A program made the position numbers and the translations under genes. Under the pieces are notes generated by a model, which ran no database searches, had not been told where the DNA came from, and saw nothing but the letters and a program-made list of their open reading frames with translations. DNA of 64,000 nt from positions 1,828,001 to 1,892,000 of the forward strand of contig NZ_CP013355.1 in the NCBI RefSeq assembly GCF_001543325.1, given 5' to 3'. Positions within the stretch are counted from its first letter, which is position 1, and every line of letters begins with the position of its first letter. Positions 1 to 64,000 of the stretch are shown here, piece by piece. The stretch is from Lutibacter profundi. GTDB taxonomy: Bacteria; Bacteroidota; Bacteroidia; Flavobacteriales; Flavobacteriaceae.

Positions 1-323
1 ACTGCTAACGCAGCTCTGTTAGCTGATGATAATACTTGAATACCACAAGGCAATTGTGTTGTTTGCTTTATTTGCGAACCAATAAGCGTCATCATTGCAC
101 TAATTTCATGTCCTACCTCATTTTTAATGTAAGGTACATCGTGCATATTTTCTATTGCTAAAGCATCTATTCCTGCTTTTTTATATAATTGGGCTTCCAT
201 TAAGGCAGTTTCTAAAATTTCATTGTTATTATTTTTATAACCTGGCGTACCTGGCAAAGCTTTTAAATGAATCATTCCAATAATTATCTGATTTCTTTTA
301 AAAATTTTGAGAAATTTTTCCAT
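1..323 (-). CDS. BtpA/SgcQ family protein, C-terminus beyond window edge
   Basis: The reverse strand from 323 is open to the window edge and gives the first 107 residues. It starts MEKFLKIFKRNQ and continues with IIGMIHLKALPGTP, the hallmark N-terminus of the BtpA (SgcQ) TIM-barrel family, followed by AGIDALAIENMHDVPY. BtpA was named for photosystem I biogenesis in cyanobacteria; in heterotrophs the role is unclear and a link to sugar or nucleoside catabolism is suspected. It is divergent from psuK (74 bp apart), which suggests a role near pseudouridine breakdown; that is inference. The ATG at 323 is the only start that preserves the conserved N-terminus. Confidence 0.85.
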   Translation of the reverse strand, partial: MEKFLKIFKRNQIIIGMIHLKALPGTPGYKNNNNEILETALMEAQLYKKAGIDALAIENMHDVPYIKNEVGHEISAMMTLIGSQIKQTTQLPCGIQVLSSANRAALA

Positions 324-350
324 AAATTAAAATACAGTGTTTAATTAAAA

Positions 351-384
351 TGTAAATTTACACAAATGTTTAGTTTTAAACATT
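351..384. promoter_or_regulatory. two palindromes between btpA-like gene and psuK (candidate operator)
   Basis: The 74-bp divergent gap holds a perfect 12-bp palindrome TGTAAATTTACA (351-362). Immediately after it comes an 8-bp inverted repeat, AATGTTTA (365-372) and TAAACATT (377-384), with a 4-bp spacer. Both sit where promoters for the two divergent genes must lie. The first protein of the psu pair carries a winged-helix domain, so autoregulation from these sites is a reasonable inference. No good TAnnTTTG element is visible here. Confidence 0.4.
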
Positions 385-397
385 AATTTAGATAAAA

Positions 398-1483
398 ATG
401 ACTAAGCGAGAACAAGAAATTCTGATTATACTAAAGGAAAACCCTTTAATAACACAGCAAGAACTAGCAAATATATTAGGAATTAAACGTTCATCTGTTG
501 GCGTGCATTTAAGTAATCTACTTAAAAAAGGTTATTTAAAAGGTAAAGGATATATTATAAATGAAGCTCCTTATTTAGTAGTTTTAGGAGGTGCTAATGT
601 TGATATTGTTGGTTTTACAGATGTTCCTTTAGTTATGAAAGATTCCAACCAAGGAACACTTAAAATTTCTATGGGTGGCGTTGGCAGAAATATTGCCGAA
701 AATTTAGTAAGGCTTGGTTTAAATACAAAATTGATAAGTGTAATTGGAGATGACGCAAATGGATATCAACTTAAATCACATTCTCAACAAATTGGATTGG
801 ACATTTTAGATAGTTTGTTTTTGAAAAATCAACCTACATCCGTCCATTTAGCAATAATGGATGAGCATAACGACATGGCTTTGGGACTTTCTGCTATGGA
901 TATTTATAATCAGTTTAGCTTGGCCTTTATCAAAAAAAAGCATGAAATTTTACAAAAAGCCGAATGTATTGTTTTAGATACCAATATGCCAAAAGCAATT
1001 TTAGATGCAGTAGCTGCTAATTATCATTCTCAAAAACTATTTTTAGATGCAGTAGCTGGTTCAAAAGCCTTACGTGCTAAAAACATTTTACAGTTTTTAT
1101 ACGTTTTAAAAGTGAACCGGTTAGAAGCTGAAATTTTAAGCGGACTAACCATTAAAAAAACTACAGACGTTCCTAAACTTGCCAATTACTTTCACAAAAT
1201 AGGAGTAAAAAACGTATGTATTACACTAGGTAATGAAGGTGCTTTTTATAGTAATTCCAAAATAAATGGTTATATAAAACCACAAAAAATAAGTGTTATA
1301 AACGCCAATGGAGCCGGTGATGCTTTTATGGCTGGACTCATTTTTTATGATTTACAAAATAAATCATTGAAAGAAAGTGCATCTTTTGGGATGACCTGTG
1401 CTGCCGTTACTTTAGAACATGAAGACAATGTACACCCAGAATTACAACAAAAACTTAATACCCAACTAAAAACATTTAAATGA
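398..1483 (+). CDS. psuK: Pseudouridine kinase with N-terminal winged-helix domain
   Basis: This 361-residue protein has two parts. Residues 1-55 form a winged helix-turn-helix (QQELANILGIKRSSVGVHL). Residues 58-355 form a PfkB/ribokinase fold beginning LVVLGGANVDIVGF and containing the anion-hole and catalytic motif NANGAGDAF near residue 302. PfkB kinases with this HTH fusion that precede psuG phosphorylate pseudouridine to pseudouridine 5'-phosphate. The stop overlaps the psuG start (ATGA at 1480-1483), so the two are translationally coupled. The HTH may make it its own regulator. The kinase fold is certain; substrate assignment rests mainly on psuG being next to it. Confidence 0.9.
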   Translation: MTKREQEILIILKENPLITQQELANILGIKRSSVGVHLSNLLKKGYLKGKGYIINEAPYLVVLGGANVDIVGFTDVPLVMKDSNQGTLKISMGGVGRNIAENLVRLGLNTKLISVIGDDANGYQLKSHSQQIGLDILDSLFLKNQPTSVHLAIMDEHNDMALGLSAMDIYNQFSLAFIKKKHEILQKAECIVLDTNMPKAILDAVAANYHSQKLFLDAVAGSKALRAKNILQFLYVLKVNRLEAEILSGLTIKKTTDVPKLANYFHKIGVKNVCITLGNEGAFYSNSKINGYIKPQKISVINANGAGDAFMAGLIFYDLQNKSLKESASFGMTCAAVTLEHEDNVHPELQQKLNTQLKTFK

Positions 1484-2403
1484 ATTCTTTTTTAGAAATA
1501 CATCCTGAAGTTAAACAAGCACTTGCTAATAACAAACCTGTTGTAGCACTAGAATCTACCATTATATCACACGGAATGCCTTATCCAAAAAATATGGAAA
1601 CTGCATTGCACGTTGAACAAATTGTACGTAACAATCGTGCTATTCCTGCAACCATTGCAATTATCAATGGTAAATTAAAAGCCGGATTAACAAAAACAGA
1701 AATAGAGTTATTAGCCAAACAAGGACCATCTGTAATTAAAACAAGTAGAAGAGATATTCCTTATTTAGTTTCTAAAAATTTGACTGGGGCAACAACAGTT
1801 GCTTCAACCATGATTATTGCGCAAATGGCTGGTATTAAAATATTTGCAACTGGTGGTATTGGAGGAGTTCATAGAGGAGCAGCTGAAAGTTTTGATATTT
1901 CGGCAGATTTACAAGAACTAGCCCATACCAATGTTGCGGTGGTTTGCGCAGGAGCAAAAGCTATTTTAGATCTTAATTTAACGTTGGAATATTTAGAAAC
2001 TCAAGGGGTTCCTGTAATTGGATACAAAACCAAAGAATTACCTGCTTTTTACACTCGTAAAAGCGGATTAAATGTAGATTTTAAACTAGATTCAGCACAA
2101 GAAATAGCTACCTTTCTCAAAAGTAAATGGGATTTAAACCTCAATGGAGGCGTTGTTATTGCAAATCCGGTACCTTCTGAATATCAAATGGATTATTCAC
2201 TCATAATGAGCATTATTGATAATGCACTTTTAGAAGCAGATAAATTAGGTGTAAAAGGAAAAGAAAGCACTCCTTTTTTATTAGAAAAAATAACTGATTT
2301 AACTCAGGGTCAAAGTTTAGAAACTAACATTCAATTAGTTTTAAATAATGCTAAACTAGCTTCAAAAATTGCATGCAATTATGTAAAACTAATAAACCAT
2401 TAA
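1480..2403 (+). CDS. psuG: Pseudouridine-5'-phosphate glycosidase
   Basis: This 307-residue cytosolic enzyme cleaves the C-C glycosidic bond of pseudouridine 5'-phosphate to uracil and ribose 5-phosphate. Family signatures are ALESTIISHGMPYP near the N-terminus, VIKTSRRDIPY, the long GGIGGVHRGA segment and VVIANPVP, and the length is that of the family. It overlaps psuK by 4 bp, giving a kinase-glycosidase pair that salvages pseudouridine released from RNA turnover. Its stop codon abuts that of the convergent glmS with no gap. Confidence 0.95.
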   Translation: MNSFLEIHPEVKQALANNKPVVALESTIISHGMPYPKNMETALHVEQIVRNNRAIPATIAIINGKLKAGLTKTEIELLAKQGPSVIKTSRRDIPYLVSKNLTGATTVASTMIIAQMAGIKIFATGGIGGVHRGAAESFDISADLQELAHTNVAVVCAGAKAILDLNLTLEYLETQGVPVIGYKTKELPAFYTRKSGLNVDFKLDSAQEIATFLKSKWDLNLNGGVVIANPVPSEYQMDYSLIMSIIDNALLEADKLGVKGKESTPFLLEKITDLTQGQSLETNIQLVLNNAKLASKIACNYVKLINH

Positions 2404-4254
2404 TTACTCCACCGTAACGGATTTTGCTAAATTTCTTGGTTGATCTACATCACAACCTCTCATTACAGCAATATAATATGATAGCAATTGTAAAGGTATA
2501 GTGGCAAGCAATGGTGTAAAGGCTTCTTCAGTTTCAGGAATCTCTATTACGTGGTCAGCAATTTCTCTAACTGTTGTATCTCCTTTTGTAACTACAGCAA
2601 TTATTTTTCCATTACGTGATTTTATTTCCTGAATATTACTCACCACTTTATCATAATGACCTTTGTTTGTAGCTATTATTACAACAGGCATAGATTCATC
2701 AATTAATGCAATTGGCCCGTGCTTCATTTCAGCAGCTGGATAACCTTCTGCATGTATGTATGAAATTTCTTTTAATTTTAATGCACCTTCAAGAGCTACG
2801 GGGAAATTATAACCTCTTCCTAAATACAGGCAATTAGAAGCGTCTTTATAAATAGCTGCTATTCTTTCAATTTCAGAACTAATTTTTAATGTCTCTTCAA
2901 TTTTAGAAGGAATCAAAGTCATTTCTTGTAAAAATGCATGAAACCTAGAATTTGAAATTTCACCTTTTAAATTTCCTAGTTTTAAAGCCATTAATGTTAG
3001 TACTGTAATTTGAGTTGTAAATGCCTTTGTTGATGCAACTCCTATTTCTGGGCCGGCATGAGTATATGCTCCTGTATCTGTTTCTCTAGCAATAGACGAC
3101 CCAACAACATTACATATTCCAAAAACAAATGCTCCTTTAGATTTAGCTAATTTTATAGCTGCTAAAGTGTCTGCTGTTTCTCCAGATTGAGATATTGCAA
3201 TTACAACATCACCTTTATTAATTACAGGGTTACGGTACCTAAATTCAGAAGCATATTCCACTTCTACAGGAATACGTGCTAAATCTTCAAATAAATATTC
3301 AGCCACCAAACCTGCATGCCAAGAAGTGCCACAAGCAACAATAATAATTTTATTTGCATTTAAAAATTTTGCAATATTATTATCAACGCTACCCATTTTA
3401 ATAATGCCATTATTTGCCAAAAGCCTTCCTCTATAGGTGTCAATAATTGCATTTGGTTGCTCATAAATCTCCTTTAACATAAAGTGATTGTAACCACCTT
3501 TTTCTATTTGCTCTAAATTTAATTTTAATTCTTGAATAGTTGGTTCAACCTCAGAATCATCTTGAATTTTATGAATTTTAATATCTCTTCCTAACTTAAT
3601 TATTGCGAGTTCCTCATCATCTAAATAAACTGCATCTTTAGTATATTCAATAAATGGAGAAGCATCAGATGCTACAAAAAATTCTTGGCTATTTTCGCCT
3701 ATACCAATAGCTATAGGGCTTCCTAAACGTGCAACAATTATTTCATCTGGTTTAGTAACGTCAAAAACAGCAATTGCATAAGCTCCAACTACATTTGTAA
3801 GTGCTAATTGAACAGCTTTTCCTAATTTGCAGTTATTGGTGGTTTTTACCTCTTCTATCAAATTAATTAAAACTTCAGTATCTGTTTCGCTTTTAAAAGT
3901 ATATCCCCTTGTTAGAAGTTCTTTTTTTAACGTATTGTAGTTTTCAATTATTCCGTTGTGGACAATTACTAAATTTCCTGAACTAGAAACATGTGGATGT
4001 GAATTTTCATTATTAGGAATACCATGAGTAGCCCAACGAGTGTGCCCTAAAGCTAAATTTCCATCAATATCTTTATTTTCAGCAAGTTTTTTTAATTCAG
4101 CAACTTTTCCTTTTGTTTTATAAAGTTGCATTCCCTTTTTATTAGTTAAAACAACTCCTGCGCTGTCATAACCTCTATATTCTAAACGCTGTAAACCGTT
4201 TATAACTATTGGGTATGCCTTTCTAAAACCTAAATAACCAACAATTCCACACAT
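2404..4254 (-). CDS. glmS: Glutamine--fructose-6-phosphate aminotransferase (isomerizing)
   Basis: A 616-residue enzyme that makes glucosamine 6-phosphate from fructose 6-phosphate and glutamine, the first step to UDP-GlcNAc for peptidoglycan and LPS. The N-terminus MCGIVGYLG carries the class II glutaminase nucleophile Cys2. Two SIS sugar-isomerase domains follow (VACGTSWHAG, SQSGETADT, then EGYPAAEMKHGPIAL), and the C-terminus is DQPRNLAKSVTVE. Length and motifs are standard. It lies downstream of the DUF4270 and starch-synthase-like genes on the same strand (14-bp gap), an order I recall as common in Flavobacteriaceae. No glmS ribozyme is seen upstream. Confidence 0.98.
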   Translation of the reverse strand: MCGIVGYLGFRKAYPIVINGLQRLEYRGYDSAGVVLTNKKGMQLYKTKGKVAELKKLAENKDIDGNLALGHTRWATHGIPNNENSHPHVSSSGNLVIVHNGIIENYNTLKKELLTRGYTFKSETDTEVLINLIEEVKTTNNCKLGKAVQLALTNVVGAYAIAVFDVTKPDEIIVARLGSPIAIGIGENSQEFFVASDASPFIEYTKDAVYLDDEELAIIKLGRDIKIHKIQDDSEVEPTIQELKLNLEQIEKGGYNHFMLKEIYEQPNAIIDTYRGRLLANNGIIKMGSVDNNIAKFLNANKIIIVACGTSWHAGLVAEYLFEDLARIPVEVEYASEFRYRNPVINKGDVVIAISQSGETADTLAAIKLAKSKGAFVFGICNVVGSSIARETDTGAYTHAGPEIGVASTKAFTTQITVLTLMALKLGNLKGEISNSRFHAFLQEMTLIPSKIEETLKISSEIERIAAIYKDASNCLYLGRGYNFPVALEGALKLKEISYIHAEGYPAAEMKHGPIALIDESMPVVIIATNKGHYDKVVSNIQEIKSRNGKIIAVVTKGDTTVREIADHVIEIPETEEAFTPLLATIPLQLLSYYIAVMRGCDVDQPRNLAKSVTVE

Positions 4255-4268
4255 AATAATTTATGTTA

Positions 4269-5792
4269 TTAATTATTAATTTGAGAGTAAGAAATTTCTA
4301 GTTTAACTTTTTTATCTCCTGCACTTTCATTTGCACCAAACAGAACAACTCCTTTTGGATTCCAATTAAAATCTTTTATTTTATTATCTATAATACTCGC
4401 AGGTAAATCTGTAGAATTATAGACTCTTAATCCTAATTTTACTAAATCTAAAGGTTCTTCAGATTTTAAAAGTTCTGATACATAATCTGTAATTTTAAAT
4501 ACATACTTATATGGGTTTCCATCTTCATCTCTTTCTAATCTCCCTCCAAATGCAGCCAATCCTTCAGACATCATATCTCGTATATGCTCTTTTTTATCAT
4601 AATTGTATAATAAAAGCTGCTCCGGGGCAATGTTACTTGATGCGTTTTGATCTACATAAAAGGTTAGGTTAGCATCGGTAATTAACCAATTATTACTTTG
4701 TAATTCGTTTATATTTTCATTTTTAAATAACTCTAAAATTTCCATAGTTCCTGCAGCTCCTTGTACATACAGTCTATCATTACCACTTTGACGAGAATTT
4801 GTATAATCTCTCTCTAATATATTTGATTTAATAGCTCCAAATACAAATATAAATTCTTTCTTTATTCTAACTCCTTGCTCTCCATTAACGCCATTTCCAT
4901 TTAAATCTATATCTGCGCCCTCATCTTCATCATTTGAAAAATATATCGTTATTTTTGCATTTGCCATATTTAGCGATATTAAATGTGATTTATCATTCAA
5001 TAATTCTTCTGCCTCAATATACAGCCCTCTAAAATAATGATGAAACTCATCTAATGACGAGAATTCAATGCCAGATGCGTTATCAACAAAAATTTGTTGA
5101 ATCATACTTTCGTTTAAAGGAATTTTAATGCTTGGACTTAGGTCTGTTTGTTTAATAGTGTCTTTATCAAAAACAGTTCCGTCAGCCAAATATCTTTTTA
5201 TTATAGATATTGTATCGTCTGGGTTAACTTTAAAGTTTGCTGAATAAAAAGGAGTTGTCCCTTTTTGAAATACTTTATCTGAATAATAAACTGCGTTTTT
5301 TGAAGGATCTTCTGGGTCCAACGTATTTAAAAAAGTTTTAAGTTCATAAACACTTAATTGAAATTCAACGTCAGTATCACCAATAATTGAGTCTATAGAA
5401 AATTTGGGTTTCCCATCTGCATAATTTTCTTCTCTTGTTACTTGATATGGAATGTTGAGTATTACTGAATCAATACTTGAATTTGTTCCATAATTATATT
5501 CAATATCAATTACTGGAAGTGATAATTGAGATACAATTGACGCTTTTAACTTTCCAAATTCAGGGTCTGAATATACTCCTAATAAATATTGTGGAATACC
5601 CGTTGTAGGTACTCTATTAATATTTTGAGGGGTTGTAAAAACTTCTGAAGTTAGAGCGTTTGTACTAAAATTATTGTTATCTACAAGATTTACACCAATA
5701 CTTTCAATGTTTTGTTCACATGAAATTACCATAAAAAATACTAAGAATAATAATCCAAAGTATTTAATTGCATTTACAACTTTTGTTGTCAT
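4269..5792 (-). CDS. DUF4270 family lipoprotein
   Basis: This 507-residue predicted lipoprotein has a hydrophobic signal segment (residues 10-24) ending in a lipobox with Cys25 (MVISCEQ). The mature start NIESIGVNLVD and a long beta-rich body fit the DUF4270 family of Bacteroidota. Family function is unknown. The protein should be anchored in the outer or inner membrane facing the periplasm. It lies between the starch-synthase-like gene and glmS, both on the same strand with short gaps (27 and 14 bp), so the three are probably one operon. Confidence 0.85.
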   Translation of the reverse strand: MTTKVVNAIKYFGLLFLVFFMVISCEQNIESIGVNLVDNNNFSTNALTSEVFTTPQNINRVPTTGIPQYLLGVYSDPEFGKLKASIVSQLSLPVIDIEYNYGTNSSIDSVILNIPYQVTREENYADGKPKFSIDSIIGDTDVEFQLSVYELKTFLNTLDPEDPSKNAVYYSDKVFQKGTTPFYSANFKVNPDDTISIIKRYLADGTVFDKDTIKQTDLSPSIKIPLNESMIQQIFVDNASGIEFSSLDEFHHYFRGLYIEAEELLNDKSHLISLNMANAKITIYFSNDEDEGADIDLNGNGVNGEQGVRIKKEFIFVFGAIKSNILERDYTNSRQSGNDRLYVQGAAGTMEILELFKNENINELQSNNWLITDANLTFYVDQNASSNIAPEQLLLYNYDKKEHIRDMMSEGLAAFGGRLERDEDGNPYKYVFKITDYVSELLKSEEPLDLVKLGLRVYNSTDLPASIIDNKIKDFNWNPKGVVLFGANESAGDKKVKLEISYSQINN

Positions 5793-5819
5793 ATATAATT
5801 TTTGATTTTTTTTATTGAA

Positions 5820-6626
5820 CTATAAAACTTTGTTTAAATAAAATTCTGTGTAAGCTGTATCAAATTCACTAACAGGGAAATAGTCCAATACAGGTTTTTC
5901 CGTTGTTTTTAAAATTTCGTTTAACTCACTAGGAAGTTCTTCGCTACCTTTAATAACTGCATCAGAATTTTGAATTGCATTAATTAATATATTTACATAG
6001 TTTGGCTTAGATAAAGTTTTTATTGTTGACTCATCAATATTGTCAAACTTAATTTTTTCACTAAACTCTTTACTTAACGAACCTTCAAAACCTTTATTAT
6101 AAACAGATGTAACTATTTTGCTTTCTGAAAATAACGCATCATCTTTATAGTATTCTTTAATATATAATGGTAAAAGTGATGCCATCCATCCGTGAACATG
6201 AATAATATCTGGTGCCCAATTTAATTTTTTTACAGTTTCAATTACTCCTTTTGCAAAAAATATTGCTCGCTCATCATTATCATCAAATAACTTGTTATCT
6301 TCATCAGTATATAATGCTTTTCTTTTAAAATACTCATCATTATCAATAAAATAAACTTGCATTCTTTCTTTTGGAATGGATGCAACTTTAATAATTAATG
6401 GCATATCCATATCATTAATTACCAAATTCATTCCAGATAAACGAATAACCTCGTGTAATTGATGTCTTCTTTCATTTATTAATCCATATCTAGGTATAAA
6501 TATTCTTGTTTGCCCTCCTTTGCCATGAATCATTTTAGCGGCTTCAAATGAAGATGTTGACAATTCGTTTTCTGGCAAATAAGGTATAACTTCCGAAGAA
6601 ACAATCAATACTCTCTTATCTTTCAT
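5820..6626 (-). CDS. Starch/glycogen synthase N-terminal-domain (GT5) protein
   Basis: The 268-residue protein resembles only the N-terminal ADP-glucose glucosyltransferase domain of the GT5 family. It has SSEVIPYLP near the start, the KGGQTRIFIPRYG glycine loop (KxGGL-like) and DIIHVHGWMAS, equivalent to the HxHDWH region. The C-terminal GT-B nucleotide-sugar-binding half (another ~200 residues in GlgA) is absent. The frame simply ends here with no sign of a break. Short versions in this position upstream of DUF4270-glmS are, from memory, a flavobacterial norm, so enzyme activity as glycogen synthase should not be assumed. Confidence 0.75.
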   Translation of the reverse strand: MKDKRVLIVSSEVIPYLPENELSTSSFEAAKMIHGKGGQTRIFIPRYGLINERRHQLHEVIRLSGMNLVINDMDMPLIIKVASIPKERMQVYFIDNDEYFKRKALYTDEDNKLFDDNDERAIFFAKGVIETVKKLNWAPDIIHVHGWMASLLPLYIKEYYKDDALFSESKIVTSVYNKGFEGSLSKEFSEKIKFDNIDESTIKTLSKPNYVNILINAIQNSDAVIKGSEELPSELNEILKTTEKPVLDYFPVSEFDTAYTEFYLNKVL

Positions 6627-6654
6627 AATCCAACTATATATTTTAAATATTATG

Positions 6655-6662
6655 CAAAATTA
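6655..6662 (-). promoter_or_regulatory. candidate -7 element for the starch-synthase-like gene
   Basis: On the minus strand this reads TAATTTTG, a full match to the Bacteroidota -7 consensus TAnnTTTG, 29 bp upstream of the ATG at 6626. No clear TTG -33 box is seen at the proper distance. Confidence 0.45.
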
Positions 6663-6695
6663 CGAAATTTTATATAGAATTTAGCTTGAAAAATG

Positions 6696-6703
6696 TAAGT
6701 TTG
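6696..6703 (+). promoter_or_regulatory. candidate -7 element for panC
   Basis: TAAGTTTG matches TAnnTTTG and lies 31 bp upstream of the panC start. It is back to back with the minus-strand promoter at 6655-6662 in a 107-bp divergent gap. A -33 TTG is not evident. Confidence 0.45.
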
Positions 6704-6733
6704 CACGCTTTTAACGTTTATTAACAATAGTAT

Positions 6734-7573
6734 ATGTTAGTTTTTGCTAAAATAAAATCAATACAAGAATATTTAAAGTCCTTAAAAAAGGGAACTTCAA
6801 TTGGTTTTGTTCCCACAATGGGTGCGCTTCACAAAGGACATTTATCACTTATTGAGCAAGCAAAAAAAGAAAATGATGTTGTTGTAGTTAGTATTTTTGT
6901 TAACCCAACCCAATTTGATAAAAAAGAAGATTTAATAAATTACCCTAAAACTATTGATCAAGATTTAGCTCTTTTAAAAAAAATAAAATGTGATTTTGTT
7001 TTTACTCCAACTGCAAAAGAAATTTACAGTAACAATGTTAAATCTCAACAATTTAATTTTGATGGTTTAGAGTATCAAATGGAAGGAAAATTTAGAGAAG
7101 GACATTTTGATGGTGTAGGGACTATTGTTAAACGTTTTTTTGAAATTATAGCTCCCACTAACGCTTATTTTGGCGAAAAAGATTTTCAACAACTCCAAAT
7201 TATTAGAAAAATGGTGCAAAAAACCCATTTACCAATAAAAGTAATTGGTTGCGCTATTTATAGAGAAACTGATGGTTTAGCTATGAGTTCTAGAAACTCA
7301 AGACTGACAAAAGAGCATAGAAAAGCAGCTCCTTTTATTTATAAAATACTTAAGCAAGTAAAAAACAAGTTTGGCATAAAAAATGCCTTAGAAATAACAA
7401 AATGGGTTGAAAATGAATTTAAAAAACAACCGTTATTAAAGTTGGAGTATTTTGAAATTGCCAACGAAGAAACTCTTCAACCAATTAAAAATAAAGATTT
7501 TAAGCAAAATTACAGAGCTTTTATAGCTGTTTTTGCTGATAAAATTAGACTTATTGATAATATAAGTTTATAA
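6734..7573 (+). CDS. panC: Pantoate--beta-alanine ligase
   Basis: A 279-residue cytosolic ligase that condenses pantoate and beta-alanine with ATP to pantothenate. It has FVPTMGALHKGHLSL, where the HxGH nucleotide-binding motif is His33/His36, followed by FVNPTQF, FGEKDFQQL and the KMSKS-like MSSRNSRL. Length is typical. panD follows after 38 bp, so the last two steps of vitamin B5 synthesis are encoded together. Confidence 0.97.
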   Translation: MLVFAKIKSIQEYLKSLKKGTSIGFVPTMGALHKGHLSLIEQAKKENDVVVVSIFVNPTQFDKKEDLINYPKTIDQDLALLKKIKCDFVFTPTAKEIYSNNVKSQQFNFDGLEYQMEGKFREGHFDGVGTIVKRFFEIIAPTNAYFGEKDFQQLQIIRKMVQKTHLPIKVIGCAIYRETDGLAMSSRNSRLTKEHRKAAPFIYKILKQVKNKFGIKNALEITKWVENEFKKQPLLKLEYFEIANEETLQPIKNKDFKQNYRAFIAVFADKIRLIDNISL

Positions 7574-7611
7574 ATATGAACTGTTTAATACAAAATCATT
7601 AATTTTGCACC

Positions 7612-7962
7612 ATGCAAATAGAAGTAGTAAAATCAAAAATTCACAGAGTTAAAGTAACCGGAGCCGATTTACAATATATTGGCAGCGTTACTATTGATGA
7701 GGATTTAATGGAAGCCGCAAATATAATACAAGGAGAAAAAGTTCAAATAGTAAATATTAACAATGGTGAGCGCCTTGAAACATATGCTATTCCAGGCCCT
7801 AGAAAAAGTGGTGAAATCACATTAAACGGCCCAGCTGCCAGAAAAGTTGCTAAAGGAGATATTGTTATTATAATTTCTTATGCAATAGTAGATTTTGAAG
7901 AAGCTAAATTGTTTAAGCCTTCACTTATTTTCCCTAATGAAATAGATAATTCATTAACGTAA
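7612..7962 (+). CDS. panD: Aspartate 1-decarboxylase (pyruvoyl enzyme)
   Basis: A 116-residue proenzyme. The self-cleavage site is Gly24-Ser25 in [10 protein letters not shown], which generates the pyruvoyl cofactor on Ser25. The conserved [11 protein letters not shown] and NGPAARK motifs are present. It makes beta-alanine for PanC. A TAATTTTG sequence at 7600-7607 resembles a -7 element but ends only 4 bp before the ATG, so transcription from panC is the simpler reading. Confidence 0.97.
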
Positions 7963-7963
7963 T

Positions 7964-8938
7964 TTGAGTTTTAATATAAAAAAAATAAGTTTTATAACAC
8001 TCCCTATTGTATTGGGAGTTTTTTTAATTTGGTATTCACTCTCTAAATTAACAGATAACGATATACTATCTATAAAAACTTCTTTTAAAACAGCAAATTA
8101 TTGGTGGGTTGCCTTGTCGTTATTTTTTGGTGTTTTAAGTCATTTATCACGTGCATACCGTTGGCAATTTTTACTAGAGCCTTTGGGTTATAAACCACGA
8201 TTTGCAAATAGCATTATGGCTGTTTTAATTGCTTATTTACTTAATTTAGTTATTCCTAGGTCTGGTGAGGTTGCCCGTGCTGCTAGTATTAAAAAATATG
8301 AAAAAATTCCTTTTAAAAAAGCTTTTGGAACAATTGTAGCCGAGCGTGTTGCCGATGTAATTATGTTACTTTTTATTACTGGAATCGCATTTTTTTTACA
8401 AACCGAACTTCTTGCTAGTTATCTTTTTAAAGATGATAAAGAAAGTACTCTTATCTCTAAAGTTTTCTTTTTTATTGTATTACCCGTAATTGGCTATTTT
8501 ACTTATACTGTTTTAAAAAAATCCAAAAATTCTTTTTTATTGAAAATATTTTCATTTATAAACGGATTAATGGATGGTGTTAAAAGCATAAAAAGAATGG
8601 AAAAGAAATGGCAATTTATTTTTCATACTGTTTTTATATGGACAATGTATGTTCTTATGTTTTACACTACAACTTTTGCTTTACCCGAAACTACAAATTT
8701 ACCTTTTGCCGCCATTATTGTTGGCTTTGTTGTTGGCGGATTTAGTATGGCTTTAACTAACGGAGGTTTAGGAACTTACCCTGTGTTTGTTGCAAGTGCT
8801 CTTATATTATATCATGTTGATGATAACCCTGCGCGTGCCTTTGGATGGATTATGTGGACCGCACAAACTTTGATGGTAATTGTATTTGGTGGAATCTCTT
8901 TCTTATTAATTCCCATCTATAATAAATATCAAAAATAA
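7964..8938 (+). CDS. Lysylphosphatidylglycerol-synthase-TM/YbhN-like membrane protein
   Basis: An integral membrane protein of 324 residues with about eight hydrophobic segments. Family marks of the UPF0104/LPG_synthase_TM fold are LSHLSRAYRWQFLLEP, NLVIPRSGEVARA, GTIVAERVAD and NGGLGTYP. Related proteins flip or modify lipids, but no synthase domain is attached here, so the substrate is unknown. The start appears to be TTG at 7964, one base after the panD stop; the next in-frame ATG would delete two membrane segments. Its position suggests cotranscription with panCD. Confidence 0.75.
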   Translation: MSFNIKKISFITLPIVLGVFLIWYSLSKLTDNDILSIKTSFKTANYWWVALSLFFGVLSHLSRAYRWQFLLEPLGYKPRFANSIMAVLIAYLLNLVIPRSGEVARAASIKKYEKIPFKKAFGTIVAERVADVIMLLFITGIAFFLQTELLASYLFKDDKESTLISKVFFFIVLPVIGYFTYTVLKKSKNSFLLKIFSFINGLMDGVKSIKRMEKKWQFIFHTVFIWTMYVLMFYTTTFALPETTNLPFAAIIVGFVVGGFSMALTNGGLGTYPVFVASALILYHVDDNPARAFGWIMWTAQTLMVIVFGGISFLLIPIYNKYQK

Positions 8939-8953
8939 CTAAGAATTCTTAGT
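8938..8953. promoter_or_regulatory. 16-bp perfect palindrome upstream of radA
   Basis: ACTAAGAATTCTTAGT is self-complementary over all 16 bases. It begins at the last base of the upstream stop codon and lies 28 bp before the radA ATG. It is followed by TATATTTA, one mismatch from the -7 consensus. It could be a regulator site for radA; no T-run follows, so a terminator is less likely. Confidence 0.3.
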
Positions 8954-8981
8954 ATATTTACTTTTTTCAACTCATATAAAC

Positions 8982-10340
8982 ATGGCTAAAACTAAAACAA
9001 CTTTTTTTTGTCAAAATTGTGGCGCCCAATATGCAAAATGGTTAGGGCAATGTAACTCTTGCCATAAATGGAATACAATTGTTGAGGAGATTATTCAAAA
9101 AGAAGAAAAAAGAAGTTGGAAACAAACTACCAAAACAAAAAGAGTAAGCAATGCTTTAAAAATTAATGAAATCCCCTTCGATAAAGAAGACAAAATTTCA
9201 ACAAAAAATAATGAGCTAAACAGAGTTTTAGGTGGGGGATTGGTAAAAGGGTCAATGCTTCTTTTGGGTGGTGAACCTGGTATTGGAAAATCTACTTTAT
9301 TACTTCAAATTGCGCTAACACTCCCTAAAAAGGTATTATATGTTTCTGGCGAAGAAAGTCAATCTCAAATAAAAATGCGAGCTGAACGATTACAAAACTC
9401 CAATACAAACTGTTTAATTTTAACCGAAACAAATACACAAAATATTTTTAAGGTTATTGAAGAAATAACTCCTGATGTTGTTGTGATAGACTCTATTCAA
9501 ACTTTATACACAGAATATATTGAAGCTTCTCCTGGTTCTATTTCACAAATTAGAGAAACAACTGCCGAACTTATTAAATTTGCCAAAGAAACGGCAACAC
9601 CTGTACTTCTAATAGGGCATATAACAAAGGATGGCAATATTGCTGGCCCAAAAATATTAGAACATATGGTAGATGTTGTATTGCAATTTGAAGGCGACAG
9701 GAATCATACATATAGAATACTACGTGCTATTAAAAATAGATTTGGATCTACTGCAGAGATTGGAATTTATGAAATGCAACATACGGGCTTACGCCAAGTT
9801 GAAAACCCTTCTGAAATTTTAATTTCTCAAAAAGAAGATAATTTGAGTGGTACTGCAATTGCAGCTACATTAGAAGGTGTGAGGCCATTAATGATTGAAG
9901 TTCAAGCGTTGGTAAGCACAGCTGTTTATGGAACACCTCAGCGTTCATCTACTGGTTATGATATAAAGAGGTTAAACATGCTTTTAGCTGTTTTAGAAAA
10001 ACGTGCAGGGTTTAGGTTAGGTGCAAAAGATGTTTTTTTAAATATTGCAGGAGGTATAAGAGTAGATGATCCTGCGATAGACTTGGCTGTAATAAGTGCT
10101 ATTTTATCTTCAAATGAAGATATTGCAATTCCACAAGACTTTTGTTTTGCAGCTGAAATTGGTTTGGCTGGAGAAATTCGCCCTATAAGTAGAGTAGAAC
10201 AACGCATTTTAGAGGCTGAAAAACTAGGATTTCACAAAATATTTATTTCAAAATTTAACAAGGTAAACAGCTCAAATCATACCATTAAAATTATAAAGAT
10301 TACTAAGGTTGAAGATGTTTTCTCTAATTTATTTATATAA
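8982..10340 (+). CDS. radA: DNA repair protein RadA (Sms)
   Basis: A 452-residue RecA-like branch-migration factor acting in recombinational repair. Order of parts: a C4 zinc finger at residues 10-30 (FCQNCG, CNSCHKW), Walker A GGEPGIGKSTL, Walker B region VVVIDSIQTL, the RadA-specific KNRFGS motif and a C-terminal Lon-protease-like domain (IAGGIRVDDPAIDLA). Length is standard. It ends at a strong bidirectional terminator facing hemD. Confidence 0.98.
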   Translation: MAKTKTTFFCQNCGAQYAKWLGQCNSCHKWNTIVEEIIQKEEKRSWKQTTKTKRVSNALKINEIPFDKEDKISTKNNELNRVLGGGLVKGSMLLLGGEPGIGKSTLLLQIALTLPKKVLYVSGEESQSQIKMRAERLQNSNTNCLILTETNTQNIFKVIEEITPDVVVIDSIQTLYTEYIEASPGSISQIRETTAELIKFAKETATPVLLIGHITKDGNIAGPKILEHMVDVVLQFEGDRNHTYRILRAIKNRFGSTAEIGIYEMQHTGLRQVENPSEILISQKEDNLSGTAIAATLEGVRPLMIEVQALVSTAVYGTPQRSSTGYDIKRLNMLLAVLEKRAGFRLGAKDVFLNIAGGIRVDDPAIDLAVISAILSSNEDIAIPQDFCFAAEIGLAGEIRPISRVEQRILEAEKLGFHKIFISKFNKVNSSNHTIKIIKITKVEDVFSNLFI

Positions 10341-10369
10341 AAAAAACTTGAGTTTATCTCAAGTTTTTT
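10341..10369. terminator. bidirectional intrinsic terminator, radA/hemD
   Basis: AAAAAACTTGAG (10341-10352) and CTCAAGTTTTTT (10358-10369) pair perfectly around a 5-base loop. The stem is flanked by A-runs on one side and T-runs on the other, so it can stop transcription from both convergent genes. Confidence 0.9.
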
Positions 10370-10390
10370 TTATATAATTTAATAATTATT

Positions 10391-11146
10391 TTATCTTTTA
10401 TTTGCTTTTATTATGTATTTTTCTAGTGCCATAGTCATTGAAGGAGTTTCAGGAGTTGGTGCCTGAATACTGCATTTTAACCCTGCATCAGTTGCAGCTT
10501 TTACAGTTGAATTTCCAAAAACAGCTATGCGTGTATTTTTTTGTTGAAAATCCGGAAAATTCTTGAATAAAGAATCAATTCCTGATGGGCTAAAAAACAC
10601 TAAAATATCATAAAAAACATCTTCTAAGTTTGATAAATCGCTAACAACTGTTTTAAATAAAATTGCCCTGTCCCAATTAACATTAATTTCATTCAATACT
10701 TGTGGAATAATTTCTTTTAATTTATCAGATGATGGTAATAAGAACTTTTCTTCTTTATATTTTTTAATAATTTTGGCTAGTTCAGGGAACGTTCTTTTTC
10801 CAACATAAATTTTTCGTTTACGATAAACAACATACTTTTGTAAATAAAAAGCTACAGCTTCAGACTGGCAAAAATACTTCATATCATCAGGTACCGTAAA
10901 TCGCATTTCTTCAGCAATTCTAAAAAAATGATCAACTGCATTTCTACTTGTTAAAATAATAGCAGTATAATTATTTAAATCAATTTTTTGAACCCTAACA
11001 TCTTTAGCTGAAACCCCTTCAACATGAATAAATGGCACAAAGTCTATTTTAACCTTTTGTTTTTCCATTAATTCAACATAAGGAGAATTTTCAGTCTTAG
11101 GAGCTGGTTGAGAAACTAGTATTGTTTTCACTTTCATAAGCTTCAA
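10391..11146 (-). CDS. hemD: Uroporphyrinogen-III synthase
   Basis: A 251-residue HemD-family protein that cyclises hydroxymethylbilane in tetrapyrrole (heme) synthesis. Recognisable features are ILVSQPAPK at the N-terminus, AIILTSRNAVDHFF, FFSPSGIDSLF and the late IAVFGNSTVKAATDAGL segment. HemD is poorly conserved, but this pattern is clear. The start may be the internal ATG at 11137 (MKVKTILV) instead of 11146. It lies 8 bp after the DUF4271 gene, a pairing I recall from other flavobacteria, so they are likely cotranscribed. Confidence 0.88.
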   Translation of the reverse strand: MKLMKVKTILVSQPAPKTENSPYVELMEKQKVKIDFVPFIHVEGVSAKDVRVQKIDLNNYTAIILTSRNAVDHFFRIAEEMRFTVPDDMKYFCQSEAVAFYLQKYVVYRKRKIYVGKRTFPELAKIIKKYKEEKFLLPSSDKLKEIIPQVLNEINVNWDRAILFKTVVSDLSNLEDVFYDILVFFSPSGIDSLFKNFPDFQQKNTRIAVFGNSTVKAATDAGLKCSIQAPTPETPSMTMALEKYIIKANKR

Positions 11147-11154
11147 TTTTATTT

Positions 11155-11817
11155 TTAAAAAGTTAGTTTTAAAACAATTATTAAAGGCGCTATTTCAAGG
11201 GCGCAAATGTACAAAATAAAATAGAACAAGTTATTAAAAATGAGCTTTTTATTCATTATAAGCATTAAAACGTATCTCACAATTAACAAAAAAACAAATA
11301 ACATTGCCGTAATTTCAAAAAATAATTTATTGTAATATCTTGAGTACACACTTAGTATTAAAAAGGGTAATAACCATAAAATTACATTATTAAAATAATT
11401 AGATTTATCAAAAACTATTTTGCTATACTCATTTATAAAATTAAATAAATATGCTAGTAAAAGCCCTAATACGTAACGTGAGCTGTAATACAAACTAACC
11501 CAAAATAAAATTAGTATATAGCCTTTAAAATTTAATAATTCGACTTCAAATTGAAAATAAACATTCGTTAAAAAAATTAATAATGATAGTGCTAAAAGTT
11601 GCACACTAAAAAGTAATATTTGAAACCCATTTAGTAGTTTTCTTTTTTCTTTGTTGAAGTATATTGAAAGATATTTTCTTGAAAGGAAAAACACATTTGT
11701 ATGAGATAGTCTTTCATTGTATACAACTTTAGTGATTGTTAAAACGACTAAAATGACTAAAAAAACAATTGTTATCCAATCTTTATTTTGATATATTATT
11801 TTTAAAGCTTCAGCCAT
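11155..11817 (-). CDS. DUF4271 family membrane protein
   Basis: About 220 residues with five to six hydrophobic segments; matches the DUF4271 family of Bacteroidota, function unknown. An upstream in-frame ATG at 11874 exists, but the ATG at 11817 (MAEALKIIYQNKDW) is preferred because a good -7 element (TAATTTTG) lies at 11841-11848, between the two. Its neighbour downstream is hemD (8-bp gap), which hints at, but does not prove, a role linked to heme or the envelope. Confidence 0.75.
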   Translation of the reverse strand: MAEALKIIYQNKDWITIVFLVILVVLTITKVVYNERLSHTNVFFLSRKYLSIYFNKEKRKLLNGFQILLFSVQLLALSLLIFLTNVYFQFEVELLNFKGYILILFWVSLYYSSRYVLGLLLAYLFNFINEYSKIVFDKSNYFNNVILWLLPFLILSVYSRYYNKLFFEITAMLFVFLLIVRYVLMLIMNKKLIFNNLFYFILYICALEIAPLIIVLKLTF

Positions 11818-11840
11818 TAATTTAAGGTATATTTTTAACG

Positions 11841-11848
11841 CAAAATTA
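11841..11848 (-). promoter_or_regulatory. promoter for DUF4271-hemD
   Basis: Minus strand TAATTTTG matches the -7 consensus. A TTTG lies 23 bp further upstream, at the upper limit of the accepted spacing. The position, 23 bp before the ATG at 11817, also decides the start of the DUF4271 gene. Confidence 0.5.
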
Positions 11849-11862
11849 GGAATAATTTGTTT

Positions 11863-11870
11863 TATCTTTG
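11863..11870 (+). promoter_or_regulatory. candidate -7 element for the polyprenol-P mannosyltransferase gene
   Basis: TATCTTTG matches TAnnTTTG, 17 bp before the ATG at 11888. It is divergent from the promoter at 11841-11848. No clear -33 box is present. Confidence 0.45.
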
Positions 11871-11887
11871 TCAAATAATTTTTTTAG

Positions 11888-12607
11888 ATGTCAAATACGC
11901 TTGTTATAATTCCTACATACAATGAAAAAGAAAATATTGAAGCTATTATTGAAGCCGTATTTTCTCAGGAAAAAGAATTTGATATATTGGTTGTTGATGA
12001 CAGTTCTCCAGATGGAACGTCTAAAATTGTAGCTACCCTCCAACGTAAATTTTCTAACTTATTTTTAGAAATTAGAAAAGAAAAAAATGGCCTCGGCGCT
12101 GCTTATATCCATGGTTTTAAATGGGCTTTGAATAAAAATTATGATTATATTATAGAAATGGATGCTGATTTTTCGCATAATCCAAAAGATTTAATATCTT
12201 TATATAATGCTTGCGCTATTGATGGAGCTGATTTCTCAATTGGATCAAGATATTTAAATAACAAAATTAACGTAATTAACTGGGATATTAAACGATTACT
12301 CCTATCCTATTTCGCCTCAAAGTACGTTAAAATTATTACTCAAATCCCCATTTTTGATACCACAGCAGGTTTTGTTTGTTACAAAAGCAAAGTGTTAAAA
12401 AATATTGAATTAGATAAAATTAAATTTGTTGGATATGCATTTCAAATTGAGATGAAGTTTAAAGCTTGGAAACGAAAATTTAAACATAAAGAAATCTCTG
12501 TTATTTTTACCGATCGAAAAAAAGGAACTTCAAAAATGAGTGGCTCCATAATTTCAGAAGCTGTGTTTGGAGTTATAAAAATGAGATTGCAAGGGTTACC
12601 TAAATAA
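11888..12607 (+). CDS. Polyprenol monophosphomannose synthase (GT2)
   Basis: A 239-residue GT2 glycosyltransferase of the dolichol-phosphate-mannose synthase type. It has IIPTYNEKENI, the nucleotide-binding LVVDDSSPDGTS, the EMDADFSHNP metal-binding DxD region, FSIGSRY and DRKKGTSKMSG. It lacks C-terminal membrane helices, so it is a short soluble or peripheral form. It should transfer mannose from GDP-mannose to a lipid carrier on the cytoplasmic face of the membrane. pyrC follows after 18 bp. Confidence 0.88.
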   Translation: MSNTLVIIPTYNEKENIEAIIEAVFSQEKEFDILVVDDSSPDGTSKIVATLQRKFSNLFLEIRKEKNGLGAAYIHGFKWALNKNYDYIIEMDADFSHNPKDLISLYNACAIDGADFSIGSRYLNNKINVINWDIKRLLLSYFASKYVKIITQIPIFDTTAGFVCYKSKVLKNIELDKIKFVGYAFQIEMKFKAWKRKFKHKEISVIFTDRKKGTSKMSGSIISEAVFGVIKMRLQGLPK

Positions 12608-12625
12608 AAAAGAAAAAGAAAAAAC

Positions 12626-13975
12626 ATGAGTTTAACACTTATTAAAAATGCTAAAATTGTTAACGAAGGAGAAACAATTGAGGGAGATGTATTAATTAAC
12701 GGAGAATATATTGTAGATATAGATTCTTCAATAAGTCCAAAATCTGCAAATACAACTGTTATTGATGCCGAAGGTAAATATTTAATTCCAGGTGTTATTG
12801 ATGATCAGGTTCACTTTCGTGAGCCAGGATTAACTCACAAGGCAACCATTAGAACCGAAAGTAAAGCTGCTATTGCTGGTGGTATAACTTCATTTATTGA
12901 AATGCCAAATACAGTTCCTCAAGCAACAACTCAAAAGTTATTAGAGAAAAAATTTGAAATTGCTTCAAAAAATTCATACGCTAATTATTCATTTATGTTT
13001 GGCGGAACAAACGATAATTTAGAAGAATTAATAAAAACAGACCCTGCAAATGTTGCTGGTATTAAATTATTTTTAGGATCTTCAACAGGAAATATGCTTG
13101 TTGATAACGATGCTATTTTAGAAAAAATATTTTCCTCTACAAAAATGCTTATCGCAGTACATTGTGAAGATGAGCAAACTATAAAAAATAATTTAGCATC
13201 CTATTTAAAAGAATATGGTGAAGATATTCCTATAGAAATACACCCAAAAATTAGAAGCGAACAAGCTTGTTATTTATCTTCATCAAAAGCTATTGAATTG
13301 GCTAAGAAAACAGGAGCACGTTTGCATGTGTTTCACTTATCAACAGAAAAGGAAACACACCTTTTTACTAATAAAATTCCTTTAGAAAAAAAACAAATTA
13401 CTGCTGAAGTTTGTGTTCACCATTTGTGGTTTGATGAAAGTGATTACGAAAAGAAAGGGGCATTTATAAAGTGGAACCCAGCAATTAAGACCAAAGAAGA
13501 TAAAGAAGGTTTGTGGAAGGCTTTATTGAATGATAAAATTGATGTAATAGCATCTGATCACGCACCTCATACTTTAGAAGAAAAACAACAAGTTTACACA
13601 AAAGCACCAAGCGGAGGCCCTTTAGTGCAACACGCTTTACCTGCTTTATTACAGGCACATAGAAAAGGTAAAATATCCGTTGAGAAAATTGTTGAGAAAA
13701 TGTGTCACAATCCTGCAAAAATATTTAAAATTAAAAAAAGGGGATTTATAAAAAAAGGGTATTATGCCGATTTAGTGTTGGTAGACCTTTATTCACCTTG
13801 GACTGTTACCAAAGATAATATTTTGTACAAATGCGGATGGTCTCCTTTTGAAGGGACTACTTTTTATTCAAAAATTACACATACATTTGTTAATGGGTAT
13901 TTAGCGTATTACAATGGTGTTTTTCACGATGAATTAAATGGTAAACGCTTACAATTTGACCGTACAAATGAATAA
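12626..13975 (+). CDS. pyrC: Dihydroorotase
   Basis: A 449-residue amidohydrolase acting in pyrimidine synthesis (carbamoyl-aspartate to dihydroorotate). Metal ligands are visible in DDQVHFREPG (HxR motif), VHCEDE, HVFHLSTEKET and the late ASDHAPH. Length and the VHF(R)EPG motif fit class I (DHOase/allantoinase-like) enzymes. Allantoinase is the main alternative, but conserved genomic position and lack of purine-degradation neighbours favour dihydroorotase. The next gene overlaps its end by 8 bp. Confidence 0.88.
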   Translation: MSLTLIKNAKIVNEGETIEGDVLINGEYIVDIDSSISPKSANTTVIDAEGKYLIPGVIDDQVHFREPGLTHKATIRTESKAAIAGGITSFIEMPNTVPQATTQKLLEKKFEIASKNSYANYSFMFGGTNDNLEELIKTDPANVAGIKLFLGSSTGNMLVDNDAILEKIFSSTKMLIAVHCEDEQTIKNNLASYLKEYGEDIPIEIHPKIRSEQACYLSSSKAIELAKKTGARLHVFHLSTEKETHLFTNKIPLEKKQITAEVCVHHLWFDESDYEKKGAFIKWNPAIKTKEDKEGLWKALLNDKIDVIASDHAPHTLEEKQQVYTKAPSGGPLVQHALPALLQAHRKGKISVEKIVEKMCHNPAKIFKIKKRGFIKKGYYADLVLVDLYSPWTVTKDNILYKCGWSPFEGTTFYSKITHTFVNGYLAYYNGVFHDELNGKRLQFDRTNE

Positions 13976-14438
13976 ATTTTTACACATAATTATTTTAAGT
14001 ATGTTTCTGGGTGCTTGTACAAGCAATACAATCCTAAAAAAGCCCAAAGACCTAATACCAAAAGAAGAAATGGTTGACTTATTAACAGATATATTTATAG
14101 CAAATGGCGCTATGAGTGTTAAAAACACCAACCTAAAACGCAATGTAAATTATTTTCCGTTTGTTTTTGAAAAATATAAAATAGACACCACTAGATTTAA
14201 AGAAAGTAACTATTATTACACCTCTAGAATTGATGATTATGACTATATTTTAGGAAAAGTTGATAAGCGTTTGAAAGCTCTTAAACACCAATACGAAAAT
14301 GACCTTAAGATTAGAGATTCTATCAAACGTATTGAGAAAGATTCATTAAGAAAGGTAACTTCCCCTAAAAAAAATAAACAACATGAAATTATTAAGAGGC
14401 TTCAAAAAAATCGTTTAAAAAAAGAAATTATTGAATAA
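13968..14438 (+). CDS. DUF4296 family lipoprotein
   Basis: About 156 residues. The N-terminus MNKFLHIIILSMFLGAC is a lipoprotein signal with Cys17 as the lipidated residue. The body starts with IPKEEMVDLLTDIFIANGA, typical of DUF4296, and ends in a charged, probably helical, Lys/Arg-rich tail. Function unknown. The ATG at 13968 lies inside the pyrC 3' end, implying translational coupling; an earlier in-frame start would spoil the signal peptide. Confidence 0.82.
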   Translation: MNKFLHIIILSMFLGACTSNTILKKPKDLIPKEEMVDLLTDIFIANGAMSVKNTNLKRNVNYFPFVFEKYKIDTTRFKESNYYYTSRIDDYDYILGKVDKRLKALKHQYENDLKIRDSIKRIEKDSLRKVTSPKKNKQHEIIKRLQKNRLKKEIIE

Positions 14439-14439
14439 G

Positions 14440-15441
14440 CTATTTCTCATATAGTTTACAAACAGCTTTTACAGTAGCAAAAACTGATTCAAACTGAAAA
14501 TCAATCGCTTTCTTTATTTTTTCTGAAGAATAATAATGTTTATTGTGAATTGCTTTTGAAGATTGCTTTGTAAGTAAAGGAGGTTTGTGCGTTAAAATAG
14601 CTCTTATTTTTTCTAAACGCCAACCTATGGCAGTCATAAACTTTGTGGTTTTAATTGTGGGTCTTTTTTTATTAAAACTATCTGCAATCTTAAAAAATAC
14701 ATCTTTAAAACTCACATTTTCAGAAACTAAAATATAACGTTCGTTCTTTATGTCACTTTGCATTAATTGTATCATTATTTTAACTACATCAGTCGTAGAT
14801 ACAAACCCTGTAATTCCTTCAGAGTAAAATTTTAGCCCATTATAAATTTTTGAAAAAAGTTCTCCCGACCCATTATGCCAAAACCCAGCGCCTAAAATTA
14901 CACCGGGGTTTACAATTACAACATCAACACCTTCTTGAGAAGCTCTCCAAACTTCCATTTCAGCACCGTGTTTTGTTATTGCATAACCATAATTATTTAA
15001 CTCTACATTCCATTCACAATTTTCATCTATAATTTTATTATTTATAGATTTTTCAATAGTAGCAATTGAACTTACATAACATATTTTTTTTACCTTTTTC
15101 GCAATACAAAGATTTACAATATTAGAAGTGCCTTCAATATTAACTTTACGCATAGCTTTGTTGTCTTTCGAGTTAAAAGAAATTAATGCCGCTGCATGGT
15201 AAACCTCTGACACATTTTCAAAGGCTTTTTCCAACGAAAACACATCAGTTATATCTGCTTCAACCCATTCAATTTTCTTGAAAAGAGTTTCAAAGTTAGA
15301 TGAATAATAACTAAATACTTTTTTTACTGCATTTAAATTACTATTTTTTCTATGGATGGCTCTTACCATATTATTTTTCAATACCAATTGAAGTAATAAA
15401 TGTGAACCCACCAAACCTGTACCTCCTGTAACTAAAATCAT
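14440..15441 (-). CDS. NAD-dependent epimerase/dehydratase family protein
   Basis: An extended short-chain dehydrogenase of 333 residues. It begins [16 protein letters not shown] (Rossmann GxxGxxG), with the YAITKHGAE catalytic YxxxK near residue 150 and IVNPGVILG. Substrate is unknown; dihydroflavonol reductase-like or nucleoside-sugar enzymes are possible. The ATG at 15441 is chosen because it places the Rossmann motif at the very N-terminus; a longer upstream reading overlaps tyrS. It converges on the DUF4296 gene with 1 bp between. Confidence 0.8.
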
Positions 15442-15497
15442 AAAACGAAAATATAAAAAACTAAGGGTTAAAAATAAATTACTAACAACTAAAATTT

Positions 15498-15505
15498 TAT
15501 ATTTG
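15498..15505 (+). promoter_or_regulatory. candidate -7 element for tyrS
   Basis: TATATTTG is a full match to TAnnTTTG, 21 bp upstream of the tyrS ATG. It supports the start at 15527 over the TTG at 15503, which lies inside the element. Confidence 0.5.
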
Positions 15506-15526
15506 CTAAAAATTAAAATTTTAAAA

Positions 15527-16813
15527 ATGAATTTTGTTGAAGAATTACGTTGGAGAGGCATGTTACACGACATTACGCCTGAAACTGAAGAATACCTTTT
15601 AAAAAATAAAACTACAGGATATATTGGTTTTGACCCAACTGCCGATTCCTTACATATTGGAAGTTTAGTTCCAATTATATTACTTATGCATTTTCAAAAA
15701 GCTGGTCATAACCCTATTGCATTGGTTGGCGGAGCTACAGGAATGGTAGGAGACCCTTCAGGAAAGTCTGATGAACGTAATTTATTAGACGAAGCTACTT
15801 TAAATAAAAATGTTGCAGGTGTGAAAAGTCAGTTAGCTCGTTTTTTAAATTTTGATAGTACCACTAAAAATGCTGCTCAATTGGTAAATAATTACGATTG
15901 GATGAAAGAAATTTCATTAATTGAATTTGTGCGCGATATTGGAAAGCACATTACCGTAAATTATATGATGGCAAAAGATTCTGTAAAAAAACGCTTAGAT
16001 TCTGAAGCTAAAACAGGAATGAGTTTTACTGAATTTACCTACCAATTATTCCAAGGATATGATTTTTACCATTTATACAAAGAAAAAAACTGTAGGCTTC
16101 AAATGGGAGGTTCAGATCAATGGGGAAATATTACTACTGGAACTGAATTAATTAGAAGAAAAGTTCAAGGTAAAGCTTATGCGTTAACTTGTAAATTAAT
16201 TACTAAAGCAGACGGCTCTAAATTTGGCAAAACTGCCGGAGGAAACATTTGGTTAGACGCCAATAGAACATCTCCTTATAAATTCTATCAATATTGGTTA
16301 AATTCATCAGATGAAGATGCTGAAAAGTATATTAAAATATTTACTTTTTTAGATAAAGAAACCATTGAAACGTTAATAGCAAAACATAAAGAAGCTCCTC
16401 ATTTACGTATTCTTCAAAAAAAAATTGGAGAAGAAGTAACTGTAATGACTCACGGAGAAGAAGCATATAATAATGCCATAAAAGCTTCAGCAATTTTATT
16501 TGGAAAATCAACTGCTAACGATTTAAAAACATTAGATGAACAAACTTTTTTAGATATTTTTGATGGTGTTCCTCAAGCTAAGATTAAACGTGAAGTAATT
16601 GAAAACGGATTGGATATTGTTGCTGCTTTTGCAGAAAACGGATTTTTAAAATCAAACGGAGAAGTACGTAGAGCACTAAAAGAAAACTCCATTTCAGTTA
16701 ATAAAGAGAAAATAAAAGAAGATTTCGTTATTACAATCTCTGATTTAATTGCTGATAAATATGTGTTATTACAGCGTGGCAAAAAAAGTTATTTTTTATT
16801 GAAAGTTGTTTAA
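15527..16813 (+). CDS. tyrS: Tyrosine--tRNA ligase
   Basis: A 428-residue class I synthetase charging tRNA-Tyr. It has [16 protein letters not shown] with the HIGH-like HIGS, the tyrosine-binding [18 protein letters not shown] and the KMSKS equivalent KFGKT. A C-terminal S4-like RNA-binding domain covers the last 70 residues ([16 protein letters not shown]). Length is typical. The start [12 protein letters not shown] is set by the promoter just upstream. Confidence 0.97.
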
Positions 16814-16826
16814 AGAATTCTAAAAA

Positions 16827-17804
16827 TTACATTACCATTAAATTACAACCTCTAATATCTGAGTTGTCAAACCTTCCTAATACTTCAAAAGTATTATTTG
16901 GGTGAATTTTTCCCAAATCTTGGGTAGTAATAAAAGAACATGAATTTACATTTGCCAAATCAATTACATTAATACCTCCTGATTTTCCTGTAGGTAATAA
17001 TGTAAGCGCATCTTCGGTATCACGAATTAAAATTTTCATCCAAGGAGGGCATTTAAAAATTCCATTCCCTTTAGAATACGCTTGGCTTAGCAGTTCAGTC
17101 ATTCCATACTCTGAATGAATTTTTTTTACTCCAAAACCCTCACACAAAATTTGATGTAATTCTTCTCTAATTAATTCTTTTCTTCTGCCTTTCATACCTC
17201 CTGTTTCCATAATAATGGTGTTTTTTAGTTGAAATTTATATTTTTCAACCAAGTCTAACAACGCAAAAGAAACTCCTATTAATATTGTTTTTTCATTATT
17301 TTTATCTAATTCTAATAAATTTTTATGTAGTTCATCAAGGTTATTTAGATAAAATCCACTTCTAGGTTTTTTAGATTTTTTAATAAAATTATTCACCATA
17401 TAAATTAATGAAGATCCTTCTCGTTCAAGATAGGATGGCAACAAAGCTAAAATTGTGTAATTTTTTAATGACCCATAAAAATATTCAAATCCTTTTTCAA
17501 AACTTTTTTCATAAATAGTTAAATCCGTAACAAAATGTTTACTTTGGCTATTTCCAGTTGTCCCACTACTTAAAAATAGTTGTTGAATTTTCTCTTTTGA
17601 AGAAATAACTTTATGAGATTTAAAAAACTGGATGGGTAAAAAAGGGATTTGCTTTATACTTTTAACATCTCTTATATCAACATGTAAATAATTTATAAAC
17701 GCTTTATAAACTAAATTATTTTCAGCTTGAAATTTAAATATTTCAAGTGAAATCTGCTTAAAATCGTTGGCATTAGAAATGTTAAAAAACTTATTTATTT
17801 TCAT
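16827..17804 (-). CDS. LuxE-like acyl-protein synthetase / acyltransferase
   Basis: A 325-residue protein of the adenylate-forming LuxE/PaaK-like superfamily. It carries LFLSSGTTGNSQSKH (phosphate-binding loop), METGGMKGRRKEL, HSEYGMTELLSQAYS (adenine-binding and acyl-activating motif) and TTQDLGKI. LuxE activates fatty acids in bioluminescence, but no luxCD genes are nearby, so the substrate here is unknown. From memory such genes are common in flavobacteria. Convergent with tyrS. Confidence 0.75.
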   Translation of the reverse strand: MKINKFFNISNANDFKQISLEIFKFQAENNLVYKAFINYLHVDIRDVKSIKQIPFLPIQFFKSHKVISSKEKIQQLFLSSGTTGNSQSKHFVTDLTIYEKSFEKGFEYFYGSLKNYTILALLPSYLEREGSSLIYMVNNFIKKSKKPRSGFYLNNLDELHKNLLELDKNNEKTILIGVSFALLDLVEKYKFQLKNTIIMETGGMKGRRKELIREELHQILCEGFGVKKIHSEYGMTELLSQAYSKGNGIFKCPPWMKILIRDTEDALTLLPTGKSGGINVIDLANVNSCSFITTQDLGKIHPNNTFEVLGRFDNSDIRGCNLMVM

Positions 17805-17822
17805 AAACTTTGGGAAACATCA

Positions 17823-17830
17823 CAAAAGTA
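17823..17830 (-). promoter_or_regulatory. candidate -7 element for the LuxE-like gene
   Basis: Minus strand TACTTTTG matches TAnnTTTG, 18 bp before the ATG at 17804. No -33 box at standard distance. Confidence 0.4.
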
Positions 17831-17886
17831 ATGTAAATTTACGCAACCTATTATCTTTTTAGGTATCTTATTAACAATTAAAACAG

Positions 17887-18432
17887 TTGCTTTTGGGTTT
17901 AAATAAACTCATAAAACAATGTGCTAAGAACGATCGAAAAGCACAAGAAGAAATTTACCAGCTTTTTGCCGGTAAGTTATTTTCAATATGCTTAAAGTAC
18001 TCTAAAAATAAACAAGAGGCTCAAGATAATTTTCAAGATGGTTTTGTAACTATTTTTAATAAAATTGGGCAGTTTAAATTTAAAGGATCTTTTGAAGGTT
18101 GGTTAAAGCGAATTATGGTTAACACTATTCTGTTAAAATATAGACAAAAAAACGTGTTAAACATTGTTGTTACAGAGGAGATACCTGACGAAGTAATTGT
18201 TGATGTTGATGATGAGGAAATTTCTTTAGATTTTTTGCTAAATCTAATACAGGAATTGCCTGATAGATACAGAATGGTTTTCAACCTATATGTATTGGAT
18301 GGTTATTCACACAAAGAAATTTCTAAAATGTTGTGTATTGCTGAGGGTACGTCCAAATCAAATTTAGCCCGAGCAAGAGCCATTTTAAAGAACAAAATTG
18401 AATTACATCAAGAAGAGCAACAATCTGTTTAA
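17887..18432 (+). CDS. ECF-type RNA polymerase sigma factor
   Basis: A 181-residue sigma-70 family factor without region 1 or 3. Region 2 is at residues 20-85 (FSICLKYSKNKQEAQDNFQDGFVTIF) and region 4 at about 115-172 (ELPDRYRMVFNLYVLDGYSHKEI, then the HTH AEGTSKSNLARARAIL). The apparent start is TTG at 17887. The gene ends 17 bp before the GTG of a membrane-anchored barrel protein, which is the likely sensor or anti-sigma partner. Target promoters are unknown. Confidence 0.9.
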   Translation: MLLGLNKLIKQCAKNDRKAQEEIYQLFAGKLFSICLKYSKNKQEAQDNFQDGFVTIFNKIGQFKFKGSFEGWLKRIMVNTILLKYRQKNVLNIVVTEEIPDEVIVDVDDEEISLDFLLNLIQELPDRYRMVFNLYVLDGYSHKEISKMLCIAEGTSKSNLARARAILKNKIELHQEEQQSV

Positions 18433-18449
18433 GATTAATTAAGGTAGTA

Positions 18450-19652
18450 GTGAAAGATTATAAAAATATTGATAGAATATTCCAAGAGAATTTAAAAGAC
18501 TTTGAGGTTTTTCCTCCAAACAATTCTTGGAACGCCATTGAAAAACAATTAGCTCCAACTTCTAAAAAACGCCACATACCTATTTGGTTTAAAGTTTCTA
18601 GTGTTGCAGCATTACTTGTTTTATTTTTTAGCATTGGTACCATTTTTTTATTACCCACAAATAACTTCACTAAAAATTTAATTTTTAATAGTGATAAACA
18701 AAAAGAAAAATTAAATACTAAAGATACTTTAAATAGTAAAAATACTGTTATAAAATCTAATACCATAAACGAAAAAGAATCAGTAAAAAGTATTTTCGAT
18801 TTTGAGAATGAGAAAAACATTTTAAGTTTAGAGAATGTTGATTCAAAAAAAACTGATGAGAATGTTGAAAAAAATGGGATTACAAACAAACATTTAAATA
18901 GGTATTATTCTTTAACTGATGGTAAAAATTTACCACTAAAAAACAATATCAATAAAAAAGTTTTAGGTAAAGATTTTTTAAAAGGTAGATTGTCTGTAGC
19001 AACAATATTTGCTCCAATTTATATCAATTCATTTGGTAGTGGGTCTGGAATTGATTCTCAATTTAAAGAAAATACAACTTCTGGAAATTCATCCTATTCG
19101 TATGGTGTTAAATTTGCCTACAAACTTAACAACAAGTTTAGTATACAATCTGGTGTTAACCTTATTAATTTAGGATATACAACTAATGATGTATTTATAA
19201 CACCTGGGGTAGCTGTTATCAGTTTATCCAATCTATCAAGTAACCCTATTTCAAGTAAAAGCAGCAATATCTCCTCAAAAGAAATTACCAATACAGGAAA
19301 CATAAATCAAATTTTTGGTTATGTTGAAATTCCTGTAGAAATAAAATACAATGTTACCAATGGCAAATTAGGTGTTAATTTAGTTGGTGGTTTTAGTACA
19401 CTTCTTTTAAATAAAGATGAAGTTTTTATTGAAACAAGCAATTTTTCACAAAGTTTAGGTTCTTCGAACAATTTAAGATCTGTAAACTTTAGTGGTAATA
19501 TTGGATTAGATGTAGATTATTCAATCCATAAAAATCTATATATCAATATATCACCCATGTTTAAAGTTCAAACAAACACATTTTCTAAAAACGCTGGTAG
19601 TATTCAACCTTATTACCTAGGAGTTTATACAGGATTAAATTATAAGTTTTAG
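18450..19652 (+). CDS. Candidate anti-sigma partner with inner-membrane helix and C-terminal outer-membrane beta-barrel
   Basis: A 400-residue protein with a GTG start. Residues 1-44 are cytoplasmic-like and carry the motif FPPNNSWNAIEKQL seen in Bacteroidota proteins next to ECF factors. Residues 47-68 form one transmembrane helix. Residues 70-175 are a Lys/Asn-rich linker. Residues 178-400 look like amphipathic beta strands of an outer-membrane barrel, ending GLNYKF with the terminal Phe typical of BAM substrates. Read literally, the protein spans both membranes. It is cotranscribed with the sigma factor (17-bp gap). Function as a sensor is inference. Confidence 0.7.
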   Translation: MKDYKNIDRIFQENLKDFEVFPPNNSWNAIEKQLAPTSKKRHIPIWFKVSSVAALLVLFFSIGTIFLLPTNNFTKNLIFNSDKQKEKLNTKDTLNSKNTVIKSNTINEKESVKSIFDFENEKNILSLENVDSKKTDENVEKNGITNKHLNRYYSLTDGKNLPLKNNINKKVLGKDFLKGRLSVATIFAPIYINSFGSGSGIDSQFKENTTSGNSSYSYGVKFAYKLNNKFSIQSGVNLINLGYTTNDVFITPGVAVISLSNLSSNPISSKSSNISSKEITNTGNINQIFGYVEIPVEIKYNVTNGKLGVNLVGGFSTLLLNKDEVFIETSNFSQSLGSSNNLRSVNFSGNIGLDVDYSIHKNLYINISPMFKVQTNTFSKNAGSIQPYYLGVYTGLNYKF

Positions 19653-19692
19653 TTGGTTTATTATTTGGTTGGTTACCAAATATTGAATGAAG

Positions 19693-19727
19693 AATGCCGT
19701 TTCAAATTTGAAGCGGCATTTCTTTTT
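19693..19727 (+). terminator. intrinsic terminator of the sigma/barrel operon
   Basis: Bases 19693-19720 form a near-perfect 28-base palindrome (AATGCCGTTTCAAA against TTTGAAGCGGCATT, one G-U pair), followed by TTTCTTTTT. Confidence 0.88.
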
Positions 19728-19744
19728 ATAACATTTATTATTTG

Positions 19745-19752
19745 TAATTTTG
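19745..19752 (+). promoter_or_regulatory. candidate -7 element for the aldehyde dehydrogenase gene
   Basis: TAATTTTG matches TAnnTTTG, 31 bp upstream of the ATG at 19784 and downstream of the previous terminator. The -33 box is not clear. Confidence 0.45.
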
Positions 19753-19783
19753 CAACATCATTTATTTAAAATAAATCCATATC

Positions 19784-21334
19784 ATGGAAACAACTATAGA
19801 AAAAACAATTCAAAAAACGCTTACTAAATTAGGAGTTCAAAACTTAAATCAAGGAACATCAACCGGTTCTAATTTCTTTGGAAACGGTGAAATTATTGAG
19901 TCTTTCTCACCAGTAGATGGAAATTTAATAGCAAAAGTAACTACAACAAGCAAAGATGATTTTGAAACTGTTATTGAGACAGCTCAAGACGCTTTTAAAA
20001 CTTGGAGATTAAAGCCTGCGCCTCAACGTGGTGAAATAGTTCGCCAATTTGGTTTAAAGTTGCGTGAATTAAAACAACCTTTAGGCGAATTAGTGTCTTA
20101 TGAAATGGGAAAATCATTACAAGAAGGTTTAGGAGAGGTCCAAGAAATGATAGATATTTGTGACTTTGCCGTTGGGTTATCACGTCAATTACAGGGTTCT
20201 ACCTTACATTCTGAACGCCCTGGGCATAGAATGTACGATCAATACCACCCTCTGGGAATTGTAGGGATTATTTCAGCATTCAACTTTCCTGTTGCTGTTT
20301 GGGCTTGGAATACTGCTTTGGCTTGGATTGCAGGTGATGTTTGTATTTGGAAAGCTTCTGAAAAAGCTCCTTTGTGTAGCATTGCTTGCCAAAATATTAT
20401 TGCTGATGTATTGAAAGAAAACAATTTACCAGAAGGTATTTCTTGCATTGTAAACGGAGATTATAAAGTAGGGGAATATATGACTACTGATAAACGTGTT
20501 GCTCTAATTTCAGCAACTGGTTCTATTAGAATGGGAAAAATAGTTGCCAAAACAGTTGCTGAACGTTTAGGACGATCTTTATTAGAATTAGGAGGAAACA
20601 ATGCTATTATTGTAACTCCAGATGCAGATATTAAAATGACAATTATTGGAGCTGTTTTTGGAGCTGTAGGAACTGCTGGGCAACGCTGTACTTCAACACG
20701 TAGACTAATTATACATGAATCTATATATGATACAGTAAAAAATTCATTGATTGATGCTTACAAACAATTAAGTATAGGAAATCCTTTAGATGAAAAAAAC
20801 CACGTGGGGCCATTAATTGATAAAGCTGCTGTTGAAATGTATAAAAACGCATTACAACAAGTTGTTGAGGAAGGTGGAAATTTAGTGGTTGAAGGTGGTG
20901 TATTAAGTGGTGAAGGTTATGAAAGTGGTTGCTATGTTAAACCTGCAATTGCAGAAGCTGAAAACCACTTTGAAATAGTTCAAAATGAAACTTTTGCCCC
21001 CGTTTTATATTTATTAAAATATTCAGGTGATGTTGAAAATGCTATTGAAATTCAAAATGGGGTTGTTCAAGGACTTTCTTCTGCAATTATGACCAACAAT
21101 TTACGTGAAGCTGAAAAATTCTTATCTCAAGCAGGTTCAGATTGTGGTATTGCGAATGTTAATATTGGAACTTCTGGAGCTGAAATTGGTGGTGCTTTTG
21201 GTGGTGAAAAAGAAACTGGAGGAGGAAGAGAATCTGGTTCTGATGCTTGGAAAGTTTATATGAGAAGACAAACAAATACTATAAACTATACTACGGAATT
21301 ACCTTTAGCACAAGGTATTAAATTTGACCTGTAG
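19784..21334 (+). CDS. Aldehyde dehydrogenase, ALDH7 type (aminoadipate-semialdehyde dehydrogenase-like)
   Basis: A 516-residue NAD(P)-dependent aldehyde dehydrogenase. It shows the cofactor motif FNFPVAVWAWN, the general-base Glu in LLELGGNNA and the catalytic Cys in GQRCTSTRR. The full-length match and the GGAFGGEKETGGGRESGSDAWK C-terminal segment are typical of the antiquitin/AmaB group, which oxidises aminoadipate semialdehyde in lysine breakdown. No other lysine catabolic gene is adjacent. The gene is monocistronic, flanked by terminators. Confidence 0.9.
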   Translation: METTIEKTIQKTLTKLGVQNLNQGTSTGSNFFGNGEIIESFSPVDGNLIAKVTTTSKDDFETVIETAQDAFKTWRLKPAPQRGEIVRQFGLKLRELKQPLGELVSYEMGKSLQEGLGEVQEMIDICDFAVGLSRQLQGSTLHSERPGHRMYDQYHPLGIVGIISAFNFPVAVWAWNTALAWIAGDVCIWKASEKAPLCSIACQNIIADVLKENNLPEGISCIVNGDYKVGEYMTTDKRVALISATGSIRMGKIVAKTVAERLGRSLLELGGNNAIIVTPDADIKMTIIGAVFGAVGTAGQRCTSTRRLIIHESIYDTVKNSLIDAYKQLSIGNPLDEKNHVGPLIDKAAVEMYKNALQQVVEEGGNLVVEGGVLSGEGYESGCYVKPAIAEAENHFEIVQNETFAPVLYLLKYSGDVENAIEIQNGVVQGLSSAIMTNNLREAEKFLSQAGSDCGIANVNIGTSGAEIGGAFGGEKETGGGRESGSDAWKVYMRRQTNTINYTTELPLAQGIKFDL

Positions 21335-21353
21335 TAAAAATTTTATACCAAAT

Positions 21354-21385
21354 AAAAAACCACTTTAAATTTGAAGTGGTTTTTT
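21354..21385. terminator. bidirectional intrinsic terminator
   Basis: AAAAAACCACTT (21354-21365) pairs with AAGTGGTTTTTT (21374-21385) around an 8-base loop. It serves the dehydrogenase gene and the convergent AlbA_2 gene. Confidence 0.9.
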
Positions 21386-22523
21386 ATTTATTTTTTACTT
21401 TTCTTAAAACTCTAACGGCTTCTTTATACTTAATATAAGTAGATTTATCTTCTAAATTTCTCAAAATTTCTCGAGCCTCTTCTAACTTAAGTTTTGCTCC
21501 TTTAATGTTATTCAAAACACAAATCATATAATTGGTTGGTAATTCTTGTAAATCAATTAATTCACGTTGAGTAAGTGGTGTTTTATTTTTTAACTTCATT
21601 AAAATTGCATTGCAATTATTAAATATATGATGTAAAACTGTTTTGTTAAATTTAGGAGGCTGAAATATCAGTTCACTAACAATATCATGTTTACCGTTAT
21701 CTTTAAAATGGATTACTGTTTTCTCAAATGGATAAAAATCAAAATCATCTTTAATTCTTAAATAAACGTATTCAGTAATAATAAATGATCTATGGTTGTA
21801 TTCAATTTTAACTTCATCTAAAGCCGAATAAAAAAGTCGTACTCGTTCATTAATTAACTCTATATCTACACGAGAATAGAATGTTTTATCTCCTACTTTC
21901 TTTTTTTCTCCCGCCCAACATAACACAAATTGTTCATTAAAAACTTTATATGTTGGATGAAATATTTTTTTGTGTCGTTTAAAAAAATCGAAAACACCAT
22001 CTAGTGTTAATTCAATATTGTTACTCGCATTAATTTCAATAGCTTCAACAATAGCCTGATTTGTGTTTTTTAGTTCAAACTTTCCTAAAGTTGACATAGA
22101 ATTGCTACCTCTTCTAAAAAAAATTCTTCCTTTAACATACTTCCAAATAGACTTCTTTAAATACGTAACTTTATTATTAGGATGAATTGTTACTAAGCCA
22201 ATTACTTTATGCCTAGGTAGCCTTGGAAAAGGAATATTTTCATATTGAATTTGTGGCGGATTTTCAAAATAGGAATTAATAAGGTTTTGAATTTTGCTGT
22301 CATCAAAAAAATCAACTCCTTCAATCTTATTAGTTTGATCTTCAACGCCTATAACTATGTATGAATTATTTTTAGGATTTGAATTTGATAATGCACAAAC
22401 ATGTTTTAAAAATTTAGCTTTTCCTTCATTTGTGTCTAACGATATTTTTTGCTTTTTATCATAAAAGCTATTCTCATCATTATGAGCTAATAAATTTTTA
22501 ATTAATAACCGCTTGTTAATCAT
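21384..22523 (-). CDS. ATP-binding protein with Schlafen AlbA_2 domain
   Basis: A 379-residue protein. Residues 10-145 match the AlbA_2 (Schlafen-like) domain: ISLDTNEGKAKFLKHVCALSN, YIVIGVED and the IFFRRGSNSMS end. The C-terminal 230 residues, rich in charged segments, are not recognised. AlbA_2 proteins are variously implicated in nucleic-acid binding and regulation; no specific role can be assigned. It lies 9 bp downstream of the SDR gene, so the two may be cotranscribed. Confidence 0.75.
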   Translation of the reverse strand: MINKRLLIKNLLAHNDENSFYDKKQKISLDTNEGKAKFLKHVCALSNSNPKNNSYIVIGVEDQTNKIEGVDFFDDSKIQNLINSYFENPPQIQYENIPFPRLPRHKVIGLVTIHPNNKVTYLKKSIWKYVKGRIFFRRGSNSMSTLGKFELKNTNQAIVEAIEINASNNIELTLDGVFDFFKRHKKIFHPTYKVFNEQFVLCWAGEKKKVGDKTFYSRVDIELINERVRLFYSALDEVKIEYNHRSFIITEYVYLRIKDDFDFYPFEKTVIHFKDNGKHDIVSELIFQPPKFNKTVLHHIFNNCNAILMKLKNKTPLTQRELIDLQELPTNYMICVLNNIKGAKLKLEEAREILRNLEDKSTYIKYKEAVRVLRKVKNK

Positions 22524-22532
22524 GTTAAAATC

Positions 22533-23288
22533 TTATTCCTTATTTAAAATAGTTGCACTTGCCTGTGCTGTAGGATATACTATTAAATCTTCTATATTAA
22601 CGTGGTATGGCCTTGTTATTACAAAATAAATGATATCGGCTACATCTTTAGCTTCCAATGCCTTAAACCCTTTGTATACATTTTTAGCTCTTTCTTTATC
22701 CCCTTTAAAACGAACTTCAGAAAACTCAGTTTCAACAGCGCCAGGGTGTATAGCCGATACTCTAATATTATAGTTGTTTAAATCTATTCGCATTGACTTG
22801 TTTAAAGCATTAACCGCATACTTTGAAGCACAATAAACATTTCCATTTGGATAAACTTCTTTTCCGGCAATAGATCCAATGTTAACTACAAAACCATTAT
22901 TTTTCTCAATCATTTTTGGAAGTATCGCCCGTGAAACATACAACAACCCTTTAACATTTATATCTATCATTGCATCCCAATCATCTATATCTCCTTCTTG
23001 AATAGTGCTTAGTCCATGCGCATTCCCTGCATTATTTATTAAAATATCTATCTCTTGAAATTCATTTGGAAGTGATTCTATAGCTTTAAAAACTTCACCT
23101 CTTTTACTAACATCAAATTGTAACGTAATTACATCTGTTAATTTATCTAATTCTTCTTTTAATTCAACTAACCGTTCTTTACGCCTTCCACATAATATTA
23201 ACCTTATATTATTCTTGGCGAAAAGCTGAGCTGTTGCTTTTCCAATTCCAGAAGTTGCTCCTGTAATAAATGCTGTTTTATTATTCAT
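22533..23288 (-). CDS. SDR family NAD(P)-dependent oxidoreductase
   Basis: A 251-residue classical short-chain dehydrogenase: ITGATSGIGKATA (cofactor glycine motif), NNAG, the Ser in VNIGSIAG and the catalytic YCASK. It is closest in pattern to YdfG-like 3-hydroxy acid/serine dehydrogenases (AIHPGAVETEFSEVRFKGD). Substrate is not determined. It begins a short minus-strand unit with the AlbA_2 gene, insulated upstream by a terminator. Confidence 0.88.
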   Translation of the reverse strand: MNNKTAFITGATSGIGKATAQLFAKNNIRLILCGRRKERLVELKEELDKLTDVITLQFDVSKRGEVFKAIESLPNEFQEIDILINNAGNAHGLSTIQEGDIDDWDAMIDINVKGLLYVSRAILPKMIEKNNGFVVNIGSIAGKEVYPNGNVYCASKYAVNALNKSMRIDLNNYNIRVSAIHPGAVETEFSEVRFKGDKERAKNVYKGFKALEAKDVADIIYFVITRPYHVNIEDLIVYPTAQASATILNKE

Positions 23289-23317
23289 TTTATCTTTATT
23301 TTAAATTATAAAGATAC

Positions 23318-23347
23318 AAAAAAACCGCTCCTTGGCAGGAGCGGTTT
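23318..23347 (-). terminator. intrinsic terminator downstream of the 23397-24326 lipoprotein gene
   Basis: On the minus strand AAACCGCTCCT and AGGAGCGGTTT (arms 23337-23347 and 23322-23332) enclose a 4-base loop and are followed by a run of seven T. Orientation and position fit the lipoprotein gene. Confidence 0.9.
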
Positions 23348-23396
23348 GACTTAATTGGTTATAAAAATAACCAACCAAAAATCAACTAACCAAACT

Positions 23397-24326
23397 TTAT
23401 TTTAAATTTCTTCTTATTTTTGTTTCTCTTGTTACTTTAGTTCGTTTTCTACCTTCGTTACTTACAGTTTCTTTGGCTGAACTAGATTTTAAGTATTGAA
23501 TATATCCAACTCCAGTAAACTCATAAGTTGTTCCAGAACTTATATGGTACAAACTAATCTTTTCATCATTTATAACGGTTAACTCAAACTCCTCATTGCC
23601 CACAGAATCATAATCTAATGTTAAAATTTTTAGATTGTCATATCCATGTACATTTGCTACTGAGTAACTTCCAACATAATCCCAATATATATTATCAATA
23701 TTTGTGCCAACTTTATCTTGAGAAGAATAAAATGTTGTAATATTTTCAGGGGTAAAAGCTAAAAAGTTTTCATTATCAAATTCATTTAAATTACCTGTAG
23801 TGCTTACATCTGTTTTTTCCCAAGCATCATATTCTTGTAAAAAATATTCTATGTTGTCATAAAATATTTGATCAAAATCAAAACTATTTTTTTGATAACC
23901 TTCTAAATAATAGCTCACATTATTATAATTATCTACTAGTTTTAATCTATCAACTGATAATTGGACAACTTCAAAATTAAAATATCCATCTAAATCATGG
24001 TCTATTTCTAAACTTCCATTAAAAGTATCGTAATACCCTACCAAAATACCATATCCGTTTCCTGTAGCTCCAATTCCAACTAAGTTATTGTTTGCATACA
24101 ATTTTCCATTAATAAATGATACCGTAAAAGCTTTTGATAAAAAAGGAACATCTCCAAATCCAGTTGTTTGATTGTAATCTATATACCATAAATCATACGC
24201 AGTTACAACATCTTCTAAATCTACATAATATGGGGCATTAAACTCTTCTACTATAACACTACATGATGTAAACAATATTCCAGCTACTACGGTTGTAAAA
24301 AGTAATTTTAAAGTTCTCATAATCAT
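23397..24326 (-). CDS. Hypothetical flavobacterial lipoprotein
   Basis: A 309-residue predicted lipoprotein with a signal ending LFTSCSV (Cys22). The body contains VVTAYDLWYIDYNQTTG, then VSFINGKLYANNNLVGIG and a GYYD-rich beta segment. I recall a flavobacterial family of this look that is sometimes misnamed a nicotinate mononucleotide adenylyltransferase; nothing in the sequence supports such an enzyme. The last 25 residues are highly basic (KRTKVTRETKIRRNLK). ATG at 24320 (MRTLKLLF) is an equally good start. Function unknown. Confidence 0.7.
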   Translation of the reverse strand: MIMRTLKLLFTTVVAGILFTSCSVIVEEFNAPYYVDLEDVVTAYDLWYIDYNQTTGFGDVPFLSKAFTVSFINGKLYANNNLVGIGATGNGYGILVGYYDTFNGSLEIDHDLDGYFNFEVVQLSVDRLKLVDNYNNVSYYLEGYQKNSFDFDQIFYDNIEYFLQEYDAWEKTDVSTTGNLNEFDNENFLAFTPENITTFYSSQDKVGTNIDNIYWDYVGSYSVANVHGYDNLKILTLDYDSVGNEEFELTVINDEKISLYHISSGTTYEFTGVGYIQYLKSSSAKETVSNEGRKRTKVTRETKIRRNLK

Positions 24327-24422
24327 TTCTTTTTGGTTACAACTTTATAGTTTCAATTTTTATGCCATAAATTTCAAAGCACAACAACAAAGGTGTAAAA
24401 TACTGATTATAAATACTTTGTA

Positions 24423-24917
24423 TTATTGTTTTTTCTTCATAGGGTACTGAACTGCTTTTACTTCAATAACATTTTTTATCTTATAAAAATACTTTTTATC
24501 CTTATAAATATAGCTTACAACTGCTTCGTTATCTCCCAATGTAAAAGGTATATTTAAAGATGTTTTAGGTGGTATATTCCCAAATTCTTTTATTGATTTT
24601 TTTTCTAAAATAAAATCATGTTCTTTATTATGAAGCGTAAAACTACCTACAAAAGTGTTAGATGTAACACTTAAATCTTTCTTTAATTTCGTTTTCATAT
24701 TTCTGAAGAAAACCGTATCTAAATTAATTTTAGGGTTATCTATCGTAACATAAATAGTAATTCCTCTTACTCCTGGCTGTCCACCAACCCAGCTATTGTA
24801 CGTAGTTTTAATAATTTTAAAAGGAGGGTTGTTTTTGAACGTATTTTTTGATGCGCTACAAAAAGAAAATGCAAAAAGGATAATTATTGAGATTGAAAAA
24901 CTTGCTAATTTATTCAT
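24423..24917 (-). CDS. Hypothetical lipoprotein
   Basis: A 164-residue protein with a hydrophobic N-terminus ending FAFSFCSAS (Cys20 as probable lipid site). The body YNSWVGGQPGVRGITIYVTI looks beta-rich and may be a small immunoglobulin-like fold. No family function is recognised. A full-match -7 element sits 16 bp upstream. It is separated by 96 bp from the next lipoprotein gene. Confidence 0.7.
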   Translation of the reverse strand: MNKLASFSISIIILFAFSFCSASKNTFKNNPPFKIIKTTYNSWVGGQPGVRGITIYVTIDNPKINLDTVFFRNMKTKLKKDLSVTSNTFVGSFTLHNKEHDFILEKKSIKEFGNIPPKTSLNIPFTLGDNEAVVSYIYKDKKYFYKIKNVIEVKAVQYPMKKKQ

Positions 24918-24932
24918 ATTATTATTTTAAAT

Positions 24933-24940
24933 CAAATATA
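24933..24940 (-). promoter_or_regulatory. candidate -7 element for the 24423-24917 lipoprotein gene
   Basis: Minus strand TATATTTG, a full match to TAnnTTTG, 15 bp before the ATG. A TTTG lies 14 bp upstream, somewhat too close for a standard -33. Confidence 0.45.
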
Positions 24941-24960
24941 CACAAAGTATGTACCAAACT

Positions 24961-24993
24961 AAAAGAGCTTATCAAAATTTGATAAACTCTTTT
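24961..24993 (-). terminator. intrinsic terminator of the ATP synthase operon
   Basis: Arms 24961-24976 and 24978-24993 form a 16-bp stem (AAAAGAG plus TTATCAAA halves). The one non-Watson-Crick pair is G-U on the minus-strand RNA but C-A on the plus strand, so the structure suits minus-strand transcription. It ends the atp operon about 340 bp after the atpG stop, beyond the repeat array. Confidence 0.75.
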
Positions 24994-25018
24994 AACTATT
25001 AACCAATTTAAATTTTAC

Positions 25019-25352
25019 GAATTATTAACCCCTCTGCGCTTTTTTAAACATTTGGCTACGCCTAATTGTTTAACGCCTCTGTTCTTTTAAACATTTGGCT
25101 ACGCCTAATTGTTTAACGCCTCTGCTCTTTTTTAAACATTTGGCTGCGCCTAATTGTTTAACGCCTCTGCTCTTTTTTAAACATTTGGCTGCGCCTAATT
25201 GTTTAACGCCTCTGCTCTTTTTTAAACATTTGGCTGCGCCTAATTGTTTAACGCCTCTGCTCTTTTTTAAACATTTGGCTGCGCCTAATTGTTTAACGCC
25301 TCTGCTCTTTTTTAAACATTTGGCTGCGCCTAATTGTTTAACGCCTCTGCTC
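25019..25352 (-). repeat. 45-bp tandem repeat array derived from the 3' end of atpG
   Basis: Seven copies of CTAATTGTTTAACGCCTCTG begin at 25062, 25105, 25150, 25195, 25240, 25285 and 25330, with spacing 43, 45, 45, 45, 45 and 45 bp. A degenerate eighth copy lies at about 25019-25061. The last copy (25330) is the actual 3' end of atpG. Each unit therefore repeats, on the minus strand, the codons for AEALNN plus the TAG stop, followed by about 24 bp of untranslated sequence. The five atpG-proximal units are near identical; the distal ones carry GCTACG for GCTGCG and a 2-bp deletion. Each unit contains TGTTTAA and TTAAACA, able to pair as a 7-bp stem. Confidence 0.97.
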
Positions 25353-26190
25353 CACCAACAATTTCAAGAATTTCATTGGTGATTGCTGCCTGACGTGCTT
25401 TATTGTATTTTAATAGTAGATCGTCTCTTAATTCTGTTGCATTATCTGTAGCTTTATGCATCGCAGTCATACGTGCACCATGTTCAGAAGCAAAAGAATC
25501 TCTAATTGCTTTGTATAATTGTGTTTTTAATGATTTTGGTATTAATTCTAATACAATTTTTGCTTTAGATGGTTCAAAAATATAATCTGTATTTACCTTT
25601 ATAGCTTCTTTTACTGGTTCAATTGGTAAAAACTGTTCAATAGTTTCAATTTGAGTTGCTGCATTTTTAAATCTATTGTATATCAATTCAACCTTATCAT
25701 ATTCACCTGAAGCAAATAAATCCATTACTCTTTCTGCAATAACTGCAACTTTATCAAAAGTTAATTCTTCATAAATTTCATTATGCTTTTCAACAACAGT
25801 ATAATTTTTCGCTAAAATAGCATCTCCTTTTTTACCAATAGTTAAAAGATCAACTTGTTTCCCTTTATAATTATCTTCAATATTTTGGATAGTTGCCTTA
25901 ATTATATTTGAATTAAAGCCGCCACACAAGCCTCTATTTGAAGTAATTACAACTAATAATACTTTTGAAACTTCTTTTTGCTCAGAATAAACTCCTCCTA
26001 CTTCACTATCTAATGTTGCACTTAAACTTTGCAAAAGTTCTGTTAACTTATTAGCATACGGTCGCATTTTAGTAATTGCATCTTGTGCTTTTTTCAACTT
26101 TGCTGCTGATACCATTTTCATGGCACTAGTAATTTGCATTGTTGAACCAATGGATGTAATTCTATTACGTATTTCTTTTAAGTTTGCCAT
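25330..26190 (-). CDS. atpG: F1Fo ATP synthase subunit gamma
   Basis: A 286-residue rotor shaft subunit. N-terminal helix MANLKEIRNRITSIGSTMQITSAMKMVSAAK-like sequence and the C-terminal helix (ASEHGARMTAMHKATDNA, then KARQAAITNEILEIVGGAEALNN) are both conserved. The C-terminus is intact and of the usual form. What is odd is downstream: the last six codons and the stop belong to a 45-bp unit repeated at least six more times in the 3' region. It is the last gene of the atp operon here, 78 bp after atpA. Confidence 0.98.
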   Translation of the reverse strand: MANLKEIRNRITSIGSTMQITSAMKMVSAAKLKKAQDAITKMRPYANKLTELLQSLSATLDSEVGGVYSEQKEVSKVLLVVITSNRGLCGGFNSNIIKATIQNIEDNYKGKQVDLLTIGKKGDAILAKNYTVVEKHNEIYEELTFDKVAVIAERVMDLFASGEYDKVELIYNRFKNAATQIETIEQFLPIEPVKEAIKVNTDYIFEPSKAKIVLELIPKSLKTQLYKAIRDSFASEHGARMTAMHKATDNATELRDDLLLKYNKARQAAITNEILEIVGGAEALNN

Positions 26191-26268
26191 TTTTAGCCTT
26201 TACGAACCTCTTTATATAGAGGTAAATTAAATTTTAATTTTTACTCAAATAAAATATTCGATAGTAAT

Positions 26269-27846
26269 TTAAGCGTATTTTGCTGAAATTTCTTTAGCTG
26301 CATTAGTTAATGTGTCTATAACCTCATCAGTTAATTTTCCTGCCTTTAAAATATCTAAAGTATCTCTATGTTTTGCATTTAAATACGCTAAATAATCTTT
26401 TTCAAATTCTTTTATTTTATCAACAGGAACATTTCTTAATAGGTTTTTTGACCCTGCATAAATAATTGCAATTTGATCTTCAACTTTAAAAGGATCTGCT
26501 TGGTTTTGTTTTAAAATCTCAACATTACGCTTTCCTTTTTCAATTACGCTCATAGTTGCAGCATCTAAATCTGATCCAAATTTAGCAAATGCTTCTAACT
26601 CACGATATTGAGCTTGATCTAATTTTAAAGTACCTGCTACTTTTTTCATAGATTTAATTTGAGCATTTCCTCCAACACGAGATACTGAAATACCAACGTT
26701 AATTGCTGGGCGCACACCTGAGTTAAATAAATCTGACTCTAAGAAAATTTGACCATCAGTAATAGAAATTACATTTGTTGGTATGTAAGCTGATACATCT
26801 CCTGCTTGAGTTTCAATAATTGGTAAAGCGGTTAAAGAACCTCCTCCTTTTATCATTCCTTTTATTGAATTTGGAACGTCATTCATTTGAGTAGCAATAG
26901 TATCATCTTTAATTACTCTTGCTGAACGCTCTAGCAAACGAGAATGTAAATAAAATACATCACCTGGATATGCTTCACGCCCTGGTGGACGACGTAACAA
27001 TAATGAAATTTCACGATATGCAACTGCTTGTTTAGATAAATCATCATAAACAATTAAAGCAGGGCGACCTGTGTCTCTAAAATATTCTCCAATAGCAGCA
27101 CCTCCCATTGGAGCATAAACTTGCATTGATGCAGAGTCTGATGCGTTGGCAGCAACAATAGTTGTATAAGCCATTGCTCCTTTTTCTTCTAATAAACTAG
27201 CAATTGCAGCAACGGTAGAGGCTTTTTGACCAATTGCAACATAGATACAATATACTGGTACACCAGCATCGTAAAATTCTTTTTGATTGATAATGGTGTC
27301 AATTGCAACAGTTGATTTACCTGTTTGACGGTCACCAATAATAAGTTCACGCTGTCCTCTTCCAACAGGAATCATAGCATCAATAGCTTTTACTCCTGTT
27401 TGTAGTGGTTCTGTTACAGGCTCTCTAAATATAACACCTGGTGCTTTACGCTCTAATGGCATTTCAAAGGTTTCTCCCTGTATTGGGCCTTTTCCATCAA
27501 TTGGAAGCCCTAATGTATTAACTACACGCCCAACGATACCTTCACCAACTTGTAAAGACGCAATTTTTTTTGTGCGTTTTACAACAGCTCCTTCTTTAAT
27601 TACCTTAGAGTGTCCTAATAAAACAACACCTACATTATCTTCTTCTAAGTTTAATACAATACCTTCCAATCCGTCTTCAAACTCAACTAGTTCTCCGTAT
27701 TGAACATTTGCCAAACCATATACACGAGCTATTCCATCACCCACTTCTAGTACGGTTCCTACTTCATCTAAAGAGGCTGAACCTTCAAATCCTGCTAATT
27801 GTTGTTTTAAAATCGCTGATACTTCAGCTGGTTTTATTGATGCCAT
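26269..27846 (-). CDS. atpA: F1Fo ATP synthase subunit alpha
   Basis: A 525-residue F1 subunit with a non-catalytic nucleotide site. It has the N-terminal [22 protein letters not shown], Walker [26 protein letters not shown] and the arginine-finger segment [11 protein letters not shown]. Length is slightly above 500, normal for Bacteroidota. It lies between atpH and atpG in the standard order. Confidence 0.98.
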
Positions 27847-27873
27847 TTTTTATTTATTTTTAAAACTAAATTT

Positions 27874-28431
27874 CTACAATTTTAAACTTAAACTTTCGTC
27901 TTCAAATTGTCTTTTTAATATTTGTAATTTATTTGCAATACTTGCATCATATTGTATATCTCCAATACGTAAAATAAACCCACCAATAATATCTGGATTT
28001 ACTATGTTTTCAATTGTTGCTTGTTTTCCTGTAATTTCTTTTACTTTATTTAAAACCTGTTTGTTTAAATCATCCGTCAAAGAAATTGCGGTTGTAACTT
28101 TAGCTACTTCTATTCCTTTTAAGCTATCAAAAAGAATGGTGTATTTTTTTGCTACACCTTCTATTATTGAAAGGCGTTTATTATCTATTAAAAGATTGAT
28201 AAGGCTTGATGTTAAACTTGTAATTTTTGTTGAAAAAACTTTATTTAATGCCTTTTTCTTTAATTCAGATTTAATAATTGGATTGTTCAGAAACAATTGT
28301 AACTCTTTACTTTCATCAATTGTGTTAGCAATTAACAACATATCTTTATTTACTTCAGTTTCTTTATGTTGTTCAAGTGCAAAACTTAATATTGCCTTTG
28401 CATATCGTACTGCTGCTCTAGATCCACTCAT
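27874..28431 (-). CDS. atpH: F1Fo ATP synthase subunit delta
   Basis: A 185-residue stator subunit that ties F1 to the peripheral stalk. It has the N-terminal helical domain (AAVRYAKAILSFALEQ) and the conserved C-terminal segment NPDIIGGFILRIGDIQYDASI. Separated from atpF by 10 bp and from atpA by 27 bp. Confidence 0.95.
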   Translation of the reverse strand: MSGSRAAVRYAKAILSFALEQHKETEVNKDMLLIANTIDESKELQLFLNNPIIKSELKKKALNKVFSTKITSLTSSLINLLIDNKRLSIIEGVAKKYTILFDSLKGIEVAKVTTAISLTDDLNKQVLNKVKEITGKQATIENIVNPDIIGGFILRIGDIQYDASIANKLQILKRQFEDESLSLKL

Positions 28432-28441
28432 TTGAATTCAA

Positions 28442-28942
28442 TTAACTAATAGTTACTTCTTTTAACATATCTTCAACAAGTTTAATTTGCTTGTTTTTAT
28501 CAGATAATTCTTCTCTTACTACTTTTTCAGCAATTCCTAAAGATAATTCTGCTACCTGATTTTTTAAATCTGTAATTGCTGCTTGTTTCTCTGCTTGTAT
28601 TGTTGCTTGAGCTTGTTCTATTACTTTAGTTGCTTGTATTTGAGCAGCTCCTTTAGCTTCAGAAATAATATTTTCCTTCATCTCTCTTGCCTCTTTTAAA
28701 AGTGTATCACGTTCAATACGGGCTTCTTTTAAAATACGTTCATTATCGGCTGTTAGATTTTGCATTTCTTTACGAGCATTTTCAGCTTCTTCTAATGCAT
28801 TTTTAATACCTTCTTCACGCTCATTTATTGCATTTAAAATTGGTTTCCAAGCAAATTTCTTAAGTAATAGTAATAAAACTATAAATAGTAGTGATTGCCA
28901 AAAAAACAATCCGTAAGAAAAGTCGTTTATTAATTTGTCCAT
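28442..28942 (-). CDS. atpF: F1Fo ATP synthase subunit b
   Basis: A 166-residue peripheral-stalk subunit: one N-terminal membrane helix (residues 8-30, LFFWQSLLFIVLLLLLKKF) followed by a long charged coiled coil rich in Glu, Lys and Ala. The ATG at 28942 (MDKLINDFSYG) is chosen over an upstream one at 28987 because it matches the family N-terminus and keeps a 70-bp gap to atpE. Confidence 0.95.
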   Translation of the reverse strand: MDKLINDFSYGLFFWQSLLFIVLLLLLKKFAWKPILNAINEREEGIKNALEEAENARKEMQNLTADNERILKEARIERDTLLKEAREMKENIISEAKGAAQIQATKVIEQAQATIQAEKQAAITDLKNQVAELSLGIAEKVVREELSDKNKQIKLVEDMLKEVTIS

Positions 28943-29012
28943 AATAAAATAAAATTGTTTTAAATTAAAGCAAAAAGCTATAACCAACCGTTACAGCTTT
29001 TGCTTTTAAAAA

Positions 29013-29204
29013 TTAAACTGCAAATAATGCTGCAAAAGCTAAACCTTCAACAAGGGCTGCTGCAATCAACATTGCTGTTTGAATTTTTCCAAATGCTTCA
29101 GGTTGACGAGCAATTGCGTCCATAGCAGAACCACCGATTTTACCGATACCTATACCTGCTCCAATTACTATTAAACCTGCTCCTACCATTACTGGAATTT
29201 CCAT
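29013..29204 (-). CDS. atpE: F1Fo ATP synthase subunit c
   Basis: A 63-residue hairpin of two membrane helices joined by the polar loop ARQPEAFGKIQ. The ion-binding carboxylate is Glu53 in ALVEGLAFAAL. The residue after it is Gly and the first helix lacks the Gln of sodium-type rings, so proton coupling is more likely; this is inference. Size is typical for Bacteroidota. Confidence 0.97.
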   Translation of the reverse strand: MEIPVMVGAGLIVIGAGIGIGKIGGSAMDAIARQPEAFGKIQTAMLIAAALVEGLAFAALFAV

Positions 29205-29242
29205 AATATATATATTAATTAATTAAACATTCATTTTTAAAA

Positions 29243-30343
29243 TTATTCCGTATGCTCCATTTCGTGTTCTTCAGATGCAAATCCAAAATACAGTGCTGAT
29301 AACATCGTAAATATATATGCTTGCAATATGGCTACTAATAATTCCAAAATTGAAATTACCAATGCCAAAGTAAAACTTAAACTTCCTCCTATATAACTTT
29401 TAAATACAAATAGCAAACCAAGTATACTATAAATAACTATATGACCTGCAAAAATATTAGCATATAAACGCATCATTAAAGCAAATGGCTTAATAAAAAC
29501 CCCCAGTAATTCAATTGGAGCTAATACAATTTTCATAGGCCACGGCACTCCAGGCATCCAAAAAATATGCAGCCAATAGTTCTTTTTTGATGTTAATTGT
29601 GTAATTAAAAATGTTAATAAAGCTAGTGCTGCTGTTACTGCTAAGTTTCCTGTTATATTCATTCCAAAAGGAGTAATTCCTATTAAATTTGAAAACCATA
29701 TAAAAAAGAAAACAGTTAATAAAAACGGCATGTACTTTTTATAATGCTTGTGTCCAATACTAGGAATGGCTATCTCATCTCTGATATAAATAACTAATGG
29801 CTCAAAAAAACGACCAATTCCTTTTGGTATTGAACCATTTTTTGCATACGATTTAGCTAAACTAGAAAATATTAGGAATACTATAAGAGAAACAATTATA
29901 ATACTTAAAACACCTTTGGTTATTGAAAAATCTAGCGGTTTTGTATTTGTTGGGTGATGATGTTCATCAAATGACAACTTCCCTGATGCGTCTGTTTTAT
30001 AAATTTTATTGTGATATAATTTATAGTAATTCCCTCCAACTTTAGCTATTTCTTTTCCATGTTTAAATTTTGACGACATAAATACTTGTAGCCCATCATC
30101 AAATAAAATAATTGGTAATGAAAATCCATTATACTCTCCCGTTTCTGAATTTGAATTAAAATCAAAATAATATGAATCTTTAACGTGATGTCTTATTTCT
30201 TCTTTTATTTTAGTTTTAAAATCTTTTTCAGGTGATGCCTTTTCTTCATGAGAAGTTTTGGTTGCTTCATGTTGAGCATTTACTGAAAATGTTATTACTA
30301 AAAATAGTAATGTAAGGGTTTTTACTACGTTAATTCTGTACAT
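29243..30343 (-). CDS. atpB: F1Fo ATP synthase subunit a with periplasmic N-terminal extension
   Basis: A 366-residue Fo stator subunit. The core from about residue 140 has five to six membrane helices, the essential Arg in MMRLYANIFAGH and the C-terminal helix LVAILQAYIFTMLSALY. Ahead of it lies a signal peptide (residues 1-23, ending NAQ) and a ~110-residue soluble His-rich region, an extension known from Bacteroidota. It is the first gene of the structural operon and has its own strong promoter upstream. Confidence 0.96.
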   Translation of the reverse strand: MYRINVVKTLTLLFLVITFSVNAQHEATKTSHEEKASPEKDFKTKIKEEIRHHVKDSYYFDFNSNSETGEYNGFSLPIILFDDGLQVFMSSKFKHGKEIAKVGGNYYKLYHNKIYKTDASGKLSFDEHHHPTNTKPLDFSITKGVLSIIIVSLIVFLIFSSLAKSYAKNGSIPKGIGRFFEPLVIYIRDEIAIPSIGHKHYKKYMPFLLTVFFFIWFSNLIGITPFGMNITGNLAVTAALALLTFLITQLTSKKNYWLHIFWMPGVPWPMKIVLAPIELLGVFIKPFALMMRLYANIFAGHIVIYSILGLLFVFKSYIGGSLSFTLALVISILELLVAILQAYIFTMLSALYFGFASEEHEMEHTE

Positions 30344-30379
30344 ATCACTTTATTACTAGTGGTGCCTAAAAATATTTTG

Positions 30380-30409
30380 CAAATATATGTTTTTAAATTA
30401 GAAACCAAA
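30380..30409 (-). promoter_or_regulatory. promoter of the atpBEFHAG operon
   Basis: On the minus strand a TTTG -33 box (30409-30406) is followed after 18 bp by TATATTTG (30387-30380), a textbook match to the Flavobacterium promoter TTG-N17-23-TAnnTTTG. The predicted start of transcription is near 30373, about 30 bp before the atpB ATG. Confidence 0.75.
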
Positions 30410-30462
30410 ACTATTTTTTGAGATAATGACTTGGTGCTTTCTAGTAAATAATTAAGGTATTA

Positions 30463-30846
30463 CTACTTACTGGTCAACAGTTTAGATAAATAAAAAATTT
30501 CAACTGTTAAACACGCAAAATAGGGTGTTAAAAATGAAGTAGCTTCTAATGTGCTCATATTACCATCTTGCTTATAGATTGGATAAAAATAAAGAAAGAA
30601 AATAGTAAATTTTAGAAAACTTCCAATTAAAAAAACAAACCCAAGTATTTGTTCATTATCTTTTTTAAGCTTAATTAGTCCAATAAAAATTACAATTGCT
30701 AAAACAACATTTACGATATAGGCTAAAATAATTTTATTTTCAAATAATGGAATATTTAAAAAATATAAAATTCCTATATGAATACTAAAAACAATACTTA
30801 TAATAAGTAGTAATTTTATGCAAAAACGAACTATCAACTTAGTCAT
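30463..30846 (-). CDS. Small four-helix membrane protein (DUF6168-like)
   Basis: A 127-residue protein made almost entirely of four hydrophobic segments separated by short polar loops. It resembles the small membrane proteins (DUF6168 type) found between AtpZ/AtpI and atpB in flavobacteria and may play the part of an AtpI-like assembly factor for the c-ring; this rests on position. It overlaps the AtpZ-like gene by 8 bp. Confidence 0.65.
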   Translation of the reverse strand: MTKLIVRFCIKLLLIISIVFSIHIGILYFLNIPLFENKIILAYIVNVVLAIVIFIGLIKLKKDNEQILGFVFLIGSFLKFTIFFLYFYPIYKQDGNMSTLEATSFLTPYFACLTVEIFYLSKLLTSK

Positions 30847-31069
30847 ATTTTTTGTTTATTCTTTTCAACTGCCTTAAAACATTCCATATTGAAACAACTA
30901 AAGCCAACATTGTTGTAATAATTAAAAATGTTTTATTTGAAGTTTGGAAATAATTATCTAACCATTTTCCGGCATAAGTGCCTAAATAAATGGTAATACC
31001 CATTTGAAACACAACACTTGTTAGTTGTAGATACTTACTAAGCTGTTCTTTCTTTTTTGGTTTGCTCAC
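30839..31069 (-). CDS. AtpZ/AtpI family protein
   Basis: A 76-residue protein with two membrane helices: YLQLTSVVFQMGITIYLGTYAGKWLD, with the conserved Gly and Asp, then FLIITTMLALVVSIWNVLRQLKR. Family members assist ATP synthase assembly or act as Mg/Ca transporters in the AtpIZ complex. Its start lies 32 bp inside the bactofilin gene, so translation is coupled. Confidence 0.85.
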   Translation of the reverse strand: MSKPKKKEQLSKYLQLTSVVFQMGITIYLGTYAGKWLDNYFQTSNKTFLIITTMLALVVSIWNVLRQLKRINKKYD

Positions 31070-31436
31070 TTTTTAATTCTTTAACAGATCCTTTCATACT
31101 GCATGAGGCATTAAATTCAGCTCCTGGCTCAACAGATAATTTACTAATTATTACATCTCCAGAAATAATTGCTGTTGCTTTTAACGTAAGTAGGCTATTT
31201 ACAATCAATTCCCCCGAAAATTTCCCTTCAATATCTGCATTATTACACGCTACTTTACCATTTATACTTCCTGTTTTTCCAATAACAACTCTTCCTGTTG
31301 TTTTTATAGTTCCTTCTACTTTTCCATCAATTCTAAAATCTCCTTCAGAAATAACATCTCCTATAATAGATGTGTTTTTTCCTATAATGTTTCTCTCTAA
31401 TACTTGTGGCTGCTTGTCTTTTTTTTCTGAAAACAT
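31038..31436 (-). CDS. Bactofilin (polymer-forming cytoskeletal protein)
   Basis: A 132-residue beta-helix protein. Residues 15-115 contain the repeating GDVISEGDFRIDGKVEGTI / GRVVIGKTGSINGKV / ADIEGKFSGEL rungs of the bactofilin (DUF583) domain, flanked by short charged, disordered tails. Bactofilins polymerise without nucleotide and scaffold cell shape or envelope machinery. It lies between sprE and the ATP synthase accessory genes. Confidence 0.93.
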   Translation of the reverse strand: MFSEKKDKQPQVLERNIIGKNTSIIGDVISEGDFRIDGKVEGTIKTTGRVVIGKTGSINGKVACNNADIEGKFSGELIVNSLLTLKATAIISGDVIISKLSVEPGAEFNASCSMKGSVKELKSEQTKKERTA

Positions 31437-31461
31437 AGTGTTGTTATTTTTTAGGGTTTGT

Positions 31462-33639
31462 TTATATTTTAGTTTTTATAGTGTTTATTACCTCTAATGC
31501 TTTTTTTCCTTCTTCAGTATTTGGGTAATTCATAGCAACAAAATTTAATGCTTTTTTAAAAGCTTCTAGCCCTTCTTTTTTCCCTATTGCATAAGCCTTT
31601 AATAGTTCAAATTTTGAAACTATTTTTTCACCTTCATATTTACTTATGGCAATGGTTGTTTTTTTAATTACTTCTTCATACAGTTTGTCTTTATATTCGT
31701 AAAAAACAGCGGCATACTCATCTTTTGGAGTAATTTCAGAATCGTTGTTTAAAACCTCGTTAGGATTTAAAATAATTTTAGCATATTTCGAATTAGGATA
31801 CGTATTAATAATATCATTTTTTAGCAAAATAGCTTTTTTATTGTTTTGATGACTATAAATTTTATACAAATGATATTTTGTTGGTAATAATAATGTAGAA
31901 ACAGGGTTAAACGTAAGTAGTTTCTCTAATTTATCTGTAGCTAGAGAGAATTCTTTAAATTGTTCTTTATAAATAATTCCCAATTTAAAATATGCGTCAT
32001 TTCTCTCTTTTGTAATACTATCAATTTTATGCTTACTTGTTACTACTTTATTTAAATAATAAGGTAATTTTAGTTTTTCAGGAGTATTAATTACATCGTT
32101 TTTTTGAGTAATATTTGTTTTGCTATTCTCTAAATTAAGTTGCGTTTTATCACTCAAGCGCCAATTATCTTCTAAGGGCCTATTTCCCCAAACGCGTTGA
32201 AATTCTTGTTCTCCAAAACCAACAGCCTGAATGTTGTAAAAATACCATTTTCCTGCATTTGAGTTTTCTTCATTTAAGTTATTTGAGTTGTAAAATGCTG
32301 ATCCTGTATTTATTTTTTGTTGCAGTAATTCTTCATTGGCTTTAAGTTTTTCAATATACCCTGTAAAAAAGGCTATTTGTTCTTCTTTACTCATAGAAGC
32401 TACTTTTAAAATACTATCATTTGTTTTTGCTATTTTTTCATAAAAAATAACTTCATTTAAATTATTTCGTTTTCTAGTTAAACGTCTTATGCGTTTCGTA
32501 TGTTTTTCTTTCGTTATATTTAAAATACTATCATAATACAACCCTGCTGTAACAAATTTAGCTTTATCAAAATACAAATCTCCTATAGATTGGTAGGTAA
32601 TTTCTTTTTGTAAATTAGTTGTTTTACTGGCTTGTAAAGATTTTTTATAATACTCAATAGCTCCTTCTAAACCTATTTTATTTTCTATGGCACCCAGTTG
32701 ATAGTATATTTCTTCCAAATAAGGTCTATTATCTCTATCTTTTAATAATTTTTTTAAAATAGCAATAGTTGCTAAAGCTTCTTCTTTTGTTGAAACATTT
32801 TTTGCTTTTTCAATGTATGCATGAATTTTGTATTTAAACGGTGCTTTTTTAAAATTTATTAATTCTTGAAATGAAATATTTGAGGAATCTATTAATTTTT
32901 TTTCTCTATAAACTTGACCAAGTATAAATAAATTACGAGCTGTTTGTTCATTGTTATTGTCGGCTAAAATTGCTTTTTTTAGGTGATTAATAACTTGTTG
33001 TAAGCTATCTTTTTTTACATAAGCCATTGCAATTGCGGTATGGGCTTGTTCTTTAATTTTATCTTTTAACTCTTTGTCTTTTAATAAATTATTTAAATTT
33101 TCAATAGCTTGTTCTTCATTTTGCAAGCGAATTAAGGTTTTTGCTTGCCAAATTTTAGTTTCATCTATCAAGTCTGCGTTTGGATAATTTAAAATCACAA
33201 AGTTAAAAGCCTCTAACGCAGGCACAAATCTTTTAGAGTAATAACGAGATTTCCCTAGTAATAAATAGGCATCATCTATTTGGCTATTTCGTTCTTGCCT
33301 AGCAATTAGCATAGAATGTTTTTGAATTGCTTTTACTGCTTTTTCTTCTGCTTTTTCAAATTCTTTTGGAGAAATATCTTTGTCTAATTTAACACCTGGT
33401 AGTGCTAATTCATCAATTTTTAAAGGTTCAATAGGTAAGCGTTGCCAATAATTATCACTATAGTTTGAGTTTAATTCAAGTAACCCTTTTTTAAGAGCTT
33501 CATTCCCATTGTAAAGTACATTGTACTTTGTGGCCATAGCCTGAAAATTTCGATTTAAAAAAGCATCTTTTTTTGTTGAGCAACCAACAACAAAAAGAAT
33601 CATAAAAAAAGCACCTACTATTTTAAAAATATTTTTCAA
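31462..33639 (-). CDS. sprE: Type IX secretion accessory lipoprotein SprE/PorW
   Basis: A 725-residue lipoprotein: signal ending LFVVGCSTKKD (Cys20), then the family start AFLNRNFQAMATKYNVLYNGNEA, followed by many TPR units (such as DDAYLLLGKSRYYSKRF and YFKLGIIYKEQFKEF). SprE (PorW) is required for gliding and type IX secretion in Flavobacterium, linking the outer-membrane translocon to the motor. It is a little shorter than the F. johnsoniae protein as I recall it. The downstream order bactofilin-AtpZ-atpB agrees with flavobacterial synteny. Confidence 0.85.
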   Translation of the reverse strand: MKNIFKIVGAFFMILFVVGCSTKKDAFLNRNFQAMATKYNVLYNGNEALKKGLLELNSNYSDNYWQRLPIEPLKIDELALPGVKLDKDISPKEFEKAEEKAVKAIQKHSMLIARQERNSQIDDAYLLLGKSRYYSKRFVPALEAFNFVILNYPNADLIDETKIWQAKTLIRLQNEEQAIENLNNLLKDKELKDKIKEQAHTAIAMAYVKKDSLQQVINHLKKAILADNNNEQTARNLFILGQVYREKKLIDSSNISFQELINFKKAPFKYKIHAYIEKAKNVSTKEEALATIAILKKLLKDRDNRPYLEEIYYQLGAIENKIGLEGAIEYYKKSLQASKTTNLQKEITYQSIGDLYFDKAKFVTAGLYYDSILNITKEKHTKRIRRLTRKRNNLNEVIFYEKIAKTNDSILKVASMSKEEQIAFFTGYIEKLKANEELLQQKINTGSAFYNSNNLNEENSNAGKWYFYNIQAVGFGEQEFQRVWGNRPLEDNWRLSDKTQLNLENSKTNITQKNDVINTPEKLKLPYYLNKVVTSKHKIDSITKERNDAYFKLGIIYKEQFKEFSLATDKLEKLLTFNPVSTLLLPTKYHLYKIYSHQNNKKAILLKNDIINTYPNSKYAKIILNPNEVLNNDSEITPKDEYAAVFYEYKDKLYEEVIKKTTIAISKYEGEKIVSKFELLKAYAIGKKEGLEAFKKALNFVAMNYPNTEEGKKALEVINTIKTKI

Positions 33640-33706
33640 AAGAAAATGTTTTACTCGCCTCTAACTAGTTATTTACTATAATTATTGTTAAAGGGTTGTA
33701 AAAATA

Positions 33707-33714
33707 CAAAATTA
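33707..33714 (-). promoter_or_regulatory. candidate -7 element for sprE
   Basis: Minus strand TAATTTTG matches TAnnTTTG, 67 bp upstream of the sprE ATG and downstream of the convergence with no other gene. No clear -33 box. Confidence 0.4.
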
Positions 33715-33729
33715 TGTGTATTTATTGTA

Positions 33730-34425
33730 TTACGCAGAGAAATAGGATTCCAATTCTTTTAGTGTTTCTTTAGACGTTTTTAAATCTTTAACCACATTGC
33801 CTTTATCTAGCACAACAATACGTTCACAAACCTCTGTTATATGACCTAAATCATGACTTGAAATTAACACTGTTGAATTATTATTTTTGGTTAATTCCTT
33901 TAACAATAACTTAAGTCTAATTTGTGTGGTTGGATCTAAATTTGCAAAGGGTTCATCTAACACAATTACCTCTGGATTCCCAATTAATGCAGCTACAATT
34001 CCAGCTTTTTTTTGATTTCCTTTTGATAAATCCCGTAAATATTTTTTCTTTCCTAAAATTTCATCATTAAAAATTTCTGAAAATTGCGCTAAAAAAGTAT
34101 CAACATCGGCTTTGTTCATCCCTCGTAGTTCACCAATAAAATAGAAATATTCTTCAGGAGTTAAATACCCAATTAAAAAGCTTTCATCAATAAAAGCAGC
34201 CGTAAAAGGTTTCCAATCTTCACTTTTATTAACCTGAATATTTTTATTAGTAATAAATCCGGTTGTTGGACTTATTAAATCGAGTATTAAATTAAAAAAA
34301 GTAGTTTTCCCTGCTCCGTTGTTTCCTACCAAACCAAAAGCTTGTCCGTCTGGAATTTCTAATGCTTCTATATTTAAAACTTGAACGTTGTTGTATTTTT
34401 TTGTGAGATTAGTTACTGATATCAT
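33730..34425 (-). CDS. ABC transporter ATP-binding protein
   Basis: A 231-residue ATPase subunit: Walker A GNNGAGKTTFF, signature DLSKGNQKKAG (LSxGxxQ-like), Walker B VIVLDEPFANLD and the H-loop ISSHDLGH. It is of the exporter type that pairs with a membrane permease in a separate gene; the DUF5687 gene 23 bp upstream is the partner. Part of a PadR-headed operon, so probably induced by some membrane-active or toxic compound (inference). Confidence 0.93.
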   Translation of the reverse strand: MISVTNLTKKYNNVQVLNIEALEIPDGQAFGLVGNNGAGKTTFFNLILDLISPTTGFITNKNIQVNKSEDWKPFTAAFIDESFLIGYLTPEEYFYFIGELRGMNKADVDTFLAQFSEIFNDEILGKKKYLRDLSKGNQKKAGIVAALIGNPEVIVLDEPFANLDPTTQIRLKLLLKELTKNNNSTVLISSHDLGHITEVCERIVVLDKGNVVKDLKTSKETLKELESYFSA

Positions 34426-34448
34426 TTATATTACTTTTTAAAATTTGC

Positions 34449-35921
34449 TTATTTTTTTTCGTTGTATGCGGCAATGGTTTTGTACTTTCCTTTTTGATAA
34501 ATGCCTTCAATTTTAGTTAAAAAGAAGTTTCTAAAAATAATTCCTAAAACACCGCTAAAACCAAGTACTAAAAGTCCTGCTTCAAAATTTATAAACTTAT
34601 ATGGTATATAAAATAGCAACATAGGCAATACCATTTTTGGTAATGCTATTAACATTTGAGTTGGATTAAATCCGTTGGTATTACTAAACGCTTTTGCCTT
34701 TACATTTAATTCTACCGGCGTTCTATTTAAAGCACCTCCAAACAACGTGATAAAAGAGTTTAAACCAATATTAAAAAAGGCTCCAGCTACTATCATTCCA
34801 TAAATTTTCCAACCAAAGTATAAATATGGAGTACTTAATACAAATGAAATAGTTACCGCAAAAACCATTAAATACCATTTTGATTCTAAGTATTTTTTAT
34901 AGGAAATATTTTGACTCATTAATAGTTTGTAATACTCGCTATCCCAAGAAGGAACTAATTGACCAAAAGTTAATAAAAACCCACCCGTTACAAATATAGA
35001 AGCAAAAGCTAAAATTGCTGGCATTTCTTGATATGTTTTGTTTGTGTAAAAAAGTAGTCCATAAAATAAAAATAAGAACGACATTAACATTACTTGTCTT
35101 GGGCGAGCATTTCGCCAAATTAGTTTTACATCGTTTTTTAAGAATATTGCAACACTTCCAAATCTATTCATCCAAGATAAATCAGCTGTATTAACTTCTT
35201 TTATGTTTTTTGAAACTTTTCCATCTATATAAAAATCACTTTTTATATACTTGAAATTCATAAAATACAAAACCGCCAATAGTAAAGCCGGAATTACAAT
35301 TAATATTGGGTTATTGTACAACGTGTTAAAAGCAGTACCAATAGGTTTTGATATTTGAAATATTTTAAAATATTCTAACACAATTAGTACAACCAACACA
35401 GAAATTAAACTGTAAAAAATTGCATTTACTTTGTTAATTAGAAAGTTTAAAAAGTTGATTGAATAGGTTAGAAACCCCATTGATAAAAACCAAAATATCA
35501 CATTTACTGCCGGATAATTTTTTATAAGCAAAACCACGCTAAAAGGGAAAAGCACAAATATTGGCAAAAAATTAAAAAAAGAAATGGTAGTTTTTCCTAA
35601 TAAATAATGAATAACTGTTTTCTTTTTAACAGGAATAGTCATTAGCGGTTTAATATTCATTACTGGTAATTGTTGCATAAAATATCTCAAAATCAAATCA
35701 AACAAAAACCAATAAATTAAAAAGTTATTTACAATAACAATAGGATCAGTTTTTGGAATTGCATCTTTTAAAATAAAATACAAGGCTCCTCCCATAATTA
35801 AGGCGCTGCCCCCAAAATAAATTACGGCAAATATTAATAAAATTTTAATAGCAATTCCTTTTTGAAAATAGGCGGCTCTAGAAAATTGTTTCCATTCTAA
35901 AGTTAAAAAGTGTGAAATCAT
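34449..35921 (-). CDS. DUF5687 family ABC transporter permease
   Basis: A 490-residue polytopic protein with about ten to twelve membrane segments, start MISHFLTLEWKQFSRAAYFQKG. It fits DUF5687, the flavobacterial permease family adjacent to ABC ATPases. Substrate unknown. It is upstream of the ATPase gene and 49 bp downstream of three HAAS-like membrane proteins. Confidence 0.8.
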   Translation of the reverse strand: MISHFLTLEWKQFSRAAYFQKGIAIKILLIFAVIYFGGSALIMGGALYFILKDAIPKTDPIVIVNNFLIYWFLFDLILRYFMQQLPVMNIKPLMTIPVKKKTVIHYLLGKTTISFFNFLPIFVLFPFSVVLLIKNYPAVNVIFWFLSMGFLTYSINFLNFLINKVNAIFYSLISVLVVLIVLEYFKIFQISKPIGTAFNTLYNNPILIVIPALLLAVLYFMNFKYIKSDFYIDGKVSKNIKEVNTADLSWMNRFGSVAIFLKNDVKLIWRNARPRQVMLMSFLFLFYGLLFYTNKTYQEMPAILAFASIFVTGGFLLTFGQLVPSWDSEYYKLLMSQNISYKKYLESKWYLMVFAVTISFVLSTPYLYFGWKIYGMIVAGAFFNIGLNSFITLFGGALNRTPVELNVKAKAFSNTNGFNPTQMLIALPKMVLPMLLFYIPYKFINFEAGLLVLGFSGVLGIIFRNFFLTKIEGIYQKGKYKTIAAYNEKK

Positions 35922-35970
35922 ATAGTTTGTGCTAATTGTTGTTAAATAAGTATCTCTTAAGCATAAATTG

Positions 35971-36654
35971 TTACACTAATTTGTATTCGGGATATTGTTT
36001 TATCAATATCTCTTCAATTTGTGAAGGTAAAATAAATGTTGTGATGTAAATTAATAAAATAAATATTGTTAAAATGAACGAGGCAATTAAGATAAGAGTA
36101 TTTGAAGTTGTTTCGGGTGAAAAATTTGCCATTTGTAAAAATAAATTTAAAAAAGCTGCTGCTCCTCCTAAATTAAAAACAAATTCTTCTAGCAACCACT
36201 TTTTATTGGTGTCTTTAAAACGTTTCTTTTTTTCTTGATTCAAAAAATACAATTTGAAACTCAAAATAATTACCCCTCCAATACTAATTGATATAAATAG
36301 CATTTTTGAGGGAATAAATTGAAAACCCATAAGTAATATTAAAAAAATTGAGATTGAAATAATAATGTGTGGTACATTAAAAAACTGCTTAAAAATTTTC
36401 CATACCAATTTCCAATATTTTTTATTTAGTGCTTTTGAGCGAGCTTCAACAACTTCCATAAAACCAAAAACACCAAATTTTTTGAATGAAATAGTTTTAG
36501 CATCCTCAAAAGAAAGGTTGGGTTGTGAAAGCCAAATATGTTCAATATCGTTTGCTAGGTGGTCAACCAACTCGGTTTGTACATCGTAGTATTCTACATA
36601 ATGTTGACGTGTAAACCTGTAAAGTTGTTGGATTTGTGAGGAAGTTAGTTTCAT
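35971..36654 (-). CDS. HAAS-like membrane protein, paralogue 1 of 3
   Basis: A 227-residue protein. The N-terminal 65 residues match the HAAS helical pattern found next to PadR regulators: MKLTSSQIQQLYRF, then DVQTELVDHLANDIE and SFEDAKTISFKKFG. Four membrane helices follow. It overlaps paralogue 2 by 4 bp. HAAS proteins are thought to work with PadR genes as co-regulators or membrane sensors; the family role is not firmly known. Confidence 0.75.
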   Translation of the reverse strand: MKLTSSQIQQLYRFTRQHYVEYYDVQTELVDHLANDIEHIWLSQPNLSFEDAKTISFKKFGVFGFMEVVEARSKALNKKYWKLVWKIFKQFFNVPHIIISISIFLILLMGFQFIPSKMLFISISIGGVIILSFKLYFLNQEKKKRFKDTNKKWLLEEFVFNLGGAAAFLNLFLQMANFSPETTSNTLILIASFILTIFILLIYITTFILPSQIEEILIKQYPEYKLV

Positions 36655-37376
36655 AACGATTGAAGTTGCTTAAATATTTTACTATATTTTTCATAAGTTC
36701 TTTTATAAAGCTTTAAACCACAATAAGAAAATACTAAATTTAATGGAGCTATAATAGCTACAACAATTATTTGAAATTCTTTACTAACATTAAATAAGCC
36801 ATCAGGGTTACTAATTTGAAGAAACATATTTAAAATAGAAAAAGAAAACGTATAATAGAATAAAGCATATTCTAAATGGATTGATTTATTTTTAATAGTA
36901 AAATTTCGAATTGAATAAATAACAAAAAATATAATTGGAATTAGAAAAACAATTATATTAATTCTTTTAAACCTAACATATTCTACATTTTGAAATAATA
37001 AATAATTCAAGTAAAATATAATTCCCAGAATAGTTGAATTTCTGAATGATTTTAAGAAATTAAAAATCTCCTTAAAGTATAAATTTCTATACTTCTTATT
37101 CATTTGCTTTTTCTTAGTTTGAACTAAATTTTTAAAACCTAGTCCATTCGCAAAAATTGAATATTCAACACCTGTATTCCATAGCATTTTCATAGAATTC
37201 CCAAAACTTTTATGAACTTCAATCATGGCATCATCAAATGAAATGCCTTGCTCCATTTTTTCTTCAATAGTACTTACAATATGGTCTAATAATTCTATTC
37301 GAATATCCCAATATTTAACTTTGTGATGTTTTAGATAATCATCTATGTATGTTATTTGTTCTTTGGTAAGTTTCAT
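36651..37376 (-). CDS. HAAS-like membrane protein, paralogue 2 of 3
   Basis: A 241-residue relative of both neighbours: MKLTKEQITYIDDYL, DIRIELLDHIVSTIEE and SFDDAMIEVHKSFG in the first 60 residues, then about four membrane helices after residue 105. The middle region (TKKKQMNKKYRNLYFKE) is basic. Start and stop both overlap neighbours by 4 bp, implying coupled translation in equal amounts. Confidence 0.72.
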   Translation of the reverse strand: MKLTKEQITYIDDYLKHHKVKYWDIRIELLDHIVSTIEEKMEQGISFDDAMIEVHKSFGNSMKMLWNTGVEYSIFANGLGFKNLVQTKKKQMNKKYRNLYFKEIFNFLKSFRNSTILGIIFYLNYLLFQNVEYVRFKRINIIVFLIPIIFFVIYSIRNFTIKNKSIHLEYALFYYTFSFSILNMFLQISNPDGLFNVSKEFQIIVVAIIAPLNLVFSYCGLKLYKRTYEKYSKIFKQLQSL

Positions 37377-38056
37377 TTTAACTGATACTTTTTATAGTTT
37401 GAAACTGCTTTTAAGTGGTTTTTAAAGAAGTATCTAGCACCTAGAAAGGTTAAGAAAAAAACAAACAACATTGCGAACATTATTACGCTAAGTTTATTTT
37501 CTCTAGTAATATAGCTGTCATTTAAGTAAGGCATAAAAATAAATACAGAGAATAAATTTGGAATAATTCGTTTTCGAAAAAGATAACTGAATGTTGTATT
37601 TGCTTTTCCTAATCGTATTTTAATATACCAAAAAAGGATAATTCCACAGTATAAAATAAGTGCTAAATATATAAATTGATGAATTACATTTTTATAGTTT
37701 ATTAATGAATATTCAAAATAATAATTTACACTATAACCTATTGCTATAAATAAAAATACTAGAATTAATGATTTAACAAATAACGGTTTATAAATTTTGA
37801 TGCATTTTTTAATTAACATTTTAGGCCCATTACTACTGTAACCTAATAATAAGCTTGAAGTTTTTTTAAAACTCTTATTCCATTTTATTGTTACTTCTTT
37901 AAAAGCATCTCCAAAAGAATAGTTATTATGTTCTATCAAATATTCTAAATCAGTAGATATATGATCCAATACTTCAAAACGAATGTCAATATATTTAATT
38001 CCTTTTTTAGTTAAATAATTTTCTACTTGCTTAATCTGTTCTTTGGTGAGTTTCAT
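37373..38056 (-). CDS. HAAS-like membrane protein, paralogue 3 of 3
   Basis: A 227-residue protein with the same N-terminal pattern (MKLTKEQIKQVENYL, DIRFEVLDHISTDLE, YSFGDAFKEVTIKW) and four C-terminal membrane helices. The helices share little identity with the other two copies, which suggests that the soluble N-terminal part is the constrained one. It is the first of the three after padR (26-bp gap). Confidence 0.72.
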   Translation of the reverse strand: MKLTKEQIKQVENYLTKKGIKYIDIRFEVLDHISTDLEYLIEHNNYSFGDAFKEVTIKWNKSFKKTSSLLLGYSSNGPKMLIKKCIKIYKPLFVKSLILVFLFIAIGYSVNYYFEYSLINYKNVIHQFIYLALILYCGIILFWYIKIRLGKANTTFSYLFRKRIIPNLFSVFIFMPYLNDSYITRENKLSVIMFAMLFVFFLTFLGARYFFKNHLKAVSNYKKYQLK

Positions 38057-38082
38057 AGTTATAGCAATTTCATGTTGGGGAT

Positions 38083-38415
38083 TTAAGCAAATTTAGGGTT
38101 TACAATAGTTTGCATTGTTTTAATAAATTCTTCCAATTCGGCTAAACGATTCACCGTTTCTTTGGTGCCATTTTCTGTGAGTTTATAATATTTACGCAAA
38201 CGGTTATCAACTTTAGCAACCTCAACATCTAGTAAACCTTCGGCTTCTAATTTGTGTAATGCCGGGTATAAAGCACCTTCCGTTATATTCAATTCTCCTT
38301 TGGTAAGCTGTTTCACTCTTTGGGTTATTTCATAACCATACATTTTATCATTCTCTCCTAACAACTTTAAAATAATTGTTTGTAATGATCCTTTATACAA
38401 TTTTTGATTTCCCAT
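38083..38415 (-). CDS. PadR family transcriptional regulator
   Basis: A 110-residue winged-helix regulator: YKGSLQTIILKLLGENDKMYGYEI, ELNITEGALYPALHKLEAEG (recognition helix) and a short C-terminal dimerisation helix. PadR proteins usually repress their own operon and respond to phenolics, antibiotics or membrane stress. A PadR-like inverted repeat lies over its promoter at 38468-38496. It heads the operon padR-HAASx3-DUF5687-ABC. Confidence 0.93.
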   Translation of the reverse strand: MGNQKLYKGSLQTIILKLLGENDKMYGYEITQRVKQLTKGELNITEGALYPALHKLEAEGLLDVEVAKVDNRLRKYYKLTENGTKETVNRLAELEEFIKTMQTIVNPKFA

Positions 38416-38467
38416 TTATTAACTGTTTATTCGCTAAATCGTTTATTTATTTAAACTTTCAACAAAA

Positions 38468-38496
38468 CAAATATATACATAATTTTCTTATGTATA
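38468..38496 (-). promoter_or_regulatory. PadR operon promoter with overlapping inverted repeat
   Basis: Minus strand TATATTTG (38475-38468) is a full -7 match. Next to it is a perfect 9-bp inverted repeat, TATACATAA (38474-38482) and TTATGTATA (38488-38496), with a 5-bp spacer. The arms contain the ATACAT/ATGTAT core known for PadR boxes. The repeat covers the region between the -7 and -33 positions, so a bound repressor would block polymerase. Confidence 0.6.
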
Positions 38497-38542
38497 AGAA
38501 TCTTAGGTATTATTTTTAACAAAAAGTTATGTTTAGATTAAT

Positions 38543-38550
38543 TACTTTTG
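38543..38550 (+). promoter_or_regulatory. candidate -7 element for the ferredoxin-type reductase gene
   Basis: TACTTTTG matches TAnnTTTG, 19 bp before the ATG at 38570. No good -33 box. Confidence 0.4.
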
Positions 38551-38569
38551 TAGCCTTAAATTATTGATA

Positions 38570-39625
38570 ATGTCAAATTTTCATTCTCTTATCGTCAAAG
38601 AAATTAAACAAGAAACGCCTGATGCTATTTCTATTGTGTTTGATATCCCTAAAGCAATTCAAAATAATTTTAATTTTATTGCCGGGCAATACATCACCAT
38701 TAAAACAACAATTGCTAGCGAAGAAATTAGGAGAGCTTATTCTATTTGTTCATCACCAAATAGTGGTGAATTGAGAATTGCCATTAAAAAAATTAAAAAT
38801 GGTTTGTTCTCTGTATTTGCAACAACAAAATTAAAAAAGGGTGATGTTTTAGAGGTGTCTGCTCCAGAAGGAAAATTTATACTAGAAACCTCTAAAAATA
38901 ATGCTAAAAATTACTTAGGAATTGTAGCTGGCAGTGGTATTACACCTGTTATGGCAATGATAAAAGCTGTTTTAGAAGATGAACCTACTAGTACTTTCTC
39001 TCTTGTTTTTGGAAATAAAACAGTAAAAGATACTATTTTTAAAGGGGAAATTGATACTTTAAAAAATAAGTATCCAACAACTTTCAATATTCAATATGTT
39101 TATAGCAGAGAGCAACAACCTAATGCTTTATTTGGTAGAATTGATGAAGGGAATATCAACTTTATTTTAAAAAATAAATTTACAGGTTGTACTTTTAATT
39201 CAGCTTTTTTATGTGGCCCTGAAACTATGATTGAAACTGTAAAAAACACATTAATTAATAGTGGATTTGATAAAAACAATATTTATTTTGAATTGTTTTC
39301 AACTCCTTCTTCCTCTAAAAATGACGTTACAAAAACCTTTGAAGGAAATTGTGATATTACCGTACTTGTTGACGATGAAGAGACCACTTTCACAATGAAT
39401 TCTAAAACAACTATTTTAACAGCTGCTTTAAAAGAAGGAATTGACGCTCCGTATTCTTGTCAAGGAGGAATTTGTAGTAGTTGTATAGCAAAAGTTGTAG
39501 AAGGAAGTGTTGTAATGGATAAAAACGCAATTTTGTCTGACAAAGAAATTAAAGAAGGACTAATTTTAACTTGTCAAGCACACCCAACTTCGCAAAAAAT
39601 TACCATTGATTATGATGATGTTTAA
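38570..39625 (+). CDS. FAD/NAD(P)-dependent reductase with 2Fe-2S ferredoxin domain (PaaE-like)
   Basis: A 351-residue electron-transfer protein. The N-terminal FAD domain has RAYSICSSP, the NAD(P) domain has GIVAGSGITPVMAM, and the C-terminal plant-type ferredoxin has Cys ligands in CQGGICSSC and LTCQAH. This layout is shared by phenylacetyl-CoA epoxidase subunit PaaE and related reductases. The paa genes are not nearby, so the electron acceptor is open. The ATG at 38570 (MSNFHSLIVKEI) is preferred over a TTG two codons upstream. Confidence 0.9.
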   Translation: MSNFHSLIVKEIKQETPDAISIVFDIPKAIQNNFNFIAGQYITIKTTIASEEIRRAYSICSSPNSGELRIAIKKIKNGLFSVFATTKLKKGDVLEVSAPEGKFILETSKNNAKNYLGIVAGSGITPVMAMIKAVLEDEPTSTFSLVFGNKTVKDTIFKGEIDTLKNKYPTTFNIQYVYSREQQPNALFGRIDEGNINFILKNKFTGCTFNSAFLCGPETMIETVKNTLINSGFDKNNIYFELFSTPSSSKNDVTKTFEGNCDITVLVDDEETTFTMNSKTTILTAALKEGIDAPYSCQGGICSSCIAKVVEGSVVMDKNAILSDKEIKEGLILTCQAHPTSQKITIDYDDV

Positions 39626-39663
39626 TAATTATGGTATTTTAACGTTCTTATTAAACCGCCCTT

Positions 39664-40338
39664 ATGCAATTTAACGAAATAAAAGACGCTATACTTATTG
39701 GTTTTTTTTTAGCCTTTATGATTGGTCCTGTTTTTTTTATATTAATTCAAACAAGTATTTTAAAAGGGTTTAGAGCCGCATTTGTATTTGATATTGGTGT
39801 AATTTTAGGTGATATTACCTTTATTTTAATTGCTTACTTTGGAAGTAAAAGTTTATTAGAAGAAATTAAAGATGACCCTCGCCTATTTTATATTGGAGGT
39901 TTAATATTACTCATTTATGGTTTAATTACCTATTTAGATAAAAGTCAAAAAAATATAATTCCGAATAAAGATTTTTTACTCCCTGAAAAAACAAATTATA
40001 TAAAACTTTTTTTAAAGGGCTTTTTTCTCAATTTTATAAATGTTGGAGTATTGGCTTTTTGGCTAGGAATGATTGTAATTGTTGGTTCCAATTTAAAAAT
40101 GAACCCAGCAAAAATATTTAATTATTTTACTATTATTTTAGTTAGCTATCTAATTACTGATATTGGAAAAATATTATTAGCAAAACAATTAAAAAAGAAA
40201 TTAACTCCAAAAATGGCTTATAAAGTAAAACGAATTATGGGTATTGTATTAATGGTTTTTGGTGTTTTTTTAATTTTAAAAGGTTTTGTTCCTAAAGAAA
40301 ATAAATTCTTTAATAGTGTTATTGAAAAAGTTGAATAA
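39664..40338 (+). CDS. LysE family amino-acid exporter
   Basis: A 224-residue membrane protein with about six helices. The N-terminal FLAFMIGPVFFILIQTSILKG-like region and GVILGDITFILIAYFGS match the LysE/RhtB exporter family. Substrate specificity cannot be read from sequence. It is 38 bp after the reductase and 16 bp before ywbE. Confidence 0.85.
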   Translation: MQFNEIKDAILIGFFLAFMIGPVFFILIQTSILKGFRAAFVFDIGVILGDITFILIAYFGSKSLLEEIKDDPRLFYIGGLILLIYGLITYLDKSQKNIIPNKDFLLPEKTNYIKLFLKGFFLNFINVGVLAFWLGMIVIVGSNLKMNPAKIFNYFTIILVSYLITDIGKILLAKQLKKKLTPKMAYKVKRIMGIVLMVFGVFLILKGFVPKENKFFNSVIEKVE

Positions 40339-40354
40339 AATTATATAAAAATTT

Positions 40355-40564
40355 ATGGAAACTAAAAAATTAACAGGAAATATTCGAAAGAATATTCAAA
40401 TAGGTGCAACAGTAGAAATTGTTCAAAAACACCATCAAAAAACTGGTGAATTAACAAAAGGTATTGTAAAAAGAATTCTTACCAATTCAACAAATCACCC
40501 TCACGGAATAAAAGTTCAATTAGAAACCGGTGAAGTTGGACGTGTAAAAAATGTTCTATTGTAA
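40355..40564 (+). CDS. YwbE family small protein
   Basis: A 69-residue protein of the YwbE (DUF2196) family: RKNIQIGATVEIVQKHHQKTG, then KGIVKRILTNSTNHPHGIKV and LETGEVGRVKN. The fold is a small SH3/KOW-like barrel. Function unknown. It sits between LysE and the transglutaminase-like gene on the same strand. Confidence 0.88.
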   Translation: METKKLTGNIRKNIQIGATVEIVQKHHQKTGELTKGIVKRILTNSTNHPHGIKVQLETGEVGRVKNVLL

Positions 40565-40597
40565 ATATTAATCCTTTTACTGTTATTAATTACTAAA

Positions 40598-41233
40598 ATG
40601 AATTATTTAAAAGCTACGTATTATTTTGATTATGATACTGAAGAGATTCAAAAACTCATACAGGAGTTTAAATCAAACTCACTAACACAAAAAGAAAAAG
40701 CAAAACAATTGTATCTTAAAATCCGTGATAATTGGAGATACAATCCATATAAAATAAGTTTATCAAAGCAAAATTATAAAGCAAGTGTTATTGCTAAAAA
40801 AACTGAAACTCATTGTATAGATAAATCTATTTTATATATAGCTGCCTTACGCGGATTGCAAATTCCTGCAAAAATTCATTTAGCTAAAGTGAAAAATCAT
40901 ATTGGTATAGAACGAATTGTAGAGAAATTTGGGACTGATGAAATAAGTCCGCACGGAATGGTAGATGTTTTTTTAGATAATAAATGGATTAAAGCCTCAC
41001 CTGCTTTTAATATAGAATTATGTCACAAATGCAATGTAGCTCCTTTGGAATTTGACGGAGAAAACGATTCTATATTTCAAGAATTTGACAATTTCGGTAA
41101 TGAGTTTATGGAATATATAGAAGATTATGGATCTTTTAATGATGTTCCAATAGATTTTATTTTTAATAATTTTAAAGAAAATTACCCTAAAATAATGAAT
41201 CGTTCAAATGGTTTAACAGATATTATTATATGA
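40598..41233 (+). CDS. Transglutaminase-like domain protein
   Basis: A 211-residue protein with a cysteine-protease-like core: the Cys in ETHCIDKSILYIAALRGL, the His in SPHGMVDVFLDNKWI and then KASPAFN where the catalytic Asp (usually DPT or similar) should be. The Asp is not at its normal place, so activity is uncertain. No signal peptide. Close to ywbE (33-bp gap). Confidence 0.72.
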   Translation: MNYLKATYYFDYDTEEIQKLIQEFKSNSLTQKEKAKQLYLKIRDNWRYNPYKISLSKQNYKASVIAKKTETHCIDKSILYIAALRGLQIPAKIHLAKVKNHIGIERIVEKFGTDEISPHGMVDVFLDNKWIKASPAFNIELCHKCNVAPLEFDGENDSIFQEFDNFGNEFMEYIEDYGSFNDVPIDFIFNNFKENYPKIMNRSNGLTDIII

Positions 41234-41330
41234 TAATGACATTTTATTAATGTTAATTACACTCAAATAATTCCGTAAATAAATTAAACATTTTTTAATA
41301 GACTATAGGCATTAAAAAAATAAACTAAAA

Positions 41331-41480
41331 TTAACTATTGTAATTTTTTAAGAACTCTTCTATTGGCATTGGCTTTAAATTTCTGGCTTTGTAATGTTTT
41401 ACGTATGTGTAATAATTCCTCTTTGCAAATTGGGTAATTGCATTTGAAGTATTATTATCTGTTAGGGGTACTCGTTTCAT
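41331..41480 (-). CDS. Candidate small protein, 49 residues
   Basis: An ATG-started frame of 49 codons in the largest gene-free stretch of the window (41234-41715). It starts MKRVPLTDNNTSNAI and ends PMPIEEFLKNYNS. The product is basic and Tyr/Asn-rich with no membrane helix. No family is recognised. An imperfect 21-bp tandem repeat lies 73 bp upstream. Codon use looks ordinary for this genome. Coding status is unproved. Confidence 0.4.
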   Translation of the reverse strand: MKRVPLTDNNTSNAITQFAKRNYYTYVKHYKARNLKPMPIEEFLKNYNS

Positions 41481-41552
41481 AATAAGTTGCGGTTAATTTA
41501 CGCTATAAAGCTACAACACAAATAGTTGTAATCCAAGTAAAATTACTTTTTG

Positions 41553-41594
41553 TTGTATTTTTACTGCTGTTTATTGTGTTTTTATTGCTGTTTG
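41553..41594. repeat. two adjacent 21-bp direct repeats
   Basis: The 21-base segments at 41553-41573 and 41574-41594 share 18 of 21 positions (core TTTTTA, one variable base, TGCTGTTT). The period of 21 bp equals two helical turns, so a protein could bind both on one face. They lie between the small ORF (minus) and the methyltransferase gene (plus). Confidence 0.6.
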
Positions 41595-41715
41595 GTTTAT
41601 TTATTAATAAATTTATCTTATGCATTAAATTAATTGGAAACACATTATATTTACAAAAATTGGTTGATATTTTTACATCATACTAATTATCTTAAATTAA
41701 TTATATCATTAAAGT

Positions 41716-42330
41716 ATGGGGCTTTACAATAAATTTATTCTTCCAAAAGCAATACATTGGGCTTGCAGTCAAAAACCAAGTATGCTTCAACGAGAAAAAA
41801 TAATTCCATTAGCAACTGGAAATGTGCTGGAAATTGGTATAGGGTCGGGTTTAAATTTATCTTATTATACTAAAAAAGTTAAACAGCTTACAGCTATTGA
41901 CCCTTCTGAAGAACTTTGGAAAAAAAGTAATATCAATACGCTTTCTTTACCTTTTGAATTTGAATTTATAAAAGCTTTTGCTGAAAATATTCCTTTACCA
42001 AAAAACCATTTTGATACTGTTGTTATGACTTATACAATGTGTACGATTCCAGATTTAGATAAAGCATTTTTAGAAATAAAAAGAGTTTTAAAACCAACTG
42101 GTAAACTCTTATTTTGTGAACATGGAAAAGCTCCTGAAAAAGGAATACAAAAATATCAAAATATAGTAAATCCTTTTTGGAAACGCATTGGGGGAGGTTG
42201 TAATTTGAACAGAGATATTCCAACTCTAATAGAGGGTTCTGGTTTTACTATTAAAAAATTAGAAACCATGTACCTTCCTGGCTGGAAACCTGCTAGTTAT
42301 AATTATTGGGGAATGGCTGAAGTTAAATAA
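41716..42330 (+). CDS. Class I SAM-dependent methyltransferase
   Basis: A 204-residue enzyme: GNVLEIGIGSGLNLSYY (SAM-binding motif I), the acidic AIDPSEE, NHFDTVVMTYTMCTI and LKPTGKLLFCEHG. The pattern is that of the UbiE/phospholipid-N-methyltransferase and METTL7-like group. A lipid or small-molecule substrate is likely but undetermined. Monocistronic, convergent with the M1 peptidase gene. Confidence 0.85.
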   Translation: MGLYNKFILPKAIHWACSQKPSMLQREKIIPLATGNVLEIGIGSGLNLSYYTKKVKQLTAIDPSEELWKKSNINTLSLPFEFEFIKAFAENIPLPKNHFDTVVMTYTMCTIPDLDKAFLEIKRVLKPTGKLLFCEHGKAPEKGIQKYQNIVNPFWKRIGGGCNLNRDIPTLIEGSGFTIKKLETMYLPGWKPASYNYWGMAEVK

Positions 42331-42348
42331 TAATACCCTTTTTTAGTT

Positions 42349-44184
42349 TTACTCTTTTTCAAATTTATTATTACTTCTATCAATATCTGCCATTAATTGA
42401 GATGGATCTATTTCAACCGTTTTAATTTCTTTTAAAGCAGAAAAAGTATATGTTGGATGTGCCCAAGCCCAATTTTTTAAGATGGTATTATTTGTTGGTT
42501 TATAACCAAACATCATTCTTAAAGGAATGGTAAATTTTTCTAAAGTTCCATCAACATAAGTTACAGAAACATCAACTGGCATTGGCATTGTACCAACTCT
42601 TGCTAGCGTTATATTTTTACCTTCTACATTAGCAATTGCATAATCAATAGTATGCATAGTTTCAATCCATTCATTTAAATACCAGCCTAATTGTAATCCT
42701 GACACCTTTTCGGCCACTCTTTTAATATCATTAGGCGTTGGGTGCTTAAATTTAAAGTCATTAAAATATTTTTTAATAGTTTGCTTTACATTTTTTTCTC
42801 CAATAATATAATTTAGTTGTGTTAAAAACATGCTCCCTTTTGTATAACTGCCAATACTAAATGCTGCATTTGTATTAAACCTATCTGCATGAGTGGTTAG
42901 AGGCTCTTGAATTCCTGATTTAACCGAGTAAAAATACCCTCTATAATTTCTTGAAGATGGCTTTCCATCTCCTCCTCTTAAAATTTTATTTGAAGCCATC
43001 GATGATATATAACTTGTAAACCCTTCATCCATCCATGAATATTCACTTTCATTGGTTGCTAAAACTTGCTGAAACCATTCGTGTGCTAATTCGTGAAATA
43101 TTGTCCCTGCAATACTATCAAATGTTTCACCTCCTGCAACTAATGTACACATTGCGTATTCCATACCTCCATCTCCTCCTTGAATTACAGAATATTGTTT
43201 CCAAGGGTATTCACCTATATTTTTATTGTAATATTCCATAGCTTTTGCAGTATATGGTTGAATTTTCTTCCAAGCTTTAGTATATTTTTCATCATTTTTA
43301 TATAAAAAATGGAGAGTAACTCCATTATCCATTTTTAAAATATCATGAATGTAATTTGGATCTGCTGCCCAAGTAAAATCATGTACGTTTGGCGCAATAA
43401 AATGCCATGCTAATTTTTCTCCATTTGTAACTTTAAGTTTTTGTGTGTTATTTTCATATCCATGTCCTATTTCTTGTGGATTTTGGAGATACCCTGTGCC
43501 TCCAACTGTATATTTTCTATCTATATGGATGGTTACATCAAAATTACCCCAAACGCCATGGAATTCTCTTGCAATATAAGCATCGGCATGCCATCCTTCA
43601 AAATCATATTCAGCCATTTTAGGGTACCATTGTGCCATAGATAACGCTACCCCATCTTTATTGTTTCTTCCAGCTCTTCTAATATGCACTGGCAATTGAC
43701 CTTTAAAAACCATGTCAAAAGTTACTTTTTCTCCTGGCTTTACTGGCTCATTTAACATAACTTCTAAAACTGTACCTATTACTTTGTATTGTACTTTCTT
43801 ATTATTTTGCATTAATGAAAGTACTTTTAAATACCCTATTTCATTTGGTTTTAATTTTGCAATTCTACTTTCGTATTTTGGGTTTTCAGCAGTGCCAATA
43901 TTATTTACCATTCTTCTATCTGGATCAACAATTTCTTGTAATCGAGCATCCATTTCACTATTTGGTTGAAATGCATTATAGTATAAATGATAGAATACTT
44001 TATTTAATACATCAGGAGAGTTATTTGTATATACCAACTTCTGAGTTCCGTTGTATTGATAATTTTCAACATCTATATCTACATCCATTTTATAATCAAC
44101 TTTTTGTTGCCAATAAGAAGTGTTATTTTGTGCAAATGAAATAATTGAACTAATTGAGAATAGAAAAATAAGTACTTTATTCAT
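42349..44184 (-). CDS. M1 family metallopeptidase
   Basis: A 611-residue aminopeptidase-like protein with a signal peptide (residues 1-18, FLFSISSIISFA). The zinc site is H364-E-L-A-H368 with the third ligand Glu387 (HExxH-x18-E), and GGMEYAM precedes it as the GxMEN exopeptidase motif. The zinc protein is therefore complete. It probably trims peptides in the periplasm. It follows the S8 gene but is insulated by a terminator. Confidence 0.93.
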   Translation of the reverse strand: MNKVLIFLFSISSIISFAQNNTSYWQQKVDYKMDVDIDVENYQYNGTQKLVYTNNSPDVLNKVFYHLYYNAFQPNSEMDARLQEIVDPDRRMVNNIGTAENPKYESRIAKLKPNEIGYLKVLSLMQNNKKVQYKVIGTVLEVMLNEPVKPGEKVTFDMVFKGQLPVHIRRAGRNNKDGVALSMAQWYPKMAEYDFEGWHADAYIAREFHGVWGNFDVTIHIDRKYTVGGTGYLQNPQEIGHGYENNTQKLKVTNGEKLAWHFIAPNVHDFTWAADPNYIHDILKMDNGVTLHFLYKNDEKYTKAWKKIQPYTAKAMEYYNKNIGEYPWKQYSVIQGGDGGMEYAMCTLVAGGETFDSIAGTIFHELAHEWFQQVLATNESEYSWMDEGFTSYISSMASNKILRGGDGKPSSRNYRGYFYSVKSGIQEPLTTHADRFNTNAAFSIGSYTKGSMFLTQLNYIIGEKNVKQTIKKYFNDFKFKHPTPNDIKRVAEKVSGLQLGWYLNEWIETMHTIDYAIANVEGKNITLARVGTMPMPVDVSVTYVDGTLEKFTIPLRMMFGYKPTNNTILKNWAWAHPTYTFSALKEIKTVEIDPSQLMADIDRSNNKFEKE

Positions 44185-44231
44185 GGTATTCAGTTTTTAA
44201 GTTTGCAATATAAACATAACTCTATCAAACA

Positions 44232-44263
44232 AAAAAACACACTCGATAATGAGTGTGTTTTTT
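44232..44263 (-). terminator. intrinsic terminator downstream of the S8 peptidase gene
   Basis: AAAAAACACACTC (44232-44244) pairs with GAGTGTGTTTTTT (44251-44263) around a 6-base loop. The orientation of flanking T-runs suits the minus-strand gene ending at 44282. Confidence 0.9.
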
Positions 44264-44281
44264 AACAGAAAATTATAATTT

Positions 44282-45931
44282 TTATCTTTTATTTACCATT
44301 CTATCGGCTAAAACCAATGCATTATAAGCATTTACAATTCTTCCTGTAACTGACAATGTTGAAAAGTCAACCAATTCAGGTTCTTGTCCTCTACTTGTTG
44401 GTTTAAATACTTTCATATTTAGTTTTGTTCCTGAATTCATGATAATGTGTTTAACTTGGCTTGCAGATAATTGAGGATAATAAGATCTAATTAATGCAGC
44501 TACACCCGCTGTTTCTGGCGATGCCATAGATGTTCCACTATACTTCGCATAACTGTTTTGAGGTATGGTAGAATATATTTGAACACCAGGCGCAAATATA
44601 TCTACATTTTTTTGCCCATAATTACTAAACGTTGCTGGTAACTTTTCGTTATAATTAACACTTATTGCTCCAACGGTTAAAACATTATCAGCAAATTCAT
44701 TAATTTTATCCGAAGAATCATTTGGCCAGTTATCTTTTACATCAATATCTTTATTATCATTTCCTGCGGCATGTACTAATAAAACATCATGTTTCTCAGC
44801 ATATTTTATGGCATCAAAAACCCAATTTCTATAAGGAGAAAAACTTTTTCCAAAACTCATATTTATAACTTTAGCTCCATTATCAACCGCGTATCTAATA
44901 GCTAAAGCAACATCTTTATCGCGTTCATCACCATCAGGAACAGCTCTTACAGACATTAATTTCACATTATTTACAACGCCATCCATACCTACACCATTAT
45001 TACGTGTGGCTAAAATAATACCTGAAACATGTGTTCCATGAGATTCATCTTCAACAGAACCTATTACATATGGGTTTCCGTAATTGGTATCATTAATATC
45101 AGTAGGATTATCACCAACAATAGCTCTTCCGTTAAAATCAAAATCGAAATTTTTATTTTTCTTTTGAGTTTCATAATATTCTAAATATGCTTTTTCATCT
45201 AAACCTCTTAACATTAAACCCAAAATATCACCTATTTGAGCTTGTAATTTTTGGTCTTCAGTTTTAATAGCTTGTAAATCTTCTATTGTAAAACTATTTT
45301 TCCCCAAGAATTTTTTAATAGCTGCAAAGTTTTCGCCTATTTGAACTAAACGATTCATTGTTTTAAAATGTTTGCTAGAAGAAGCCTCGTATGCTTTTAA
45401 GTATTTTTGATATTTTTCAAACTCTACTTTTTCATCATCACTAATATCGTCAATTGTTTTTCCTTCAAAACGAGGATTCAATTTTGCAACAATACGTGTA
45501 ATTTCTAATTGTTCAGGAGCAGCTACCCCGTTACCTCCTAAAAAGTTCCATCCGTGTATATCATCAACATAACCATTTTTATCATCATCAATTTTATTTC
45601 CTGCAATTTCCTTAGGGTTTGTCCAAACTTCATCTTTTAAATCCTCATGCTCAATATCAATTCCTGAATCAATTACTGCTACAACAATAGGTGTACCTGT
45701 TTTACCTTCTAAAAATTTATATGCCTTATCTAAACTAATTCCAGGTATAGTATCCGTTACTAAATCAGCATGTGCCCATTGATTAAATTGTTCTTCACTT
45801 ATTGCGCCTTTTTTTGGCTCAATATTCACAGTTGTATCCATAGTTGGTACTTCTAAATTTTTTATAGAACCACAACTAACTAAGGTAACAGTTGCAAGAA
45901 CCGCTACAAACATTGGTTTAAATATTCTCAT
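44282..45931 (-). CDS. S8 (subtilisin) family peptidase, lipoprotein
   Basis: A 549-residue serine protease. Lipobox LVSC with Cys20. Catalytic residues are Asp88 (VAVIDSG), His298 (ESHGTHVSG) and Ser468 (GTSMASPE), with oxyanion Asn391. The calcium-loop-like DDDKNGYVDD follows Asp88. A 170-residue mainly helical insert lies between the Asp and His blocks, where typical subtilisins have about 30-60. It is anchored as a lipoprotein and has no type IX sorting domain at its end. Confidence 0.92.
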   Translation of the reverse strand: MRIFKPMFVAVLATVTLVSCGSIKNLEVPTMDTTVNIEPKKGAISEEQFNQWAHADLVTDTIPGISLDKAYKFLEGKTGTPIVVAVIDSGIDIEHEDLKDEVWTNPKEIAGNKIDDDKNGYVDDIHGWNFLGGNGVAAPEQLEITRIVAKLNPRFEGKTIDDISDDEKVEFEKYQKYLKAYEASSSKHFKTMNRLVQIGENFAAIKKFLGKNSFTIEDLQAIKTEDQKLQAQIGDILGLMLRGLDEKAYLEYYETQKKNKNFDFDFNGRAIVGDNPTDINDTNYGNPYVIGSVEDESHGTHVSGIILATRNNGVGMDGVVNNVKLMSVRAVPDGDERDKDVALAIRYAVDNGAKVINMSFGKSFSPYRNWVFDAIKYAEKHDVLLVHAAGNDNKDIDVKDNWPNDSSDKINEFADNVLTVGAISVNYNEKLPATFSNYGQKNVDIFAPGVQIYSTIPQNSYAKYSGTSMASPETAGVAALIRSYYPQLSASQVKHIIMNSGTKLNMKVFKPTSRGQEPELVDFSTLSVTGRIVNAYNALVLADRMVNKR

Positions 45932-45944
45932 TTCTATTTATTAT

Positions 45945-46805
45945 TTAATTAAATACTTCGCTAAATTTATATGTTTTGTCTAATCGAATCCCTTTTTCAG
46001 TTTGTTTTACTGTACACAATTCATTTGTTGCATCATGCTCAAAAAACAAAAAATAGTTATTGTTGGCTGCCTCATTTAAAAACTTTGATTTTTCATCCAT
46101 TGTTAATAATGGACGCGTATCATACCCCATAACGTATGGTAGTGGAATGTGTCCAACAGTAGGTAATAAATCTGCTACAAATACAATTGTTTTTCCTTTG
46201 TATTGAATATGGGGTATCATTTGTTTTTCGGTATGTCCATCGGCAAATAAGATATCAAATCCGAGTACTGTATCTGTTGCAAAATTACCAGAAGGAATAT
46301 CTAAAAAGTTTAACTGTCCACTTGCTTCAATAGGATTGATATTTTCTTTTAAAAAAGAAGCTTTTTCTCTTGGATTAGGTTCTGTAGCCCATTTCCAATG
46401 GTTTTTGTTGCTCCAAAATTTTGCATTTTTAAACGCGGGTTCATAACCTGTATGATTTTTATTCCATTGAATACTTCCTCCACAGTGATCAAAATGTAAA
46501 TGTGTTAAAAATATATCGGTAATATCATCTCTATGAAAACCATGTTTAGCCAACGAAGCGTCTAAAGAAAAGTCTCCAAACATATAATAATAACTAAAAA
46601 ACTTATCTGATTGTTTATTGCCAACACCGGTATCTATTAAAATAAGCCTGTTACCATCTTCAATAAGCATGGTTCTTAGGCTCATATCAATTAAATTATT
46701 GCTATCAGCAGGATTTGTTCGCTGCCATAAAACTTTAGGTACCACTCCAAACATTGCCCCGCCATCTAGCTTAAAGTTTCCTGTTTCAATAGGGTAAATT
46801 TTCAT
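45945..46805 (-). CDS. MBL-fold metallohydrolase
   Basis: A 286-residue protein: LTHLHFDHCGG (metal-binding HxHxDH), then RLILIDTGVG at the start of the lactamase fold and a late FADGHTEKQMIP. Lactonases and glyoxalases share this fold, so the substrate is undefined. The ATG at 46805 is used because a consensus -7 element lies at 46823-46830; an upstream in-frame ATG at 46868 would precede it. It is cotranscribed with the S8 gene (13-bp gap). Confidence 0.88.
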   Translation of the reverse strand: MKIYPIETGNFKLDGGAMFGVVPKVLWQRTNPADSNNLIDMSLRTMLIEDGNRLILIDTGVGNKQSDKFFSYYYMFGDFSLDASLAKHGFHRDDITDIFLTHLHFDHCGGSIQWNKNHTGYEPAFKNAKFWSNKNHWKWATEPNPREKASFLKENINPIEASGQLNFLDIPSGNFATDTVLGFDILFADGHTEKQMIPHIQYKGKTIVFVADLLPTVGHIPLPYVMGYDTRPLLTMDEKSKFLNEAANNNYFLFFEHDATNELCTVKQTEKGIRLDKTYKFSEVFN

Positions 46806-46822
46806 ATACAAACTTATACGTG

Positions 46823-46830
46823 CAAAGATA
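46823..46830 (-). promoter_or_regulatory. promoter -7 element for the MBL-S8 operon
   Basis: Minus strand TATCTTTG, a full match to TAnnTTTG, 17 bp before the ATG at 46805. A CTTT 18 bp further up is a weak -33. Confidence 0.5.
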
Positions 46831-46866
46831 CATGATTTTATACTTAAGAAAGTGTTAAAGAAAAGC

Positions 46867-46894
46867 AAAAACCTAAGTTCTCACTTAGGTTTTT
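46867..46894 (-). terminator. intrinsic terminator of tRNA-Cys
   Basis: AAAAACCTAAGT (46867-46878) and ACTTAGGTTTTT (46883-46894) form a 12-bp stem with a 4-base loop, three bases after the tRNA 3' end on the minus strand. Confidence 0.9.
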
Positions 46895-46896
46895 TG

Positions 46897-46967
46897 AGGC
46901 ATCGAGCGGATTCGAACCGCTGTAGGAGCTTTTGCAGAGCCCAGCCTAGCCACTCGGCCACGACGCC
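46897..46967 (-). tRNA. tRNA-Cys (anticodon GCA)
   Basis: The minus strand gives a full cloverleaf: acceptor GGCGTCG with CGATGCC (one G-U pair), a D arm, an anticodon stem GGGCT/AGCTC with loop CTGCAAA, and a T arm AGCGG/CCGCT with loop TTCGAAT. The anticodon GCA reads Cys codons. The discriminator is T and CCA is not encoded. A consensus promoter precedes it and a terminator follows. Confidence 0.97.
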
Positions 46968-46979
46968 TTATTTGGATTG

Positions 46980-47009
46980 CAAATTTACGTATTTTTAATT
47001 TGTTGGCAA
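46980..47009 (-). promoter_or_regulatory. promoter of tRNA-Cys
   Basis: Minus strand TTG (47009-47007), 19 bp, then TAAATTTG (46987-46980): both elements of the Bacteroidota promoter at proper spacing, 13 bp upstream of the mature tRNA 5' end. Confidence 0.72.
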
Positions 47010-47068
47010 GTATTTTTTAAATTATTGTAACCTCATTTTATACTTAAACTCTTTTCTGTAATAATATT

Positions 47069-47443
47069 TTATATGTTTAGCTTTTTACTTCTGCTTTTAC
47101 TCATCTCAATGGTTACCATTGAAACATTACCGCCAATTGGAGGATTTAATTTTGAAACTGCTACATTCGCTTTTTTTACTAGAGGTATTTCAACCAAAAT
47201 TCTGTTTAAAATACGTTTAGCTACTTCTTCTAACAATTTAGAACGAATGGCCATTTCTTGTTTTACTATTTTATTTAAATATACATAATCAACTGTATCT
47301 ATAAGGTTATCTGTTTGTGCTGACTTTGATAAATCTGCCTTTACAGATACATCTACTCGATAATCTGAACCTATTTTCCCTTCCTCAACCAAACAACCAT
47401 GATAGGCATAAATTCTAATATTTTTTATTTTTATTATTCCCAT
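47069..47443 (-). CDS. folB: Dihydroneopterin aldolase
   Basis: A 124-residue enzyme of folate synthesis that converts dihydroneopterin to hydroxymethyl-dihydropterin and glycolaldehyde. It has the start IKIKNIRIYAYHGCLVEEG, the conserved Tyr in DTVDYVYL, LLEEVAKRI and the C-terminal KLNPPIGG with active-site Lys. It has a -7 element 17 bp upstream of its ATG and is divergent from glnS. Confidence 0.92.
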   Translation of the reverse strand: MGIIKIKNIRIYAYHGCLVEEGKIGSDYRVDVSVKADLSKSAQTDNLIDTVDYVYLNKIVKQEMAIRSKLLEEVAKRILNRILVEIPLVKKANVAVSKLNPPIGGNVSMVTIEMSKSRSKKLNI

Positions 47444-47459
47444 ATTAAAATATTTTAAA

Positions 47460-47467
47460 CAAAGGTA
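47460..47467 (-). promoter_or_regulatory. candidate -7 element for folB
   Basis: Minus strand TACCTTTG matches TAnnTTTG, 16 bp before the ATG at 47443. No -33 box at standard distance. Confidence 0.45.
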
Positions 47468-47530
47468 AGTTGTTTTATTATTTAAATGTAACCGATGTTG
47501 TTTTTAAAAATTCTTGACACTTAAGTAATG

Positions 47531-47549
47531 ACAACTATTTTATAGTTGT
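47531..47549. promoter_or_regulatory. 19-bp palindrome upstream of glnS
   Basis: ACAACTAT and ATAGTTGT form a perfect 8-bp inverted repeat with a 3-base spacer, 47 bp before the glnS start. A TTGACA sits 11 bp upstream of it (47514-47519). No standard TAnnTTTG is present, so glnS may use a variant promoter overlapped by this palindrome. Confidence 0.4.
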
Positions 47550-47596
47550 ATTGCAAAAAAAAATCAATAATTTTACAGCTTATTAGTTTTAGCATT

Positions 47597-49270
47597 ATGA
47601 ATGAAGAAAAAAAGTCTCTAAATTTTTTAGAACAAATTATTGAAGAAGATTTAGCAAATGGTTTACCGAAAGAAAAACTGCGTTTTAGGTTTCCTCCTGA
47701 ACCAAATGGATATTTACATATTGGTCATGCAGCATCAATTTGCTTAAACTTTGGATTGGGTTTAAAATATAATGCGCCTGTAAATTTACGCTTTGATGAT
47801 ACAAACCCAGCTAAAGAAGAACAAGAATATGTTGACGCTATTAAACACGATATTAATTGGCTAGGTTTCAAATGGGATAAAGAACTCTATTCTTCTAATT
47901 ATTTTCAACAATTGTATGATTGGGCAGTTCTATTAATTAAGGAAGGAAAAGCGTATGTTGATAATCAAACTTCTGAAGAAATGGCAATTCAAAAAGGAGC
48001 GCCAACCGAAGTGGGAACCAATAGCCCAAATAGAGATAGATCTATTGAAGAAAATTTAGATTTATTCTTACAAATGAAAAATGGGGAACTCGCTGAAGGT
48101 TCTCACGTACTTCGTGCAAAAATTGATATGAAACATGTAAATATGCATATGCGAGACCCTATTATGTATCGAATTTTAAAAAAAGAACATCATAGAACAG
48201 GAAAAAATTGGTGTATTTACCCAATGTATGATTGGACGCACGGAGAATCAGATTATATTGAACAAATTTCACATTCCATCTGTACTTTAGAATTTAAAAG
48301 CCATAGAGATTTATACGATTGGTATTTAGACCAAGTTTGCGACCCAGCAAAATTACGACCAAAACAACGTGAGTTTGCTCGTAGAAATTTAAGTTATACT
48401 GTTATGAGTAAACGTAAATTATTGCAATTGGTTGAAGAAGGTATTGTTACCGGTTGGGATGATCCACGTATGCCTACAATTTCTGGATTACGAAGAAGAG
48501 GTTACACGCCAACATCTATTCGGAATTTTAGTGATACTGCAGGGATTTCAAAAAGAGACAATGTAACTGACGTGGCTTTATTAGAATATTGTATTAAAGA
48601 CGACTTAAATAAAACTGCTCCGCGTGTAATGGCTGTTTTAAACCCCGTAAAAATTGTAATTACTAATTACCCTGAAGGAAAAGAGGAATTTTTAGAAGCT
48701 AATTATAATGATTATGAAGAAGGTTTTGGTAGTAGATCTGTCCCTTTTTCTCGTGAAATATATATTGAAAAAGAAGATTTTAGAGAAGAAGCTAATAAAA
48801 AATTCTTCCGATTAAAATTAGGCAAAGAGGTAAGGCTTAAAAATGCATATATTATTAAAGCTGAAAGCTGTTTGAAAGATGAAAATGGTGAGGTTACTGA
48901 AATTTACTGTACGTATGATGTAGACAGTAAAAGTGGTAGTGGTACTGAAGCAAGTAAACGAAAAGTTAAAGGTACATTACATTGGGTTTCTATTAAACAT
49001 GCCATAAAAACTGAAGTTAGAATTTATGATAGGTTGTTTACAGATGAAGCTCCTGACGGACATAAAGATATTGACTTTAAGGAATTTATAAATCCTAATT
49101 CTTTACAAATAATTGAAGCTTTTGTTGAACCAAGTTTAAAAAGTGCTTCTGTTTTAGATAGATTCCAATTTCAGCGCTTAGGTTATTTTTGTGTAGATAA
49201 AGATACCACTAAAAGTAATTTAGTTTTTAATAGAACTGTTCCTCTGCGTGACAAATGGACAAAGAAGTAA
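47597..49270 (+). CDS. glnS: Glutamine--tRNA ligase
   Basis: A 557-residue class I synthetase. It contains the HIGH motif in PPEPNGYLHIGHA, FDDTNPAKE, IYPMYDWTHGESD and the KMSKS form VMSKRKLL, followed by the beta-barrel anticodon-binding domain. It lacks the YqeY fusion present in some relatives. The start MNEEKKSLNFLEQ at 47597 is the family N-terminus; an upstream in-frame ATG at 47546 would overlap the palindrome. Confidence 0.96.
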   Translation: MNEEKKSLNFLEQIIEEDLANGLPKEKLRFRFPPEPNGYLHIGHAASICLNFGLGLKYNAPVNLRFDDTNPAKEEQEYVDAIKHDINWLGFKWDKELYSSNYFQQLYDWAVLLIKEGKAYVDNQTSEEMAIQKGAPTEVGTNSPNRDRSIEENLDLFLQMKNGELAEGSHVLRAKIDMKHVNMHMRDPIMYRILKKEHHRTGKNWCIYPMYDWTHGESDYIEQISHSICTLEFKSHRDLYDWYLDQVCDPAKLRPKQREFARRNLSYTVMSKRKLLQLVEEGIVTGWDDPRMPTISGLRRRGYTPTSIRNFSDTAGISKRDNVTDVALLEYCIKDDLNKTAPRVMAVLNPVKIVITNYPEGKEEFLEANYNDYEEGFGSRSVPFSREIYIEKEDFREEANKKFFRLKLGKEVRLKNAYIIKAESCLKDENGEVTEIYCTYDVDSKSGSGTEASKRKVKGTLHWVSIKHAIKTEVRIYDRLFTDEAPDGHKDIDFKEFINPNSLQIIEAFVEPSLKSASVLDRFQFQRLGYFCVDKDTTKSNLVFNRTVPLRDKWTKK

Positions 49271-49339
49271 AATAGCTAAAAAAATTAAACCTTTGTGGTT
49301 TAAACCAGTCTTATAACTAAACCCTTAAATTATATAGTT

Positions 49340-49555
49340 ATGAGAACTACTTTTTTATTTATACTTTCTTTGTTTTTTATCTTTACATTAACATCATGTG
49401 TAACTACTGTAAGAACAAGACCAACAAACGTTGTATTTATTAAAAAAATACCAAGAGCACACAAAATAGTATATATAAACGGACACCAATACTACAAATG
49501 GAATGGCAAGCATTATACCAAAACCCCTAGGGGATATGTTGTCGTTCGCTTTTAG
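49340..49555 (+). CDS. Small lipoprotein, 71 residues
   Basis: A 71-residue protein with a signal ending FTLTSCVTT (Cys20) and a short basic, aromatic mature part containing HQYYKWNGKHYTKTPRGYVVV. This Tyr/Trp-rich pattern resembles small periplasmic proteins of unknown function in Bacteroidota. It ends 4 bp inside the convergent DUF4837 gene. An inverted repeat TTAAACC/GGTTTAA at 49285-49303 precedes it. Confidence 0.65.
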   Translation: MRTTFLFILSLFFIFTLTSCVTTVRTRPTNVVFIKKIPRAHKIVYINGHQYYKWNGKHYTKTPRGYVVVRF

Positions 49556-50526
49556 TTTATTTTTAAGGTTTTTAAAATAGCTTCTAGCTCAAACATATAA
49601 TCACGCTTATTAATTGAAGGTGCGTATGTTAACCCTTCAACAACAACTAATCTATTATTTGGTTTATCTACAACTGTATAGCTTAAAAAAGGACCTGCCA
49701 TATATACTCCTTTCACTTCCCATTTCCCTCTAGTTTCAAATGCTTTTTTGCCATCTAATGTTACTTCAAAAATATGTGGTGTATATGCTTTTTCAGTAAT
49801 CATGTATGAATTTTCAATCTCTCCTGGCATATATTTTTTACCTATTGCATCTCTAATTGCCACAATATTATTTCCGTTTTCATCATCTTCTGATGTAATT
49901 GGTACTGTATAAGAAATTAACTCCATACTATTTCCTCCAAATAAATGATAACGATACCAAATAAAATCACCATTATCTTCAACTTTATTGTATGTGCGAG
50001 GTATTTTTAGCGAATATCCTTGCTTTTCAAATGTTTTAATTTTTGATGGATCCCAATATTTTTTAAGAATTTTTCTTTGAATTGCTCTTAAGTCCGATTT
50101 TTTAAACTCTAAAATAATTTTTTTACTGTTTTTTTGAATTTCATTTATCAGTTCTTTTTCACTTTTACCAATAATAGTAATTATTTTTTGTGGTGAAGCA
50201 TAAACATCTGTACTTATAGTAAACGAATTTTTATCGGCAACACCTATTTTTAATACACTTCTACTTGCCTTAAACATCCTTCCAAAACTTTCTGGTGGTA
50301 CTTGCGAAACTTCAAATTGTGGTTCTGGTTGAGGTAAACCTACTACCGGCTCTGCAATAATTTTACGCAATTCATCACCCAATTTCCCTTGCCATTCACT
50401 ATTTTTCATTACTACAAGTAAATTGTTTATTCTACCATTTGCCTCTTTTAATACTTTTTGATTATTCCCTGAATTACAGGAAATTATAAAAGAAACTATC
50501 ACTAAAAGAATTCCTACTTTTTTCAT
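49552..50526 (-). CDS. DUF4837 family lipoprotein
   Basis: A 324-residue lipoprotein with signal ending SFIISCNSG (Cys17). The segment INNLLVVMKNSEWQGKLGDELRK and the conserved FGRMFKASRSVL fit DUF4837, a Bacteroidota family of unknown function. It is the last gene of an envelope cluster (OmpA-like, MltD-like), one base after the transglycosylase gene. Confidence 0.82.
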   Translation of the reverse strand: MKKVGILLVIVSFIISCNSGNNQKVLKEANGRINNLLVVMKNSEWQGKLGDELRKIIAEPVVGLPQPEPQFEVSQVPPESFGRMFKASRSVLKIGVADKNSFTISTDVYASPQKIITIIGKSEKELINEIQKNSKKIILEFKKSDLRAIQRKILKKYWDPSKIKTFEKQGYSLKIPRTYNKVEDNGDFIWYRYHLFGGNSMELISYTVPITSEDDENGNNIVAIRDAIGKKYMPGEIENSYMITEKAYTPHIFEVTLDGKKAFETRGKWEVKGVYMAGPFLSYTVVDKPNNRLVVVEGLTYAPSINKRDYMFELEAILKTLKIN

Positions 50527-50527
50527 C

Positions 50528-52072
50528 TTATTTTTTAAATATTTTTAATTTGGTTCCTGGTTTTAAGTTTTTAACACTCCAAATATTGTTCCAATCTTTA
50601 ATATCTTGTACTGAAACATTTGCAAACTTTTGAGCAATTAACCACAGCGAATCTCCAGATTTTACAATATACGTATTAAATTTACCTTTAGGAAATGATT
50701 TTTTTTGTGTTTTTTTTGCTGATTTCGAACTAGAACTAGAAACAATATTTAATTTTCTTGGGTAAATTGTTAATCGTTGTCCAATACGCAACCGCGTGCT
50801 TCTTAAATTATTCCAACGCTTAATTTTTGAAACTGTAACACCAAATTTTTCAGCTATTCTTCCCAAATAATCACCACTTCTAACTCGGTATCTTATTCTA
50901 TCGTTCATTTCAAAATACTTTGGCAACGGCTTTTCTCTTTTTGCCTCTTCAGCATTTGCAAAAGCATAAATTTGCTGTTCATTACTCACAAAATTCCCAA
51001 TATCTTTTACAGGTAAAGTAAGTGTATAATTTTTCCCTTTTATATACGGAATAATATCTAACTTATACTGTGGGTTTAGAAACTGAAGTACTTCAATATC
51101 AACATTTAACGTTTCATAAATTTGTTCAAAAGTTAATTGTCCTTTTATTTGAACTGTATCGGTTTCAAAATAATTTATAGCACTTTCTTTAGCTTTTATA
51201 TTGTGTTCTTTGGCATATTCAAAAATATACAATGTAGCGTAAAATGCAGGCACGTATCCTGCCGTTTCTCGTGGTAAATTATGTCTAATATTCCAATAAT
51301 TTGTACTTCCTCCAGAGCGTCTTATTGCTTTTGTTACATTTCCAGGGCCTGAATTATATGCTGCCAAAGCTAAATCCCAATCTCCAAATATTTTATATAA
51401 ACTTGCTAAATATTTACATGCAGCTTCTGTTGCTCGATAAGGATCTGAACGTTCATCAACATACGAACTTACATTTAATCCAAATTGTTTACCCGTTTGA
51501 TACATAAATTGCCACAAGCCGGTTGCTCCAACTCTTGAGCGAGCCCTTGGTTTTAACGCTGATTCTACAATTGCTAAGTATTTAATTTCTAACGGAACAT
51601 CATATTTATCTAGCTGTTCTTCAAACATTGGAAAGTAAAAACGGGCTCTGTCCATTAAAGCTGAGAAAGCTGATTTTCGTCTTTTTAAATACGTTCTTAT
51701 AACCTGTTCCAAATTTTTATTGTATTCAATATGAAATGGTGTTTTGCTATCTAAAATTTTCAGCCTTTCTTTTAATAATTCTGTTGGTAATTCTTCTAAT
51801 TCTGTAAGTAAAATTTCATCATCTTTTAACACATAGGTTATGGTGTCATATAGTGGTGATTTTATCAATTCATTCAACCATAAACTATCTATTAATGTTG
51901 CTTCTTTAAATGTTTTAAATGTTGTAGAATCTGTTTTTTTAGAAAATAGCGTGTCTGAAGTTGAAAATAATTCTTTTGTATCCTCAATTTCTTGAACTTT
52001 TAAAGTATCTGTTTTTGTTTGAGAAAAACCAAGACTAAAACAAAACAAGCTTATATATATTAATTTATTCAT
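50528..52072 (-). CDS. Membrane-bound lytic murein transglycosylase D-like, with LysM domains
   Basis: A 514-residue exported enzyme that cleaves peptidoglycan glycan strands. Signal peptide at residues 1-17. The SLT domain carries the catalytic Glu in LAIVESALKP, then GATGLWQFM and LALAAYNSGPGNV. Two LysM peptidoglycan-binding domains follow (VRSGDYLGRIAEKFG and VKSGDSLWLIAQKFA). The order is that of MltD. It may remodel the wall together with PBP1A, encoded 3.5 kb away. Confidence 0.92.
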   Translation of the reverse strand: MNKLIYISLFCFSLGFSQTKTDTLKVQEIEDTKELFSTSDTLFSKKTDSTTFKTFKEATLIDSLWLNELIKSPLYDTITYVLKDDEILLTELEELPTELLKERLKILDSKTPFHIEYNKNLEQVIRTYLKRRKSAFSALMDRARFYFPMFEEQLDKYDVPLEIKYLAIVESALKPRARSRVGATGLWQFMYQTGKQFGLNVSSYVDERSDPYRATEAACKYLASLYKIFGDWDLALAAYNSGPGNVTKAIRRSGGSTNYWNIRHNLPRETAGYVPAFYATLYIFEYAKEHNIKAKESAINYFETDTVQIKGQLTFEQIYETLNVDIEVLQFLNPQYKLDIIPYIKGKNYTLTLPVKDIGNFVSNEQQIYAFANAEEAKREKPLPKYFEMNDRIRYRVRSGDYLGRIAEKFGVTVSKIKRWNNLRSTRLRIGQRLTIYPRKLNIVSSSSSKSAKKTQKKSFPKGKFNTYIVKSGDSLWLIAQKFANVSVQDIKDWNNIWSVKNLKPGTKLKIFKK

Positions 52073-52078
52073 TAATTA

Positions 52079-53029
52079 TTATTCGTTTAAAAGTTTTGAA
52101 ATTTCATCAAAATTTGGTGCTAAAATAATTTCAATTCTTCTGTTTTTAGCTTTCCCTTCTGCTGTTTTATTAGTGCTAATTGGCATAAATTTACTTCTTC
52201 CTGCCGCAGTAATTTGAGTTGGATTTACATGGTTATTTTCTAAAATTCTAACAATTGCTGTTGCTCGTTTTACTGATAAATCCCAGTTGTCAATTAGTGT
52301 GTTTCCCTTATATGGAACATCATCTGTATGTCCTTCAATTAACACTTGAATATCTTTATTTTTTGACAATACACTTGCTAATTGTTCAACTGCTTTTTTA
52401 CCTTGAACCCCTACAGCCCAACTACCTGAATTAAATAGCAATTTGTTTTCCATAGAGACATAAATCTTTCCATTTTTACGAACTACCGTTAATCCTTTTC
52501 CTTCAAAATTGTGTAATGCATTTGAAATTGCATTTTTTAATTGCTGCATTTTAGCTTCTTTTGCATCTATTAATCTTTGAAGTTCATCAATTTGTTTAGC
52601 ACGTAAATTTAATTCTTTTTGTAATTTTTCTAATCGATTACTTTCTATCGTTAATTTCTTTCCTTTTTCTTCAAGTTGAGCTAACAACTCTTTATTTTTT
52701 TTAGATTGTGCTGCTAATTTTTTTGAACTTTGAGCTGAAAGTAGTTCGTAGGATTCATCTAAATTATTGTATTTATTTTGAAGAGAAGTATATTCATTAT
52801 CTAAAATCTCTTTCTGAGTTGAAAGTTCAGCATATGCTGTTTCTAACTTCTCTAAAGTTTCTTCGAGCTGTTTTTTTGAAGCAACTAAATTATCTTTTTC
52901 TTTAATTACTGTTCTGTTTAAATCCTGTAGTTTACTATATTTTGTGTCTAATTCTTGATATAATTTTTTAGAAACACACGAATTTAAGGCAATTGAAATA
53001 ACGAATAAAACTATTATTTTTTTCAACAT
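52079..53029 (-). CDS. OmpA family lipoprotein with coiled coil
   Basis: A 316-residue protein: signal ending ALNSCVSKK (Cys18), a long coiled coil at about residues 28-165 rich in Leu, Lys and Glu, and a C-terminal OmpA domain with IEGHTDDVPYKG and LSVKRATAIVRIL that binds peptidoglycan. The arrangement is like MotB/Pal family anchors. Six bp before the transglycosylase gene, so it probably positions wall enzymes. Confidence 0.88.
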   Translation of the reverse strand: MLKKIIVLFVISIALNSCVSKKLYQELDTKYSKLQDLNRTVIKEKDNLVASKKQLEETLEKLETAYAELSTQKEILDNEYTSLQNKYNNLDESYELLSAQSSKKLAAQSKKNKELLAQLEEKGKKLTIESNRLEKLQKELNLRAKQIDELQRLIDAKEAKMQQLKNAISNALHNFEGKGLTVVRKNGKIYVSMENKLLFNSGSWAVGVQGKKAVEQLASVLSKNKDIQVLIEGHTDDVPYKGNTLIDNWDLSVKRATAIVRILENNHVNPTQITAAGRSKFMPISTNKTAEGKAKNRRIEIILAPNFDEISKLLNE

Positions 53030-53049
53030 TGTACTATTATATTTTTTAA

Positions 53050-53808
53050 TTAATCTATTTCAACAACTATCGGGCAATGGTCTGAGTGTTTGGCTTCTGG
53101 CAAAATATAAGCTCTTTTAATTCTCTCTTTCATTGGCTCACTTACCATATTGTAGTCTATTCTCCAACCTTTGTTATTGTTTCTTGCATTAGCTCTATAA
53201 CTCCACCAAGAATAATTATACGGTTCTTTGTTTAAATGACGAAACGAATCTATAAAACCACTCGCTATAAATTTACCTATCCATTCTCTTTCAATAGGTA
53301 AAAATCCTGAAACACCTTTCATTTTAGGGTTATGAATATCTATTTCTTCATGGCAAATATTGTAATCTCCACAAATAATAAGATTAGGAATTTCATTTTT
53401 TAAATCATTTATATATTGCTGAAATTCAGCCATATAATTCAGTTTAAATTCTAAGCGTGCATCATTAGTTCCTGATGGTAAATACAAGCTCATTACTGAA
53501 AAATCGTTAAAATCTACACGTAAATTTCTTCCTTCAAAATCCATTGTTTCAATTCCTGTGCCATACTCAATATGTTTGGGTTTTATTTTAGATAAAATAG
53601 CAACACTACTATATCCTTTTTTTTGTGCAGAAAACCAATAGTGAAATGGATATCCAGCTTCTTCAAACAAACTTAAATCTAATTGTTCTTTGTGTGCTTT
53701 TGTTTCTTGAATACAAACAACATCAGGATTTGCAGCTGTTAACCATTCAATAAATCCCTTTTTTAAAGCTGCTCTTATTCCGTTTACGTTGTATGATATT
53801 ATTTTCAC
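53050..53808 (-). CDS. xth: Exodeoxyribonuclease III
   Basis: A 252-residue AP endonuclease/exonuclease of the EEP superfamily: MKIISYNVNGIRAA, VVCIQETKAH (metal-binding Glu), NLIICGDYNICH, WWSYRANARNNNKGWRIDY and the catalytic SDHCPIV at the C-terminus. Acts in base-excision repair. It lies 2 bp after the acyl-CoA synthetase gene. Confidence 0.94.
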   Translation of the reverse strand: MKIISYNVNGIRAALKKGFIEWLTAANPDVVCIQETKAHKEQLDLSLFEEAGYPFHYWFSAQKKGYSSVAILSKIKPKHIEYGTGIETMDFEGRNLRVDFNDFSVMSLYLPSGTNDARLEFKLNYMAEFQQYINDLKNEIPNLIICGDYNICHEEIDIHNPKMKGVSGFLPIEREWIGKFIASGFIDSFRHLNKEPYNYSWWSYRANARNNNKGWRIDYNMVSEPMKERIKRAYILPEAKHSDHCPIVVEID

Positions 53809-53810
53809 AA

Positions 53811-55631
53811 TTATGTTTTATGCTGTTCGTACAAATCTCTTAATTTTCTTCGCATCACTTTATTAGATGCTGTTCTGGGTAATACTTCAATTTTAACTAA
53901 TTCTGTTACTTTAAATAATGGATTTAATTGTTTTCTGATACTATTTTTAGCTTGATTATAACGTTCTTCATTAGAAAATTCCACAGTACTTTCTACGTAA
54001 TAAACCATTAACAAACTTGGTCCGCCTCCTTTAGGTGAAACGGCTATTGCAGCAGATTCTTTCACAAATGACAATGTATTAATAATGGCTTCTATTTGAG
54101 TAGAACTAACTTTTATTCCGCCCAAATTCATGGCGTCATCAACGCGACCTTGCGCTTTATAATACCCATTTTTAAGTTGCTCCATTTGATCTCCGTGCCT
54201 ACGTAACGTTTTTCCTTCAAAAGTTGGAGTATTTTTATAATACACCTCAAAATGATTGCTATTTAAAAGATTGGTTGACAAACCCATAATTGGAGGAATT
54301 AAAAATACTTCACCTTTGGTTGATTTATTGTTGTTTTCATCTAACAATACAAATTCACCACCTAAAGTCTGTGTTGAAAACGTACTTGCTATATTGGGTT
54401 GTACTACGGTGCTTGTTACATAACCTCCACCAATTTCAGTACCTCCACAATATTCAATAGCGGGTTTATTATTCGCTAATTGCATTAAGTATTCCATTTC
54501 TAAAGGGTTTGAAACTTCTCCTGTTGAACTAAAACATTTAATAGCATTCCAATCGTACTTTTCCATACACTTAGAACTTTTCCAATACTTTACAAAACTT
54601 GGAATAACGCCTAACATAGTTACTTTTGCATTTTGCACAAATTCACCAAACTCATTATCTGTTGGTGTTCCGTAATACAATGCTATTGTTGCTTTGTTTA
54701 TTAATGCTGCAAAAACCAACCAAGGCCCCATCATCCAACCTAAATTAGTTGGCCAACAAACCACATTGTTTTTATGAATATCTTGATGATAGTATCCGTC
54801 ACTTGCTCCTTTTATTGGCGTTGTATGTGTCCAAGGAATTGCTTTTGGCTCTCCTGTTGTACCAGATGAAAACAAAATGGTAATAATATCATCTGGGTTT
54901 TGAATTATTGTTTTAAAATTCGTTTTTAAACTTAAAAAGTTCTCAAAATATATATCTTTATTTCTTAAATTGATTTTTTTATCTGATACTTTTAAAATAA
55001 CTGCTTTTGGAGCATTAGCCTCCACAACTTTTTGAAAAAGAGGCAATTCTTTTCCTGCTCTTTGCAATACATCTTGTGTGAAAATTACTTTAGGATTTGT
55101 AATTTTTAAACGTACTGCTATTTCGTTTGATGTAAAACTATCTGCAATGGTAACTATTGGCATTCCTGCCTTAATTCCTGCTAAATAAATAGCAACAGCT
55201 TCAACAGTCATTGGCATGTCAATCGCAATTTTATCACCTTGCTTTAAACCTAATTCAACCAAGCCATTTGCAATTTGGTTTACTAAATTTAGAAATTCTT
55301 TTTGAGTGACTTTTTGAAGCTCTTTTCCTTCTTCTTGAAAAACCACTGCTATTGCATTATCACTATTTTGAAAACAAGAATCTACAATATTAAATTTAGC
55401 GTTTTTTAACCATTCTGGATTTTCAACACCTTTTGAAATATCTAAAATTGAAGTGAATTTTTGTGCTAGTTTAATTCCTAAATTTTGTACTGTTGTTTCC
55501 CAAAAAACCTCTTTATTGACAACTGACCATTTCCAGAAATCTGAATAATTATCAAAACCATATTGTTGCATCATTTTATAAATGTTGCTTTGTTTACTGC
55601 TTTTTTTCGATGGTTTCCAAAAAGGTTTCAC
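53811..55631 (-). CDS. Acetoacetyl-CoA synthetase-like AMP-dependent ligase
   Basis: A 606-residue adenylate-forming ligase. It has TILFSSGTTGEPKAIPW (P-loop), IEYCGGTEIGGG (adenine-binding), GRVDDAMNLGGIKV and the catalytic Lys in ASNKVMRRKLRD. The overall layout, with an N-terminal ~80-residue cap (YSDFWKWSVVNKEVFW), matches the acetyl/acetoacetyl-CoA synthetase subgroup. The exact acid substrate is not proven. It is cotranscribed with xth. Confidence 0.85.
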   Translation of the reverse strand: MKPFWKPSKKSSKQSNIYKMMQQYGFDNYSDFWKWSVVNKEVFWETTVQNLGIKLAQKFTSILDISKGVENPEWLKNAKFNIVDSCFQNSDNAIAVVFQEEGKELQKVTQKEFLNLVNQIANGLVELGLKQGDKIAIDMPMTVEAVAIYLAGIKAGMPIVTIADSFTSNEIAVRLKITNPKVIFTQDVLQRAGKELPLFQKVVEANAPKAVILKVSDKKINLRNKDIYFENFLSLKTNFKTIIQNPDDIITILFSSGTTGEPKAIPWTHTTPIKGASDGYYHQDIHKNNVVCWPTNLGWMMGPWLVFAALINKATIALYYGTPTDNEFGEFVQNAKVTMLGVIPSFVKYWKSSKCMEKYDWNAIKCFSSTGEVSNPLEMEYLMQLANNKPAIEYCGGTEIGGGYVTSTVVQPNIASTFSTQTLGGEFVLLDENNNKSTKGEVFLIPPIMGLSTNLLNSNHFEVYYKNTPTFEGKTLRRHGDQMEQLKNGYYKAQGRVDDAMNLGGIKVSSTQIEAIINTLSFVKESAAIAVSPKGGGPSLLMVYYVESTVEFSNEERYNQAKNSIRKQLNPLFKVTELVKIEVLPRTASNKVMRRKLRDLYEQHKT

Positions 55632-55643
55632 AATTATTTTATA

Positions 55644-57938
55644 TTAAAATTCTGGATCTTCATCTATTGTGTTTTTCAAATTTTCATCTACATCAGTTGT
55701 ATCATCACAATTAACATCAATACTTAAGTTTTCGGGTTTTTCAAATTCTTCTTGACTTATGTTCAAACTTTTATCTGCATATAACTTTTTATAATACAAT
55801 GCCCAAATTGGTAAAGCCATGGAAGCTCCTTGTCCTTTCGTTATACCGGCAAAGTGAGTAGATCTATCTTCACCTCCTACCCAAACTCCTGTTGCTAAAT
55901 TAGGGACTATACCCATAAACCAGCCATCTGATTGATTTTGGGTTGTTCCTGTTTTACCAGCAATTGGATTTGTAAATTCATACGGATACCCTGTAGCTAT
56001 ATTATCAGGATATTTTGCCCATTTTGTACGCAAACGAACTCCTGAACCCGCTTCAGTTACACCTTCTAATAAATTAATTACAACATAGGCCGATTCTTCA
56101 CTTAAAACTTCTTTAGATTTTGGTATAAACTGTTCTAAAACAGTACCATTTTTATCTTCAATTTTCTGTAGCATCATAGGTTCTACTCTTAGGCCTTTAT
56201 TCGCAAAAGTTGTATAAGCACCCACCATTTCATACAACGATAAATCAACAGAGCCTAATGCTATAGCTGGTACTTCAAGAATATCACTTTCTATACCGGC
56301 ACTTTTTGCTAAACTCACTACATTTTTTGGATTTACCATATCAATCAACTTTGCGGTAATTACATTTACTGAGCCAGCTAATGCTTGTTTTAACGTTAAT
56401 TCTCCTCCATATTTTCCTCCTGAATTTACAGGAGTCCAATCTTCAGGCATTCCATATTTTTCTTTTGGAATTGTATAAGGTGTATTTGGAAACTTGTCGC
56501 AAGGAGATAAATTTAACTGATTAATAGCTGTTGCATATACAAATGGTTTAAAAGTAGATCCTACTTGTCTTTTTTGTTGTTTAACTGCATCAAATTGAAA
56601 ATGTTTATAATTAATACCTCCAACCCAAGCTTTTATATGACCAGATTGTGGTTCTATAGATAATAACCCTGATCTTAAAAAATATTTATAATAGCGAATA
56701 GAATCTTTTGGTGACATAATTGTGTCTATATCTCCTTTCCAAGAAAAAACTTTCATTTCGTATTTTTTATCAAATGAAGCTTTTATTTCTTTAACTGAAG
56801 CTCCACTTCTTTTCATTCGTTTCCAACGATTAGAACGCTTCATAGCCCGTTCAATAGTATTTGTAATTTGCTTTTTATCTAAATCATAAAAAGGAGCCGT
56901 TCTGTTGTGCTTTTGTTCTTTAAAAAATACTCTTTGTAAATTAGACATGTGTTCTTTCATAGCTTCTTCAGCATATTTTTGCATACGAGAATCTATGGTT
57001 ACATAAATTTTAAGTCCGTCACGGTGCAAATTATAAAAAGTACCATCAGGTTTTGGATTCCTTTTTATCCATTTTTTCATGAAATCTCGTAGGTATTCAC
57101 GAAAATAGGTTGCGTAACCGTCGCTATGACCTTCTCTATTTACATTTAATTCCAAATCTAATTTTTGAAGAGAGTCTTTTTGTACTTCGGAAATAAAATG
57201 ATTTTTGAACATTTGATGTAAAACCACATTTCTACGGTTTTTAACCAGTTTTTTTCTTGATTGTCTTAAAGGGTTGAAATACGAAGCATTTTTTAACATC
57301 CCTACCAACATTGCTGATTCAGGTATTGTTAATTCTTTAGGTTCTTTTCCAAAATAAATACGGGATGCAGATCTAATTCCCACTGCTTGATTTAAAAAAT
57401 CGTATTTATTAAGATACATTGCTAAAATTTCTTGTTTGGTATATTGCTTTTCTAAACGAATGGCAATTACATATTCTTTAACTTTTTGAAGGATTCTTTC
57501 GGGTAAATTTTTAGATCCTTCTCCATGGAATAATAGTTTTGCTAGCTGTTGAGTAATGGTGCTACCTCCTCCATCTCTTCCCATTTTTAAAATGGCTCTA
57601 AAAGTTGCTTTAAAATCTATTCCAGAATGCTCATAAAACCGCTCGTCTTCTGTTGAAATTAAGGCATTTACTAAGTTTTTAGGTAAGTCTTTATACTTAA
57701 CTGGAGTTCTATTTTCTTTAAAATATTTACCCAACGTTTTTCCATCAATTGAAATAACTTCTGAGGCTAAATTATGTTCAGGGTTTTCTAGCTCTTCAAA
57801 GGTTGGAAGCATTCCAAAAACACCCCAAGAAGCTAATAAAAAAAGGAATATTAGTGTTAAAACACCTCCTAAAACACTAAACCAAAACCATTTTACATAT
57901 TTTGAGAATTGATTATTAGTCATTTCTTTTTTCTTCAT
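55644..57938 (-). CDS. Penicillin-binding protein 1A
   Basis: A 764-residue bifunctional peptidoglycan synthase. One membrane helix (residues 15-38) is followed by the GT51 transglycosylase with EDERFYEHSGID and GGSTITQQLAK, then the transpeptidase with the active-site Ser in VGSTFKPFVYA, the SxN motif in AGSVNVITAK and the KTG motif in GKTGTTQNQ. Three catalytic motifs are intact. It overlaps gldH by 4 bp. Confidence 0.95.
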   Translation of the reverse strand: MKKKEMTNNQFSKYVKWFWFSVLGGVLTLIFLFLLASWGVFGMLPTFEELENPEHNLASEVISIDGKTLGKYFKENRTPVKYKDLPKNLVNALISTEDERFYEHSGIDFKATFRAILKMGRDGGGSTITQQLAKLLFHGEGSKNLPERILQKVKEYVIAIRLEKQYTKQEILAMYLNKYDFLNQAVGIRSASRIYFGKEPKELTIPESAMLVGMLKNASYFNPLRQSRKKLVKNRRNVVLHQMFKNHFISEVQKDSLQKLDLELNVNREGHSDGYATYFREYLRDFMKKWIKRNPKPDGTFYNLHRDGLKIYVTIDSRMQKYAEEAMKEHMSNLQRVFFKEQKHNRTAPFYDLDKKQITNTIERAMKRSNRWKRMKRSGASVKEIKASFDKKYEMKVFSWKGDIDTIMSPKDSIRYYKYFLRSGLLSIEPQSGHIKAWVGGINYKHFQFDAVKQQKRQVGSTFKPFVYATAINQLNLSPCDKFPNTPYTIPKEKYGMPEDWTPVNSGGKYGGELTLKQALAGSVNVITAKLIDMVNPKNVVSLAKSAGIESDILEVPAIALGSVDLSLYEMVGAYTTFANKGLRVEPMMLQKIEDKNGTVLEQFIPKSKEVLSEESAYVVINLLEGVTEAGSGVRLRTKWAKYPDNIATGYPYEFTNPIAGKTGTTQNQSDGWFMGIVPNLATGVWVGGEDRSTHFAGITKGQGASMALPIWALYYKKLYADKSLNISQEEFEKPENLSIDVNCDDTTDVDENLKNTIDEDPEF

Positions 57939-58438
57939 TTTTTCACTTTTTCAATTCTTAAACCTACATCTGTTATCCCATTTAAAGGGTTTTTGCCTTC
58001 AATATCTTTAGAACTTCTAGTTGCTTGATAAATCGCAAATTTATAATCTCCTTTTTCATAAAATACTACATTTTCTTTATAAAAAAGTTTATTTTCTTTA
58101 ATATCTGTAAACCCTTGTCCTAACCAATTTCCATACGAATCTGTCATTTCATACTCTAATGTGTCAATTACTTGATTTCCACTAGGGAATTCCATTTTTG
58201 TAATTAAAAACAATGAGCTAAATTCATAGTTCTTGTTGTTTCTAATATTAATAAACACATTATTTAAAGAAATAGTATCTTTATTACTAACAATAAAATT
58301 AATTGCATTTTCTGAATACCATTGATGATTTTCAATAGGTTTATACTTGTCATAAACCACATTTGAATTACACGATAGTACTAAAAATATACCTGAGTAT
58401 AAACTTATATTTTTAATTATTTTAATTGCTATTTTCAC
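57935..58438 (-). CDS. gldH: Gliding motility lipoprotein GldH
   Basis: A 167-residue lipoprotein with signal ending LVLSCNSNVV (Cys23). The segment NNVFINIRNNKNYEFSSLFL and the C-terminal YEKGDYKFAIYQATR are typical of GldH, which is needed for gliding and type IX secretion in Flavobacterium. It starts 17 bp inside the ricT-like gene and overlaps the PBP1A gene by 4 bp, an order I recall as conserved in flavobacteria. Confidence 0.85.
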   Translation of the reverse strand: MKIAIKIIKNISLYSGIFLVLSCNSNVVYDKYKPIENHQWYSENAINFIVSNKDTISLNNVFINIRNNKNYEFSSLFLITKMEFPSGNQVIDTLEYEMTDSYGNWLGQGFTDIKENKLFYKENVVFYEKGDYKFAIYQATRSSKDIEGKNPLNGITDVGLRIEKVKK

Positions 58439-59735
58439 TTCTTTTTGGAGGTCTTCTTTTTTTATTTTTACGTGTTCTATTTTCCGTACTATTCGAATTT
58501 TTACTTTGATTATTTGCCGTTGATTTTTGCTGATTATGAGTTGGCTTTCTCGTTTGGTTACGTTGTTTTACCTGAGCTACGTTTTTTTGCTTATTTTGAG
58601 AATTTTTGTTTCTGTTTTTGTTTTTTCTTTTCTTTTTTCTTTTTGGAATATCAAATCTGGTTAAACTATCTTGCCCAACTACATTTTCAAATTTATCAAT
58701 TGTTTCTTCAATTAAATCTAATTCATATTCTTCTAACGAATGTACTGTTTCATTATTTTTATTTGCTTCAATAATTTCATTAACTTGTTCAAGTGTTAGT
58801 TTATACCATTTACTTCTATTTTCTTTGTAAGTATACCAAAATACTCTCTTAAAAATATCCATTTTAATAAAAGTAGCTTCTCCTTTTTCTGTTTTCAAAA
58901 CAACATCTGATTTAGGAAAATCAGTTAATGCATCTAGATAAGTATCTAATTCATAATTTAAACAGCACTTTAATTTACCACACTGACCAGCTAGTTTTTG
59001 AGGATTTAATGATAATTGTTGATAGCGTGCTGCGGAAGTACTTACATTTCGTAAATCTATTAACCATGTTGAGCAACATAATTCCCTGCCACAAGAGCCA
59101 ATTCCTCCTAGTCTAGCTGCTTCTTGCCTTAAGCCAACTTGTTTCATTTCAACTCTAATACTAAAAGCACTTGCTAAATCTCTAATTAATTGTCTAAAAT
59201 CAACCCGCTCATCAGCTGTGTAATAAAATGTGGCTTTATTTCCATCTCCTTGATATTCAACATCTGAAAGCTTCATTTTTAATCCCAGTCTACCTAAAAT
59301 TTCTCTTCCCCTGTATTGTGTATCATATTCTTTACCTCTAGCCAATTTCCAAATATCAATATCTTTTTGAGTAGCTTTTCTATAAACTTTTTTAATTTCC
59401 TCACTATCAACATTTAATCCTTTTCTTTTTAGTTGAATTTTAATTAATTCTCCTGAAAGAGAAACGGTTCCAATATCATGACCTGGATTTCCTTCAACAG
59501 CAATAATATCTCCTATTGAAATTTTTAAATTATCAACATTTCTGTAAAAATGTTTACGTCCATTTTTAAAACGCACTTCAACAATATTAACTGGTTTTTG
59601 ACCTGCTGGTAATGACATATTTCCAAGCCAGTCAAAAACTGTTAATTTTTCACAATCTCCTGTAGCACAATTACCATTACTTTTACAACCTTTTGGTACT
59701 GTATTTATATCTGAAGAGCAACTATTACAGCTCAT
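58422..59735 (-). CDS. RicT-like (PSP1 domain) protein with basic C-terminal tail
   Basis: A 437-residue protein. The PSP1 core (residues 40-290) includes EVRFKNGRKHFYRN, ADERVDFRQLIRDLA, GIGSCGRELCC and GQCGKLKCCLNYE; the Cys residues fit the FeS/RicAFT context. The N-terminus is also Cys-rich (SCNSCSSD). The last 75 residues are a low-complexity, Lys/Arg/Asn/Gln-rich tail. RicT helps RNA maturation by RNase Y in Bacillus; here the tail hints at RNA binding, an inference. Confidence 0.88.
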   Translation of the reverse strand: MSCNSCSSDINTVPKGCKSNGNCATGDCEKLTVFDWLGNMSLPAGQKPVNIVEVRFKNGRKHFYRNVDNLKISIGDIIAVEGNPGHDIGTVSLSGELIKIQLKRKGLNVDSEEIKKVYRKATQKDIDIWKLARGKEYDTQYRGREILGRLGLKMKLSDVEYQGDGNKATFYYTADERVDFRQLIRDLASAFSIRVEMKQVGLRQEAARLGGIGSCGRELCCSTWLIDLRNVSTSAARYQQLSLNPQKLAGQCGKLKCCLNYELDTYLDALTDFPKSDVVLKTEKGEATFIKMDIFKRVFWYTYKENRSKWYKLTLEQVNEIIEANKNNETVHSLEEYELDLIEETIDKFENVVGQDSLTRFDIPKRKKKRKNKNRNKNSQNKQKNVAQVKQRNQTRKPTHNQQKSTANNQSKNSNSTENRTRKNKKRRPPKRSENSN

Positions 59736-59849
59736 ATATTCTTAAATTTATTTGAGTTACGTAAAATTTATTTTTTAAATTTTACAATCTTCACTAATTT
59801 GTAAAGATAAATTAAAATTACAAACGGTAAAACCTTAAAAAGTGTATTT

Positions 59850-60080
59850 TTAAGTTTGTTTTACATCAATAATTTTTACCGGACAAGCTTCTTTTGCTTT
59901 AACACTTGCATCAAAAATTGTTTCATCGGGAGATTTGATAGTGAAAAACCCTTTTTTTTCTTTAGCATGAAGCAAAACTGATTTACCATCTTTTTTTGAC
60001 ATTTGAAATTGAGCAGGAGCCAATTCAACACAATAATTACAACCTATGCATTTGGCTCTTTGTAAGGTGATAATTACCAT
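59850..60080 (-). CDS. Ferredoxin, single 4Fe-4S cluster
   Basis: A 76-residue protein with Cys ligands in AKCIGCNYC and the last in KEACPVKII, the CxxCxxC...CP layout of small 4Fe-4S ferredoxins. It directly abuts the U32 peptidase gene (stop next to start), so it is a likely redox partner of that FeS enzyme or of another reductase. Confidence 0.88.
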   Translation of the reverse strand: MVIITLQRAKCIGCNYCVELAPAQFQMSKKDGKSVLLHAKEKKGFFTIKSPDETIFDASVKAKEACPVKIIDVKQT

Positions 60081-61334
60081 TTAAACCTCAACTTTAGTTG
60101 AAACTATTTTATACAATTTATCTGATGGGCGAATTCTAAAATCTAACGGAATAGTTACAGAATCTCCTTTTTGTCCTTTTTCGCCTTTTACATCATTTAT
60201 AAACATTTCTTTCACTTCCATTTCTTGTGCTCCCGTTGTTGGCCCTGTAATTAAAATGGTATCTCCAACAGTTATATCGTAAGCTTCAATTTTAAATTCG
60301 CCGATGTTTGATTTTGGAAAATAATGCATTCCTTTTCCTATATACACTTTCTTTTGGGTGGCATGACTTCCAGAACCTTTACTCCATTCACCTAATTTCT
60401 GACCTAAATAATACCCACTCCAAAAACCACGATTGTATACTTTTTCCAATTCTAACATCCAAGAAATTACTTTTTCTTTGTTGTAGGTTCCTGCTTCAAT
60501 ACTATCAATTGCATCTCGGTAACATTTAATTACTTTTGCCACATACTCTGGTGCTCTTCCTCTTCCTTCAATCTTTAAAACTTTTACACCTGCATCATCA
60601 ATTTGATCTAAAAAATCTATCGTACATAAATCTTTTGGAGACATGATATATTCATTATCTAACTCCATTTCAAATCCCGTTTCTTGATCTATTACTGTAT
60701 ATTTTTTTCTGCAATTTTGTTTACAAGCACCTCTATTTGCTGAAGAATTTGCCGAATGTAAACTCATATAACATTTCCCTGAAACCGCCATACACAATGC
60801 TCCGTGTCCAAAAATTTCAATTTCAACTAAATTTCCTGAAGGCCCACAAATATTTTCTTTTACAATTTGTTCTGTGATTTTCTTAACCTGACGCAAACTC
60901 AATTCTCTACTTAAAACCATAGTATCAGCAAACATGGCGTAAAATTTAACCGTCTCAATATTGGTGATATTTATTTGAGTTGAAATATGAATTTCCATAC
61001 CAATAGCTCTAGCACTTGCAATTACTGCTTGATCCATAGCTATTACTGCAGTAATAGCGGCATCTTTTGCTTTTTGAAGCAATGTTTTTACAATGGTTAA
61101 ATCGTGGTCGTAAATAATAGTGTTTAACGTAAGATATGTTCTTACATTCTTCGCTTTACATCTGTCGGAAATTTCTTGTAAATCATCTAACGTAAAGTTA
61201 ATAGATGCTCTTGCTCGCATATTTAATTGCTCAACTCCAAAATAAATTGAATCTGCACCATTATCTAAAGCGGCTTGCATGGATTCAAAATTTCCAGCAG
61301 GAGCCATTAATTCAATCTTCCCAGTAGTAGTCAT
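60081..61334 (-). CDS. U32 family protein, TrhP-like tRNA hydroxylase
   Basis: A 417-residue protein: MELMAPAGNF-type start (ELMAPAGNFESMQAAL), then GADSIYFGVEQLNMRARA and the Cys-bearing FGHGALCMAVSGKCYMS and NRGACKQNCRKKY, which supply 4Fe-4S ligands. Members include TrhP (tRNA U34 hydroxylation, needing prephenate) and RlhA (23S rRNA). The TrhP group is the better fit; the adjacent ferredoxin supports an FeS-dependent reaction. The old peptidase name is misleading. Confidence 0.85.
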   Translation of the reverse strand: MTTTGKIELMAPAGNFESMQAALDNGADSIYFGVEQLNMRARASINFTLDDLQEISDRCKAKNVRTYLTLNTIIYDHDLTIVKTLLQKAKDAAITAVIAMDQAVIASARAIGMEIHISTQINITNIETVKFYAMFADTMVLSRELSLRQVKKITEQIVKENICGPSGNLVEIEIFGHGALCMAVSGKCYMSLHSANSSANRGACKQNCRKKYTVIDQETGFEMELDNEYIMSPKDLCTIDFLDQIDDAGVKVLKIEGRGRAPEYVAKVIKCYRDAIDSIEAGTYNKEKVISWMLELEKVYNRGFWSGYYLGQKLGEWSKGSGSHATQKKVYIGKGMHYFPKSNIGEFKIEAYDITVGDTILITGPTTGAQEMEVKEMFINDVKGEKGQKGDSVTIPLDFRIRPSDKLYKIVSTKVEV

Positions 61335-61352
61335 TCTTTTTTGATTTTTTGC

Positions 61353-61360
61353 AAAAATAC
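61353..61360 (-). promoter_or_regulatory. candidate -7 element for the U32-ferredoxin operon
   Basis: Minus strand TATTTTTG matches TAnnTTTG, 18 bp before the U32 start at 61334. No clear -33. Confidence 0.42.
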
Positions 61361-61463
61361 GTATTTTGTGATAACTATTGGTATTTCAATATAATAATGC
61401 TACTAAATCTCATTAGATTTTAAAGTGTTTTTGAATTGATAACTTTCATTTTATTAAATTCAG

Positions 61464-62300
61464 TTATATCAATACTAAAAAGATCTCTTGATGGAAATAA
61501 GGAATAACTATTTTTTCTAAAACCACCCAATATGTATAATCGTAATAATACAATTCCGGTGCTTCCATAAACAAATCTATTAAATACGCATTCAATTCTT
61601 TAGTTAAAACGTTATATGTGCTTATTTTTCCGTCATTAAAAAGATAAATAAGATTCTCTTTATGTGTTATTGCCGGTTTACCAATTCCATAAAAAAGGTT
61701 TCCTTCTTTTTTCCATTTTTGAGTTGTCAAATCAAAAGACTCTATAGATGCTAATGGCTTTTTATTAAAGCTACCTACTAAATAAATTTTATCTTCTATT
61801 AAAACTCCTTTTACTTCTTTTGCTATGGGCATATTCCCTAATTGATACCAATTCCCCGTTTTAATATCATACAAGTCTACTTTATTAGAATACTCTTTAA
61901 ATCCATTATTCTTCTTTTTAATTGAGCCTCCCATTACAATAATATTGCCTTTATACGTGAAAGACGCAAAATTTACCGCTTGATGCGGATTGGTATTGTC
62001 AATAATTACAATATCCTTATCTACATCAAAAACTTCTATTTTATCATCTAAATATTCAAATTTACCATTTGCTGAAATGTTTTTACCTCCTACCACATAT
62101 ATTTTATGATTGTAAAAATTTAAATTGTGATACGCTCTTTTTTTAAATTTTGATTTTAGTTTTATCCAACTATCATTTTTTATATCATATAATTGTAAAT
62201 CATTATTATATTTATGCATTGAAGAGAAACCTGCACGACCTGCTCTATTTAAAAACTCAGTAAAATCTTCTAAATCAGGATAATACTCAAGAGTTTTCAT
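61464..62300 (-). CDS. Kelch-repeat fragment (middle part of an interrupted gene)
   Basis: This frame of 278 codons begins at an ATG (MKTLEYYPDLEDF) inside the preceding frame and encodes kelch blades with double glycines (KIYVVGGKN, NIIVMGGSI). It has no signal peptide, and its last ~19 residues (WVVLEKIVIPYFHQ) do not look like kelch sequence. In the -1 frame the same bases read LYILGGFRKN, a proper kelch blade, and continue open to 61420. It is therefore best seen as part of a broken gene, not an independent cytosolic protein. Confidence 0.6.
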   Translation of the reverse strand: MKTLEYYPDLEDFTEFLNRAGRAGFSSMHKYNNDLQLYDIKNDSWIKLKSKFKKRAYHNLNFYNHKIYVVGGKNISANGKFEYLDDKIEVFDVDKDIVIIDNTNPHQAVNFASFTYKGNIIVMGGSIKKKNNGFKEYSNKVDLYDIKTGNWYQLGNMPIAKEVKGVLIEDKIYLVGSFNKKPLASIESFDLTTQKWKKEGNLFYGIGKPAITHKENLIYLFNDGKISTYNVLTKELNAYLIDLFMEAPELYYYDYTYWVVLEKIVIPYFHQEIFLVLI

Positions 62301-62766
62301 AAATATCTTCTACAACTGAAGCATCTCCACCAATTACATAAATTTTATCATCTATTAATATTGAACCAAAAGAATGCACTCCATTTTTCATAGAAGAAAG
62401 TTTTGTATACGAAATGCGTTGTTTTAAGTTTCTCCTTTCAGAAATTTTTACTTCTTCTAGTTTATTTAAATCAATTAATAGATTAACTGAATAATTTTTT
62501 TTCTGTGGAACATAGGGAACTTCTAACTCTTTATATGCTATATGCGAGAAACGAATAACATCATTTTTTACAATAACATAAGGAAATTTCAAGTAGTAAT
62601 TTCCTTTTTCATTAGTTACAGCTCCTCTATTTATTCCTTCCATATACACATTAACACCTTCAATAGGTTTATTGGTATTGGCATCTACTACTTTTCCTTC
62701 AATATACTGTGAAAAAGATAAAAATGTTGAAAGCGAAAAGATTAAAAACAATGTAATTTTTTTCAT
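62287..62766 (-). CDS. Carboxypeptidase-like regulatory domain protein, 5' part of interrupted kelch gene
   Basis: A 159-residue frame with a signal peptide (FLIFSLSTFLSFS). Residues 19-105 form a CarboxypepD_reg-like beta sandwich (YIEGKVVDANTNKPIEGVNV, GAVTNEKGNYYLKFP), and the end starts a kelch blade (DDKIYVIGGDASV) before a premature TGA at 62287-62289. The kelch part continues in the +1 frame from 62300. The truncated product would still be exported. Confidence 0.75.
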   Translation of the reverse strand: MKKITLFLIFSLSTFLSFSQYIEGKVVDANTNKPIEGVNVYMEGINRGAVTNEKGNYYLKFPYVIVKNDVIRFSHIAYKELEVPYVPQKKNYSVNLLIDLNKLEEVKISERRNLKQRISYTKLSSMKNGVHSFGSILIDDKIYVIGGDASVVEDIYENS

Positions 62767-62944
62767 AATTCGTTTATTGTGATTGCCTCAATAATTAAGC
62801 CTATTTAAATTCATATTAATATATTGTTTTTCAATTAAATTTTAACAAAAAAATATTTATTTGTTAATTTTCAATTATTTACTGCTTGTTGTTGCTTTTT
62901 TTATGAAATTTGCTCAAAATTTAAACTTAATAAAATTATTAAAG

Positions 62945-63934
62945 ATGAAAGTAGCTGTTGTAGGTGCAACCGGAATGGTAGGAAATGTGATGTTGAAAGT
63001 TTTAGAAGAACGAAATTTTCCGTTTACTGACTTAATCCTTGTCGCTTCTGAGCGATCAGTTGGTAAACAAATCTCCTACAAAGGAACAGATTATACGGTT
63101 ATTGGATTACAAGATGCTGTTGATTTAAAACCTGAAATTGCTTTATTTTCTGCAGGAGGAACAACATCAGAAATTTGGGCACCTAAATTTGCTGAAGCAG
63201 GAACAACTGTAATAGACAATTCATCAGCTTGGAGAATGGATCCTACTAAAAAGTTAGTAGTACCTGAAATTAACGGAGATGTACTAACTAAAGATGATAA
63301 AATTATTGCAAATCCTAATTGTTCAACGATTCAATTGGTAATGGCTTTAGCTCCTTTACATAAAAAATATATCATGAAACGCGTGGTAATTTCTACCTAT
63401 CAATCGGTTTCAGGAACAGGTGTAAAAGCTGTGCAACAACTTGAAAATGAGGAGAATGGTATCAAGGGAGAAATGGCATATCATTATCCAATTAGCAGAA
63501 ATGCAATTCCGCATTGTGATGTGTTTTTAGAAAATGGATACACCAAAGAAGAAATGAAATTGGTGAAAGAGCCTAAGAAAATTTTAAATGATAAATCGTT
63601 TACCGTTACTGCAACTGCGGTTCGTATTCCAACAGCAGGCGGACATTCTGAAGCTGTAAATGTTCAATTTGAAAACGATTTTAATGAAAGTGACGTCCGC
63701 AAATTATTAAATGAAACTTCTGGAGTGGTAGTTCAGGATAATTTAGATACAAATACGTATCCAATGCCTATTTATGCGCACAATAAAGATGACGTTTTTG
63801 TTGGACGAATTAGAAGAGATGAATCGCAATCCAAAACTCTAAATATGTGGATTGTTTCAGATAATTTACGTAAAGGTGCTGCTACCAATGCTATTCAAAT
63901 TGCTGAATATTTAATTAAAAATAACTTGGTTTAA
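62945..63934 (+). CDS. asd: Aspartate-semialdehyde dehydrogenase
   Basis: A 329-residue enzyme of the aspartate pathway (lysine, threonine, methionine and diaminopimelate synthesis). It has MKVAVVGATGMVGNVML (NADP-binding), FSAGGTTSE, the catalytic Cys in NPNCSTIQL and IPTAGGHSEAVNV. The ATG at 62945 places the Rossmann motif at the N-terminus; an upstream in-frame ATG at 62861 adds 28 residues with no family counterpart. A terminator follows. Confidence 0.97.
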   Translation: MKVAVVGATGMVGNVMLKVLEERNFPFTDLILVASERSVGKQISYKGTDYTVIGLQDAVDLKPEIALFSAGGTTSEIWAPKFAEAGTTVIDNSSAWRMDPTKKLVVPEINGDVLTKDDKIIANPNCSTIQLVMALAPLHKKYIMKRVVISTYQSVSGTGVKAVQQLENEENGIKGEMAYHYPISRNAIPHCDVFLENGYTKEEMKLVKEPKKILNDKSFTVTATAVRIPTAGGHSEAVNVQFENDFNESDVRKLLNETSGVVVQDNLDTNTYPMPIYAHNKDDVFVGRIRRDESQSKTLNMWIVSDNLRKGAATNAIQIAEYLIKNNLV

Positions 63935-63946
63935 ATAAAATTAAAA

Positions 63947-63978
63947 AAAAGACTGCCTTTTCAGGCAGCCTCTTTTGT
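63947..63978 (+). terminator. intrinsic terminator downstream of asd
   Basis: CTGCCT (63953-63958) and AGGCAG (63963-63968) pair around TTTC, with flanking A-run and T-rich CTCTTTTG. The stem is shorter than other terminators in this window. Confidence 0.65.
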
Positions 63979-64000
63979 TTTGGGGTTTCTTAGTGTTACT

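Follow-up and report, generated by a model that had tools for sequence, protein, structure and literature searches.

A hairpin enclosing the stop codon of atpG and tandem copies of the gene end in Lutibacter profundi and its relatives

The array downstream of atpG

The window analysed here is a stretch of 64,000 nucleotides (positions 1,828,001-1,892,000) from the genome of the marine bacterium Lutibacter profundi. On its minus strand lies atpG, the product of which, AtpG, is the F1 gamma subunit (286 amino acids; Pfam PF00231, E 1.4e-100). The same strand has atpA and atpB further upstream, and atpG is apparently the last gene of the atp operon. On the minus strand, 3' of the atpG stop codon, five exact repeats of the last 21 nt of the gene are followed by a sixth with a single mismatch and by a seventh, decayed copy that has no stop codon (Table 1). 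The spacers between these gene-end copies are 24 nt long, with a single exception of 22 nt that makes one unit 43 nt rather than 45 nt. A first-pass annotation had described seven copies, plus a decayed one, of a 45-bp unit built of the last six codons and TAG of atpG and 24 bp of downstream sequence. The composition of the unit is borne out and the array is real, with six further copies and the decayed seventh; the uniform length does not hold for the 43-nt unit. Tandem Repeats Finder placed the array at 25025-25352 with a period of 45, 7.3 copies, 96% matches and a score of 607, compared with 69 for the second-best array in the window. Hairpin units 1-5 are identical, while in units 6 and 7 the tip GCA is replaced by GTA and unit 6 is short by 2 nt. 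The array was found once in the single-contig genome of 2,966,978 bases. Beyond it lies an inverted repeat resembling a terminator, AAAAGAG...CTCTTTT, and the array sits between the atpG stop and this repeat, which the annotation had taken for the operon terminator; a terminator scan of 24300-26300 listed none, this repeat included.

Table 1. Coordinates of atpG, the gene-end copies, the hairpins and the terminal inverted repeat, as positions in the window.
Feature	Position	Strand	Basis and remarks
atpG	25330..26190	-	ORF list, PF00231; stop TAG 25332-25330; last 21 nt (25350-25330) are the first gene-end unit
Hairpin 1, around the true last codons and stop of atpG	25308..25344	-	covariance model, 47.1 bits (the window unit is itself among the model's 47 sequences), and fold
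Gene-end copy 1, exact	25285..25305	-	sequence comparison
Hairpin 2	25263..25299	-	covariance model
Gene-end copy 2, exact	25240..25260	-	sequence comparison
Hairpin 3	25218..25254	-	covariance model
Gene-end copy 3, exact	25195..25215	-	sequence comparison
Hairpin 4	25173..25209	-	covariance model
Gene-end copy 4, exact	25150..25170	-	sequence comparison
Hairpin 5	25128..25164	-	covariance model
Gene-end copy 5, exact	25105..25125	-	sequence comparison
Hairpin 6, GTA tip, 22-nt spacer	25083..25119	-	covariance model and letters
Gene-end copy 6, one mismatch	25062..25082	-	sequence comparison
Hairpin 7, GTA tip	25040..25076	-	covariance model and letters
Decayed gene-end copy, no stop codon	25017..25037	-	letters
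Terminator-like inverted repeat	24961..24993	-	letters; absent from terminator-scan output

Duplication of the gene end was not seen at the other genes scanned. A scan of 395 ORFs (≥80 amino acids) in 464 kb of the L. profundi genome (G000) gave atpG as the sole case, with the next-best ORF at 5 mismatches in 21, which is the control level, and sampled stretches of three other genomes gave none (G279, 0 of 130 ORFs; G030, 0 of 81; G073, 0 of 57; best 5-6 mismatches). End duplication is therefore no general habit of the genes scanned.

The plus strand of the array contains an ORF of 95 amino acids (25095-25382) built of a 15-residue repeat, which exists because the window unit is 45 nt long. 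A plus-strand coding role was considered and rejected: the length of the first unit is divisible by three in just 16 of the 53 loci with copies, which is the chance level, so that the multiple-of-three length remarked on in the first-pass annotation applies to the 45-nt units of the window and is not general.

Fold and covariation of the gene-end hairpin

Folding of the window unit yielded a GGC/GCC stem with a GCA tip on top of the TTAAACA/TGTTTAA pairing that had been noticed earlier. Those two segments can indeed pair; the true hairpin is larger, and with the extra stem the AAT codon and the TAG stop lie inside it. The enclosed stop codon, the covariation and the recurrence at atpG in two families were not part of the first-pass annotation.

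The stem was analysed in an alignment (A1) of 47 of 48 first units, one unit with an N being left out and the window supplying one of the 47. Because the pattern used to select its rows predetermines part of the columns (R-CG, G-Y, AAA), information comes only from the interior and from the columns that covary. In these units AATT, a kept A-A mismatch, the third base of the stop codon, R and C face G, Y, C/T and AATT. Above this stem, long forms of the hairpin continue through a GNA/GNA internal loop into a helix of 2 bp, GC (or AC/GT), that ends in a tip of 3-4 nt, while in short forms, including that of the window, a GNA/GNNA tip alone stands above the stem. Among 45 long units, GNA is present on the left side of the internal loop in 41, on the right in 33 and on both in 31, with a variable middle base; parsing gave no inner pair for 9 of the 45. 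Of the remaining 36 long units, 22 have a GNA or GNNA tip and one a GNRA tip; among short units, 8 of 9 tips are GNA or GNNA. The tips thus match the DNA rule (GNNA) better than the RNA rule GNRA; loops of the GNA/GNNA type closed by G-C pairs are given as the rule for extremely stable DNA mini-hairpins in PMC4686876. The A-A mismatch (column 14 with 36) is retained in 58 of 61 loci from a relaxed-pattern search, and the outer helix (columns 4-8) is paired in only about 60% of sequences.

Pair 16-34 of A1 is AU in 22 units, GC in 22 and GU in 3, and is broken in none of the 47. Pair 15-35, which involves the third base of the stop codon, is GC in 44 and AU in 3, and the inner pair 21-28 is GC in 23, AU in 6 and CG in 3, the remainder being other or broken. 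Covariation was judged on five measures, two of which did not go beyond shuffles. The covariation score was 0.167 compared with 0.091 (s.d. 0.009) for shuffled alignments, none of 500 of which reached it, and with 0.016-0.067 for slid versions; for the core helices alone it was 0.210 versus 0.106. The paired fraction also exceeded all 500 shuffles and every slid version. Double-sided pair changes (64 of 500 shuffles; 19 of 500 in the core-helix run) and further pair types (30 of 500; 54 of 500) were not clearly beyond shuffles. In tree-aware contrasts across supported branches, Y followed R in about six of eight independent cases and opposed it in none (median p 0.03, range 0.03-0.125), and the stop-codon contrasts, only four pairs, gave p 0.125. 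RNAalifold on its own retained three pairs. Pairing was as good in downstream parsed units (65 of 66) as in first units (47 of 47), so that the working stop codon is not what maintains it. Correction of the palindrome by template switching could yield equal covariation.

RNA folding energies were unexceptional (z of −1.06 to −1.67 for six sequences), and folding as DNA gave z of −2.68 for the window unit and −1.07 and −1.36 for two other units. A search of Rfam 15 returned no match for window positions 24800-25500 with E up to 1, nor for seven carrier loci at the gathering threshold. Some inner copies in genomes G274 and G139 have lost the stop codon (AATTGG, AATTCG) and retain the arms. At the atpG end of G139 (locus L319) the protein ends EALAQ with a TAA stop and the inner copies read AATTCG; here, therefore, the stop has moved and the hairpin arms have been kept.

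Distribution among relatives and restriction to atpG

A gene end with the hairpin enclosing the stop codon is present at atpG in 17 of 29 genus relatives. Carriers make up 17 of 77 named relatives, 3 of the 23 family genomes most similar to the window, and 6 of 37 further family genomes (7 of 38 counting G243), the 37 being the next 40 in rank less three repeats of named loci, all non-carriers, with the carrier G243 skipped as it had been fetched earlier. Of 185 distinct atpG loci, 60 are carriers as judged by a gene-end copy or the hairpin motif; this set is enriched, some loci having been fetched for the motif, and the preceding fractions are therefore the fairer figures. Weak carriers include L213, L005 and L006, and the spacer letters of L076, L085 and L263 differ from those of other carriers. 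A genome of another family of the same order, G038, has three units at atpG. Since most family genomes are without the hairpin, the element is dispensable. A literature survey by title or start of abstract, which had subscription papers such as the early Flavobacterium genome papers outside its scope, gave no description of this element at atpG.

Comparison of the atpG ends of relatives, as the first-pass annotation had advised, gave one to nine copies in 53 of 148 loci. The number of copies differs between species, each represented by one genome, and is one in 28 of the 53. A gene-end copy lies within 60 nt of atpG in 35 of 109 loci with downstream sequence (genus relatives and 80 named loci, including the window and two repeats, with L082 cut off). 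Unit length and loop vary freely among loci. Three draft contigs (G034:C91, G034:C305 and G003:C216) stop at the array, and copy numbers from draft genomes are therefore lower bounds. Growth of the array from the gene side, proposed earlier for the window, fits the window itself; at L060, L228, L090 and L047, by contrast, the inner copies are closer to each other than to the gene end.

In the L. profundi genome all seven hairpin matches with up to three mismatches lie inside the array, and a looser pattern adds one. Across 299 family genomes the strict pattern had 127 matches in 79 genomes, at least 46 of which, in at least 20 genomes, adjoin atpG; by a hand tally, the other 81, checked for adjacency in part, compare with 73 for the reversed pattern. 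In 38 genus genomes, 15 matches with at most one mismatch are at atpG except for one in G034 and two in G003 near contig ends, where they adjoin a gene resembling the one after atpG in the window; with two mismatches, 3 of 8 are at atpG. A search of 14 more named carriers gave 16 matches (control, 7), 14 of which agree in sequence with the atpG units of the genome concerned. Covariance-model matches at E<0.002 were found in six of 395 genomes, one of them G038, and all adjoin atpG; the scan scored 15 candidates per genome and so missed carriers, and its three weakest matches (G218, G534 and G499) are non-carriers.

The bare core without arms is less restricted. RCGNAGC-N4-GCGNAGY had 8 of its 42 matches in 23 carriers away from atpG (reversed control, 3), and with an N3 loop 3 of 11 (control, 2). 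The armless core also caps other palindromes with perfect arms in G023, G230 and G701: five palindromes off atpG (L422/L367 on G023:C20, L343 in G230 and L345 in G701) have differing perfect arms of 6-7 bp under a similar cap. Another G023 contig (L373, G023:C212:1-5031) encodes a DNA methylase (PF01555) and a MutH-like protein (PF02976) between 158-bp direct repeats (185-342 and 2335-2492), and bears four palindromes with differing perfect arms of 5-11 bp and a GNA-GC-loop-GC-GNA cap like that of the G023 atpG hairpin. In the whole G153 genome GNAGCGNAGCGNA has 70 matches versus 3 for its reverse. A wider role for this tip module was considered and rejected, as 340 kb of G153 contains one module with perfect arms of at least 5 bp (0.33 expected). 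Perfect-armed modules number 2 in G000, compared with 2.0 expected, and 0 in the G279, G030 and G073 samples and the 80 named loci. The full hairpin pattern has no match in viral contigs. A phage carrier was rejected, the sole viral match to an atpG end lying within a protein with a similar peptide on a contig with tail-like proteins and no adjoining atpG, and two viral matches to the short core likewise resemble coding sequence with no atpG adjoining.

Origin, possible function and comparison with known systems

The hairpin has been gained or lost repeatedly. On a FastTree tree of one short gene, atpG, the carrier label requires 42 changes compared with 51 when shuffled, and only 1 of 500 shuffles is as low, so that carriers are somewhat clustered; at least 12 changes are forced by supported branches. 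The atpG gene ends in AATTAG in 51 of 60 carriers versus 16 of 125 non-carriers, and AATTAG ends 4 of 371 sampled G000 ORFs, atpG included. In Tenacibaculum, the tail past the last copy at L048 resembles the sequence after the stop codon in hairpin-free relatives (L037 and L038), and the unit therefore sits upstream of the old gene end. Over 137 pairs with a carrier and 263 free-free pairs, which overlap, the last 18 nt of the gene diverge at 1.42 times the upstream rate in the former and 1.00 times in the latter, which fits exchange between the working gene end and its copies. Codon differences between copies and gene comprise 132 synonymous and 102 nonsynonymous changes where 19% synonymous is expected at random, and in codons 2-6 they are 69 versus 26 in last copies and 38 versus 33 in inner copies; all these counts are overstated because copies within one array are not independent. 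Such an excess would be as expected if copies sometimes become the gene end; it had also suggested that units carry a foreign gene end, a reading rejected because the gene's own end proved the closer one to free relatives. At L240, in another family (G042:C12:126000-134500), a 2.5-kb stretch with four ORFs of more than 100 amino acids lies 3' of atpG, the gene end being present on either side of it as a direct repeat of 84 bp (88%; 3893-3976 and 6406-6489); on inspection of its ORF list no integrase was noticed.

The occurrence of the same hairpin at atpG in many relatives suggests an unrecognised gene-end element and not a one-off stutter. With moderate confidence, we propose an old REP-like hairpin specific to atpG. 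Its units, each with a copy of the gene end, would multiply through slippage that the hairpin itself provokes, and at the stop it may influence ribosomes or the mRNA. A unit comprises the last ∼21 nt of atpG (six codons and the stop) and a spacer, which jointly fold into an imperfect hairpin. A hairpin lying between direct repeats favours slippage, and slippage of this kind, or unequal exchange between the gene-end repeats, would add and remove units. In vitro, archaeal polymerases slip on a hairpin template according to PMC4134008. Every copy restates the native C-terminus, and any number of units therefore leaves AtpG intact, in agreement with the earlier view that units could be added or removed harmlessly; copies would occasionally become the working gene end. 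The predicted hairpin would begin within the last codon, before the stop, and its most likely activity would be to slow termination or to affect how the 3' end of the atp mRNA is translated or how stable it is. By analogy, this position would fit ribosome stalling, which PMC12306157 reports for REP hairpins of E. coli that lie no more than 15 nt from a stop codon. A bolder version, which we consider unlikely, is an element restricted to the stop codon of one essential gene, with a constant GNA/GNNA-type tip, arms built from the end of the host gene, recurrent gain and loss in two families and a gene end that is always restored, that tunes ATP synthase output.

A neutral, mutation-driven relic is a serious rival that explains much as well, although we regard it as somewhat improbable. 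According to this explanation, an ancestral chance foldback at the end of atpG kept multiplying and deleting by slippage, with its arms corrected by template switching and no benefit to the cell. The patchy presence on the atpG tree (42 versus 51 changes, at least 12 forced), the equally good pairing of untranslated units and the free variation of unit length and loop are all in its favour. However, 58 of 61 loci keep the A-A mismatch, which an unconstrained change on the 3' side would remove. In 31 of 45 long units both sides of the GNA/GNA loop are intact despite its variable middle base, and such a relic would seldom be expected to persist in two families.

Decidedly less probable is a mobile, site-specific single-strand hairpin element, REP/IS200-like or recombinase-like, that has the atpG stop codon as its target and inserts there anew in separate lineages. 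Such an element would account for the repeated gain or loss, for tips like those of the extremely stable DNA mini-hairpins (PMC4686876), and for the bare core off atpG (8 of 42 and, with N3, 3 of 11) and on other perfect-armed palindromes. On the other hand, the armed hairpin is no commoner elsewhere than the control, the full pattern is absent from the viral contigs, and the presence of Y1 transposase does not track carriers, G000 having a broken fragment only. It also predicts that the unit brings a foreign working gene end, which failed: at 57 loci (one more, of <80% identity, left out) the gene's own end is nearer than the last copy to the end of the nearest free relative in 34, farther in 8 and tied in 15.

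It is very improbable that the array serves, as one option of the first-pass annotation had it, to protect the 3' end of the atp mRNA, its several hairpins between stop and terminator holding up 3' exonucleases and so prolonging the life of the transcript: the units of the window lie before a terminator-like repeat and should be transcribed, but 28 of 53 loci have one copy only, a terminator hairpin may already guard the end, and the stability of a single unit is modest. An assembly artefact is virtually negligible, for while tandem repeats misassemble at times and draft contigs of G034 and G003 end at the array, the same architecture is present in other genomes and the LP1T genome was assembled from PacBio reads (76x, HGAP v2) with a mean length of 5,671 bp, or 5.7 kb compared with 0.33 kb for the array, as given in PMC5219744.

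Among known systems, the hairpin resembles the REP/BIME sequences of enterobacteria in being a short imperfect palindrome beside a stop codon. REPs are dispersed through the genome, whereas the atpG hairpin is at one gene, encloses its stop codon and is accompanied by a duplicated gene end; many dispersed extragenic copies were not found, the seven G000 matches all being in the array and those off atpG in the family being at control level. Nor does a Y1/RAYT transposase accompany it consistently, as 7 of the 17 genus carriers (G008, G009, G017, G020, G024, G027 and G030) have no match to PF01797 and G000 has one PF01797 fragment with an internal stop. MITEs and elements derived from insertion sequences occupy multiple genomic locations, which the hairpin does not, although the armless core does occur elsewhere. 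Like minisatellites and VNTRs, the arrays consist of head-to-tail units of ∼45 nt, within the 10-100 bp of such tandem repeats, and differ in copy number between species; unlike them, the unit is a gene end with a hairpin, at the same gene and with the same fold in other letters in two families. Integrative elements with attachment sites at gene 3' ends restore the 3' end of the target gene by duplication. The restored gene end is alike at atpG, where the units are without payload and the spacers are mostly about 20-35 nt. An integron attC site pairs RYYYAAC and GTTRRRY core sites; by eye, the window unit, the only one inspected, has GTTAAAC and no RYYYAAC partner. The tips, mostly GNA/GNNA and closed by G-C in many units, are like the d(GCGNAGC)/GNNA mini-hairpins described in PMC4686876, which are short synthetic fragments, whereas the atpG tip stands in a longer, covarying gene-end hairpin.

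We conclude that the element is a variant of palindromic gene-end repeats, peculiar in its tie to one gene and the stop codon of that gene. Palindromic repeats that follow genes tend to be regarded as selfish or generic and as scattered over the genome. The present hairpin family belongs, in two bacterial families, to one core gene; it folds around the stop codon, and the gene-end copy that comes with it makes gain or loss of the hairpin harmless. An active hairpin would mean that a central enzyme is controlled at its stop codon and would offer a clean natural setting in which to follow hairpin-driven duplication; an inert one would be a sharp test of how long a neutral palindrome maintained by mutation can persist at one site.
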